DNA of 64,000 nt, from contig VIIQ02000157.1 in the NCBI GenBank assembly GCA_007449985.2, positions 62,001 through 126,000 on the forward strand, read 5' to 3'. Shown here piece after piece: positions 1-64,000 of this stretch (within the stretch, counting starts at the first letter, position 1; the number at the start of each line of letters is the position of its first letter). Origin of the DNA: Desmodesmus armatus. Lineage: Eukaryota > Chlorophyta > Chlorophyceae > Sphaeropleales > Scenedesmaceae. Under the pieces are notes generated by a model. It saw only the letters and a program-made list of their open reading frames with translations. It had not been told where the DNA came from and ran no database searches. The position numbers and the translations under genes are program-made.

Positions 1-1499
1 TCCAAAAGCTGCACGGCACCACAGACCGCTGGATGCACTGCGCGCAAGCATGCAAAGGTGAGGAGTGCAGGGCGCAGGAGTAAGCAGAGGTGTGCAAAAA
101 CACGAGTGTAAGACACGAGCTGTGTTCCACACCTGTGTTCAAGCACACCCTGACGCCTGCGCCCTGCACTGCTCACCCTTTGCATGCTTGCGCGCAGTGC
201 AACCAGCGAGGGTACATGACACTGCTCCCTTCACACCAAACTCAAAACAAACGGAGCATGCTAGTGCGAGCGCGTAGGGCGAGTTAGGGCAGGGGAGCAG
301 GCAGGCAGTGCGGAATGAGCCGCGTGGAGTTGTGCCAGGCACTTCCAACATCCTCACAGGATGCATCAGGAAGGTATCTGGTAATGACGGATGCAAGCCT
401 GGTCACATACCATCCTCCGGGGTGTGCTGATAACATGAAAGAATGCACAGGGGGCAAGAGGTGGGGGCGGGCTGGGGCAAGGCAGAGTGCGCAGGCATAC
501 AGTCGGGGTGCTGAGGGCGATGCAAGGCGCTGGCGCCGAATGCAGGGCGTCCTGCAGCAGCAGCAAGGCCCACATGCTGTAGCACAGTGTACGAATGCAG
601 AGCACACGTTAGGTGGTGCTGCAGGAGAGCGCAGGATGGCAGAAAGTATGCGGCGTGGATCCTGCGCGCAGCACACCACTGAGACAAAAGGAGGCAAGGA
701 GCGGTACAGGCGCAGTGACAGCACCATGTGGTGAGTCAGTCCCTTGGTCAACCTGTTAGGCATGAACTATCCAGTAATTGCTGCGCATGGCGACATTTAT
801 GGAGACCCGCATCCATCCAGTCCCAAGGATGGGCCCCGGCTCTCTCAGTCAGGCGTGGGACAGAAGGCTGCTGGTGAAAAAAGGGTGTGTTGACTAGTAG
901 CAGGACAGGAGCATGGTGTCCATGGGCAGGACCAGACATCCCAAGTGCACACCGTGAGCCCTGGCCTGCACCATGGCACCCCAACAACAACAGCAGCAGC
1001 AGCATCGCTCCTGATATGCGTGTGTACAAAATTGCAAGCCGCAGGCCTTTTGACTCCACCAGCTGCAGCTGCATGTGAGACACGGCTGCATCCTGCAGCC
1101 TTGCTCCTCTGCTGTTACAGCCATGGGCTCGTGTAGGTTACAGTCGGTGGCACAGGTGTTGGAGGCATGCACGTAGGCAATAACGGGCAGAGTCTGATGC
1201 TTTTGGGTTAATGGTATTGAAAAGCACTTTGCTGCACCTATATGGCATGTGCTGGGCTGTTTGCGCTGCTTGTGCTTGGTGATGGCAGCCGACAGCATAT
1301 GGCACCCCTGATGTCCCCCAGCTGAGCCAGAAACGCACATCAGACATCTTATAATACCATAAAACCTTGCTTCAGCGATCAAGCAGCTGGGCAGGGCATG
1401 CCTTGGGTCCGTGCTGCCCCCCTGCCCACGAATGCAAGGTGTAACTTATGGGGGACGTCAGCCCAGGTGCAAGATCTCTAACCCAGCTTGAGTGCTCAC
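1..1499. other. No confident gene; probably downstream part of the ankyrin gene
   Basis: This stretch lies 3' of the ankyrin exon on the minus strand, so it should contain that gene's first intron and perhaps later exons or UTR. I looked on the minus strand for further ankyrin-repeat sequence and found none that joins in phase. Open frames on both strands are rich in Cys, His and Ala, as expected of GC-rich non-coding DNA. The remaining exons may lie beyond the window start. Confidence 0.4.
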
Positions 1500-1745
1500 C
1501 TGTCTACACGCAATATGGAGTGGTACTTCAAGGTTTGAGTCCGTTTCTTGGACCGTAGACCCCGCCTGGAGCAGCTCCCGCACGATGGCCAGGTTGCCCG
1601 TGGCTGCTGCAACATGAAGAGGGCTTCCCCCATCCCGCGCCTGCTTCTGATGCGCAAGTGATGGGTTGTACGTAAGAATCCGCTTCACATCTGCCACGCT
1701 GCCTGCCTGGATAGCCTTCAGGAGCTGAGGAAGGGTGCTTGCCAT
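1500..1745 (-). CDS. Ankyrin-repeat protein, first exon only (partial)
   Basis: The ATG is at 1745-1743, and 82 codons are open to a consensus donor (CAG|GTGAGC) with the intron starting at 1499. The peptide starts MASTLPQLLKAIQAGSVADV and continues as ankyrin repeats: a first helix pair, then SPLHVAAATGN with VRELLQAGS, then VPLHIACRQ, which breaks inside the next repeat. The pattern TPLHxAAxxGH...LLxxGA is diagnostic for ankyrin repeats, which form protein-binding scaffolds. No catalytic domain is visible in this exon and the partner is unknown. The gene runs toward lower coordinates and is divergent from NC2-alpha. Repeat identity is confident; the full product is unknown because I could not place later exons. 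Confidence 0.75.
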
Positions 1746-2332
1746 CTGACCTTGACAACAGGTCAACAAAAGCGCCGCATCTCACAGACCCGACGCAAAA
1801 GAACCTCTCGAGTAGAACGCGCGAACATGTTTATTGCGTGCATATCAGAAAACCCCCCTGGGCGCGGCGGGCCTGTCAGTTTTTGACTTTGTTGTTAGCG
1901 TTCATTGATTAGGGCAGCAAAGGCCCCCCAAGCCACTTTATTTCATGTTTCTGAGCTTCAAAGAATTTGAGACGCCTTAAGAAGACCTGATGGTGAGCTG
2001 TTTCTGGGTTTGAGCCATTCAAAGCCCTATGGCGGTCCAAGGGAAGGTTGCTGCCTGTATTTCAACTGCGGTTACTTGCTGCCGTCTCGTGTTGCATTTT
2101 CACTCAGACGATCTGCCACTGCTGCTGCTGCAGTCCAGTCCCTGCTAGTTCATCAGGCCAAGCATCCACAATTGTATTTGATCTTGGTTCGCGTGAATCG
2201 GTGGTTTGGCACCCTCCAAGACCACAGTTCAGTCGTACCAAACAACAGCAGACCTACTGCTGCGGGGTGCACTCACCAGTCACCACCCTCCTTTGCCAAG
2301 CAGCAGCACTCAAGTATAGCGGGGCAGCCATA
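1746..2332. promoter_or_regulatory. Divergent intergenic region between ankyrin gene and NC2-alpha
   Basis: This 587-bp gap separates two start codons that point away from each other, so it must hold both promoters and 5' UTRs. No TATA box stands out near either gene. An open frame runs into the NC2-alpha start from position 2048, but its upstream residues do not resemble the family, so I treat it as 5' UTR. Confidence 0.5.
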
Positions 2333-4267
2333 ATGGGTCGTAAAGGGCATCCCCTGGCGGCTCGTATAAAGAAGATAATGCAGACAGACGAGGACGTTGG
2401 CAAAATTTCCCACGCCACTCCTATCATGATTGGTAAGTAAAGCCCCTGGGCCTCCCTGCTGCACAGCCTCCTGCACCTAAGGTGCACACACACGAGGTCA
2501 AGGCACTGGGGATGAGTTCAAGCTTTGATGTGTTGTGGTTGTGTGTTGCTGTCCCCTGCAGCACGTGCGCTGGAGCTGTTCCTGCACCGGCTGGTTAAAG
2601 ACTCCAGCGAGGTTGCCACAGCGCGCAAGGCCAAGACCCTCACATGCAGCCATGTGTAAGTGAAAGCTGTGGAGCAGCGCCAGAAGCAGCAGCACCAGCA
2701 TCGGCAGCACCACCAGCAGGTGTAGATGCATGCCAAGCCCTGTGGGGCCCTGCAGCAGTGATGATGGTCTGCACCGCGTGTCAGTCAGGTTTGACTGTCA
2801 TCATCTTCAGCACCATGTCACCACGTCACCAGCACTTGCCCACCAAACGTCCTGCTGCACTGGCTACATAGTCAGCACAGACCACACAAGTCAGCAACCC
2901 GCCCTGCACCCCTCTCACCCCACACACCCGCTGCCTGACCCACTGCCCACCCTGCGCTTTACTCTGTCCCGTCTCTGTACCTCTCTGCTCTTGCAGCAAG
3001 GCGTACGTCAACTCGGATGAGTTGATGGACTTCCTAAAGGACACAGTGGCTGGTGCGCCTGACCTGCCGCCTGAAGGGGAGCCCGAGCAACCCAAGGCCA
3101 AGCGGCAAAGGTGTGCTTTTTGGGGAAAAGAGCGCTGTGCAGCAAAAACCTTGGGGCTTTGTGAGGTTTAGTGGATCGGGTTGTGAAAGCAGTAGGGCCC
3201 ATGTAGAGACTGCTGCGCGGGAGATGGGGGACGAGGGGTTGGAAGAGTTGGTGAGGGGTGCTGGGCACTTGGATTCACCAGCGGGGCGGTGAGGGGTGTT
3301 GGGCACATGCACATGTACATGTATGACGAGTGGGGCATTGAGGGGACGGAGGAGGGGCAGTGACTGTGGCAAAGGCTGCCGGGATGTGGAGGCAGAGCTG
3401 GTGAGGTGGGGGCGCTGCGCAGCGGTGCTGTGACAGACACACGTGGCAATATGCTGGGAGGAACACTAGTCTCTGCTGTCATGGGAACTCAGTTACCTTG
3501 TGGCTCGCCATGCCTGGTAGAGCCTGCCTGACCAGGTAGATCTTTGCGAGGTATACACATGCATGCTATCAGCTGCATGGTCAACAACCCAGCTGACAGC
3601 GCCACCGCATGCTGCCTGTTGCTGCAGGACTACTGAGCCCAAGCCGCGTGCACCAAGGGGCGAGGGCAGGGGCAGCAAAGCCAAGCGGGAGTCTGCAGAC
3701 GGGGCGGCAGCAGCAGCAGCAGCAGCAGCAGCTGGCGGCGGCGGCAGCGATGCAGGCGACCCCCCAGCACAAGCAGCAGCAATGGACTCGGAGCACGCAG
3801 CAGCGGCCCCAGCAGCAGCAGCGGCAGCGGCGTTGTTGCCTGCAGTTCAGGCGGTCAAGCAGGAGCGCAGCAGCAGCAGCCCCACAGCAGCAGCAGCGCA
3901 GGCCAAGGGAGGCTTTGGCGGCCTGGGGGCACACCCCTTCCTTGCTGCGCGCACGTTTGGCAAGGCGGGGTTCAAGAAGGGCAGCAGTAGCCTGAGCCCC
4001 AAGCCTGAGTCGCCCCTCAAACAGCAGCAGCAGAAGCCCGCAGCAGCAGCAGCAACAGCTGCTGCCGGCGTCGCAGCTCTGGTGCCAGCACAGCAGCAGC
4101 CACAGATGCCGCAGCAGCAGTCCGTGGAGGAGCAGGAGCAGTCGGCGTATGCGCAGGTTGCACCATCGCTGCTGCCGGGGCTGTCTGCAAAGCTGCTGGC
4201 CGGGTTTGCAGCACCGCAGCATCCCCAGGCAGCAGAAGATGACTATGATGACGATTATGACAGTTGA
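2333..4267 (+). CDS. NC2-alpha / DRAP1 transcription corepressor, histone-fold subunit
   Basis: Exons 2333-2432, 2562-2655, 2997-3110 and 3628-4267 join in phase to 315 residues. NC2-alpha pairs with NC2-beta (DR1) through a histone fold, binds TBP on promoter DNA and blocks TFIIA/TFIIB entry. Residues about 7-87 carry the fold, with the family signature AARIKKIMQTDEDVGKI close to the start, then ARALELFLHRLV and KAYVNSDELMDFLKD. The start is chosen because the signature begins seven residues in, as in the family. The C-terminus ends in the acidic EDDYDDDYDS motif typical of NC2-alpha. Between them lies a long insert dominated by Ala and Gln encoded by CAG/GCA runs, making the protein longer than the usual ~200 residues. 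Identity is confident. Confidence 0.93.
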
Positions 4268-4802
4268 TCGTGTTGCGTGACCATCTATATGACTATGTTG
4301 ACTGGTATCATAAGCAGCGTGCATGGGAGCCGTGGGGTCAGTGAGTTGGGCGGCCAAGCTTGCAGTGTGTTGGGCCCGCGACGGGCTGTGACTGTATGAT
4401 ACATACATATGGGAGGGAGAGGGGTGTGATGGTTGTGGTGGTGGTGCAAGCAGCAGGCAGCAAGCCCACGGCGCGCGTTGTGCTCTCTGCAGCTATGTTT
4501 GGGTCAATGTTGCTGCATTGTGTGGGCTGTTTCTGCATGCTGTGGGGTGTTGACACCTGACCTTTGGCACATGTGACAGCAACTGTATGGGAATTGTGGG
4601 GTCCGGACTGCTGCTCTAGTATAGCACAGTTGCGTGTGACGCAGCCCAGCTGCCAGCACACACGTGGCTGTTGTGCTTGATTTCCTCGCTGCGGCTGCTT
4701 TACGTCGTGTGCATGTCAGGGGGGTGGCCGTACTGAAGCAGCCGTAGTGCTGCTTGAACTAGCTTCCCTTGATTGCCTTTAGGGCTTTTGCACATGGTCA
4801 CG

Positions 4803-4807
4803 TGTAA
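4803..4807 (+). terminator. TGTAA poly(A) signal of NC2-alpha (candidate)
   Basis: TGTAA is the usual poly(A) signal of chlorophycean algae. This copy lies about 540 nt after the stop codon on the coding strand. Confidence 0.4.
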
Positions 4808-5138
4808 CATGTGTGTAGGCATGCTGCGTGGCATTGTTAGGGTGTGTCTGGTATGCCATGCTGGCACCTCCATCTGGTGCCATCTGGTGCTCCCTTGAGT
4901 GTTTTGGAAGTTGATGCCCCTGCCATGGCAGTGTGTGTGAGGCTGTTCACAAGCACGAGGACAACTACCCCTTGTGCTGAAACGCTATAGCTGGCGCAAC
5001 TACCAGCATTGGTCCCTGTGCTGAGGCTGATATGGCCGTGCAGCTAGCTGCAGGACAATGCGTAATGTGTTGTTTGGTTGTTGATCAAGGTTGTTGATAA
5101 GATCTGACGGTCAGGTGCTGGAGAGCTTGTTACCTGGA

Positions 5139-5186
5139 GGCCGGGCCCGGCCCATGCACCCGGGTGCATGGCTGCACATGCATGTG
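5139..5186. repeat. Three consecutive perfect palindromes
   Basis: 5139-5152 is a 14-bp GC-only palindrome (GGCCGGGCCCGGCC). 5152-5171 is a 20-bp palindrome (CCATGCACCCGGGTGCATGG). 5175-5186 is a 12-bp palindrome (CACATGCATGTG). The first two share one base. All were checked base by base. Confidence 0.85.
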
Positions 5187-5929
5187 GTCGGTTGCATCAT
5201 CAGCCCCAGAGATGTCTAGAGATTTCTAGGGTCGCAGACATGTACTGACAGCGGCATGTCTGTACTACTGCCGGGGGGCATGTGTGATGCTTACTCAGGG
5301 AGAGTCTTTGTGCCTGGGCATGCACCAGCCATGGCCTTGCTGTCATGCGCATGCTGATGTAAAGTAACGTAACGCTGGCATGGAACTGCACCTGGACACC
5401 TCAGGGTTGCAAGCTGTGTAGTCACAGAATACAGGGCATGGACCCCTGCAGGTGCCCATCGGTCGCGCTGTGGCTGACAAAGTGTGTGTGTGTTTTGGTG
5501 GTTCCTGGCTGCGTTCAATTACCGGCATGCCTTCAAGTTTGGCTGCACAGTTGTCACACAGCTGTCACACAGCTGTCACAGTCGCTACATATGCTACTGG
5601 CGGCCACCAAGGTCAAACTGCAAACACATGCAGCAAGCGCCCATGAATCTGTCACACAAAATCCCGCATTTCACTTGAAGGATTCCTGGCGCATGACATG
5701 CCATGCTGGTAAATGTCAGTAACCGTTACTGGTTCGTACAGTGTACGAGCGTGGGCGGTACTAGTAGTACTACGTATGCACAGCCTCCTATGGTATCCAC
5801 ACGCCTGAAGCTCGTCTAGCTTCAGATGCATATGCATCACTAACCACTTCTTTTCGTTGACAGACACGGCAGCTTCAGCCTCTGCGATCTTACTACAACT
5901 ACACGCCTGTAACGCAGCCATGACAAAAC

Positions 5930-7271
5930 TCACACCCATGTGTAATCAAACACTGTACAGCAGTCGACGTGGAACTGCTGCCCAGCAGCAACAAAGTTGA
6001 GCTGCAGCTGCCACCAGTGCTCCAGGGCAGTAAGGCGTGCTGTGAGTTCAGCCTCGCGCAGTTGAGGCTGCACGTCCAAGCACAGAGGCTGCAGACCTGG
6101 GCAGCAACTGGCCAACCGTGCAACGTCATGCTGCGCCATGCCTGGAGCAGGTGAGTCACCGGCCTGGCAGCCAGCCAGCCTGCCAGCAACCACAATCCTG
6201 CACTCTACAAGGTCTGCGACTGGCATGTAGTTGGGCGGGAAAACATGCCCCCAAGCAGCTGCAGGAAAGGTTTCAAAGACATCGACCAGCTCCAAGACCT
6301 CGCAGCCTTCTGCTGGCTGTGATTGCCGCGTATGCGACACTTGCAGGCCACAGCACACCCAGGTGATGCAACCGCAGCTCTCTCAGCACCTCAAGCTTCC
6401 CTGCAGCAGCTAGCACTGCAACACCATCTCATGCGCTGAGCTCACACGGACACAGGTGCAGCCCGGCTGCAGCTGTGTCCAGGCCCTGGATGATGTAGCA
6501 TGCCAACATTCAACCCGGCCCTGCTGATGGCTCATCAGTCTGATCGGATCAGGCTGGTCAGCTGTGTCAGACCGCCGAGCCCTGTTATGCTTGGCTGCAG
6601 CTGGGTACCATAAACCCCACTCGGCTGCCGTGGATGCTCAGCTGCTGCAAGCTGCAAAGGCAGCTGATGGATTGCAAGGTTCCCTCAGGGAGGGTGATGT
6701 TCGACCCCAGCTCCAAGTATGTTAGGCTTGACAGGCTGCCTTGGAAAAAGCTGGCAGGCAGCTTGAGGTCCCATGTTGCTGAGGACACAAAGTCGAGGTA
6801 GCTGCCAAGCTTGAGATGCTTCAACCCAGGCAATGCTGCAAGAGCTTTGAGGCTGCTTTGTGGCTCCAGAAGCCGAAAACGTTCCAGTTCTAGTTTGGTC
6901 AGCGCTGTGCAGCTGCCAAGCACACCAGGTACCAGCACCGATGCAACACTGCTGGGCCCCAGCTGCACTGCGACAGAATCAGCTGCTGTCAGGCTCAGCT
7001 CACACAGCTGCTGACAAGGCAGGTGTGTGATACTGCCACCTGCTGACGTTACATGCAGCGCTGTCAGCTGCCTGCCATACTTCTAAAGCCAGCTGTGAAA
7101 GGCTGCAAGCTGCTGGGCGTCATTCGTGAGGTCCACATGCAGCTCGCATGTTGCTGCTGTTGCTGCCCTCTGGAGCTGCTTACTGACCAAGCTACACTGG
7201 CTCAGCCGAGGCTTCAGAGGATCGTTCCGCAGGATGTGCACCCATGTCTCGTCAGGCAATTGTGACCACAT
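5930..7271 (-). pseudogene. F-box / leucine-rich-repeat gene relic with stop and frameshifts
   Basis: From an ATG at 7271 the minus strand encodes an F-box-like start (LPDETWVHILRND, then SLVSKQLQRAA), as in F-box subunits of SCF ubiquitin ligases. The frame then meets TAG at 7085-7083 and carries on in the same frame with KYGRQLTALHV and LRR strands such as LTKLELERFRLLE, LKHLKLGSY and LTYLELGSN, up to TAA at 6587. Past that point LRR-like sequence (ITGLGGLTQLTSL) resumes in another frame. More continues at 6358-5930 (VARLASCCPGLQPLCLDV) in a further frame. The WL-stop-KYG context looks like a CAG-to-TAG change. TAG serves as the normal stop in three other genes here, so recoding is unlikely. 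One nonsense change plus at least two frameshifts argue for a pseudogene. Confidence 0.7.
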
Positions 7272-7878
7272 CAGGGATGCATGGCTGACGAGTGCAATTG
7301 CAGGGATGTCTCTGACTCAGTGAGGAGCGAGTGCTGCCAAGGGCCAGCGGCAGTGAGACAGGTTACTAGTAGACAGCGAGGCAATTGCAACTTCTGGCAA
7401 TTGTATCACTGGCTTGACCGTGCATCAAATTGCGAACAACGTTGGGTTCGGAGTTGCCACGTGTCGGCGGAGTAGCGGAGTCCCGCCACGTGTCAAGTCG
7501 GGTTTCATGTTCACGTTTGTTTCCTGATTCCTGGTTGCAGCAAATGCACTTGCGCAAGCACGCAGTGCTGCTACGTGGAAGCTGGACCACGTCTGCAGCC
7601 CATGATATCTGGTGGATCAACACCAGCATCGCAGAGCTGTTAGCAACCCAGCTTGGGCTGCGGCCCAGCAACAGTAGCCCAATCACGCACAGTAGCCCAC
7701 TCAAGCAACACAAAACAACCACCCAATCAATGTGTTCACTGAACAACGGTACCGTGGTTGCTGCACTCAAGGTGTCGAGCAACTGCCTGCGGAAGTCAGT
7801 CCCTGACTGCAGCTGCCATAGCATTTCCTAGGCAAATCATACGGTGAGCCCCAGGCTGTACACCCCAGCCATGTCTTG
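7272..7878. other. Intergenic: 3' flank of SYP7 and upstream region of F-box relic
   Basis: A minus-strand open frame at 7366-7824 contains one hydrophobic stretch, but it sits directly downstream of the SNARE stop and lacks splice or family support, so I leave it as 3' UTR or spacer. The paired G-boxes fall inside this stretch. Confidence 0.4.
7458..7492. promoter_or_regulatory. Paired G-boxes
   Basis: GCCACGTGTC occurs twice as a direct repeat, with CACGTG cores at 7458-7463 and 7487-7492, 29 bp apart. They lie about 190-220 bp upstream of the F-box/LRR start codon on its strand. CACGTG is the plant and algal bZIP/bHLH core. Function is inferred from sequence and position only. Confidence 0.4.
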
Positions 7879-10339
7879 CTACTGCTTCTTCTTCGTTGCA
7901 AGCGTGAAGATATAGGCGCCGATACCCAGCAAGATGCACACCAGGACGATGTCTATGCAGAAGTTGCGCCGCGACCGCATCTGCAGTTGGAAAGGCAGCA
8001 CACCGCAACTGATCAGTAACCAGCACTAGAGGCTGTGGGGCCGTATGGTTTGCAACACAGGCAGCTTCAAGATAACAGAGTACAGCCCAGTAAGGCACAC
8101 ATAGCATCATTGTATGACACCATGCAGATCAGCACATGTTGCAACACAACAAACACAGTCAAAAGCGTGCCAGCACACATGCCGCAGGATGCCAACCCAC
8201 CTGTGTGATGAGCCCCTTGAGCTTGGCGTTGTTGGACTTGAGCTGCCCAGTGACCTTGTTGAGCTGCTGGTCAATGTCGTCTATCACAGGGTTCTGCTTG
8301 TCCAGCTCCTCCTGCATGCCCTTGGCCATGTCGCCCAGCGTTCCGATGCCCCGCTCAATGTGCTCCAGCTGTGCGTCCTGCTTCACCTTTGCGTACTCCC
8401 ACTCCTGCAGCAATCACAGAAAGCTAGACTTAGCAGGCACCCTGGAGGGGTTGCAGGAGAGGGTTGGAGCGCCGCCCTGAGTTGACGAAGCACAGCTAGC
8501 AGCCCCTGAGCGGCGGCTTGTCCCACCAGCCGCATCACGCTGCCACCTGCTGTAGTCGCCCACCTGCTCAAACTTTGCTGTCTCGTCCGTTGACTTGTAG
8601 TGTGCGGCATTGGACTGCTGCATGTCAATGTTGGTTGATAGCGTGATGGCTGCTCCCTTAGGCATGGCTTGCAGTGGGGATCCTGCCTGCAAGGGAACAC
8701 AACACCCATGCAAACAGCAGCATGCTGCCTGCATCAGTACTATCCGTGGCTCAGTTTGATGACAGTATCACTGAAAAAAGCCGTAACATAGCGATGCAAG
8801 GGCGTGTGCCAAAAGAGCAACTGCTATCAGCAACCGGCATTTGCTTTGCAACAGCATAGCCATGTCCCAGTCTGCACTGTAGACTGCACCTAGTGCAATT
8901 GTGCAAACAGGCAGCACCATTGTAGCGCTCATACCTGACCTAACAGTTGTGGGTACGTCAAGCACAGGCCCTATGGGCACACCCTCATGAGCGCTTGGCG
9001 CCGAGCCGGCTCGCTGAAGTGCCAAAGTTGAAACCATGTCCCCCATGCTTGTACTGTAGCTGCAATCCCGTAGGGGCCTGCACGCCACCCCTCTCTGCTG
9101 CTCTGTGCTGCTGTGCTGGGAGGTGCTGGGAGGATCAAATAGTGACACTCCACCCAGTGAGCGGCTGCTGCAGTATTTGCTGCTCACGTGACTCACCCGC
9201 ATAGGCCGTCTGTTGCCGCCAATGCCATCTGGGATAGCAAATATCTTCTCTATCAGCTTCTGCACCTGCAGCAGAACAATAGAATGAATCATCGCCTGGG
9301 GTTTCAGGGTGACTGCAACAGTCCCTGGAAGCCTGAACCACTGCCTCTGCAACTGCAAAGAGGGCATGCACTTTGCGGTCTGCAAACCCACTAGTGCTGC
9401 CATGTATGCGTAGGGTGAAAAGTGACTTGCCTGCTTTTCCCGATCCTCTATGATTGCCTTGGTCACCCCCTTGCCCTTCTTTTTTAGCTTCTGCAGGCCC
9501 TGTACACCATCTGTCAACATGGACTGCTTGGCTTTCCTGCAGGAGCAACAGCACCCATGTGCGCACAGCTTTGCTGCTGCTGCGGCAATACTGAAAGTAG
9601 ACATGTCATGCCGCATGCTGCTGCTACTGCGCTACGGCAGTAGTACTCTGCACAGCGCACAGTACTGTGCTGACACACATCATGCAGGCAATGCTGAGCC
9701 TGAAAGGTGTCTGATGGTCCCATCACTGCCTGACAGCCCAGGGGCTCGGCATCTGCCACACAGATGTGGCTTGTTTTGCCATGCGCGGCTGCTTATGAAG
9801 TAGCAGGGTACGCACCTGATGTCTGCATTGCGTGCTGCTGCTATAGCCCTGTTCTTCTCTGCTGCAATCTCCTCTGCTTGCTGCAAGCAACATGTGGCGG
9901 CAGTGGTATGGCCAGTCAGTATGGTGCACAGCAGCTGCCACATCACACCTGAGTTGATTGCTGCTGCTGCTGAGGCTGCAGGTGGTAGCTGCATTGCTGC
10001 CTTCCAGCAAGCCTGGCTGTCACAGCAGCTGCAAACAGACCATCAAGCAGCATTCCCAGGTGCTCAAGGCATGTTCGCATGTGTCTCCTGACCTTGTTGA
10101 GGTCTGCTATCTGTGACTCCATGTGGTCCAGCTCATCCAGGAAGGGGTCCTCGCCATTTGTGATCCGCCGCTTGTCCATCGGCTTGTCATACTGTCCATA
10201 CCTGCCAGCAGTGAATGTCAGGATACTCAGCAATGAGCTTGAGAAGATTAGAGACCACAAGCTGTGGCTGTATATCTGTGGTCACTACTCACTTTTTGAG
10301 GATTGCATCTGTGCGCTGCTGTAGGTCGTACAGGCTCAT
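7879..10339 (-). CDS. SYP7-type Qc-SNARE (syntaxin of plants 71 family)
   Basis: Eight exons (10339-10293, 10201-10093, 9880-9816, 9536-9431, 9265-9197, 8686-8564, 8404-8201, 7980-7879) join in phase to 274 residues, close to the ~266 of plant SYP71. SYP7 SNAREs act in ER, plasma-membrane and cell-plate fusion by giving the Qc helix to a four-helix bundle. Landmarks are the N-terminus MSLYDLQQRTDAILKKYGQY, an AEKNRAIAAARNADIR helix, the FAIPDG linker and the SNARE helix (about 174-241), with the zero-layer Gln in EELDKQN at about residue 210. A single C-terminal membrane anchor follows RSRRNFCIDIV and ends KKKQ with a TAG stop. Intron 4 starts with GC (CAG|GCAAGT) and can only be joined in phase as GC-AG. 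Identity is confident. Confidence 0.93.
8923..9090 (+). repeat. Dispersed repeat, copy 1 (SYP7 intron 5)
   Basis: The block, which includes ACCTGACCT, GGTACGT, AGGCCCT.TGGGCAC and CCTCATGAGC, matches 62860-63056 in the CSE1 gene in the same order with small gaps. The two copies sit in introns of unrelated genes 54 kb apart, so this is a dispersed repeat. No terminal inverted repeats are evident. Confidence 0.6.
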
Positions 10340-10888
10340 GGTGCTGCTGCAGGGCTGCTGCCGCAGGCTACGTCACCCTGCTGCACCTGCACCTGCTGTG
10401 CTGGATCACCACTGGAGCTTTCAAACGAGCTGATGCAGGTGCTGCTGAAGGATGGATGGTATCAAAGGTCGTGCAATTGCAGTTTGGGGGAAATGGTCCT
10501 GCAGGTGTAGATGGGCGCAGCTTCTTGCAGACTGGGATGAAGTAATGGTGAATGCAAGTAGTTGAGAGTGCTGTTGGCTGATACAAAGGGCGATGAGTCA
10601 GCTGTTGAGGGGTTTCAACTGTGGTTTGACCTGATTGGGTCAGCCTTCTCCTCAAGTATCCCCGTCAACCCCGACAATCACGTCTGTGTTCGGTTTATTT
10701 CTTGGGCGTCATTGCACGTGCTAGTGTGCACATAGCAACAACATCTTGTTCACTTTGCGTCCTGGTCACAGCACATGCAGCATCGCGTGTCCAGCATGAC
10801 AGATCATATTTGTAGGAATGCTCTTTCTCTGGGTGTGGCCTGCTGATACCAAGTCCGCTCAGGCCAGATCAGCAGCAGCAGGCTCCTG
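10340..10888. promoter_or_regulatory. Divergent promoter region between SYP7 and HYLS1-like genes
   Basis: This 549-bp gap lies between opposing start codons and must hold both promoters. No TATA box is clear. Nothing in it reads as a gene. Confidence 0.5.
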
Positions 10889-13678
10889 ATGGAGAGCATA
10901 GACATACAGCTTGTGAAGGAGCAGCTCAGGCTGCTTGGACACAACGTGGCAGATGAGGTGATCCTGCAGTTTGTGAAAGGTCTGAACACGAGCACAGGTG
11001 AGGGTTCATGCTGTGAGCTGGGGTTAAATGCACTCCCTACATGCAATGCACCTGCTCCTGTCTGACGAGCTGGTAGCAATAACTTGGCGCTGGTGTTTTT
11101 CTGGGTGTACAGGTCCACAGCGTGCAACAGGCCTGGCAGAGGGCTCAGCAGAGTGTGATGCCGGCAGCAGGGATGCAGGCCGTCCAGCACCAAAGAGCCA
11201 GTTGAGTGCACTGCAGCCGAATGGCAGCAGCAAAGGAGCAGCTGGACGCCAGCAGCTTGGCGTGCCACCAGCAGGAGCACCACCACCCACCACGTCCTGG
11301 AGAGCCCAAAGCGACACAGATGCAGCACCGTCAAAGCTGCAGCAGGCCCCAGACCAGCAGTCGCCGAAGCGGCTGCCCGCAGTGGGTGGCCCAGCTGCAG
11401 CAGAGCAGGAGCAACACAGCCCTCCAGCACAGAATGAATTGCAGCGCACCGCCCTAGACCAGCGCTGCCGCAACTTCCTGTCCCGGCGATCTGACAAGTC
11501 CAGCCCTCAGCAGGTCCAGGCGAAGCCACAGCAGCAGCAGCAGCAGCAGCTGCGCCCCATTGTGTTGCAGGTGCCGCAGCTGCAACACAGCACCGCAGCA
11601 GGCACCTACCACAGCAGCGGCAGCAGCGGCCACCGTTCAGCGTCTGCTGGCTCGTCTGAGCTCCTACTAGACTACACAGGTGTTGACTCGGACGACAACG
11701 ACAGCGCCAACAGCAACAGCATCACACACGGCCTTCAGCAGCGCCAACAGCAGGGAGCAAGGCAGCTGCAGGCGGCGCGGGCGCTCCATGCGCCGCCAGC
11801 TGCAGGCTGGGCTCAGTCCCAGCAGGAGCGGCAGCAGCAGCAGTGGGCGCATGGGCAACTCAGTCCTGCATCTGCAGGAGAGGGCAGCTGCAGCAGTGAC
11901 AGCGAGGCAGATGCTGACAGTGACTCAGAGGGCAGCAGCGTGTGCCTAGAGGCAGAGGACAGCAAGTTCCTGCTGCACCAGGCCGCCACCATGCAGCGCG
12001 TGAGGGCGCGCCTGGCAGCCAAGATGGCCGGGTTCACTGCCTCGGCGGCCGCGGCCCTCCCAGGGGACAGCAGCAATGTGCGGCAGCAGGCACAGCCACA
12101 GCAGCTGCCCCAGCATGGCGCCCAAGCAGCTGCTTCCTCTGTTGCTGCGGCTACAGACATGATGGCTAGTGCAGCTGCACAGTTGGGTGCTGCTGAGGAT
12201 GACATCAGGGGCGATGTAGGGCCCACAACAGCCACAGCGCACGGCAACGAGCTGCCAAGGTTTGGGTTCAGGCCTGGCTACAAGCCTATCGGCATTCACA
12301 TGCCCCCTGCCCCCAGCTCGGCAGCAGTGGAGGCTTTGGCTGCAGCGCGCGCCCTGCGGCAGCAGGAGGCCACGGCAGCAGCGCCGAAGGCAGTTGCAGC
12401 AGCAAGTGCCAGCAGCAAGGCAGCTGTGGTGCCACAGCTGAAGCTGGACATGCCCCTGCACATGCAGTCGCTGGCCTCTGCAGTGGACCGTCTGCACCAG
12501 CAGCAGCAACAAATCCTGCACTCCCGTACAGAGGCTGTGCTGGGGAGCAGCGCCTTGCCCTTGGTTGTGTCTCCTGGCAAGGCAGCCTGCGCAGGCGTCG
12601 TGGTTGGCGCGCGCAGCAGCGGGTCCATCATCGCTGGCGAGACAACACCGTGCATGGCAGCTGGCAGCAGCAAACCAAGGTGGGATAAGTTTCCCTGTAT
12701 CGTCTGATATGTATGCCAGCAAAGTTGAACCGCGGAACTCGTTCCTGCATGTTCTGCTGTCCAGATGCTGTGTTTCAAAACCAACAAATTATCTGGTTTG
12801 TGCTGGTGCTGATGCTGCTTTGCAGGCAGTCTCCAAGGGTGGATCCCCTGTACCTGGCCCCTTCGTCGCCCATGCGCAGCAACCCAGCCACACCGCGCAG
12901 CAGCCCTTCGTGCAGTCCTGCACCCCTGGCCCCCTTATCGGCCACTGCCGTGGGTTTGAGCCTCAGGCGCAGCCCTGCAGGCGTGGCTCCTGCAGCGGCA
13001 GCGCATGCAGGACGCAGCAGTGCAGCAGCAGGGGCCACCGGCAGCAGACAGAGCTTGTCGTTCTCAGCAAGCAGCAGACAGGGTGCAGGGCCTGGTCGCA
13101 ACAGCAGCAGCCAGGCGCTGCAGCAGCAGAGGGGCAGCGCAACGGCACCAGGCGCAGGGAGCGTCAGGCGGGTCTCTAGCGCGCCAGCTACTCCCTCAGC
13201 ACAAGCGCCTGCAGCCCCGGGTCCCCTGAAGAGCGCAAGATATGGTGCCAGCGCTGGTGCCGTCAGCACAGCTTCGGGCTACAGTGCGCGCAGGCCCAGC
13301 AGTGTGTCACACGAGTCCCTGTACTGCCAGCGTCTGGCGTACAGCAGCCAGCGCAGTACAGTAGCTCCTGGGGTGCGCAAGACGGACAGGGTGGCCCGCT
13401 TCCAGCAAATGCAGCAGCAGTGGGCAAAGGACAGGTGCGCATGCGCTGCGATCCAGTGCTGGGGTGCTTTTGTGTTGGCTGTTGAAGAAATGTGGGCTGT
13501 TTGCCTTGCGCATGCTGAGTTAGTTTGCCCCACGCTTTTGCTGTGTTAGCTGTGCTGACCCTTTCCTTGCCCTGTGCCGTGCTGCTGTTTGTGACTTGCT
13601 GCCCATAGCTTCCTGCGCTCTGGAGCAGGCGGCGCTGCAGCTGCAAAGAAGTCTAATGGCCAGCAGAGCCACCTTTGA
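10889..13678 (+). CDS. HYLS1-like centriole protein
   Basis: Exons 10889-10997, 11113-12679, 12826-13434 and 13609-13678 join in phase to 784 residues. HYLS1 is a core centriole protein needed for basal-body docking and cilium assembly. Two conserved ends support the call: a short N-terminal helix region (KEQLRLLGHNVADEVILQFV) and a C-terminal block KTDRVARFQQMQQQWAKD at about 744-761. The latter matches the KTDRVARY...W signature of the HYLS1 C-terminus. The middle is low complexity, rich in Gln, Ala and Ser with CAG tracts, and contains a DPLYLAPSSP segment. Animal HYLS1 is only ~300 residues, so the spacer is much expanded. I could not place the central HYLS-1 box. The exon chain is solid; the family call is moderate. 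Confidence 0.62.
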
Positions 13679-13787
13679 GCAGTAGATCCACCTGTGAGCA
13701 GCAGATCCCGGATGGCACTTGGTTTTGAATGGTGCTGTTGTTGTTGACAGGCTGGCAGACGGGCCACCTGCGGCGGTGTCGACATCT

Positions 13788-13792
13788 TGTAA
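13788..13792 (+). terminator. TGTAA poly(A) signal of HYLS1-like gene (candidate)
   Basis: TGTAA lies 110 nt after the stop codon and before the next promoter, at the expected place for the algal poly(A) signal. Confidence 0.5.
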
Positions 13793-13931
13793 CATGATGC
13801 GCGATGAATAGGAAAGAAATCAGGAAGGTGCGGTTGCATGGTTGAACTGTGGCCCTGCTGGTTGGAGTCGCTTGCCTGTTAGGTCGGTGACGTAACCCCG
13901 TCAGTCAGACTGGCGGGAACGGCCGAAGCAG

Positions 13932-13938
13932 TATAAAG
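13932..13938 (+). promoter_or_regulatory. TATA box of the expansin-like gene
   Basis: TATAAAG lies about 122 bp upstream of the expansin start codon, leaving room for a normal 5' UTR of roughly 95 nt. Confidence 0.55.
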
Positions 13939-14059
13939 GTAGCCCGAACAAACCTCAACTCCACTCCATCGATCGGCCAATTTACACGATCCCTCTAAAG
14001 CGTCTCAAACACGCCAGCCGATCATCTGCAGAAAAGCAGCAACAACAGATCTTGCAACG

Positions 14060-17000
14060 ATGCAGCCGAGCACAGTGCTTCTGCTGCTCCTGGCAGCCGC
14101 TCTGATTTCAGTTCAAGCCGTTCCTCTGTCAGATTGGACGTCTGGCACCGCCAGCTTCTTTGGAGGCCCGCAGGTCAGAGCTACAAGTAGTACTGCTGTT
14201 GCAGACTCCCCTGCTGTGCATATGTCAGACTTTGAACCTGGGCTGAACTGGTGCATGGCCACGCCAAACTCGACGTGTTCTTTGCCACTACAGGACACCA
14301 AATCCAACGCCTACCAGATGACAATCGATTCGGGGTCCTGTGGTGCGTAGCAGTGGCTCCAATTTTGAAAAGCAACGGCTTTTTGTAGCCAGCAGCGCAT
14401 GCCCACAACCAGCTGACATGATGCAAGCTTCCCAGAGTCCGCATGTCCATCCATGCAGGCTCATTTGATCATATGCATGCACCTCCTAGCGCACCCATGC
14501 CTGGTGTACCTCCTGTGCTGATCCTACACCCGTCTACCATGCAGGTTATGGGGACTTCGACCCTCGCCTGTACCCCTTCTACCACGTGGTGGGGCTGCAC
14601 AAAAGCAACCCGCTGGTTGTCAACCGGCCCATGGCCGCCTGCGGCAGCTGCCTGGAGATTCAGTGTGTCGGGGATGAGGTGGGGGCCGCCTGCTGCCTGT
14701 TGATGTGCACTTGGTCTGCAGCAGTTTGAAGACGATCGGCATGGCTAGCTCAGCTGTAGGCTACAGCTGGCTTACTCAACTGAAAGGAGCTTGCAGCTCC
14801 AAGGCCTGCAATAAAAAAGCCACGCATGTCCATATGTTTGCCTCTTGTATGTGTTTGCAGAGCCACTGCGCAAAAAGGGATGTGATTCCCGTGATCATCA
14901 CCGACCAGTGTGAATACAACTGCGACTCTACCACTGTCAACGTGAGTGTGTGGCCGCCACCGGCAGCCAACACCTGTGTTGGTGCTGGCACGGCAAGAAA
15001 ACAAGCCCAGCACACAGCCCTGCAGCTTAAAGCAGATTTGCCCTCACATGCAGAGACAGGCCGTCATGGCACAGTGTGCTGGGGTGGTTCCACGACTTGT
15101 TCCAGCCACGGCACAGACTGTACGCCAACATGGGTTTCTCATGTGCTTCTTCATTTATGGTTGTACCCAAAGGACTCCTGCTGCTAGGGTTGTGCTGGCA
15201 TCCCGCACCAGCCTGGCACCAGCAGTCGGACTGCCAGGCTGGCTGCAAACCACACCATGTTCGTGCACTTTTCAGTACAAGCAAACCAGGCAACGGTTTG
15301 CTTGCACTGAACCATGGGCCGCAACTCCGCCTAACATGTGCCCCCCCATGGTTTGCTGATCTCTGTGCAGGTCCATGTCTTTGGTTTCAAGGAGGTGGCA
15401 CCATTGAACATCGGGCGCACCCCAGTCCGTTACAGGTGTGCTGGCCCGACATCAGGGTTGTGCCACAGCCATCATCAGTGTTGGCAGCTGCCCTGTAGAG
15501 TCCTGCCGCAGGCTGAGTCCTGTAGCTGTTGGCTTCAAAAGGCACTGTTGGATCTGAGCTGATGAAGTTGTTGTACACACCCCACCAGCTTGAACTGGCA
15601 GCCACGCACATGCATGGAAAGCCAAATGCCCCGGATACAGCAGGCCCGCAATGCCGTGAGCATTAGCTCTCACCCACTGCATGTGTCTATCCATCTGCTG
15701 CTGCTGCAGGCTTGTTGAGTGCGAGCCAACCGACCCCGTCACTGTCCACATCTCAGACTACAGGGCCACAGACGGAGGCTGGATAAGGCTGGCTCTCAAG
15801 AACGTTGCTGGAGACGCTGCCCTCATCAAGGTTGAGCTCGCTCCTGCAGGAGCCAGCAAGCAAGCCGAGTCTGGAAAAGCTGCTGCAAACTGGTGAGCAT
15901 GTCGGCACACAGGGACTGTGTGAACGCTGGCAGCATTCAGCCGGGCCTGACCGTGCAATCTGCAACACACTGGTCTGGTGACTGCGTCACTCAGCATGTG
16001 ACACGCCAGCACTTACAGATACAACCCATGTCAGAGACAGCAGTTTGGCAGCTAGTTGGGCAGATATTGCTGTGTCACCATGCATCACACTGACATCTCG
16101 AACTTGCTGTCCAATCTGCAGGATGCCTTTCACCAACACCCATGGAGCTGTATGGGAGGCCGGCATTGGCGGCGTGGCCCTGCCAACACCACCCTTGGAC
16201 CTCAGGATCACCAACAGCCTTGGTCAACAGGTAGGCCTGCAGTCTCGCAGCTCCCCTTGGCAAAATAGTGTGCGGAGCAAATAAGGCCTAATGCTGCAGC
16301 CCCTGACAATAAATCTGGCATAACATGGCCGGCACGCTGCCTGCATCAGGTGTGTGCCACTCCACTCGCTGACTGGCAGTCACACCCTGTCTGAACGCTT
16401 TGCCTGCTTGCAGCTGATTATCGAGAAGTTTGTCAGCACTGCTGGCATGGTGGGTGATGTGGAGACAACTGCTCAGGTGCGCAAGCAAACTTGTGACAAC
16501 CTGCTGCCTGGCGCGGGGCCCCGGCATACACGGTGCATGCTGTCCACGTCATTGCCTGGGTTGCAGTCAGGGCCCTGTCGTACCGTCCATGCATGCCATG
16601 CATGGATGCGATGATCGCACCCACACAGTCTGTAGTGATCAAGGCAACCATTATGGTTCTGCGGGTGCAGCATTCCTTGGTTGATGTGTATGTTACTGCT
16701 TCATGTTTCTGGTTGCTCAATCACTCATCCTGACAGGACTTTGTACAACTTGCTGTGCTCTGCTGCAGTTTCCCTCACCTTTCAAGGCTTCCAGCACCAA
16801 GAATGGCACAAGCAGCGACAGCACCGTGCTTCGTGCCGCGGAGTCCTTCGTGCCGCCAACGCTCCAGGCTGTGCAGGCCGTCACTGTGGGCAAGGCCATT
16901 GACAAGCCGATGAACACCCTGTACCCTATGGCCATGAACAACAACACCGGCCCAGTTGGTGTGCCCATGCGCCAGCAACAGAGCAACGGTGCTGCTACAC

Positions 17001-17356
17001 CTTCCCTGAAGATCAAGGCAAGCGAGGACAAGTCTTACCCTGGTGGTGCTGCACCAGCGAACAACATCGCCTTGTCAGGCAACCAGGCCTCACGGGGATC
17101 CCCAGCACAGCTCGCACAGCCTCCAAACCAGACCCCCCAGGTCCAACCCACCAATCCTGCAGCGCCTGCAAGCATGCCCAAGCGCACCCCTGTTTCAAAG
17201 CCTCTCCCAACCTTTGCACGAGCAACACCCGCCAAGCCCGCCAGCCCAACCACCAGGCCGGCCACTGCTGAGCCAAGCCACGTGCAGCCAAAGGCACCAG
17301 GCAAGCAGGGGGTGATCACCAAGAAGACTGGCACCCGCCGTATGATGAAGGCCTGA
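14060..17356 (+). CDS. Secreted expansin-like protein with long basic tail
   Basis: Eight exons (14060-14342, 14545-14678, 14861-14941, 15371-15435, 15710-15892, 16122-16230, 16414-16476, 16769-17356) give 501 residues. Expansins loosen polysaccharide walls without hydrolysis. A signal peptide (MQPSTVLLLLLAAALISVQA) leads into the barrel domain, with ASFFGG, GSCGYGDFDP, AACGSCLEIQC and VIITDQC as in family signatures. A second domain (about 189-306) has the WMPFTNTHGAVWEAG motif of the cellulose-binding half. The expansin HFD position reads VFG here, so the usual acidic residue is replaced by Gly at about 171. Residues 307-501 form a Pro/Ala/Lys-rich tail absent from plant expansins, ending KKTGTRRMMKA. 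Family identity is confident; wall-loosening activity is uncertain. Confidence 0.88.
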
Positions 17357-17989
17357 AGACAGTGTGAGGCTCTTGGAGCCAGGTCATGGGTGCTGAAGCA
17401 AGCACTGGACAACATGAGGTGCTGTCTTGTGTTGAGTGTTCTGTGTTGTTGCCGCTGCACTGCTGAGAAAAAGCAGGCAGCATGCTTGGAAGGACTGCTG
17501 CCATCTGCAGCAGGCCGTCATGGGCTCTGGGTTAGGTATGTGTGCAGGTGTAGTACTGGGAAAGCAATTCTTGCTGCAGTTCTGTAGTAGTGTGAAGCGC
17601 TGGGTGTTTTCACTGGGGGTTCAGCCTTTGAGAAAGGCTTTCTACTAGGCTTTGTAGTAGAGTGGGTCAAAGCTTATTGTGCAAGCAGTGCAGCACACAC
17701 ATTTTTGAGTGCTTTTGCATATCATCTGTACTACAGGGTCACGGTGACCTTCAAGCCCTTGTCCTGAGTCACTGAATGAGATACAACTCTTACTTCTTGG
17801 CCTGTCGCCATGTATGTTGCTGTGCCGAGATATTCTGGTGTGGCATGCCAGGATGCTGCGGCGTGGCATGTGGAGGCTATTTGTGAGTGCACTGTATGGT
17901 TTGGAAGATCACGAGTGGAGCATATTGCCAGGTTTTCCAATGTATGTCTGTACTGCAGCCTGTTTCTTGATTACCTGCCAAACTGTGCG

Positions 17990-17994
17990 TGTAA
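17990..17994 (+). terminator. TGTAA poly(A) signal of expansin-like gene (candidate)
   Basis: First TGTAA on the coding strand after the stop, about 630 nt downstream. Confidence 0.35.
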
Positions 17995-18171
17995 CACAAT
18001 CTCTGTTGACAATGTGGCGGGGATGAGTCATGTCAGTGAGTGCGGTGCATCACATGCTGTGCTCACACAAGACCGAGGCGACGCTTCCATGTTGGGAGAA
18101 TAACAGGTGCTAGGCGGGATTCATATACTCCAGGGAAGGCCTTGGCGCCCCAGCAGCAACACTTTTCGTTG

Positions 18172-18176
18172 TTACA
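18172..18176 (-). terminator. TGTAA poly(A) signal on the minus strand (Ycf54, candidate)
   Basis: TTACA on the plus strand is TGTAA for the minus-strand Ycf54 gene, about 1 kb past its stop. With the plus-strand signal at 17990 it marks a tail-to-tail boundary. Confidence 0.25.
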
Positions 18177-18949
18177 GCAACTAAGGATCTGACAGCAGCG
18201 TGGACGAACATGCCGAGCGCCAGTTGTCCCTCTCACAACCAACAACTTGGGCAGCACAGTCACTGCAAACAACAAAGCTGCTGCTTGCAGGGAAGCCGCG
18301 GCAGCATCGACTGCCAGTGATTGCGGCACAAGCAGCCATGTTCAGCTGAACAGCACGATTGTGCTGGTGCTGCAGCACAATCATAACGGCTGCTGCAGGC
18401 TGTGTACAGCGGCAATGTTGCTTGGCTGCCGAACAGATGCTGCACAGCTATGGCAAGCATTGAACCATGCTAGGAGGTGCTCCTGCAGTGGATGATCCTG
18501 CACTGTGCGATGGCAGGGAGGAGTTCTTGCCCAGTGACACAACAGGAGCATGCAGAAGGCACACACGTGCATATGCAGCCAGGCTAAAGATGCCACTCCA
18601 GTACTGAACTGATTCAAGCCTGCCAGCTGCTGCCTGCAAGGCCGCAAGCCTCTTGAAAAGGCGAAACATAAACAGATGCCAACTAAGCCCTGCAACGCGC
18701 CAACAACAACACCCACCCACCCGAACCAACCCACTCAAACTCCCCTTCCCTCCCTTCCCACCAACCAACCCCAAAGTCATGGGTACACATGTCCCTGGCC
18801 AAAGTCAAGGGGTCAATGCGGAGCATCACTCAACCTGCTGAGGCGACTCTCTCACACACACTCACACCTCACACACGCCAGGGCAAAACACAGCACACTC
18901 CGCACCCCGAGGCTGTAGGGGAAAGCCTAGCTGCAGATGCAGCTGCTGC

Positions 18950-19525
18950 TGCAGCAGCACACATGACACTACAACTGCAACAAAATCAAGCCCGCCAGCA
19001 CCACCTGCTTGCAGGACCATGTGATATTGGCTGACTCTGCAGTTGGCCATGCTCGCAGTGTTGGCAACCCCACCTGTCGAACGCCCGCAACAGGGTTCCA
19101 CAACCACAGCAGCTACCACGATAGCTGCACAATAGCTGTCACATGCAAATTCAAACACAATTCCCAGACCAGATGCAGACACCTACAAATGCACCCAGGA
19201 GCTTAGTTCATGCCCTCAGCCCCGGGGTAGAACAGCTTCCACCATCCTGGTGTGTACATGGAGTAGGGGCTGTCCACTTCTCAGGCTTCTTGAAGTCTGG
19301 CAGCTCATCACCTGCAGCACACACGACATCACATATACAATCAGGCCTACTCCCTCCACAGAACCACCAGATTCTGCAGGAACATGTGCTGTTGGCTGAG
19401 TCCGCATCCGGCTTTTACTCTCGCTTACTCTGACGGCCCCACCTGGTACAACCCTAGCAGCAGGGTTGCACAGACAACAGCAGTACCACGAAAGCTGCGC
19501 AATAGCTCTGTCAAGTGCACGTTGC
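18950..19525. repeat. Tandem duplication: copy of last Ycf54 intron in its 3' flank
   Basis: About 18950-19150 and 19314-19525 align over their length. Shared blocks run in the same order: AGCACACA.GACA.CACA, GCAGGA.CATGTG, TTGGCTGA.TC, CCCCACCTG, AGCA.CAGGGTT.CACA and TACCACGA.AGCTGC.CAATAGCT. The second copy is the final intron of the Ycf54 gene. The first copy lies downstream of the last exon. Confidence 0.7.
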
Positions 19526-22073
19526 AGAGTGACTCACCAGCTGCCATGACCTCATCCTTGGACAGGGCAGACAGGTCAACCTTCAGCACACGGTCCAGGC
19601 GCAGCTTCATGAAACTGCATTAGACGAGCGGGTGGGGGCCCAAGGGGGGGGGGGGCAGGAACGAGTTAGCAATCTGGCATCGGCTCACAGTTCAGGCGCA
19701 GCTTCATGAAGCTGTGGGAGGGGGGCGGCACAAGCAGGCGGAGATCGCAGAGTGGGTCATTGGAGATGACACTACTTTGACGGACAAGGCGTAGCAGCAT
19801 GAAAGGAACAGCATGCAAGGGGGGGGGGACGTGCTGCTGATAGTGTAGGGAGGGGGTGAAATCCTCCCGCACAAATGGTTCAATGGGAGGAAAAAAACAT
19901 ATTTGGATGCCCCACTCCACCTGTCAGGGCCCAGACGCATGTTTGTCAACGCACATGAGGATGTTCCAGCCCAGACGCGCGAGCAGTGAGTACCGTCAAC
20001 AACACTGCCTGCAAAGGTCTCCACAGGTTTACTGTCGCACCCAGCTCATACTGCCCACAGTGATGTCTGTGTACGGCCAGTAATCAGTATTTTAGGTGCT
20101 TTCCGCACATTTGCACCTAAGGACTGCTTGCCGGCCGACACCAACGTCAGTGCCGCCCCACCCTCCCTGTGCCTCACACCCAAGCTCCTCCCTGCAACCA
20201 GATGCCAACCATTACTGCTCATTTTGAACAGTGCCAGTCCAGGTCCAGTGCAGTTCAAAGAGGCGCGCAACAAGAACCACGTCATGCTGCCACTACACCC
20301 CTCAGCCCCCCCCCCCCCCGAACAACTTCACAGCACCACTTACGTCATCCACTGCTCGTCTGTTGAGACCAGTGCCATGCATGGCCGCTTGACCTGCTTG
20401 GCCTGCTGTGGGAACTTGCTGTCCAGCCAGGTGGGGTTGGCCACCAGGTAGAAGTCAATGGGGCGGTTGATCTCCTTGAAGTACCTGCGGGGGCACGTGT
20501 TGATGGCAGCAGCAGCAGCAGCAGCGGAGTGGGGTCAGCTGTACCACATACAGGCATGAGTTGGAGCGTATCAGCGAACTCTGTTATGTTGTGGGACCTT
20601 GGCAAACGCCCAACAGGACGCGATCAATAGCATATTAGACCCTGTACAGACACAGCAGCCGTTGGCAACAGATGGCCTGGCCGGTGGCAGGACTACCGCC
20701 TCTGCCAGACCATCTGTCGCCAAAGAGTACTGCTTTGCGGAGGGTCCTTTTGCTTGAGGTCCAACGTCAGTGCAACTCGACCTCAGCTTGTGTCATCCTT
20801 CAGCATGAGGGATGACACAAGGCCTTGTGAAAAGGATGCCCACCACTGGATGAATTGCGCGCGGCACCCCGGTCCTCTGAAGTCACTTCCCTGCCCTTCG
20901 TAAAACCCCTTCACATTTGAACAACAAGATACTTCCCAGCTGTGAGCTGCACGCAAGCCCCTGATTGTCCTACCACACCCCACAATCAACCTGTTCACTG
21001 CGTGTCCGTTAACACACAACCAGGCCAGAGGAGCGATGCCACTCCACTCTGCCCTCCACCCCCTCGGCCGAGTCCAACGTTGATCGCATCCCCACCCCAT
21101 GTCGCTCAAGCCCCCGCCCCCCTGCCCCGCCCCTGCTGTCCCTCGCGCTCCAATCGCCCTCCCCTCTTGTCACTCCTCCCCATATTCCCACCCACCCGCG
21201 CCTCAAGTCGCTCGAGCCTACAACCCCTGCCCGCCCTCAAGTCGCTCAAACACCCACCAGCCTGCCCCACTCCTCCCATGACTCAAGCCCCCCCACCCTG
21301 CCCCTCCTGTTGTCCCATCCCCAACTTCCACCACCCCGCCCCCACTCGCGCAAGCCCCATCCACCGCCCCACCTCACCTTTCTGTCAGACCAGTCCCCAT
21401 CCCCTACCCCATCCCGGGTCGCCCCTCGCGTCGCTCATGCCCCCATGCCCCTGCCCACCCCCCCGGGTAACACCAGCCTGCCCCTTGCAGTCGCTGTCTG
21501 TTGCGCCTCACCTGACGCGCTCACGCAGCTGCTCAGCCAGGGGCTCGTTCTGAACGTCATTGCAGAAGAACTCTGCATTTGCGACCAGACCGATCCACTG
21601 TGGTGCGCAAAGTAAGCGGAGGAGCAGCAGCAGCAGGAGACAAGCCAGCAGTGGGAGCAGGGTTTGGTGTGTCAGCCGAGATGTACAGACACCCAAAGAG
21701 AAACAACTGAAAAGAGCTGTCAGAAGTATGCACTCAACCTCTGCATTACTACTGGCTGGGTCACACTGTGATCAGGGGCACTACTGCTGCTGCTACTGCC
21801 AGGGGTGCCTTGGGTTGCTTGGATCACCTTTGTGCTGGTGGCCTGAGCTGCAGGTGCTTCCTGGGCAGCAACGGAGACAATTGGGCCGCTGCGCAGCATC
21901 TGCTGGGGGCGAGCCACGGAGCTGCAGCTGCTGAAGGCACCCATCTGCGCATTGTTGGTCTGCTGACGGCTCACACGAGCACTGCGGGCCACTACTGCAG
22001 GCCTCTGAGGGGCCCTGACAGTAGCTGACTTCATGTCTGTGGTGTTGGACAGGGCACGCATTGTCTGGGCCAT
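19208..22073 (-). CDS. YCF54: Ycf54 / LCAA: Mg-protoporphyrin ester cyclase assembly factor
   Basis: Exons 22073-21750, 21597-21512, 20484-20344, 19614-19538 and 19311-19208 join in phase to 243 residues. Ycf54 is needed in plastids for the aerobic cyclase that makes the chlorophyll E ring. The first exon is a Ser/Arg/Ala-rich transit peptide. The family core follows: IGLVANAEFFCNDV, EQLRERVRYFKEINRPIDFY, RPCMALVSTDEQW and TFMKLRLDRVLKVDL. The first donor could also be 3 nt upstream, at 21753. The last exon reads LPDFKKPEKWTAP and then loses the family frame at a four-base C run (19269-19266). One added base would give PYSMYTPGWWKLFYP, matching the conserved tail, with TAA at 19205-19203. So the annotated end is probably a sequencing or true frameshift. 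Confidence 0.85.
19693..19713 (+). repeat. Copy of the exon 4 start inside Ycf54 intron 3
   Basis: AGGCGCAGCTTCATGAAGCT recurs with one difference at 19597-19617, the start of exon 4. The surrounding intron is full of G runs of 9-12. It is too short to be a usable exon. Confidence 0.6.
20662..20821. repeat. Two short inverted repeats in Ycf54 intron 2
   Basis: 20662-20683 pairs with 20702-20723, with a few mismatches. 20787-20798 (CTTGTGTCATCC) pairs perfectly with 20810-20821 around an 11-nt loop. Both lie in the 1-kb intron 2 (20485-21511). Confidence 0.6.
21040..21480. repeat. C-rich degenerate minisatellite in Ycf54 intron 2
   Basis: The plus strand is strongly C-rich. Variants of GTCGCTCAAGCCCC recur at about 21101, 21207, 21241, 21279, 21343 and 21430. 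Spacing is irregular, so it is an eroded tandem array. It lies just upstream of exon 2 in genomic order. Confidence 0.55.
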
Positions 22074-22957
22074 TTTGGCTGAAACGATGATCGTGTGCTG
22101 TAGTGATGTGCAGCGAGAGTGCTCGTATCACCAGCAAGTGTCGTCCAATTGTATACCGCTTGGATGGCGTGGTGTTATGTTGCGGGTATGATTGTTCCGC
22201 AACCTGTGGCGTGTACTGACATGTTACAAGATGTTACGGAGATCCCGGTCGAATAACTGACGCAGGGGGCTCATTCAAACCAACATTGACCTAATTATCC
22301 GCACCGTGATTGCCACAGGGCTTGCTTCTCGGTGATTTCGGCACCTGACATATCGTCGCCCCCACCAAGTCCTTTCCAAATAAGATCAGCATGGATTGCT
22401 TCAAAGTCATGTAACATTCAATACTGACTGTGGTGTGTGTCTGTCTGCTCTCTGGTGAGCTGAGGTGAGGGTGTTCATGGCATGTACATGCACGAGCCCT
22501 ATTCTTGCAAACATATTCTACCCACTGTCCCATGGGACTTGCCCCCACTCAGGCTCGTCCTGACACTCTTGTTGCACAGAGCTTACAACAAAACTGACAA
22601 GGCAGTACAGCTTCGCAGCTTTACACCCCTTGCACAAACAGGCAGCCTTGCACCCCACCCCCCTTTACCCAGGTCAAGGGGGCAGGCCTGCCTCTGCAAC
22701 CCACCCCTTCACACTACCACAGCATTGCTGCACACTGCTGCTCAGCTATCAACGGCACCATCATGCCTCCAGGAGCTGGCTACCACATGCAGCCTGGTCC
22801 CCAGCACCCAACACGACAGCACCACTGCTGCCTGACTTGGTTGAGACATGACAACAGGGGCCTTCCAGCAGCATAGCTCCTTGCTACTGCACCTACTGCC
22901 ACCCCTCTGTGACCAAGTGATGCGGCAGGAGGCGAGCACGTGCCCAACTGCCAAGGA
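22074..22957. other. 3' UTR of GNAT-like gene and Ycf54 promoter
   Basis: Both flanking genes run on the minus strand, so this stretch is the tail of one and the promoter of the other. TTACA (TGTAA on the minus strand) at 22583-22587 and 22621-22625 are candidate poly(A) signals about 340-370 nt past the GNAT stop. No gene is seen. Confidence 0.45.
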
Positions 22958-23898
22958 TTAGTCATGAGGCATGATAACTTCCTTCAGCCCCTCCTCGCAC
23001 AGGGGTCCGTCCAGATACCGGAAGCCAACAGCCGGGAAGAAGCCATGGGAGTCTGCACATGCACGCAGCAGGACGCAGTGTACGTGAATTTCCTAGACAT
23101 GAAGATTTTGGTGCTGCAAGGGACCACTTCATGCCCAAAACCATACAGCAGACACCTTAGCTGTGCAGTTGACTGCCAGTGGCAGTGGCATGACAGTCAG
23201 CACAACGTACAGTCAGCACTACTGTACAACAACGCAGCACCCCACCTACGGCCACCTACCTATGACGTATGCTGCCATGAGGGCTGCTCCTCGCCCACGC
23301 TGTGGTGGCGGCCACACACTGCAGACGTGACCCTCAATGGCCTGCAAACAGGCAACGGGAACAGGCAACCCTCATAGCAGGCGGGCAAGGAAATGTCGAT
23401 GCTGGTTGCCATCACCTCAAGAGGCGCGTGTAGGCGATGCAGCTGCTGCAACTGGGACAAAATTCTGCTGCCGACTCTTTGCCCAAATCTGCACAGAGTC
23501 CACCGCACTTGTGCAGCTTGGGGCCCCTAAGTGCGCCCGATAAGCAACTACCGCTGGGCAGAGTGCGGTTTTGTGGGAGACCTCACCGACGCTTCTCAGC
23601 GCACCATAAACAGCAGCAGCAAGCATATCAGAAACCCAGCCCATGCCATCAACCCCCTCAGTCACCTGCAGCAGCCGTCGGCCCAGGCCTCTGCCCCTCC
23701 AGCTGTGCTTCACTTCAATCAGCTCCAGTGCAGGCCCCATACGCTGCATCTGATGGTTGCTGTACGTCAGCAACGCCTTGCCCACCTCCCGCCCCTGCCC
23801 GCCCCGCTCCCTCACAACAAACAGGCTGGAGGCCTTGGTCTTGCACCGCCCCCACCCGCCTGTGGTCACCTCCACTGTATACTCCCCTGGCTCAACCA

Positions 23899-23929
<31 letters not shown>

Positions 23930-24694
23930 TCGGTGCCGGCGGCTGGCGCTGGTGCTATATCCTCTGCCAGCTGCTGCAGCCGCCGCCGCTGCTGCTGCTG
24001 CTGCTGCTGCTGATGGTCGCGGGTGCCTGGGTAGCCTCAGAGGGGGCAGCGGCTGGAATGTGACTGTGTGAGGCAGCACGAAGCAGTGCCAGGCACCTAC
24101 AGGGCGCAGCCCCTCGATTGCGGCCTTGACTGCACGTGCATCAAAACCTGCCCCAGCAGAAGCAGCAACAGCAACAGCAGCAGCGATATGATGGTGGCAA
24201 CATATTCCAAAAGTAGCAACAGCAGCACAGAGTGCTTGAGCCAATACCAAATGCCACAAGTGATTCCCCAGCCAACGGTCCCCCCATTTATAGTCGACCA
24301 CTGTCACATGGCACCTAGCACTGATGCCAAACAAGCATGTAAGACAGACAGCCCCGTTCCTGTATCGTTGTCACCCTTTACACACTCACACCTCAGTATC
24401 CACACCTACCTGACTGCACAGTGACGGTAAAGTAGGCCCCCAGTGCGTAGTGGTCCCTGATGTACTCATAGCTCAGCACAGCTGCTACCCTGCCAGATGC
24501 ATCCCGCAGCCGCCCCCCATCCCCTTCTAGTGTATCCTCCCAGCGCAGGGTCTTCTCCTCCTCTTCCTCCCAGCGCTCCCGTGCATCAGCATAGTTCAAC
24601 CTGGCACGGCGACCACTGCCCTCAGTTTCGCGGTTGCTGGCCTGAGCTGCCCTGCCATCTTCACGGCGATCCTCTCGGCCTGACTGCCGCCCTG

Positions 24695-24729
<35 letters not shown>

Positions 24730-25415
24730 GTTTGCTGTTGGTCTGGCAGATCTAGGCTCAAGCACACTGCTCCTATCAGCTGCTGCATGGCAGCTGCCTC
24801 AACAGGGTCCAGGTCATCATCCATGCCCCAACCATTGTCTGAGTGGTGGGTCCAGCCTGGCAGGCCGGATCTGACAGGGCTGCGGACAAAGAGAGTGCAG
24901 GTGCCTGGGATAGCCTCAGGGAAGCATGTGCCACCTGCGTGTGTTACAAGGCCACACAGGAGTCAGCGGCAGCAAGAAGAGTGATATGTTTGCTATTGTG
25001 CATTATGGCCCCCTGGCGCCAGCACATGTCATGCCAGCCGTGCTTGTGGACTGTCTGCTCGAAATGGAGAAGAGTTGTGGTGGAGTGGGTGCGAGTGTCA
25101 TCTTGAGGATTATCACTATGTCCCATTACCCCGACTGCTTGCACCCCTCCCCCCATACCCAACACACCTTCAGCATAGTTCCAGCTCAGTTCAAACTCTT
25201 CCTCTGCCTGCTGCCCTGCCTCCTCCTCCCCCTCGGCAGGCATCCCACCAACCTCGCCTGCTGCTGCAGCGGCCGCCTCCTCTGCCCCTGCTGCTGCTGC
25301 TTGTGGAGGTGGTGGTGATGCTGGTGTGTTGCTGGCCGGTTCTACTGCTGTTGGTAGGTCTGTCGCCGCTGCTGCTGTTGCTGCTACTGCAGGTGTGGCT
25401 GCCGCTGCAGCAGCA

Positions 25416-25458
<43 letters not shown>

Positions 25459-25975
25459 ATGGTGCCCTGAATCGCCGCCGCACCCTTCTCACTGCGGCTG
25501 CTACAGCTGCAAGTGGGTGGGTGAAGAGGCTGAGTCGTGCAGGGGGCTCGCTAGCACTATCAGCAGCAGCAGCAGCAGCAGCAGCAGCGGCGGCAATGCT
25601 GTCATCGGCATCACCTTCAGCCATAGGGCTGCCTGCATGTGCCTCCTGTGGTGCATCGGCCAAAGCTGCTGTCCTTCCCTGGTGGTGCCGAGCCAAGGGC
25701 CTGGCGTCTGCTGCTGCTGCTGCTGCAGCAGCTGGTGCTGCTTGTGCAGAGTCCTGGGCGTGTCGTGCAGGTCTGTGTGCTGCAGCAGCTGCTGGCTGTC
25801 CTCCAGCCTGGCCAGCAGCAGAAGTAGCAGGCCTACTAAGCTGCCTCAAGGCTGGGATGGCATCAGCGCACATGCGTGCCTGCTGCAATGGTGGCACTAA
25901 CGTCTCTGCGGCAGCATCTTGTGGGTCCCAGGTGGGAGGCCGCCTGCGCTTGGGCCTGTTGTGCTGCTGTGACAT
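22958..25975 (-). CDS. GNAT-like acetyltransferase with long Ala and Gln tracts
   Basis: Exons 25975-25168, 24934-24410, 24147-23666, 23451-23416, 23341-23260 and 23052-22958 join in phase to 675 residues; the 36-nt fourth exon is the least certain. The C-terminal third resembles the GCN5-related fold: LELIEVKHSWRGRGLGRRLL (about 586-605) fits the acetyl-CoA-binding motif (R/QxxGxG), and FFPAVGFRYLDG near the end fits the closing strand. Upstream, exon 2 has RSPVRSGLPGWTHHSDNGWG and exon 3 IEGLRPVGAWHCFVLPHTV, which I do not recognise. The N-terminus (NRPKRRRPPTWDP) is basic and may be nuclear-targeting. Very long poly-Ala runs fill exons 1 and 3, and poly-Gln runs fill exons 2 and 3. Substrate is unknown. 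Confidence 0.6.
24699..24728. repeat. CTG/CAG triplet tract encoding poly-Gln
   Basis: Ten consecutive CTG triplets on the plus strand read as CAG (Gln) on the coding strand of the GNAT-like gene. Similar tracts in the same gene at about 25420-25460 and 25560-25590 are read in other frames as Ala. Confidence 0.8.
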
Positions 25976-27358
25976 CCTGGCCACAGTTGGCTGGCAAGCT
26001 GTAGTGAGCTGAGCAACTTGCTGTACAATGTGTGCGCGGGTGTGTGTTTGCGTCAGTAAGCGCTTGGTAACGTATTTGAACTGGTCAGGGTGACAGAAAC
26101 GGCTGGCTCTGGGTTGTCATGAGCACAGGTGCTTGCAGAACAAAGGCAAGCAGAGAGCAGTAGAGTACGGTATTAGCCCGGCACTGCTGATTGATTCGCT
26201 TGCTGCCCTTCGGTTGATTGCAGCAAGCTGCTTTTTGGCTGTCTTTTCTTGGTCCTCTGCTCGTTATGGAGGCAAGTTCGCTTTCCCCAAGGCAGGGTTT
26301 CGCGGGACAACCCCAACAAGCGGGACAAGGCTCAAACAAGACATTCCAGCTATGCAGTGAGATTGATCATGGTGCATTGTGTATGTTTGAGTAACGTTAT
26401 GCCTCAGTGTGGTATCGGAGTATCTTTCTCAACGTGTCGTGTGGTGTGCTTCCTGCAATCTTTGAATGAAGACTGCTGACCCATGGTCTCTTGAGCATCT
26501 ATGGTGTTCTTCCCATATGATATTGCCTGATTAATGCTGCTGATTGGCGTCTGGCAGGACACCTGTAGGTGTCAGGTTGTGTGTGCTTCTGGCCAGAAGC
26601 ACACATGCATGGGTGGGCTCCTGGATTGGCTCTTTGTCACTCATCACCAGACCAGGGCACATAGGTGCCTCGGATCTACCCCCATGGAGAGCTGCATGTC
26701 TGGCATCAACCTTCCTGACAATCCTGCCCATATTGCAGCCCACAGACCGTCACAGACCGACGGATAGATCTGCTGCTTGGCTGGCAAGGCGGGCTGCGGC
26801 CGTGCGGCCCAGTTGACGACACAATCAATCGGCCGTGATGCTAATGTTAGCTGATGCTGATCGTATGTCGAGAAACACTGCTGGCCCGGTTCTTGCATAA
26901 TGGGGATACCCGGTAACACTGCCGCGGCAAGTCTGATCAGCATGAACGCACTGCGCAATACAAATCAATCTGGTTTGTGTCTGTGATCAAGTACGGTGGC
27001 TGATTTCGGCAAAGACCAACATCGCATTCTGAAGCACGGCACCAAAACGATGACGAGATGGATGCAAATATGCTGCTGATATATACACACTTACCTGTGA
27101 GACGTCTGCTGCACGTCCGGGGAAGGGACTCTGGCGATGCAGTCCAGCAGTTGCCTCCCTCCACTCACTGACCCGCAGAAACAGCGGCAGACACAGCTCC
27201 TTATTTCTAGAGATCTCAATGAGCAGGAAAGCGGATCAGCCTGGCACGATCTAGGCAGCAAGGACTACAACAGCAGCAGGTGTGCCTCTGCAGGAAGCTG
27301 TCCTGCAGCACACCGACAGCAAACCCAGCGATCCGCTCAGCACACGTATATACCACAT
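25976..27358. other. Divergent intergenic region, GNAT-like / matrix protein gene
   Basis: The stretch separates the starts of two divergent genes. A plus-strand TATATA at about 27078-27083 lies about 275 bp before the matrix-protein start and could serve as its TATA box. Two adjacent inverted repeats lie at 26558-26573 and 26580-26605. An open frame at 26133-26357 has no recognisable features. No gene is called. Confidence 0.45.
26558..26605. repeat. Adjacent inverted repeats, one a 26-bp perfect palindrome
   Basis: 26558-26573 is GACACCT-GT-AGGTGTC. 26580-26605 is TGTGTGCTTCTGG followed at once by its exact complement CCAGAAGCACACA. The pair lies about 750-800 bp upstream of the matrix-protein start. 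Confidence 0.8.
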
Positions 27359-30300
27359 ATGGATCGCCGACACCACCAGCAGCAGCGGCACTGCGGCTGG
27401 GTGCTGGTCACAGCAGTTTTGGTCTGGACGCTGCTGGCAGGGCCATGCCAAGCCTTGCCCAATGTGGACATCAGCATAGGGCCCCCTACAGCCAAGACAG
27501 CGGCCATCAGCTATACGTGGGGCCTTGCAGCGTCAGTGACGCCGCCACAGGTGGCCATGCAGTTCACAGAAGCACGGCCGGTAAGCTTGCACAGTCTGGT
27601 GCTTGTTGGGGGTTAGGGGAGGGTGGGAGGGGGGGGGGGGGTCCACCAGCCTCATCTTCAGCCTTAAGGTCTGCAGCGATTGTCGTCCAGGATCAGGTGT
27701 GCCAACACATAAATTACAAGGAAACAAGGCAGCATCACAGATGCTTGCTTGTGCTGCCAGCTGCTGCTGCATGCAGCTGTGTGTGCAACGACAGCAGTTG
27801 GGTTGCCGTGTGGTGTCCCCACACATCACATCATATCACGGCACCACATCACTCTCTCATCCCATCACATGCACACGTGAAAGTAACACACAACCTGTTG
27901 CCGGGATGTGCTACCCAAAGATTTTGAGCCTGTGTCTGCTATCCTTTCATGCTTTCCTTTCCTGCTCTCCTGTCCTTTCCTGCATGCAGATCACGTGGAT
28001 CATCAATGCTACCCGTTCCTACAGTTTCACAGGCACTATCTCGGGCAGTGTCAGGATTGCGCGGACGCTCACAAACTTGGGTGCAGTGGCCTGGTCAGCA
28101 GTGGGCATCTCTGTGCGGCAGGTAAGGATGTTTGTGACAGATACAGTGCCCTTAACAGTCATTCTAACAGTAAGGACGGACAACAACAGTTGCCCGGGGC
28201 TGTAGCAGTCTGTAATGGCCAGTCAAATTGGGTGATTGAGATGGCAGTATGCACTTGCATGGTGGTGACGGTAATGCAGGGGGCAGCTGGGGTGTGGTGA
28301 TGTTTGCTCCCAAGCAAGGGTGGCATGCAGTTTTGACCACCATTTTTAGCACGCATGACGTATGCGTTGTGAGACAGGCATGTGGGGCGCGTGGGACTAG
28401 GGCTTGCAAACGATTAGGAAGCCGCACACAGCGCTTGGTTCTGTCAGGCAGATCGCAGTGTCCTGCCACCAGACCCCTCGCGCCAGCAGCAACAGACATG
28501 CATAGCCATCACACGCGTACTCCCTCTCCTCCCTCCACCACGCCCTCCACCTCGCCTTTTTGCTCACGGTCAACGAGGTGTGCCTTTGTGGCTTTCACGA
28601 GTGGCTCGGATCATCCGAGCCACTCGTGAAAGCCATGAAGGCACACCTCGTTGACCGTGAGCAAAAAGGTGGAGGGCGTGGTGGAGGTACGTGACGTGTA
28701 GTTGCGTTAGCGAAGCTCTTTCCCAAAAGGGCTAAGGATAAAATCGTGTGCCTGCAAGGGCGGACAGGTGGGCATGAAGAACAGCATCTGGTCAGGAATG
28801 GTTGAGGACATGGGGGGGGGGGACTAGTGGTGTGCTGAGACCCACTGCATTCTTCACAAACGGGATGCCCTGCCGATACAAAAAGCCCAAACTGGGCAGC
28901 CGAAGTGTACAGAAATCTTGACAGTCACGCACCGCTTCCAGGCGCGATCGCCCGGTCAACCTTGCAGGCAGTCTTGATCTTGGCTCTCAGATCCTGACAG
29001 CCGAGATCCAGACCTGCCTGCAAGGGTTGACCGGGCGATCGCGCCTGGAAGCGGTGCGTGACTGTCGAGATCTCTGTACTGGTGACTCACTGTACTAGTG
29101 ACATGACTCATGACCAGTACCGACCTTTTCAGGCTGGCAAGGGGGCCTGCAACTATGCACAAGCACACAAAGACTATCAGCGCGTACCATATACCTTTTC
29201 TACCAAGGAAGGGCAGCCCGGCAGTCGCTGACAAAATGCGACAGTGCAACTCTGCAGGCCAGTCAGCACCTGCTGTCAGTTAGGCCCTGCAGTCGGCAGG
29301 GCAGCTGTGTGCCCTCTGTCCAGCACTACTGCCAAATAGCCATCATTCACTCTGAAAGAAAGGCCCAACAAAAGGCTGTTTAATACTGATAAGAGCTACA
29401 CTGTGGTCAAGCCTCTACTGCAGGATCTTGCAAAACGGGTCTGCTTGCCTGAACAATCATGGACACGATGGTGTCCGTGTACGTCATGAACATGTCTTGG
29501 GTGGGCGGATCTGCCAACGGCGCTGTTGGGTGATCTACCCACCCAAGACATGTTCATGACGTACACCGACACCCTCGTGTCCATGATTGTTCAGGCAAGT
29601 TACAGCTTACAGTCGACAGTAGAGCTAGTAAACTTTCATCGAGGACGGCAGTGAAACTGTGGTGGCGCAGGTGACTGGCCACCTGCAGCGACATGGCAAG
29701 GGCGACGGCAAGGCCACCAAGGGGGGGGGGGCAACAACACACGCATCATACATGAATGTTTGATGGACGGGAAGCATGCCCTGCTGCGGGGATTTATATA
29801 ATGCTGCTACAAGCACGGCTGGCATCATCAGCAGCTACGTCCTGGCAATGCTGCTGGAAGCACAGCCGGCATCATCATCTGCAAAGCACATCACACCGGC
29901 AGCTGTGCTGGTCAGCGAGCACGGAAGCAGCAGTGGCAGAGCCAGGCGCAAAACCCGTCCCTGACAGACCGCTGCAGCCGTCACGGCTCTGCAGAATACC
30001 TGGATCAAGCGCCTCCCTCCCTCAGTCTTGGGTAGTTCGATGAGCAGGCGCTGAAACCTTCAGCGCCTGCTGATTGAACTACCCAAGACTGAGGGAGGAC
30101 GGCGTTTGATACAGGTATCTTGCAGCTGCTGGGGTAGTATGATGTCACCAGCAGTGCAGCTTTGTGAGCACAGCGAAGGGGGGGTCTCAGTGGAGGGCAA
30201 CGGTCGATGCACATGCCAGGGGCCAAGACAGCGCCGCTGTTCAAAAGCAACTGGGGCCCTTATGCAGCGCTGGCCCTCATCAGCATTGGCCGATGCGTCG

Positions 30301-33300
30301 GAACTCTTAGAGCATCGTGCACCCATGCTTTCACCTGGACATGCTGCAGTCATAAGTGGCATGTGCATGTGGATCCATATGCCTGTAAGCTCCTCATTTC
30401 ACCGTCATCTGCACCACACACATGAGCTATGTCACTCTAACCCATGCTGCTGGCCGCTGTGGTGTGCTGTGGTGTGCTGTGTGCAGGGTGACAGGGTCCT
30501 CCTGAGCACCAATGCTGTCTGCACCCCGGGCACCCTAGACATGGTTGGTGTCACTCTAACCCATGCTGCTGGCCGCTGTGGTGTGCTGTGGTGTGCTGTG
30601 TGCAGGGTGACAGGGTCCTCCTGAGCACCAATGCTGTCTGCACCCCTGGCAACCAGTTCCTGCCTCAAGGCAGCAGCTCAGATCAGCTGGCACAGGTGTC
30701 GGCAGTTGTCAACTGCGCTTTTACGTAAGTGTGCAACCTCACACAGGGGCGGGTTGAAGGGACAGGATTATGATTGCAGTTGCAAGGATCTTACTCAGTA
30801 CCATATATGTTCCCTCCGATGTTAGTGTGGCTAAGACAGTTTTGGTCACTGCACTGCAGTACTGCCAGTCACATGCTGTTGACAGCATCAATGCTGCGGG
30901 GTGATGGCAACCGTGCTGTCAGTGTGCTGGCTGAACATAGAGCTGCATGACAACCAGCACACTGACTGACTTGCTGAAAATAGAGTATTGGTGCAGTAAC
31001 AGGAATCTTTGCTGCATCCCTTCTACCTTATTAGCAAACCAACAGGTTGGCAACTGCATGACAACAATTTCACCTGGTGACTGCACCACACCTGAGTATA
31101 TGTTGTTAGGTGTCATCAGCACACAAAATTGATGGTACAATCTCTGCACAATTGGCAGCAAGTGGTGTCTCTGCGTTCCAGTTGTCGCCAATCCTCAATT
31201 CCCTTCGCTGGCTGTGTCGGTTGCAGGTTTGGGCCCAACCTGGGGGTTGGAGCCACGCCCTTCTCCCCTTCAGGTCTGCCCCCTGACCTTCTGGGTGAAG
31301 CCTCGCCAAACAGGGTAGGTGCAGCAGCCCCAAAGCTGGCCCTCTTACAGCTTAGTGAGCTAGAGGCTGGCAGCTCATATGGCTCTGACTCGATCCTTGA
31401 TCGTTTGGCCTTCTTGCTGTGCCAGCTGAAATGGGGTGCTGTTGTGTGGGTGTTGCAACCCCATGTGCTGTAATAACAGGGTTTTTGGTGTGCAATACAA
31501 CAAGGATCTGCCAGAAGAGGTCTAGGGCTGTGTGGCGCAGTGAGCCTCATCACCATTCATTTTGCCTTGGCGTGTGCTGCCTCCCCTGCAGGTTTTTGAG
31601 TTGGCTGCCAACGTCACCCTCACCACGGGTCAAGTGGAGCAGGCAACAGGCACACAAACCTTCACCTTCGACATGCCACAGCCGGTGGGTAGGCCTTGCG
31701 TGAGCAAAGGTTATCGAGGAATTGTTAAATTTGATGAAGCTTTGCAGTGTTGTCCTTGCGCTGATGTAGAGGTGGGGGTCGACTTCAGAAGGCACCCTGC
31801 AGGCAGAGTGCATTTGGCAGGGCTGTGACATGCGCTGACGCAGCTGGGTACGTGCCATTGCCTGCAAGCATGTCTGTGGTACTCAAGGGGACAGTCAGCA
31901 GCCAAACCGAGGGAGCGGCCCCCACACAGAACCGCAGTTGTTGTTGAAGCATGATGCCAATGGACTGTGTGGGTAGCGTTTTTTTGAAACCGGTACACCC
32001 TGTTTCCTTGTGTCAGGGGTGGAGTTGCTCCCCCCCCGGGGGCCCTGCTTTTCACAGCAAGTGCTCCTTGCTCCCCCCCCCCCCCTTTCAGCACGTTTTC
32101 CCTGCAATTTGGCCGGATCTCAGTTGCTCCCCCCCCCCTGAGCTGCCTCCAGACTGATTCCGCTCCTTGCTCCACCCCCCTCAAAGAAACAGGGTGTACC
32201 GCTTTCAAAAAAACGCTACCCTGTGAGGCTGTAGGGTTTCCCTGCAATCAAGTTCCTGTGTGTAAGACACTTGAAGGAAGACTGTGTGTGATATCATGCT
32301 GTGCGTGCCATTGCCTGCCACCGCAGATCATTGGCGAGTGTGCTACTGTGCAGGACACCTGGGCGCAGGTAGGCACAGCGCGGCACAGATGGGCTCAATA
32401 CCCTTGTGGCATGCCTGGCATGCAGCTCGACACATGCCATGCGGCAGGCTGTTTCCAGACACATGACTGTGTGCTTTGCCGTGTGACGTCCACTTGTGCA
32501 CTGCTGTCAAACAGATGTGGTGGTAGCGGCAAAGCCACATCCCCCCCCCCAGGATGCTTACATTGTCAGACAAGCTGTTAGTCAGCATAGTACGAAGTAT
32601 GTCATCATGAAATAGGGCCAGCTTGTGGATGTCGTGCGGCCTCCAATTGGGCGTTCTGTTGCAGCCCTTTTTCTCATCAACATGTGGTTTTCATCATTAC
32701 TTCAAGGTCTCAGCAGCACGCTCACGCAACAAGCTGTGTGACTGTGTTCTCTGCAGGTGTCTCTGCCCGTTCCCCTAGGGTTCAGTGGCCCCACTGACGG
32801 GGTGTCCAACCCGGCCGTCCCCGCCCCCACCAACCCGCCCAATCTGCAGCAGCGCATCTGCGCTCCCGCAGGCTTTGCCTACGTAAGCACCATACCTGCC
32901 TCACAGGCTACCCAGGGAGCTTGCGGGGAGTGGGCGGTAAGTGGACAGTTACATCTGATGCTAAACAAAGCAATGGGAGTCCAGTAAAGTCCGAGACTTG
33001 CTGTTCTTCGCTACGCACCTTTGCAGACGAGCGGCTGCTATGGCATCAGCCTGATGTTGTCAAAGTGCAGCAGCACCTCAGCCATGGCCGCAATGTAGTC
33101 ACTGCCAAAACTAACAGCACCGTCTGACATGATGTATCTTGTGTGGTGTGTATGCCCTGCAGTTCACTGCCGCGGCTTCTCTGACCCCTTCCAACGGCCC
33201 ACAGGGCACCATTGGTGGCTCCACCGCCACTCGCACAGCAAGGGCGTCCATCTCAGGCTGCACTCCCGCCCCAGGTCAAGCAGCCCCTGGCGTTCCCCAG

Positions 33301-36300
33301 GTCCCGCCCGTAGTGCCTCCGCCCTTCATCCCACAAGTGAGGCCAGTGCTGTAGTGCGGCGGTTGCGAACCGCTGTGTTTGACCAGCAATGCAGTGTCAC
33401 GGCCAGACTTGCAACCGGAAGTGATGGCAGGCTTTCACTCCGGCTGAATCTGCATGTGTTGACATCACAAGGGCATGGCTGTCACAGTGTGGCGCCATAC
33501 ATGGCAACATGCATGCGCCAGGGTGGTGGTGGGCCACTTCGCATGCAACCTTCTATGCATGCAGCCTGTGTCAAAGCCAAAGTCAGCAGGGGCGGCTTTC
33601 TGAGCAGGGCTTGGCAAGTGTTGTACGTAACCGGGTGACCACAACCCCAATTGTGACACTTACCACCTGGACTGTGCTGCTTTGTCTTGTGTGTGTGCCT
33701 GCTTGATGACACAGCCTGTCATCCCACCCCAGGTGGTCCCTCCCCCTGCCATCACACTTGTGGTCCCGCAACAACCTCAGGTCAACCCTGTAGTGGTGCC
33801 GCCACCACAGCCGGTGAGTCAACTGCACCACCACATTTGCCCGCACTTCTTTCTAACATGGGTTTCCGCCTCTACTGCTGGATGAACACGAGCTGTCACA
33901 CAACAGCTGCACCTGCTGGGCTGTCCTGTGGCTGGGTCAACAGCAGTGGAGTCCCTCAGGAGGTGGGGGAAGGAAGATTTCCCTTGCCAAACTGTGCTGA
34001 TGAGGGTGGAGACTGTGTCTCGAGTTTCCTGTACTGCTCTTTCCTGCTGCAAGATTCAACTTGGGTGTATGTTGAATGTGCGCTGCACACAACCTGTTCC
34101 CTCAGCATGTATGTTTCCCTCTGCCTGTCCTTAGGCAATCCAGCCCGTGCCGCAGCCGGCGGTGCCTCCGCCCACCATCACCCTAGTCATGCCCACGCCG
34201 CCTGCTGCTGCGCCCCAGCCAGCGCCACCTGCCAACCAGCCAGCACCCGCACCGCCAGGACCTGCAGGTAGGCTTGCCTGTGCAATTCAGTAAGCTAGTG
34301 CATGAAGGCGTGTTGACATATGCCCAAATCAACCGGGCAAACCCCAGACGCAACTGAGGTGGCAAGTACAAAACGGTCAATGGCCCATTATGATCACGTA
34401 ACCCACCACACATTTTGCATCATCTCAATCCTGCCCATGCGTCCTGTGCGTCCTGCCTGACATTTCCACAGGCACAAACCAGCCAGCTACCAACACCCCA
34501 CCAGCCGGTGGCGGCTCAGCTCCATTTGCAACACCAGCAGGCCCTGCAGGTCCAGCACCACCACCAGCACCGGCAGCATCAGCAGGAGGGTCGGCAGGAG
34601 GGTCAGCAGCATCAGCACCTTCTGGCTCAGGCAGCGGTGACTCAGCAGCAGGTCAGGGGCCGCCAGCACTGGCCTCAAACAGCAGCGGAGGGGCCGCGCC
34701 TGACAGCAGCACCACGGCGAGTGCACCACTCGCCAGATATGTGGCGCCAGTGCTGCCGACGGCTGCACCGCAGCCGCTGTCAGTCAGCATTACTAGTGTT
34801 GGAGGGTACCAGGTATGTGAAGCGGTCCGTGGGTGGGTGGCAGGGGGGAGTGTGCAGCAGTGCGTGGGTGGGTGGCAGGGAGGAGGAGGACAGACAAGCG
34901 GAGAGGGAAGTTTTGACATCCACAAGAGGATGGGAGAGAGGAAGGAAGAAGGGGTGCAGGGCGGCAGTCAGTCACTCCCGTTTTGTGTGTTGAGGAGCAC
35001 GCTGTGCAGGCAAAGTTGCACATGGCATTCAGACTGCACAGAGTGGGCTCAAATAGCGACATAAACATTGAGTTCAGCACACATGCACATTGAGTTCAGC
35101 TTACTTTGAACCTTCATTGATCCAGGGAAGTAGACTGCGCCAATACACGCACAGACGTGTTGCATGGCTGCCGGGGCTGTCGGTGCCGGCACCAAGCCGT
35201 ATACACAAACACCACCCATGCCATGCTCATATACCGGCTTTGCTGCTCATCTCCTGTGTCCTCCTGCCCTGCCTGCCTGCCATCCTGGCCGCAGATCAAC
35301 CGGGCCGGTTCCATCTGGTCAGCCCGCACCAGCAGCTCCCCAGAGCAGCTGTTCCTGCGATCCCAGTCCAGCAGCCGTGTCACATTCACCGTGAACTACC
35401 AGAAGGCCAGCCTGTCCACCGGGGCTTACGTAATGGGCTCCATCTCCATTTCTAATCCCAACCCGCAGGTCGCGAGCGTGCCGGGGCTTGCGATCACGGT
35501 GGCAGGGCAGGGCGGCGGCAGCGGCACTGCAAGGAACGGGGCCAGGCAGAGTGCGAATTCGATGGAGGCACAGGTGGATTGCGTCTCTGGCCAGGCCAAC
35601 CAGCGGAATACCGTAGGATTCAAAGTGCCGAGCGGAGGCAGCATCACCTGCACGTGAGTGGGGTTCTGTTTTGGGTTCAGGTTCTTGCGGTTGTTGGTTC
35701 CAAGGCTAGTCGGGTTTGGGTTGTTGGGTTGCCTAGCCTCAAGAGCAGTCCACGCAGCCGAGTGCCCGGCATCGTTTGTGGCATCACTCACACTGCTGTC
35801 TCAAAGCCACATGCTTCGACACCACCTTGAGGGATAGGTGGTATACCTCATCAGCTGTTGGGTGTCATCCTCACGCCCTTCATACCATTCGTGCACCACA
35901 CAATACCCTCACACTCACTACCCCACACACTACCCTCGCAGGTTCATCACGCAGCTCCCCAACTTCAGCAGCAGCAGCGACGGCGGCACCATCACAGCAG
36001 CAGTCAACTCCATCACACTGGGGGCATCAGGTGCAGTGACAGGACCAGGCAGCTCCACCGAGACTACACCATGGTCCTTCGCACCCAGCCCGATTGCCGC
36101 TGCCGGGGACTGTGCAAGAGTGACGGCGTCCGTCACACCCACCAACGATAGGCTGCAGGTACGTAAGCGCTGTCGATATGTGTGTGTGCATGGCTTGGCT
36201 GTTGTCGTGAAAGTTGTGCGCCCAAATGACTCCCTGACGGCTGACCTGGTGCCTGATGATCTTTGATACAACCAAAGCATGTAGTCCTTTCTTCATACCC

Positions 36301-39300
36301 AAAGCAATACATGTGATTGTGATAGCAAACTTCAAGCGCTGTCGTCAACAAGAGCCGTTCGTTGTGTCCCGTTTTCTGTCAACTGCAGGTGGTTGGCCCA
36401 ACAGACTCCCTAACGGGTGAGATGGTGCCGGCAGCTGGCAAGGTCATCTGCAGTGGTGCAACTTACAGCTTCTCTGGGGAGTTTGGTCCCATTGGCTCAA
36501 AGCAGGGCCGCAGGTGTGGCGCACATGTAAGTGGGTTGGACTGCAGGGAGGGTGGCTGAGTGCGAACTTAGAGGGGGACAAGAATGCAGAAGAGGTTGGT
36601 CACAGGCAGAGGGGAAGGGCAATGGTCAAGGCTGGCGGTTTGCGCGTTCGAAAGGGGGTTCCCTGTTGAAAGCTTGTGCACACATTTGCTCCTCAGAAAC
36701 CCAAGTCGCGCTGACTGGTGTCTAGAAAGGCACCCAGTCCCCACATTCCTTCCTCTACCACGGTGTACAGGATTGAACTGCATTCGTACAGGCAGCACAT
36801 GCACTATACTATGTGCTGCTCCCAACACGCTGCTTGCGCCCTGCAGGTGATCCTGAGTGCAACAGCACGGCCCCAGGGTTCCGGCCTGTCCACAGCAACT
36901 GCCCGTGGTACCACCGTGGTCCCCATTGACGAGCCGGACTGCCAGAAGGGTGGAGATGCTGCCACATCTGCAGACAGCAGCGACAACGGCAACCCTGCAG
37001 TACAGGTCCTGAAGGTGAGGGGGGTCTAGAAATAGTTATCTTGGGGCCGTAAAAATTGGATGTGTGCTGCAACAGCCGGATATGCACTGCTGGATCTTGT
37101 GTGCTCGTGTCGGTGCACGCTGCTTTGTACTTCTGACCTCAGTATTCCTGTTTCTCCGCATGTCTGCCTGTCGTGGTAATCTCCAACAGTTTGGGCTTTT
37201 TGTGGCTGGCTGACATGCTTGTAGGTGGGTGTTGCTGACCTGGCGCCAACCAGCGTGACCGAGTATGCCTGGAGGGTGAAGTTGGCGATGAAGCCACCAA
37301 AGGACCCCGTGAAGTTCAGCGAGAATGCCACAGTGAAGTCCGAGGTTGAGGTAAGGGCTGAGTTGCATCAGCATCTGAGAGTGGAATTGTTGCTTTGCAA
37401 GAGTCACCACCAACTTCCTGCAGCAAGTCTGGCCATGGCCTGCAGGGTAGTGCCGCATGTTCTGAGGTGCTTGGCAATAGCGCAACGGTTCAGCAGTGAC
37501 CACAGATCCTGCTTCCAGCAATGCAGATCCACACATCAGCACATGCAACACACCATCATATGCCGCACATATTGGTGTAGATGAATGACATTGGCTGCAG
37601 TGCAGTCTGCAAGCCTGCCTATGGGCAGCAAATCCACCTTGCACCCACTGCACCCCTGCACTGTGGCCATTGCACCCATCGCTGCGTCGTCGTGCGCCGG
37701 TTGCCGCTGCTGCCACACTGCTGCAGGTCACGAGGTCTGTCAGCAGTTCCACCCGCCGCCTGTCTGGGACTGTCAACATAGAGAATTCCAGCGACAGACC
37801 CTTTACAATTTTGGAGGTCAGGGTCAACGCCACACTTGCTGTCAGGAGGCGCCGCAGCACCAGCAGCACCACTGGCAACAGGCGAGCAGACAACAGCGGC
37901 AGCAGTGACAGACAACCTGCAAGCCGGGGCCTGCGGCGGCTGCTGCGGCTGTTGCAGCAGGGTGTTGGCCGCCAAACCCGGCTGCCACCCCCAAAAGCCC
38001 AGCTGCTGGTGCTGCCAATGCTGCCAAAGAGCGGGCTATGGCTGTGAATGGCCCTACAGCTAGCTCTGCCAGACAGCAGTCAGGGGATGGTGACAGCGCC
38101 TTGGACCTGTTCAGTGTAATGCTGGGCAGGCCTGGAGGGCCCGCTGACAACAGGAATTCTGCAAGTACCACCACCACCAACAGCAGCAGCAGCACCAACA
38201 GAGGAAACAGCCCCAGCCCAGCCCCTGGCAGCAGCAGCAGCAGCAGACCTCCTGCCCCTACCGGCCCATCTGTCGCTGCAACTGTGACATGTCCAACGGA
38301 CAGGAGCGGCGCGATCGCGCTGCCGGCGGCTACCAGGCGAGGCGGGGGTTCAAATCCCAGCAGTGTCAGTTGCAAGTTCACAGTGACCATGCCCCCGCAA
38401 GCCACCCTGGCAACAACTGGCAGGCTGCAGGTGGTGGTGGTGGCGAGGCCAGCAGCTGGTGGCAGCGACAGCCGCGGCGGCAGCAGCAGAGACAACAACA
38501 GCAGCAGTGCTGTCGGGCGTGTGCGGGGCGAGGGGCCCTTCGCTCTGAAGGACAGGTATGGTGATGGGCTGTTGGTCCTCAAAGGGCTGAGCAGCCTCTT
38601 GGGCCCTGCAAGTTGGGGCTTTGTGGTGTGGCTGGCAGCAGTGGAATGGCAATGCAAGACTCATGCCAGTCACTGACTCCAGGGCACAGTTGCAAGCGAA
38701 GGCAGCTGCGCTAGCCGTTATGTCTTTGCAATGCGAACGGCTGACTTGCTGTTTGGTTGTTATGGCACATGCATGTGCAACTCGTTATCACAATCTGGCC
38801 TGCCTGTATGGAGCATCTTGCTGAGCCGACTTGTGCCTTCGCGCGTGTCACTGCCTGTTCCATCTGTGCAGCAAGCCGCAGACTGTTGGCTCCTGCGCCC
38901 GCATCACCGTCGCACCAGCAGCCCAGCAGCTGGCTCCAAACCCCAGTAACTTACTGAGGCTGCGGGCCACACCTGCGCCCACGCAGTCTGAGGGCAGGAA
39001 CAGGCCGCAGCAGAGCCCGCCTGCCGCCCCTGACAGCCAGCAGATCTGTGACAGCACCAACTATGCCTACGATGAACTCGTGGGGCCAGTGAGCAGCGAT
39101 GCGTGTGGCTCGTATCAGGTGAGATGGCCACCTCACATGGGCTGTTGGGGGTACACACACAGAAACCACTATTACATCATGGCGCTGCTGCATGCAGGCC
39201 GGCGTTTGTGCGACCTTTGAATCTCCAGCACTTGCGCAATGCCTGTGCCTTCCTGTAAATGATTGTGGCAGCTGTCTATGCATGGTAGGGGCCCTCTAGG

Positions 39301-42157
39301 CAAGCCACCTCGCTATTGTGGCGGCAAGGACCACCCAGCCGTATGTTGAGCTGAGGGTGTGACACAGGGATGGCCCCTGAGTTGTCCATATGTCGGGCGC
39401 TTGCAACAGAAGCTTTGCGGCACCCACAGCACATATATTGCTCAAAAGCTTTGTGCCATTCAGGTAGTTGGCAAAGATCTCCAAGCTGCTCTCCACTCAA
39501 GCTCACAGTTGCTGGTGCATTTGGTATGCAGGTGGTCAGCCTTGCCACGGTAGAGCCCGAGGGTGCCTCCCAGGGCGCACAGCAGGTGTTGTCGTCAGCC
39601 AGCATCCCCTTCAACGGCTGCAACGGGACAGCAGCAGCGGTGCCGACCATCACCATCAATAGCCTCAAAATGATCAATTTCACAACCTTCACATGGACAC
39701 TCAACCAGTCAGCAGTCACATCCTCTCAGGTATGTGGTTTTGCTAAATCAACCTTGGCTTGCCCTCCAGGCCTTTCCCTTATGCAAGGACAGAAGAGGCA
39801 GACAGAGTGCACCGTGCCTTTGCCTGCGTGGCTGCTTGTATACTCCCTGCTGCATGCCCCATGAGCCGCTCCCCTCCCTACATGATGCTCAGGCACGCTC
39901 AGGACAATGAACAAACGTAGTTGGTAAGCCTGTCCTTGTTCTGTTTTCCTCCCAGGTGGCACTCATCCCTGTGACAAACGACACCAGCAGCAGCACGCAA
40001 GCCGGTAGCACCAGCAGCGGCACAGGCAACAACGCGACCAGCAGCAGCAGCTCTGCGCCCTCCGCAGCAGCATCAGCAGCCGCTGCATCGACTTCCACTG
40101 CAGCCGTGAATGTCAGTGCGTCTGCATACTTGCTGCGGACCGCGCCTGGCGTGCTGGTGATTCCGTCGGAGAGGGACGTGACCGAGAGTGTGACGTTGGT
40201 GACTGAGGTTACGAGGCTCCCTGGGGTGGAGAGCGGCTTGTTTGGACTAGAAGGGCAGGTGGTTGCATCTGCTCCAGGAAAGGAGCCCATGGAGGTTGCA
40301 GGTACGAGACAGTACAGTACAGTGCGGAACAGTAACGTACATTGCAGTGCAGTGGCGAAGGATACAGCGCCGTGCAGTACAGTGCATGTTTGCCAAGAGA
40401 GGGCCTGGAGGTTGCTTTGGGCTTGCTTGCGAACTGCGACTCCGCTTTCAAAGTTTGGTTTATGGGCGATGGCGGCTGCATTGGGCCCGTCAAGCACGTG
40501 GCAGAACAAATGAACACCGCCGCTACAAATCACCGCAACAGTGAGCGCAACTCCCAACACGCAACCTGGGCTATAAGCTGGCATGTCATTGCTTGTTGGA
40601 CCCTCCCTGCCAATGTTGTTCGCACCCGTAGGGTTGAAGGTTGCTGTAGCAAGGCCCGGCGACGTCTCGCCACTGCTCCTGGCCGCCATCTGTCCACCGC
40701 CTACCAGCAACAGCAGCAGCGGCAACAGCAGCAGAAGCGCCGGCAACACAGGCTCTGTGACCCTGCCAGCTGCCCCAGCGACTATCACCTGCACCTTCAA
40801 CTACACCACCTCTTCCCCAGCAGCTGGCCTGGTCGGGGGTGTTGTAGTGCTGCTAGCAGCATCCAGCAGCAGCGGCGGCAGCAGCGGCGGCAGCAATAGC
40901 AGCAGTAGTGCAGCCGACACCTCGACCCCTAGCTTCATCGGAGCAACACAGAGCTTCGGGTTTGCTGCAGACAACACAGCCGTCATCAAGCAGAACCTTG
41001 GGGACTGTGTCACAGCAGCGGAGCTGACCGGCATTGAGGCCCAGCAGGGAGAGGACCTGATGCTACCCCCTGCACGGACGCAGAATGATATCGGCCTGCC
41101 GCAACTCTGGAAGGCGGATGCGTCAGGTGCGTGGTGGATGGCTGGGCGATGGCTGCGTGGCTGCGTCTTGAGGAACGTTAGGGAAGCGGTGGTGTCAGGA
41201 GCAAGGTCAACCTGGGCAGTCAAGTGTCTACTGCCAACACTTGTCCCCTCCAGCGTGTTCTCATCAACATGCAGTCAACAAACATTTCGACCCCTGCTTG
41301 TTCTGCAGGCAAGAACGTGACCCTGTTGCCCAGCCCCAAGACCACCCGAGGCACCGGACTGTCTGACAAGACCCGCCTGTGTGAGAGCCGCACTCTCAAC
41401 GTCACCCTGCAGTTTGGACCATTCACCAACAGGACATGCGGCACAGACAGCCAGGTATGCAATTTATGCAGTGCTGGTGTGTGTTGGTACCGTGTTCAGC
41501 AGTCTACCATGACCGGTGGCGCTAGCGGTATTGGGTTGTCGAGCTTCTGCCAACACTGCTTGTGTGTTCAGCTCAGGCTTATGGGATGTAGTCATCGTCA
41601 GTCAATATCGATGCAAGCGTACGCAAGGGGCATGCAGGTACAGGGCAGCCAAGCACACTGCTTTCCTGGCAGACAGAATTGATGGCATGGGCAGCGCTGT
41701 ACACCACTCCATTCACATCATCGTTGTTATTGCTTTCTGCCATTTCTGTCTGGGTGTGCAGTTCTTTGCTGCAGCACGTGTGGCCCCGACTCCCCTGCAG
41801 CCCAAGGGCCTCACCAGGGAGTTTGTGCTGCCGCTGGAAGTGCCCTGCTCCGCCTCGGGCAGCAGCGGCGGCGGCGGCGGCAGAACGGGCCGCAACAACA
41901 GCACCGGTGCGTTTTTCCGGCCCACTCAAGAGGAGAACAGCGGTGCCGGCAACGAGCGAGGGATGCAAGCAGAAAGCAGCGGCGACGGCGGGGGTGACAA
42001 GCAGGATGGGTCTGCACCAAGCAGCAGGAGAGGCACAGACAGTAGGAGTGGGGGTCAAGGCGGTGAGATCAAGGGCAGCATACGTGGCAGCCCTGCCTCC
42101 GATGCTGCTGTGGCTGAACAGGAGGGCCGCCCTGATGGCGCCGATGCAGCAGACTGA
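27359..42157 (+). CDS. Giant modular secreted matrix / cell-wall protein, 23 exons
   Basis: Exons end-to-end: 27359-27580, 27990-28121, 30606-30724, 31227-31314, 31592-31684, 32327-32368, 32757-32882, 33163-33336, 33715-33813, 34135-34267, 34472-34812, 35295-35653, 35942-36158, 36389-36526, 36847-37014, 37225-37350, 37727-38555, 38872-39118, 39532-39729, 39956-40301, 40632-41126, 41309-41454, 41762-42157. This is about 1,730 residues. A signal peptide ends at ...LLAGPCQA. Four homologous modules follow. Each has a Trp-led beta block (YTW, SIW, YAW, FTW) with GxIxVxN strands, a G(D/E/S)C turn, an LC/IC...CG pair and a closing A..P...C strand. Modules 1 and 2 are split by a Pro-rich linker (VVPPPFIP, PAPPANQPAPAPP) like hydroxyproline-rich wall glycoproteins. 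Exon 17 needs a 41-nt intron (about 37961-38001) or one missing base to stay in frame. Exact function is unknown; an extracellular matrix role is inferred. Confidence 0.75.
28535..28684 (+). ncRNA. Candidate intronic hairpin RNA 1
   Basis: Left arm 28535-28610 pairs with right arm 28614-28684 across a 3-nt loop. The pairing is broken only by a 5-nt bulge (TCGCC in the left arm) and two changes. In a plus-sense transcript both changes are G-U wobbles; on the opposite strand they would be A-C clashes. It lies in intron 2 of the matrix-protein gene, in the sense direction. The hairpin is certain; that it is a functional RNA is inference. Confidence 0.65.
28920..29066 (+). ncRNA. Candidate intronic hairpin RNA 2
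   Basis: 28920-28971 pairs with 29014-29066 over 52 bp with a single one-base bulge (AACCTT against AACCCTT). The 42-nt spacer has some internal pairing of its own. It is in the same intron as hairpin 1, with unrelated sequence. Confidence 0.62.
29444..29599 (+). ncRNA. Candidate intronic hairpin RNA 3
   Basis: 29444-29509 pairs with 29534-29599 over about 66 bp with four differences (one is a G-U in the plus-sense RNA) and a 24-nt loop. It is in the same intron as the other hairpins, with unrelated sequence. The spaced mismatches resemble microRNA precursors, but this cannot be proved from sequence. Confidence 0.62.
29997..30117 (+). ncRNA. Candidate intronic hairpin RNA 4
   Basis: 29997-30055 pairs with 30059-30117 over 59 bp across a 3-nt loop with six differences, two of them G-U wobbles in plus-sense RNA. 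It is the most diverged, hence perhaps the oldest, of the four hairpins in this intron. Confidence 0.62.
30431..30649 (+). repeat. 119-bp tandem duplication over the exon 3 acceptor
   Basis: About 100 bp starting at 30431 recur at 30550. They are almost identical, differing only near the end (CCCCGGGCAC against CCCCTGGCAA). Each copy includes the intron end, a GTGTGCAG acceptor and the start of exon 3 (GDRVLLSTNAVCTPG). The second copy continues as the real exon. The first could act as an in-frame 57-nt exon (30487-30543) with a weak GTTGGT donor. Confidence 0.85.
31971..32221. mobile_element. MITE-like element in intron 5 of the matrix-protein gene
   Basis: The 251-bp unit is bounded by terminal inverted repeats 31971-32010 and 32182-32221, which match at 38 of 40 positions and begin GGGTAGCGTTTTTTTGAAA. 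The interior has no transposase, only four C-tract blocks of the form TTGCTCCCCCC. TGTG occurs on both flanks but is offset by one base, so the target-site duplication is unclear. Size, long terminal repeats and lack of coding fit a non-autonomous DNA transposon. Confidence 0.75.
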
Positions 42158-45100
42158 CCGTGTGCTGGGTGACACTCCTTGGTGGCTAGATCGGGAGGAC
42201 TGGAGCACCCAGAAGCACCATCATAGCCTTGATCTCACGCAACAGCAGCTGTGCTGGCTGTGCACGGCTGTTGCAACTCAGGACCTGTTGTGTGTCTTGC
42301 GTGTGTGGATGCAAGTGCGCTCCTCGCGTGTCTCTTTTGGTGTATATGTGTATGTGTGTTTGTGTGGTGGTGTTGTGTGTGTGGGGAGGGGGGGAGGGGG
42401 GAGGGTGAGTTCATAGGATGATGGGGCTGTGCCAGCAGTCATGACATTCTGCTTGCTGCCATGTCACCGCATGCAACTGTCTGTGTGTGGCTGTGTGTTG
42501 TATGACGTTGTCTATATGACTTGTGCTTCACTTTTCCTGGCTTGTACACAAGCAGAGAGCAGGTCGTCAGCACACTGCAAGCATGCGCATGCTGCTGCGG
42601 AGTGGGCAGGGGTACAGTGCTTGCCAAGTTGCATCTGGGGGTCAAGATGCAACTGCGTGCAGGCAAGGGAGCTGGCTGGATCTGTGTCTTGACTTCAGCA
42701 CGCCCCTCCATTTTACTGACACAGCACATGCCATGTGACTTGCTCTTCTTCAAAGTGTCAGTGTGACAAGGATACGAGACCTCACACCGTCAATGCCCTT
42801 CTGTGGTTGTACTATAAGATGGTGACTGGTCTCGCAGTGTTGAATGGGGCTTGAGGGGCGAATTACTACTCAGCTTGCTTCTGCAGGGCATTACTACTCA
42901 GCTTCGCTTGTTGGCCCAACCCCGCAGCGAGGTGCTGTTTGGGTGTCCAGGGAGGGGTATAAAAGTCGACAGCCTCAGGGGTTTGAGCTGTGTCAGTGAC
43001 ACTCTTGCAGCTTGAACCCTGCAAGTTCATACGTGTAAGTACGTGTATACAGCCTGGCCGGTTTGTGAGACTGTTAGCAGCCGGGTTGGCCCTACTGTGG
43101 CTGAAATGTGTTTCTCAGGCCTCCTGTGGGGCACATGTGTGTGCCACTGCGACAGTGTGGGTGTCTCGTCAGGGGACCCCGCTGTGTTGGGCATGCCTGA
43201 TCTGATGTCAAGTGGGGACAAGTACCTGTTTGGGGCAAGAGGGTGGGGGGTCTGTCAAGCAACAACGGTTGTTGTGTTCATCTGTTGTACCCTGTCTGAT
43301 AGTGTACACCTGTTGCAGGATGCTATGTGTGTGGTACGTCTGGTGTGCTGTGACGTGATCATTTGCACGAAGGATGCTCTGCCGTTCTGACAGCCACTTG
43401 CACTTCAAGTGTAAATAGGCTGGACGGCTTTTGCCTGGCGCGATCATAACCGCCACAGGACCTGACCTGAAATTTGAGCTACAAGTGTACCCGCTGCATG
43501 AGTCTCGTTTGGCTGCCACGCAATGTGCCACGGCTTTGTCGCAGCCTCAGATACCCAATGCTACCTACAGCTCTGGGTTGGACTGCTGGGGTTTTGGGGT
43601 GTTGAGCCTGGTGCAGCAGGTGTGGTTGATTTCTGGCCGGTGGTGTTGACAGTGGTCAGGGTGGGGCATGCCACTGCACTGTATGTCTAAACGTATCGGT
43701 GCAGTGGTTTGTTGTCTGCACATTCGTGTATCACCTGTGATAGGCTAGTAGCATCAGCTGTGATACAGTGCCACTCTGACTGTGATTTCCCTCCCCTGTT
43801 GTGATTTGTTTCCTGTCACAGCCCCCTGTATGGATTCAAAGATTGATGGCTACACCATCAACATATATCACAGATGCCTGCCATTCTGCCCATGGGATGC
43901 AATCCCGGAATGAATCATCCTAGATTGGCAGACATGAACAGACAAAGTGCTACTGGCGGTGTTCAAAGATCATTCGTGCATGAGGGAGTGCGGGGATGTT
44001 GCTGTGATATGTGTTGTGTGACGTGTGGTCAGCTGTTGGGCTGAACAAGCCTTGCGATCTGTCTGTTTGCATCGGTCCTGCCTTTGGCGTTATGGTAACT
44101 CTGTCAAATGGTATGTCACCCAAGTGCGGCAAGATGATGATAGCACTTTACATGTGGCGAATATCCTGATGTTACCCAGCACCGACTAGCCCTACAAGCA
44201 GGTCACCGCTATTTCGACTCAAATGAAAAAATATGTGAGGTCTGAGAAGTTGTCCACAGTGGTCCCTGTCTCTGGCTGCGGCAGCAAGCTTGTTGAAGTG
44301 GTCAAAACATTTACAACACGTGTGTGGACGGGCAGAAAGGGTCAGGTAGCTGCATACACTCAATGGGATTGCAATAAATTACACAAGCGTCAATTGGCAT
44401 GCCTACCGTAGGCATACCAAGTATACTACCGTGTACACTACCGTGACGGCAATGTTGTGCAACACTGTGCATGCATGCAACGGTGGGCATGTTTGCCAGC
44501 AACATGCCCTACCCATGCGACCCATTAGGCATCCGAAAAAGTTTCAAGCTTTTTCAATGAAAAATAACTCATCCCTTGGAGACCACCAACCCTTGGAGAC
44601 CACAAACCACCACGCTGTAAACGACATGCAAAACATCACCTGTGTTGGGTGGCAGCATGCAAACCTGAGCGCTAGGCAAGCAGCCAGGTGCTGACCATTC
44701 TGCAAATGCTGATGGCACATCTGCTCAGCAGCGCAACAATTCCAGCACGCGCATGCTGGGAAGCCCGCTTCAAGCATTGATGGCGGCCCACAGCAGATGT
44801 GCAAAAGTGACAATGCACTTTTCCAGGCTTGGCTACCTGGCAGGTCACTGACCTGGGACGGTTCTATGTGCTCCTGACTGCTGGGTTCAGCAGCACGCAA
44901 GAGCACCCTGAGAGGCTTGACAATTTGCTGCCGTAACTGGCTCAATCCCCACACCGCCAGTGATCATACACATGCCATTTGCATGGCAACACACCATGTT
45001 TTTTTTGCAGCAGCACGGTTGCACACCAGCCCTGCCGGGAGGGGAATGCATGTCCTGGCGTCAGCTGTCACCACAGCCAGCTTGCGAGGAGGGGCAGCAG

Positions 45101-46276
45101 GGGCCGTGCTTGCAGTCGTGGTTGCCAGGGCACACAACAGCAACGCCATGATGATGAATGCCTGCTCAAGAAGCAGCACACAGCAGGCACATCAGCAACA
45201 CGATATGTATGAATTACAGCACCAAAACAGCCGCTGATGGCGGCAGAGTAGCAGCAACAGCACCAACGTGGCATGGTTTGGATTGGATGCAGCAGCATGA
45301 GTACTACTCCAGTGGGTGCCGGTAGTGCCAACAACACTGCCGGTGGCGTCGCGCTGCGCACAATGGATGTGTTGATGCGGCAGGCACCAAGCCGCGATTG
45401 AACGAAGCACGTCACTTTGAACATGTAACAACGACCCGATCGCCTACCTGGACACGCGTCATCGTAGGGGTCGTCGGCGGATGGGTTCGAGTGATGCGAG
45501 TGTATCTGGTGTGCGGAGAATGCATACTAAAATATTTGCGAGCTTCTTGTACCAGAGCTCAAGGTTGGCGCTGCGAAGGCCAGTCGACCTTCCGACGTCG
45601 AGGATGGACGGTGGCAAGTCGACCCACACAACCTTGGACGCTGAGTTGAACTGGCGCATAACATGCTTCAGGCCCTGTCAGCCTCGGCATGTTTGACACA
45701 GTAGCCGCAGCAACGACCGCAACTCCAAGCACCGGCATGACTACGTCAGTAGCAGATGTATTGCAGATCACCCAAGTATTAAGCCAACCGTTGGCCACTG
45801 CATGGCAATTGCACTAGCTCCACTCACGACGATGGCGTGCTGCTTAACCTGCTTGACCAACGTAAGCTCTTGTAGCCCCCTGCCCAAGTTAACGTGAGCT
45901 CTTGACCTGTGATTACAAACATAAGGTGTCCAGCTGCGCCACAAAACTGGGACACCCTTTCACGGAAAACGGACAACAGACGCTCACTGCCAGATGGCCC
46001 AAATGTGCACACTGTCTGGCAGCATGTAGGCTGCAAGTTTCAGCAAATCACAGATGGTTCACATGTGTGATGTGAGTTGCACGATACATCATTCAAATGC
46101 AGGTGAATGGTGACAACCGATCTGCCGTGTTCGTGCAGGTTTACACAGTTCAACGTAACTGGCCTCACGCAATCTGATAAGCTGCTGAACGGTTGAAAAA
46201 TCACAACAGTTGGGTTGACTGGACACACAACTTCTTTGACAGTGCCACAACACAAACCCCACGCAGCTTTGCAGTG
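42158..46276. other. Large region without a confident gene
   Basis: The first part is the 3' UTR of the matrix-protein gene; TGTAA at 43034-43038 is a candidate poly(A) signal. Beyond that, short open frames occur on both strands (for example minus-strand 45459-45659 and 44544-44954) with no clear domain, splice chain or start. TTACA at 46141-46145 (TGTAA on the minus strand) fits the 3' end of the LRR-hydrolase gene, 132 nt past its stop. Confidence 0.45.
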
Positions 46277-49200
46277 TCACAGCAAGTTGGCGAGGCGCAC
46301 GTTGCCACTGGACAAGCCCACTTCAGTCAAGATTGCTTCCCGTATCATGGGTGCAAGCTTCTCCCTGGCTGCCAGCGCCAGTGCCAGCCTGTGGGAGTCA
46401 ACGCTGTGCACCTGTAAGCAAGACGACAACGCACCGTATGCAGGTGGGCGTTTGTTGTGGATTCGCTGTCTGGGCAGATGCATGAAACTGTCAACAGCCA
46501 GCCATCACCATGCACACGGCAATACGCCAACGCAGTCTGTGTGGGTTAGTGCTAGATTGCTAGAGACGCCTTGTCTTTGTGGGTTGTGGGTTAGTGTTCT
46601 CACCACTGCATCGAATGCAACCAGTAAGCAGACCATTTGAGAAACCAGTGTCAGACCAGCATGTCTCCACGCACCTTGATGCGGATGTGTCTGTGGTGCT
46701 TCAGCAACTCTGCCTGGTCCACATCGTGCTGCCAGGTTCCTGTGAAGACAGTGATGGCAGCCTTGCTGGCAGCTACTGACTCCTGCAGCGTCTCCTGCAG
46801 GGCCGACTGCCAGGCTGCTGGCTGCCCAGGGCGGATAGACGACGTCGCAAGGTTCACCTAAGTCGCACAAGGACACAGCCGGAAGCCGTCCAGCCAGCCA
46901 GACAACAGCCAGACAGTATGTGAGTCATGTCATATCAGGTTATCTTGAGCACGCACTTTCTGCAATGTCACCGGAAAAATGGCCAGGTGCATTACAGCCT
47001 GGCGGCAGGTTGCTGTGTCTTGTGCGACAGAGTGTCAACAGCTTGATCCCTGTAGTATGCAGTGACACGAGTCCTGTCATAACCTCCCGTCAAGATCAAG
47101 CTTGAGGTGCAGCAGCAAGGCTCCTCACAACAAGGCACAAGTTGTGGTCAGTGCTCGCCATTGAATGGCACCCTAAGCACACCTGAGGACAGAAGGACAT
47201 CACTTTGGTGGCCAGCGGGGAGAACAGCAGTGCTGCTGTTGCTCCCATGCTGTCCCCCATCATCACAACATGCTTGTACTGCTGCGTATACTGCTGCAGC
47301 CGTGAGGTGTACCGCTTATGCATCAGGTTTGCATTGCCACCGTGGTACCAGCTGCGGTACGGGTCCACCACATACAGTACATCGAAGCACCTGCAAAGCA
47401 CACAGCATGCCAGGACATGCAATGCCACAGCCATGTTCTGAGCCCCTTGCCTGTGCACGGTACCATTGTTGGCCAAGTCCCTTGATCTTTGAAATTACTT
47501 CAAACACGCACATGATGGCAGCAAGAGGGAGCATCTGACTGTAGAGGAGCCTTAGTTCTCAGATCAGAGCAGCACAAAAAAGCAGCAAGAAAAGGGACTG
47601 GACAGCATCTGCACTCACTCCTCCCCAGGCTTTTCAGCCAATGCAGCCACCTTGGCCAATATGCCTCCCCAATTTGGCAGCCCGGGTGCACTGCCTAACG
47701 CCACCACCAGCACCCGCTCACTGCTGTCGCTGCCGTCCCAGGCTGCGGTTGGGCCCAGCTGCAGCTTGAAGTACCCTGGGCCATCCCCCTGCGGCAGCAC
47801 AGGCATACAGGCAAGGTCCACCTTTGAAGTGCGCGCTAACAAGACTGGCGCTGGTCATGTAACACTGAATGCCACACAGCCAAAAGGGTCTACGTACACG
47901 ATGCAAGACCTGAAATTGCGTCACACACACCCTCCCTTGGGCTTGAGAGCTGATTAACTGTACCCTGATGCAGGCTCTGGCAGCAACAACTCACCGCAAC
48001 ATCCATAGAATGTACATGCAGATACTGCACATGTGTTGTGGACAGAACCACGAGCCCCAGAGAAGCCACGTGCTAATTGCGTGCGCAGCACTTGCGCAAA
48101 CACCAGTGTTGCAGTACACCCAGTCTGCTATACAAGCAAGTCAGTCAGGCTCTTGCGAAGGCAACACAAGCAGCAAGCCACCCATACAGCCCACCTTGAT
48201 AATGCCTCTCCTGACTACAGAGCAGCCCCGCTGCTGCTGTTGCTGCCATGACTCCAGCACATTCCCCGTCAGCTGCTGATCATCCAGCCCAATGCGCGGC
48301 TGCTTCCCTCTTTTGCTGCCATTGCTGCCACTGCTGCTGGCAGCTGCTGCTGCTGCAGCCTCTGCCAACTCCAACAGCTGCAGCACCGCTTGTTCCGACA
48401 GAGGGTTTGCCTCCAGCCACAAGCTAGACAGCAGCGGCCCCTGCGCTCCCTTGCTGCTGCCATCGCTGCCGCCATTGCTGCCAGCAGCATCGCGGCGGCT
48501 GGGTAGCAGCAGTGAGGGTAAGCCGGTAGGGCCCATGGGCAGCTCTGTGAGCTGGTTGCCGTAGAAGTGAGCCTTGCGAAGTGCAGTGAGGCCTGAGAGG
48601 TCCTGTGGCAGCTGCCTGATGCTGTTGTCGGCTATAGACAGCTCCGTCAGTGCCTGCAAGAGGCACCGAACCAGAAGGATACAGCGTACCACACCAAAGC
48701 AACCAATCATCAATTCATAAATTTCTTTTAGCTAAAACCTACCCCCGAGGATGGGGCAAGGACGTCTGGCACTGCTGTGAGCTGTGCGCCCTGCTGCTCT
48801 ACTATCAATCTGTCCACACACCCCTACTTCCACCTACCCCCATCACAAGCCCCCATTACCCCAAGTTCTGCCAGCTGGTGACGCAATGCTGCCAGCTGCT
48901 TGCACTGCTGCTCCTTCCGCCCCCCCCCCCCCCCCCCGGGGGGCAGCTCTATGACACACCCTCTCTCCTCACTGCATCGCCAAAGCCCTGCTCACATCAA
49001 GCTGTGTCAGCACGTCAGGCAGGTCTGTCAACTAGTTGCCTTGCTGCCCCCTCCCCTCTGCGAACCACCAGACACCCTCACCCCTCACACCCCTCACTCC
49101 CACCGCCGCACCAAGCGCTGCTTACCCCCAGTTTTGCGAGCCCGTCCGGCAGTGCTGTCAGCTGGTTTCCTTGGACGCAGACCTCATCCAGGTGCCGCAG

Positions 49201-50525
49201 CTCCTCCCAGCCCAGCTGCGGCAGCTGCTGCAGCTGGTTCCCGTGCACGGACAGCTTCCGCAGGTCTGTCCAGGCGCCTACACAGTCTGGCAGCGCTGCC
49301 AGCTGGTTGCCAGAAAGGTTTAGATCTTGCAGGTGCACACACTGAGTGAGGCTGTCGGGGACATGTGTGAGACAGTTACCTGGCAGTGGTTGGAGAGGCA
49401 GGACGGGACAAGGCAACAAGAGGGCACAGGTGCGCACATTGGGTCATGCTGTTGGAACATGTGTGTCAGACAGTTCACCAGTTGCTGACACTGCAGCAAG
49501 GGAATGGGACATGTGCTGCCAGGAAGAGAGTCTGGCGGTGCCACATCAACTTTTTCGTTAGACCAGAATGAGTGCCAATGTAGATGCACAAGATCTTTAT
49601 CACATCTGCAGGCACCTCTGGCAGCGTTCATCTCTGCGGGTGCATGTAAGCTGGAGTGGTTAAAAGCAGCAAAACAAGCAAGTTGGCAGACTGCCACGCT
49701 AAGGAACATTTACGCCCAGCACACAGATTAGCATATAAAAGTACAGTTCAAAACATAACAGATCCACACCCACCAGCAAGGGAGAGGTTCTTGAGCTTTG
49801 TCAGCTGGCCCAACTGCTGCGGCACTTCCTGCAGGAGGTTCCCATGCACCCACAGGCCCTCAAGCGAGGTCAGGCCAAACAGCTCCGCTGGCAGCTGTGT
49901 GAACAGGTTCCCTGCCAGCACAAGTTTCTTCAGGCTTGTGAGCTTTGCAATGTCTGCTGGGAGGGTCTGCAGCTGGTTGCCTGCTAGAGACAGCTCTATG
50001 AGGCCTGTCAGGTCAAACACTGCTGCTGGCAGCTCGGTGAGCTGACAGTCCGAGAAGTCCTGCAGGTGGAAGGTGAGGACAGAGAGTGATGGAGGTCGGG
50101 GAAGTTTGGGTGTGGATGGAACGTGCTGGTCAGAGGGTGTGCGGTCCACCAGCACATGTGCGAGGTGTGTTGTCCAAGTGCAGAGGGAAGCATGTAGTAC
50201 AATGCTGCACCAGATGCAGGAGGTATGACTGCTAACAACAGGTATGATATTGTTTGACAAGGCCAATGGCAATGGCTTGTGGGATGTTCTGTGGCAGCAC
50301 CCCCTTGTGAAGCCCCCACCCCCCCCTGCTCCACCTGTCTCTCACCAAGCGGTCCGTACTGGATGCAATAGCCAGCTTGATCTGGAGCTCTCGCGCATCC
50401 AGCTGAGCCTGTAGGCGCTGGCAGCTACCGCGGGGTCTGCATTGGGGGCCTAACCTCTGCAGCAGCACAGCGGCTGATGGGGCAGCACTGCTCAAGCAGG
50501 GGTAGGACTGCCGAGCTCGCAGCAT
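46277..50525 (-). CDS. Leucine-rich-repeat protein fused to an alpha/beta-hydrolase-like domain
   Basis: Exons 50525-50346, 50059-49774, 49379-49126, 48653-48195, 47821-47619, 47390-47183, 46857-46675 and 46411-46277 join in phase to 635 residues. The N-terminus (MLRARQSYPCLSSAA...) is Arg/Ser-rich and could be an organelle presequence. Residues about 50-330 hold LRRs of the short LxxLPxxLxxLxxLxxLxLxxNxL type (IELSLAGNQLQTLP, LQDLNLSGNQLAALP). The second half has a beta strand VLVVALGSAPGLPNWGG, then FDVLYVVDPYRSWYHGG, then the nucleophile elbow VVMMGDSMGATAALLF (Ser about 508), followed by FCPQV. A later HSVDSHRLA could supply His. Every splice junction holds phase, so the fusion looks like one gene. 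Substrate is unknown. Confidence 0.8.
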
Positions 50526-52626
50526 TGTGATCTAACAGACCAGCTGCTTCAATGACCAGTCCAGTCAAGAGCTGAAGCACTTCGAGGTTTGTGATCAGAA
50601 AACACCAAACAACTGTTGGAGCAGCAGTAGCAGCACAGGAGCAGCAATGGTAGTGGCTTGACGCCGGCACTGCATAGACCGCACAAAGTAGTCCGTTTCG
50701 GCCGATCAACGCGCGTTTCTGCTCGTCTTTCCGGCCTTTGACCAGGTTTGACTGACAGGCTGTTGCCAACACCGTTTGAACAATGCTCAACCATCAGTGA
50801 CTACCCGCACAGGTGTTTCCTTGCCTACTTCTGCACCTTCAGCATCAGCTTGATGCTGCAGTGCGGTGCAACAGGCAGCCGCAATCCTCTGCATGAGCAA
50901 CAGAGGCATCCCCATGTGCAGACTGGTCCCAGGCTAGTGAGCTCATTCTTGTCAGTGCTTTCAGACAATGCACACCACCCTCAACACCATGAAGCTGATT
51001 GTTTCGTTGTGGCAGGATGAGGCACTGCGAATGAGTCGTGATGGGCTAGCTGTTGCACTCGAAAATCCAGTCAAAGGTGAGTTGAGCATGCACTCACCAT
51101 CCCGTATTGTGGTCAGGCAGCTTTTTCTCAGGGGCAAGAAGGCCTTAGCCATGCCTTGCTTGGTTGGATACACAAGCGCGATGCAACGACAGTTACACTG
51201 CTAGTTTGCTGACACCGTACAGATGCATCTGCCACACTCAAAGCTAGGAGTGTGGCACATACCATACCCAGGCGCACGATTCTGTGAGCATCCTCGAGGG
51301 GGCTGCCCAAGACCTACACTGGAATTTTTTATCACTAGCAACCTCCAATCAGGTTGCAAACGCTAAGCGTACCCTGCACCTGAAGACATGCCTTTTGCAG
51401 GCGACCTGCACATTTGTGCACACCTCTGTACTAGGGGACTGTCAAGCAGGATTGCATCAACACAGAAGGTGTCAAGAGAGCAAAGAAGTGAATGCACCTG
51501 CTGCAGCTGTGGCCGTTTAGAGGTGCAGCCTCAGCCTCACGAAAGAGGAGGGTGACGCATGGATGATGCTGTGGGACTGCTCATGCCGTCAGCGGCTGCA
51601 AAAAAGAAGAAGTACCTCTCGGTGCCTCAGTCGACACAATCTCAGTGTGCAGGGCCCTGTTCAATCACACCAAACCCACCGCAATCAGTGACGGTGTTGC
51701 CACTGCACGCTCTCACACCAATCCTTGTGAAGCAGGCTCTCACTGAACTTCTGTCTTCCAAACACCCAAACCCACGTGGCACTTTTTGAAGTGCAAGCTG
51801 GGTGTGCTTGCCTTCCCAGCAAGATGAGGTGCCTCATGTACGGTTGGCAATCTACAACATCACGGGTGAGGTACAACTTTTGAACTGGAGCGAAGGCTGA
51901 TATACACAACAGTCAGCCACCCTGACAGGTCCAGCTCTACCACAGCTAGTAGCAAAACTTTGAGCACCATGCAAAACTGCCCTCAAAACGTGCCAGTGCA
52001 CACCCCGCTGATTACCGTGTGACACACTGCACCAGTATACAGGTTACGCATGTGAGTCGCACAATGCAAGTGTGCCCCATGCCAGGACATAAGGTACACT
52101 AGGGCTGTTGCCGCTACTCTGTCATGGAATCCTTGGGACCACTAGGAACGCCGATATACATGCCACAAGCACACATCTGTCACACCACTCCCTCCCACCC
52201 GTCACAACTGCCACAACTGTCACAATGGTCACTAGTTCAGGTCCCAGGAGGGGTTGCACCAAGGCAACAGTCGATCCAAAATATCCACACTGCTGCCATG
52301 CTGCGCAGCTGCACCACCAACATGAACATTGCCAGTCCTCATTACATCCACTGAGACCCTCCCCTGTGCACTTCACAAATGGTATTGGTACCAACACATT
52401 GCAACGCAATGCACTCACATGTATCACAGCGGTCTGGTCAACAGTGCAGTCAATAGTCTGGTCAACAGTCAAGACAAGCACGACCTGTCATGATGGGTGC
52501 TGCTGCAGGAAACCAATCAACCATCAGCTGGCTGGCTGAAGGTACTTGTGATTGTGACTAAGTACCACAGCAACCCCCAGGAGCCAATCAACTGACCGCC
52601 TGGATAGCTGGACGAGCCCGCTGCAT
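50526..52626. other. Intergenic region with one exon-like stretch
   Basis: Plus-strand 50968-51076 is open from ATG to a good donor (AAAG|GTGAGT), but I found no acceptor-linked continuation or known domain. TTACA at 52342-52346 may be the poly(A) signal of the minus-strand membrane-protein gene, 281 nt past its stop. No other feature is supported. Confidence 0.4.
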
Positions 52627-53759
52627 CTATGATCCAAAGCTGTACGCGTCCAAGTCCCCAGACGATGCAGGCCTGTGGTTCCCAGCCAGCCTCCACCTGT
52701 GCCTCAGCTTAGCAGCTATGGCAGGGCTGCTGAGGGGCCCTGACTCAGCCGCATTCACCCCACCCGCAGCCCCGTTCGAGGTACCATTTGCGGCAGCAGC
52801 CTTGTGTCCGTTCTGCTGCTTGGCCTTGTCCCCTGCCAGCTGCTCCCTACGCTGCTTGCTGAGCTTTGTCAGCAGCTTTTCGTCCTGCAGCTGCCAGTCA
52901 TACATGCCAGGAAGCCAGAACATCGTGCAGCCCGTGTCAAACACCCAGAAGGCCATCAGGGACAGAAGGTAGTACACGAGCCAGGCATGCTCCCCTGCCA
53001 ACGGCCGCTGTGCACCCTGAACCGCCGCCACCAGCTGCAAAGACCGGATGAACTGCCAAAAGCGGTAGTAAGCATACAGCACTGGCAGCACTGGGGTCAT
53101 AAAGCTGCGGTTCAGGAAAACAGTCTCGAGAAGGACTTGAGGCAGGAACACAAGGAGGTAAGGGCCCAGGGTTGCTGCTGCAAGGGCTTTGATGGTGTCA
53201 GTACCACGCAGGAAGCACTCCAGCAGCACCAGCGTTGGCAGGATGATGGTGGTGACAAAGGCTAAGGCCAGGTATGATGGGAAACCCTGTGGGACGACCT
53301 GGTGGCCGTCTGGCTCAACCCAAGCTCCAGGGTAGGGTGCAAGCCTGCGGGTGCCATTGTCAGCGCCCCTGCAGCACACCACCACCGGGGACGTGGCACA
53401 ACATCTGGTCACTCTGATTTTCGACATGACGAGACATGGGATACGTGATCACGGGCTACCAGGCTGCTGCTGGTGAGCATCAGGAAAGGCGAAAGCAGGC
53501 AGCAGGTGTGTGGGACTTCAAGACAACAGAGCTTACTGTCCTGCTGCTGTCTGACGTGCTGGGTTCATGCCCACCTCTTGCCGCCATAGGAGACAGCGAT
53601 CCAGAGGAGTGCTATAGCAGCTACACTGAAGAATGCGTCGGCTGCATTGTATGCTGCTGCCGTGTGCCACAAACTTGTGAGAGTCCCTCCATCCAACCAC
53701 AGCAGCACGGATGGAAGCAATGCGCCGATCACCAACACTGCACCAGCAAGGGGCCACAT
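52627..53759 (-). CDS. Multi-span membrane protein of unknown function
   Basis: Two exons (53759-53575 and 53368-52627) join in phase to 308 residues ending in TAG. The start MWPLAGAVLVIGALLPSVLL gives one hydrophobic segment, and a second follows in FFSVAAIALLWIAVS. The second exon opens with PYPGAWVEPDGHQVV, then hydrophobic stretches LALAFVTTIILPTLVLLE, LGPYLLVFLPQVLLE and LLSLMAFWVFDTGCT. The tail after about residue 245 is hydrophilic (Lys, Gln, Ala). The GPYLLVFLPQVLLE block followed by MTPVLPVLYAYYRFW recalls a plant family of uncharacterised transmembrane proteins (possibly DUF7733), but I cannot confirm it. Localisation is unknown. Confidence 0.75.
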
Positions 53760-54914
53760 GTTTATCGTACAATCTGACGGTGAAGCGCAGCGATGGGTGC
53801 AGGATTGCCGAAAGTGGGCGTCTCGGAACTTCGGAGTGACGGGGTGTCGGAGTCACCTGAGGTAGGTCAATATAGTGTTCACAAATTGAGGGATTCAAAT
53901 TGGTTCAGTCAAGGGGTCCCCAGCTCACCTGGGGTGCAGCAGAACCACAATTACTGTTGGCAACAGCCAGTTGCAACATGGGTCCGATAAAACACATGCA
54001 ATCTTGTGACACGTGTCATCGATGCAGTTGAGTGTAGTAGATACTGGAGGCAATGCAGGTACCAGAGCATGTAGTAGATACTGGAGGCAATGCAGGTACC
54101 AGTGCACCGCTCATTGGCAGCCTGCCAGGGTGGCAGCCCCATGACCATGTGTGAGGAGGATGCCATCCTGAGCAGCGGGTGCACACAGCCTCACAGCTGG
54201 CATACATTTTAGTGAAACATGACCCGCCTTTTTTGCTGCCCACCCTCAGGCAATCAAATATTGCGGCCATTCCAAACAAAGTCAGGCAGCTGCTCCCACA
54301 ACACAGCAGCCTGGCACCACAAAGCACAGTACTCTCAGGGATTGTTACACAACATCTTATACATACGTGAGAAGTACATGGCATGCTTTTGGCACTGCTT
54401 AGCAGGGCCACAAGCAAAGATCAGCATAAGCACTTTGCCATACCGATCCTGAGGAGCTGTTACTGCCTACTTTGCGCATGCGCCACTGCAGATTCAGGCC
54501 AACACCTGTCTGCTGCCTTGCTGACCACCATCCAGGAGCGTGCACGTGGGGGACTGAAAACAGCGTGTCCACAAGAAAGGAACAAGGGTTGCGAATCAAC
54601 CTGCCAGCTGCCTGCAAGCTGCAACAACCCTGCAAGCGTGTGGCGCTCCTCAAGCCTCACTGCAAGCAGCTGTACCCAGCACCAGTCCGCTAGGTGTACT
54701 CAAAGTTGCACTCATGTTGCTGGTGCGATAGGCAGTCAGCAAGATATGCCACTGCAGCAAATTCAAGGAACCCCTCGAAGGTGTGGCCTCTACCTGGCTG
54801 GCTGCAGCAACAGCTGCACACGACACAGGTTCCAACAACACTCAGCTTTGACCTTGCACTCTGCTGAGCATAACTTTACGAGACGAGCTGTCTACTGCTC
54901 AGTCTGCACGCCAG
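53760..54914. other. Intergenic: promoter of membrane-protein gene, 3' flank of RNASEK
   Basis: Both neighbours run on the minus strand. The stretch contains the 37-bp tandem repeat at 54033-54106. TTACA at 54345-54349 (TGTAA on the minus strand) lies 566 nt past the RNASEK stop. No gene is seen. Confidence 0.45.
54033..54106. repeat. 37-bp tandem duplication
   Basis: Two head-to-tail copies (54033-54069 and 54070-54106) beginning TGTAGTAGATACTGGAGGCA differ at a single base near the end. This is a recent duplication. Confidence 0.9.
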
Positions 54915-55511
54915 CTACCGCCGACCCCTGGCACTCATCACGCACACACAGAACAAAGCGAACACAACCCAGCCCAGGTAGATGCCTCCAACAATGAAGC
55001 AGCTGCGAGAGCCCTGCTCCACTTGCTCCTCTGTCGGCGCATGGTGCCCCTCCTCCTTCTCGTACCATTCACCAATGAACCTGAGAGGCAGGAAACCAGC
55101 ACAGAAGTGTGTAAGCACTACCCTGCTGCTTCTGGTGCTGCTTGCAAGCAGTGCTAGCAGCTACTAATTGGGTAGCAGCTGGGCACTGCACAGCCGATCG
55201 CCACTGACGGCACCATCAGTGCATGCCTGTTGCAAAGGAACTGCTGCAGTGTGTACACTGTACTCAGAGCCTGCAGCTGCCATGCCAAACTCACTGGTAA
55301 TTGTTCTTGATCAGGATCCCTAGCATGAACATGAAGAAGGCACCAAACAGGGACGTCCCAGCGCAGAACGTGCATCCTACACAGCACAGACAAGCGAAGG
55401 CGGGGCCACAGGGTCAGGGTCGCTGAACCAGTGCTGGATACAGCTACAGACACCAGCCAAACTACACGGCTGCCTTCATCAGTTGCTTGACCCACCTGCA
55501 GGGCTGCACAT
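54915..55511 (-). CDS. Ribonuclease-kappa family small membrane protein
   Basis: Exons 55511-55496 (16 nt), 55376-55295 and 55080-54915 join in phase to 87 residues, near the ~98 of the animal protein. The family is a two-helix membrane protein tied to the vacuolar H+-ATPase and once described as an RNase. The first helix includes LFGAFFMFMLGILIKNNYQ, matching the family MLGI segment. A lumen-side loop FIGEWYEKEEGHHAPTEEQ follows. The second helix CFIVGGIYLGWVVFALF matches the family CFI..G.Y pattern. The tiny first exon (MCSPAG) is inferred from phase and may be misplaced. The gene ends in TAG. Confidence 0.72.
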
Positions 55512-55921
55512 CGGGGCTTGCTGGTGCTGCTCAGCAGCTGGACCTGATGACAATCAGTGCGGGGCTGCAACCAGGTGCCTGCCTCGTCAGTCTATTACAA
55601 TGCAAAGTTCAACACAAAACACGACTGGTGGTCTCTGGGGCTTTCAGAATTTGACTAGATCTAGATCTCGACTCCTGCTCCTGCTGCTGCACCTGACAGC
55701 GTTGGTCTTTCTTGGGGTTGATGTTGCAGCTTTTGGTGCCATGCAAATTCGGTGGCTTGCTTCGGTTATGCTTCCAGGACGCACACAGCATAAACCCCAA
55801 GTACTTTTTGAGCTGAGTTGGTTTGAGTTGACTGTCTGGCTGGCCAAAGGTGGCCAGACAAACTTTCAGGTGGAGTGCACAAGCTGACACAGTATGCACT
55901 GACCCACCAACCAGAACAAAC
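55512..55921. promoter_or_regulatory. Divergent promoter region RNASEK / CSE1
   Basis: The two start codons point away from each other across 410 bp, so one short region must serve both genes. No TATA box or known motif stands out. Confidence 0.5.
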
Positions 55922-58900
55922 ATGGAGCCTCAAGTTGCCCAGCTTGCAGAGGCCTTTGGGCGCACCATTCAAGCAGACAGGGTGATTATGCGTGGCATGA
56001 GCTTTCTCCTGCACTTCAAATTGCATCTGTCTGCTTTGATGCGGACTCTGGACGGTTTCTTTCTTGGTTGCAGGATGTGATCCGACAGGCCGAGGAGCAG
56101 CTGAAGAGCGTATCTGTGCAGCCAGGGTACACCATCGCTGTCTTGAAGGTAATAGATGAACTTGTGTGCGCCGCTGACTCTAGCCGGAAGCGGACTGGAC
56201 CCAAGCCGTCCCTGCTGTTGGTGCAGGTGATCGTTGCAGGAGATGCAGTTGGAGTGGACGTGCGGCTGGCAGCAGCAGTCAACTTCAAGAACACCGTCAA
56301 GTACAGATGGGTGAGTTGGCTGAGGCCTCAAACAGCTCAGCAGCAGGCAGTCTTGTGCTGGGTCTTGAAGTTTCCCCTGCAACTGCAACCTGCCGCAGGT
56401 GCCTACTGAGCTGGCCATGGAGTCCGGAACGCAGCCCATACCAGACCCAGAAAAGGTTAGTGTCAGGGCTGTTCATTGGCAACGGGCTTAGGAGTCGCAG
56501 CAGCGAGTGTGCTTGGGCTGTACCACAATGCTCAGCTCCTCAAGCAGGTGCAGCGCCACAACCAGCCCGACTGCTCAAAGGGTACAGTTTTTCGCTGCAG
56601 TGCTGGTTGCAGCTGTGCTGTAAGGTCCCATCTGTTGGGCTTGTGCTGACAGGTTGCTGCACTTATGTGTGCTGCTGCCCCTTGCTTTGCCACACCTGCA
56701 GGGCCAGATAAAGCAGCTGCTGACTGGGCTGATGCTCAACACGCCTCCCTTGGTGCGTGCGCAGCTAAGCGAGGCACTCACACTGATCAGTGGGCATGAC
56801 TTTCCTGCAGCCTGGCCGCAGCTGCTGCCAGAGCTGGTGGAGAGGTTGGCAGGTGTGCTGTGATTGAGAACAGTATGCTTTGTGGAAGCGACCGCAAAGC
56901 TGCAGAACAGCCAAATTTTGGTCAGTGTGCAGCAGGCTCCTGAACAGGTGCAGTAGACAAACAGCCTCCTCTCAACTGCTCTGCTGGCATATTGCCAGAT
57001 GCTGTGTTGGGGGAGGCCAGCGGGCCAGCACACAGTAGCGGCCTGGACTGACAGACATTGGTGTTTATATCAGCAGCAGCAGCAGCAATAAACAGACAAC
57101 AATCGCGTGTTTATTGTGGCAGCGGCTCTGCCTACACATTTGCAAGCCAGCTAGCTGCTTGTACCACTACGCAGGGCGTGAATGATTGGGCAGCAAGCAG
57201 CATGCGCTGCATTTCACAGCCATGCAGCATGGAGCTCGCACTTAGTGCACCAGTTGTGACGAGCCAGACACTGTTACATGCGCATTGCTTCCCTTGTGCG
57301 GCTACCAGAGCCTGGCAGTACATTTTCAAGCAGCTTAAGGATGGGCTGGCGCCAGCAGCAATGGATAAGTAATGTGCTGCTGTGTCTTCCCTTTGTGTGG
57401 CTGTGTGCTGCAGGAGCCAACGGGGACTTGGCGGTTATCAATGGAGTGCTGCAGACAGCCAACAGCATCTTCAAACGCTATCGGGACCAGTACCGCAGCA
57501 ATGCCCTGGTGAACGAGCTTGCAGCCACGCAGGTGCGCTGCAGTAGGGTGCAGGTCAGGACAGCAGCAGCGCACAGCAGAGGCTGCAGCACACATCAGGC
57601 AATTGTGCAGGCTCGTGCAAGGTTACAGTTACTGTGAGGCGTTATGCTGTATGATGCAGATAGGTGCAGGTATGCATGGCAGTATGAGCACTGTTTGTGT
57701 GCCAATTAAGCAGCCGTCACCCTTAGTGATACAACTAATGATGCACGGTGTTGATGGAAGCAGTTGCCATTCTGATGCCGCGCATGCTCACACAACTCCG
57801 CAGGAAGCTGTTGCACCCGTTGCACTCAAGACCACCAGGGAGCTGGTTGCGCTGCTGCCGGCTGCTGCTGGAGACGTGGACCGCTTGCGGGCGCTGCTGT
57901 CGGCGCTGCGCCTGTGCTGCCGCATCTTCTATTCACTCAACGCCCCAGGTCTAACGCCGGTAAGTGTGCTCTTGTAAATGCCTCAGGGCGCACGGTGTTT
58001 ATGACTTCAAGTTGTTTGTTGCTGTTGGTACCACAGCATCGTGTGTGCATGTTTTCGTCGAGGGTACGTTGCACGGCTGTCCGCAGCGTCAGGACGGCAG
58101 TCTGCTTGTGCGCGACCTGCATCACTTGTGTTGGGGCTGTTGGGCATGGTGTAGCTCCTGCTGGCTCCCCATACACAGCTCAACAACACTGCAATTGTGT
58201 TGCACACAGCAGCATCACTAGGTCCCCTGCTGTCCACGAGCCACGACAGCCTCATGCCATGCCATGACATCATCTGCCTGTTACACTGCAGCTGCTGGAG
58301 TCTCAGCTGGACGAGTGGATGGACGCCTTCCACACGCTGGCCACCTACAGCCATGAGCAGCTGGCGGCCGCTGATGCAGCAGGGGACCCTGAGAAGGAGG
58401 GAGCCCTGGACGCGGTCAAGGCAGCAGGTGGGTGAAAGCTTGGGTTGGAGACACTGTGTTGGATTGAAGCCGATATGGAAGGGAGCTAGCAGTGCATCTT
58501 ACAAGGACACAACAATACCGTGTCTGTCTCCTTGCAATACTGGTGGTGGTTTGGGGAAGGGGGACCTATGGCCTGGGCTGGGTTGGGGGGCTGCTTCGCT
58601 GCGCAAGCGAAGCTGACCCTGCCGCCTGGCCCCACATTGACAATTCTTTCTGTTGCCCTGCCTGCCCGCAGTGTGTGCCAACATCAATCTGTTCATGGAG
58701 ATCAACGAGGAGGAGTTTGAAAAGTACCTGCAGACGTTTGTGACAGACATATGGCACATGCTGATGCAGGTGAGGGCAGGCTGTGCACCCAAGCAGACTA
58801 CTTCGCCTTCAACGATGACAGCAGAATGGCAAAGCTCGCAAGACATACCATACCACATTCTTTGTGGGCCATTGTTGCACACTCAGGGTTTGGGCTGGGG

Positions 58901-61900
58901 CTGGGCCTGGTGGCAGGCAGGAAGCGAAGGGCACAATGCGACACCATAAAGGGGGATTGAATAGTGTTGCAATCGAAGTCCTCACAGGCCTTGCCAATGC
59001 TGCACTGCAGATGTTTTGTCGCTGATTCCGTGACGTCTATGTGTGCATGCAGGTGACGCAGCGCCCAGGCCAGGACAACCTGGCCATGAACGCCATCCGC
59101 TTCTTGACAACAGTGGCCAAGAGTGTGCACAGCAAGCTGTTTGCAGACCCAGCAGCACTCAAGCAGATCTGCGAGGCCATCATCCTACCCAACCTGCGGG
59201 TGAGCTTTGGGGGGGGTGCTTGTTTGTGCCAGTTGTCCTAGGTGCGCCCTATTGGGGGTGTTGAGCCGGTAGTCCCAGGTGCGCGCCCGTCGGGGCCTTG
59301 AGTTGCAGAAGAAGGCCGGCAGCAACCGTCTTGTGGCACGCTTAAATGGCGACCAGCAGCATGTAATTCTGGCGCGCCACCACATGTGCAGTGTGTCGAG
59401 CTTGTGTGGGTTTGGTGTGGGTGATGCACGTGGACGCATATATTGTTTGCATCATGCTCACTGCATGCGATGCTGATGTCTCTGCATGCACACCTTGTCC
59501 TGCAGGTGCGTGCTGAGGATGAGGAGGTCTTCGAGATGAACCCCATTGAGTACATCCGGCGTGACAGGTGTGGTTCAGGGCTTGGGGTTCACGGGCTGTC
59601 GGCAACACACATCGGTCTGAGGCTGTCGTGAATCTGTCTGAAAACAGGCAGAAGCGCACATACACCGCTGCCTCGTGAGGGTGATGCCACTTTCGAAAAC
59701 TGCTGTCTGGGCGCCAGCCCAGCAGTGTGGGTGTGAGGTGTACCCTCAAGGTCGTCGCTGTCCTGTGCTTTTGCATTGCAGTGAGGGCGGTGACAGCGAC
59801 ACGCGGCGGCGGGCAGCAGCAGACCTCGTGCGTGCGCTCACGGACAGCTTTGAGGTGCAAGTCACACAGCTGTTCACCGGCTATGTTGGAGCGCTACTTC
59901 AGGTGGGCAGCTGCACAGGTTTTTCAGGGTGGGTTTCCAATGCCATATGACTTGGCCGGTCAAGTAGACGCTCATGGCGACGGGCACAACAACACCCTTG
60001 TGTGTCTATAGATGGCACGCATGGCCTGATACCACTGAAGGCTCTGCTGTCTCATGACGACCCTGCCCATCGGTTCATGGTGTCTTACTGGGTGTGGCAA
60101 TGCCTTGATTTATGGGCACACTCCGTACGTCCACGACGCAATAGTTAAAGCCTGCTGCTTCTGTCTTGTGCTGGTGCCGCAGGAGCATGCAGCCAACCCT
60201 GCAGAAGGCTGGCGTGCCAAGGACTGTGCGGTGTACCTGGTCATGGCTGTGACAGTCAAGGGCCGCACGGGGGAGAAGGGGGCCACCACCACGCGGCGGC
60301 TGGTCAACGTTGAAGATTTCTTCACGCAGCAGGTGTGTGTTTGTGTGGGGTTGGCTGATTTCTTTGTGTGTGTAAGCTGACTGGGGGGTGGATCGAAAGC
60401 GGGCACATGATCACTCACACACACAGGCAGGTGTGTGGTCCAACTGTACTCAGGGAGAGCTGGGTTGCCACCCAACAGGTCTCCTGCAGGAAAACTCAAT
60501 CACTGCAGGCCTCGAACGTCTGCACAGTTCCAGGCACCAGTTGTTGAGACCAACAACGAGCTGAGGTCTATGTTGTGGGTGTATGTGGCTTGTTTTGCTG
60601 TGCAGGTGCTGCCAGAGCTGCAGGACCCCAAGGTGGATGAGCGGCCCATCTTGAAAGCAGGTGGGCTCTCAATTCACTGATATAATATACTGCTGCTGTT
60701 GCATACATTGTCTGGTCTTGAAAGCCGCCGATAATTGCGCACTGCTTTGGCGCGGACGCGCAACAACATATGGCACAGTGCTGGGGCCATTTGCATTGTG
60801 CATTGGCGGAGAGCAGGCTTGAGCATCAAGGGACTGCACACTGAGGTAGTTGTTGTTCAGGTTCAGGTGCAAACCTCGCAATCCGGCTAGATGCACCCCA
60901 AGCTGAGTCATGTGTGTGCATGCGCCGTGCCCGTCTTTCCCTGCCTCTTGATGTTGATCTGCGCAGACGCGCTCAAGTTTGTCACGGTGTTCCGCAGCCA
61001 GCTGCCGCAGCAGACGCTGCTGGGGCTGCTGCAGCCGTGCACGGCGCTGCTGGGCAGTGAGAGTGTCGTGGTGCACTCGTATGCGGCAACCGCTATCGAG
61101 CGCTTCCTGGCCCTCAAGGAAGGCGGCCAAACCAAGTGAGTGATGTGATGCAGGACAGTGCAGTACCACATAGTGAAGGCTATCTGAGGACTCAGTCGTT
61201 GTCAGAGCCCTCTTGGGCATGGCCTGGCATGGCACCATTCCGAGTACAGCGCTAATTATAGCAAAATCATGGCAGTGTACCCCAGTGCTGCACCCGCAGC
61301 CCACAGTGTTTGCGGCGCCTGTACTTCTAGCTCAGCACAATTTGCATTGCGTTATCAAACTTGCAATGTGCCTGCTGCTTTCCTGCAGGCTGTCCGTAGC
61401 TGAGGTGCTGCCGCTGGCGCAGGGCATCCTGCAGGGGCTGTTCAGCGCCTTCGCGCAGCCGGATAGCTCAGAGAATGAGTACCTCATGCGGGCCGTGATG
61501 CGGCTGATCAGCTTCCTGGGGCCACAGATCGCCCCAGTAGCACCCATGTGCCTGCAGGTAGGAGGGGCGGTTGGTAGGGTTGGGGTTTTATCCAGTTATC
61601 CAGGCTGGTTCAAAGTGTGTTCAGTCACATGGGGCGGCAAAGGCAGGTTTGGCAGCATGATAATGCGGCAGTAAGCAGGTGGTGGCACAGTCACTCTGAA
61701 AGGCATAAGCCACAGTAGCTGCTGGCATATGTGTAACGCGTTGTTTGAGCAGCAGTGTCGTTTCTGCACCAACTGAACAACATGCTGGTTGGTGGTACCT
61801 GCGTGTTTCACCCCTGAAAGGCACCGCTGGGTTCAGCGCGCTTGTGGGCCCCTGCCACATGTTGAAAGCCACTGACTTGGTCTGTGCTGCTGCTTGTGTA

Positions 61901-64000
61901 GGCCCTTGCCAACATGTTGGTGGAGGTGTGCAAGAACCCCAAGTCCCCGGGCTTCAACCACTACCTGTTTGAGAGCGTTGCTGCACTCATAAAGCACGGC
62001 ACGGCAGGCCAGCCGCAGCAGCTGCGACAGTATGAGGGCACGCTGTTCCCTGCGTTTGAGATCGTCCTCAAGAACGACGTGCAGGTCAGTTTTCAGGGTT
62101 AAGTGGGGGAGGGGGCTGGATTGTTGTTGATGTGGGGTTCTGGTGGACGGAGAGCGACTGGCTGCATAGAGGACAGCCTCAGAGGCTGGCGGTGGTTGTA
62201 TCAATGGTGGTCTGCGCATCATGTGGCAGCTGCAGAGGGGCTGCACAGGACACAGGATGCAGAGGTGTGTTGAGCAGGTGTTGTGGTGTGTGGGTACTTG
62301 TAGGGGTGTTGATCGTGAGTATTGTTGATTTCAGTGTTGGCTTCAGAATTGGGAGCCAACAGCCACGGCTGCAGCTTGATGTGATGTGTTATGGTGTGAT
62401 GTGGTGCCTGCTGTCCTCAGTGCCCAAGGGGTATGTCGCAGGTCTTCACAGCCTAGGATGCTTACACACAAAATCGAAAGTTGATAGCAGTGAGGGGTGA
62501 AAGCTCCCTGAACATACTTCATGTGCTGAGGCTGTGTGTTTTGATTGGGGTGCTGTTGCCATAGTGCTTGTTGCCTGTCTAGACGTGTCTTTTTGAGCGT
62601 TGTCGGTGTGCATGTAGTGGATGCTTCTACTGTTTGGGCGATGTTGGGGTTGACGCCAAAGAGTGCATGGGTATGTTGTTGCTGGCCAAAGATGCTTACA
62701 CACAAAATCGAAAGTTGATAGCAGTGAGGGGCAACAGCCCCCTGAACATACTTCCTGTGCTGAGGCTGCGTGTTTCTTGTTTGGGACGATCAGGCGCAGT
62801 GGTTTGCCTGTGAGAGACAGCATGTTTTGACCGTGTGTGTAGGTGTGTGGATGCTTGAACTGTATAGCCCTCACACCTGACCTGAGAAAGCGGGGTACGT
62901 TAGCAGGCCCTCTGGGCACCCTCATGAGCCCCTAGCTCGCTGGCTGGTGCCGAGGTTGGGACTGTGTCCCCGGTTACTGTGTTGTGTACTGTACTGTGTA
63001 CTGTACTGTACTGTGTACTGTACTGTACTTGTGTAGGGGCTTTGGCCCCAGCGTGTATGGGTATGTTGTTGCAGGCCAATGATGCTCACACACAAATCGA
63101 AAGTTGATAGCAGTGAGGGGCAAAAGCTCCCTGAACATACTTCCTGTGCTGAGGCCTACTATGCCGGCAACTTGATTGCACACCTGCACTCCTGTTCGCC
63201 ACACCCTGGTCAAGCCATCGCAGCAGCACTCGCATATAGTGGAGGGTTCTTTCCCAGTGGAGTGCTGCCTGTTGCCTCACTATCTTCCTGTTACCTGTGC
63301 AGGAGTTCCATCCCTATGTGTTCCAGATACTGGCGCAGCTGATTGAGCTGAGCGATCAACCCCTGGGCGCGGTGAGCTGTGATGGAGCCTGCCTGGCCAA
63401 GCAGTCCAATTCACTGATAGAATACCTACAGCAAATGGGCAGCATGGTGTGCCAGCTGCTGTAGGATCGCTTGTGTGTTGTCTTTGGGCGCAATGCTGGC
63501 ACCTTGAAAGTTGGCTTGGCATGCGGGCTACACTGGCTGCGTCAGACTCAGCAATCGCCTCGGTCATGTTGATAAGTGTGTCCCTGCTTTTGTGCCCCAG
63601 GTGTACATGATGATGTTCGCACCCCTGCTCACCCCCATTTTCTGGGAGCGCCCCGGCAACATCCCTGCGCTGACGCGGCTGCTGGTGTCCTACCTGTCAA
63701 AGGCGGGGCAAGAGATCGTCTCTGGAGGTGCGTTGCAACCAACTTTGTTTTGCCGGAACGTTTGGTCACAATGATGATGAGCTTGTGGTGCTCTAAAGTT
63801 CCACCTTTGACCGGCATTGCAACATGTACAGAGGCCTCGTCACATTGGCCGACTTGTGCCGCACGAAATTTCATTCCTGCAGGCCACTTGACACCCATGC
63901 TGGGTGTGTTCCAGAAGCTCGTGGCCAGCAAAGCCAACGATGTGTACGGCTTCATGCTGCTGCGGGGCATCATGGAGCACCTGCCGCTGTCGGCCTACCA
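55922..64000 (+). CDS. CSE1: Exportin-2 / CSE1 (importin-alpha re-exporter), 3' end cut off
   Basis: Twenty exons join in phase to about 765 residues of the ~970 typical: 55922-55981, 56074-56148, 56227-56310, 56399-56455, 56702-56852, 57414-57532, 57804-57959, 58292-58427, 58672-58769, 59053-59199, 59506-59567, 59782-59902, 60183-60332, 60606-60660, 60967-61135, 61389-61557, 61902-62084, 63303-63371, 63601-63727, 63893 onward. CSE1 is a HEAT-repeat karyopherin that carries importin-alpha back to the cytoplasm with RanGTP. Landmarks are [11 protein letters not shown] in the N-terminal Ran-binding part, [81 protein letters not shown] and [13 protein letters not shown]. All are family hallmarks in the right order. 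Identity is very confident. Confidence 0.95.
62860..63056 (+). repeat. Dispersed repeat, copy 2 (CSE1 intron 17)
   Basis: Matches 8923-9090 in the SYP7 gene (CACCTGACCT, GGTACGT, AGGCCCTCTGGGCACC, CTCATGAGC, TGTCCCC, TGTAGGGGC). This copy is interrupted by the GTACT microsatellite. Confidence 0.6.
62986..63030 (+). repeat. GTACT-type microsatellite
   Basis: Nearly uninterrupted repetition of GTACT, with a few GT insertions, inside CSE1 intron 17. Confidence 0.9.

Follow-up and report, generated by a model that had tools for sequence, protein, structure and literature searches.

Four unrelated long hairpins clustered in one intron: candidate small-RNA precursors in an alga-like genome

The second intron of a gene in the window (the whole 64-kb stretch of DNA analysed here) harbors four long inverted repeats, H1 to H4, which raises the question of why such hairpins lie so close together and whether they could serve as precursors of small RNAs. 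The host gene is read on the plus strand and begins with exon 1 (27359-27580), intron 1 (27581-27989) and exon 2 (27990-28121), a segment (27359-28121) with no Pfam match. Intron 2 (28122-30605, plus strand), which carries the four hairpins, comprises 2,484 nt with GT-AG ends and is flanked by exon 2 and by exon 3 (30606-30724), both of which have phase-consistent junctions with exon 1 in a gene model built from the sequence. It is the longest of the 14 modelled introns, the runner-up measuring 867 nt, and this bears out the earlier note on this DNA, which had described it as about 2.48 kb and the longest in the gene. The model ends at 37350, and the gene may extend further. The same note had called the product a matrix protein, a label without Pfam support, as a search of the host protein (158 and 336 residues) returned no match; by eye, the protein has a signal-peptide-like start and proline-rich exons. 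A search for paralogues using the first 157 residues as query (E up to 0.1) recovered only the gene itself in all four matches. The junction between exons 3 and 4 (30606-31684) is out of frame as modelled in this assembly, which may reflect use of another donor, an error in the assembly or damage to the gene. No tRNA genes were found in the window.

The four inverted repeats reported earlier are all present, at or close to where they had been placed. Each was folded on the plus strand, and pair counts are those of the sense-strand minimum-energy fold. H1 (28532-28687) forms 74 pairs with a terminal loop of 3 nt and a 5-nt bulge in its 5' arm, H2 (28907-29079) forms 87 pairs around a 3-nt loop, H3 (29444-29599) forms 72 pairs around a 4-nt loop, and H4 (29989-30125) forms 64 pairs around a 3-nt loop. 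Loops of 3, 42, 24 and 3 nt had been assigned to them previously; the outer two values stand, whereas the stretches of 42 and 24 nt are mostly paired. The two arms differ at 3 of 76, 6 of 81, 7 of 78 and 8 of 67 columns in H1, H2, H3 and H4, respectively, with perfect runs of 32, 40, 29 and 23 columns. Folding energies are -156.6, -169.9, -145.2 and -126.6 kcal/mol (between -0.85 and -0.97 kcal/mol per nt), and stems continue without interruption for 26-53 pairs. None of the 200 dinucleotide-preserving shuffles made for each hairpin was as stable (z-scores of -20.9, -21.1, -17.7 and -14.1), and when 798 sliding segments of 160 nt from across the window are ranked by stability, the top three fall on H3, H1 and H4.

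Folding the intron as a whole, a check that the earlier note had proposed, leaves most of each stem in place, with 53 of 57, 54 of 55, 70 of 75 and 61 of 67 expected pairs retained in H1 to H4. In principle the stems could influence the host pre-mRNA directly, bringing the splice sites of a very long intron closer together or delaying splicing, for example, and both their location in the longest modelled intron and their formation within the whole-intron fold would agree with such a role. However, none of the stems brings the two intron ends together, and the intronic miR1157 stem of Chlamydomonas is reported to be processed without blocking or requiring splicing, and to leave splicing unaffected (PMC4817775). 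We consider a role of this kind very improbable.

The density of such structures was compared with the surrounding genome by scanning for inverted pairs with arms of at least 25 nt, at least 85% identity and a span of at most 400 nt, simple repeats being excluded. Six pairs were found in the 64-kb window, four of which are H1 to H4. The same scan of 18 other stretches of the genome (170,360 bases, including 5,000 N) gave a single pair, whose arms measure 26 nt; no pair reached an arm length of 35 nt. Counting only arms of at least 35 nt, there is thus one pair in about 227 kb outside intron 2, which combines the rest of the window with 165 kb of readable sequence elsewhere, against four inside 2.5 kb. 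By hand calculation, this rate predicts about 0.01 such pairs for the intron and gives four of them a Poisson probability of less than one in a million. Four hairpins in 1.6 kb are therefore more than chance. Because the background sample is small, its rate depends on a single pair and an earlier reader selected the window, these figures show clustering and not genome-wide uniqueness. An inverted pair with 40-nt arms (95% identity) and a 171-nt C-rich spacer lies at 31971-32221, within the host's intron 4, and resembles a short transposon bounded by terminal repeats. Another, with 32-nt arms (97% identity) about 120 nt apart, lies at the left edge of the window (27-208).

Terminal loops of 3-4 nt in an assembly of 831 contigs could also point to fold-back of reads or of the assembly. 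Such fold-backs are unlikely because of the differences between arms given above, which affect 4-12% of columns, too much for simple read fold-backs; the arms are moreover short and mutually unrelated, and their flanks are unlike. An artefact is the least probable of the explanations weighed here.

The hairpins show no relationship to each other, as the earlier note had claimed, since all six pairwise similarity scores lie inside the shuffled range. The 5' arm of each was searched against the 116-Mb assembly (E up to 10) and recovered only itself and its partner arm. The search scored only the best candidates, of which one passed per arm, and could miss distant copies or short matches; since it did detect a 111-nt match of 88% at another place, copies of such quality should have appeared. 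Direct repeats at the hairpin ends, allowing 3 nt of slack, reach at best 1, 2, 1 and 3 nt for H1 to H4, which leaves no target-site duplication. Many genomic copies bordered by target-site duplications had been named earlier as the pattern that would speak against small-RNA precursors, and neither feature was found in the 116-Mb assembly or in the end repeats of at most 3 nt. The absence of shared sequence, of further copies and of longer end repeats argues against a foldback transposon, and the earlier view that the hairpins are not copies of one such element holds. They might still be remnants of foldback transposons or MITEs from four different families, an idea suggested by their inverted-repeat form, by transposon ends being a known source of miRNAs in V. 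carteri (Jordan, PMC5093975) and by the transposon-like, long-spacer pair in intron 4. Against this stand, besides the failure to find further copies of any arm and the short end repeats, stems that continue up to the terminal loop and enclose no internal region, and we regard a transposon origin as quite improbable.

Three further sources were considered and rejected. A search of 27600-31200 against Rfam (E up to 1) gave 16 matches, all below the gathering threshold, 13 of which overlap H1 to H4, and no known miRNA family was assigned. Origin from a parent or target gene by inverted duplication was not retained, as the searched arms match their own hairpin only and shorter blocks did no better. 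For a viral origin, 20-nt blocks of two hairpins, H1 and H3, had no exact match in viral contigs.

The reading that we favour, with a little better than an even chance of being right, is that H1 to H4 are independently formed inverted duplications that are transcribed in sense, diced and loaded into Argonaute as in Chlamydomonas. Four inverted duplications would have arisen independently within one intron and would be transcribed in sense with the host pre-mRNA. Their RNA is predicted to fold into near-perfect stems of 64-87 pairs, which a Dicer-like enzyme would cut into 20-22-nt small RNAs. These would then be loaded into Argonaute, like the intron-derived miRNAs and hairpin siRNAs of Chlamydomonas. 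The hairpins look young and species-specific, and their small RNAs may so far have few or no real targets. Loci so perfectly paired can also yield siRNAs instead of precise miRNAs.

Several features of the locus are those expected of miRNA precursors. Each hairpin is a stem-loop whose long duplex is more stable than its shuffles, and through its perfect run each offers 21 nt with no more than four mismatches to the opposite arm, the limit given in PMC5511227. As in intron-derived miRNAs, all four lie in sense orientation within an intron of a modelled protein-coding gene. Of 18 high-confidence miRNAs in Chlamydomonas, 9 are reported to be intronic (PMC4817775), and its precursors are described as exceeding those of Arabidopsis in duplex length and as having a lower energy per nucleotide (PMC4635600). 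H1 to H4 resemble algal precursors in form, and we therefore judge it somewhat more probable that they are diced than that they are not. Candidate processing enzymes are encoded in the genome: exons for Piwi domains occur at four places on three contigs, two of these places about 25 kb apart on C329, and RNase III exons at two loci, the contigs involved being C329, C545, C666, C25 and C114. On contig C114, the C-terminal part of an RNase III domain precedes the beginning of a second one, a Dicer-like arrangement. V. carteri, by comparison, is reported to have two Argonautes and one Dicer (PMC5093975), fewer than these four Piwi places and two RNase III loci.

Regulation of anything by H1 to H4 is a matter on which we are much less sure. 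One block per hairpin was searched in the genome with up to three mismatches. The 24-nt blocks of H1, H2 and H3 had no match outside the hairpins, and the 23-nt block of H4 had one site with three mismatches against three for its control pattern. Genes complementary to the arms, for which the earlier note had proposed to search the genome, were thus not found beyond the control level with these blocks of 23-24 nt. In 234 kb of sequence, 272 21-mers compared on both strands gave 4 sites against 4 for reversed controls at three mismatches, 24 against 16 at four and 169 against 138 at five, a slight excess that possibly stems from composition. The likeness to Chlamydomonas microRNA precursors proposed earlier is borne out as far as real, intronic, sense-oriented long duplexes are concerned, but not by genome-wide targets of the blocks.

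The arms themselves carry little trace of selection for pairing. Among the 21 substitutions between arms, nine keep a G-U pair in the sense RNA, four give A-C and eight give other mismatches. The sense strand folds better in three of the four hairpins, the antisense strand being slightly better in H3. The G-U excess is small and constitutes weak evidence for selection or strand preference. Sparing of a 21-nt block by the mismatches was not significant in H1 to H4 (P = 0.74, 0.10, 0.26 and 0.25; combined 0.21), and the perfect runs are no longer than random placement of mismatches permits. The earlier description of the products as regulators is thus a guess, because, among other points, no target above the control level was found for the blocks searched and selection on pairing is not significant.

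Intron 2 also bears marks of past rearrangement. Between H2 and H3, an unstranded 111-nt segment (29326-29436) has 87.5% identity to the organelle-like contig C278. Two pieces of this contig have 41% GC and tRNA genes, and its terminal pieces agree at 98.7% of 1984 columns, the pattern of a circular molecule of about 32 kb left open in assembly. The segment is probably a nuclear insert of organelle DNA. On the plus strand at 30430-30647, the acceptor region of intron 2 and the start of exon 3 are duplicated in tandem with a step of 119 nt, the extent being judged by eye. This duplication gives two acceptors, before 30487 and before 30606, the first of which would leave the exon and the second copy in different frames. 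Together with the short-looped palindromes, these scars suggest a site of repeated break repair or template switching.

These observations bring in a close rival to the small-RNA reading, namely that the intron is a neutral hotspot of palindrome birth, where template switching or break repair repeatedly makes quasi-palindromes that are tolerated in the intron and remain functionless, perhaps being diced by accident. It would account for the terminal loops of 3-4 nt, for the repair-like insert and acceptor duplication, for the missing signal of selection on pairing and for the failure of our searches to find a target or parent gene. The spread of arm divergence, from 3/76 to 8/67, would likewise fit separate formation times. 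All four stems are nearly intact, however, and the G-U excess leans weakly towards the sense RNA, both of which count against this rival. We hold a functionless hotspot to be a real possibility, though one short of probable.

If H1 to H4 are indeed diced as small-RNA precursors, intron 2 might be both a nursery and a carrier of miRNAs. Palindromes would be made locally and be transcribed and diced with the host immediately, the divergence from 4% to 12% would mark successive stages of miRNA birth, and transcription of the host would be coupled to four small RNAs. We consider this fuller picture unlikely. Single loci are the usual basis for inferring how new miRNA genes are born. With four unrelated and differently diverged hairpins in one intron, birth, dicing and decay could be compared under one and the same promoter and host gene, and the cluster would show whether palindrome formation has hotspots. 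Should no small RNAs arise, the locus would be a useful negative, in which perfect-looking precursors are ignored by the pathway.

Known systems resemble the locus in part. Animal intronic clusters (polycistrons, mirtrons) similarly place several hairpins in one host transcript (PMC12026948), but the stems here are far longer, come from an alga-like genome and are known from sequence alone. The miRNA genes that arise by inverted duplication share long near-perfect arms and youth (PMC5511227), while here the best-candidate search found no parent gene for any arm; most young algal miRNAs are argued to be neutral in the same source. Volvox carteri has comparably long and poorly conserved hairpins, along with phased siRNAs and transposon-derived miRNAs, and its 490 predicted miRNAs in 324 families are reported as unconserved in Chlamydomonas (PMC5093975); two reviews give a single miRNA as shared between these algae (PMC6129010, PMC12026948). 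Closest in form are the intron-derived miRNAs of Chlamydomonas reinhardtii such as cre-miR1157, which likewise have a long sense-strand stem in an intron of a protein-coding gene (PMC4817775) and a genome with Dicer-like and Argonaute genes, seen here as exons. The present locus differs from them in having four unrelated stems in one intron, in lacking an Rfam family at threshold and in being described purely from its DNA. Finally, complex Chlamydomonas precursors of up to 700 nt also combine several hairpins in one transcript (PMC4635600), whereas intron 2 presents four separate and complete long stems over about 1.6 kb.
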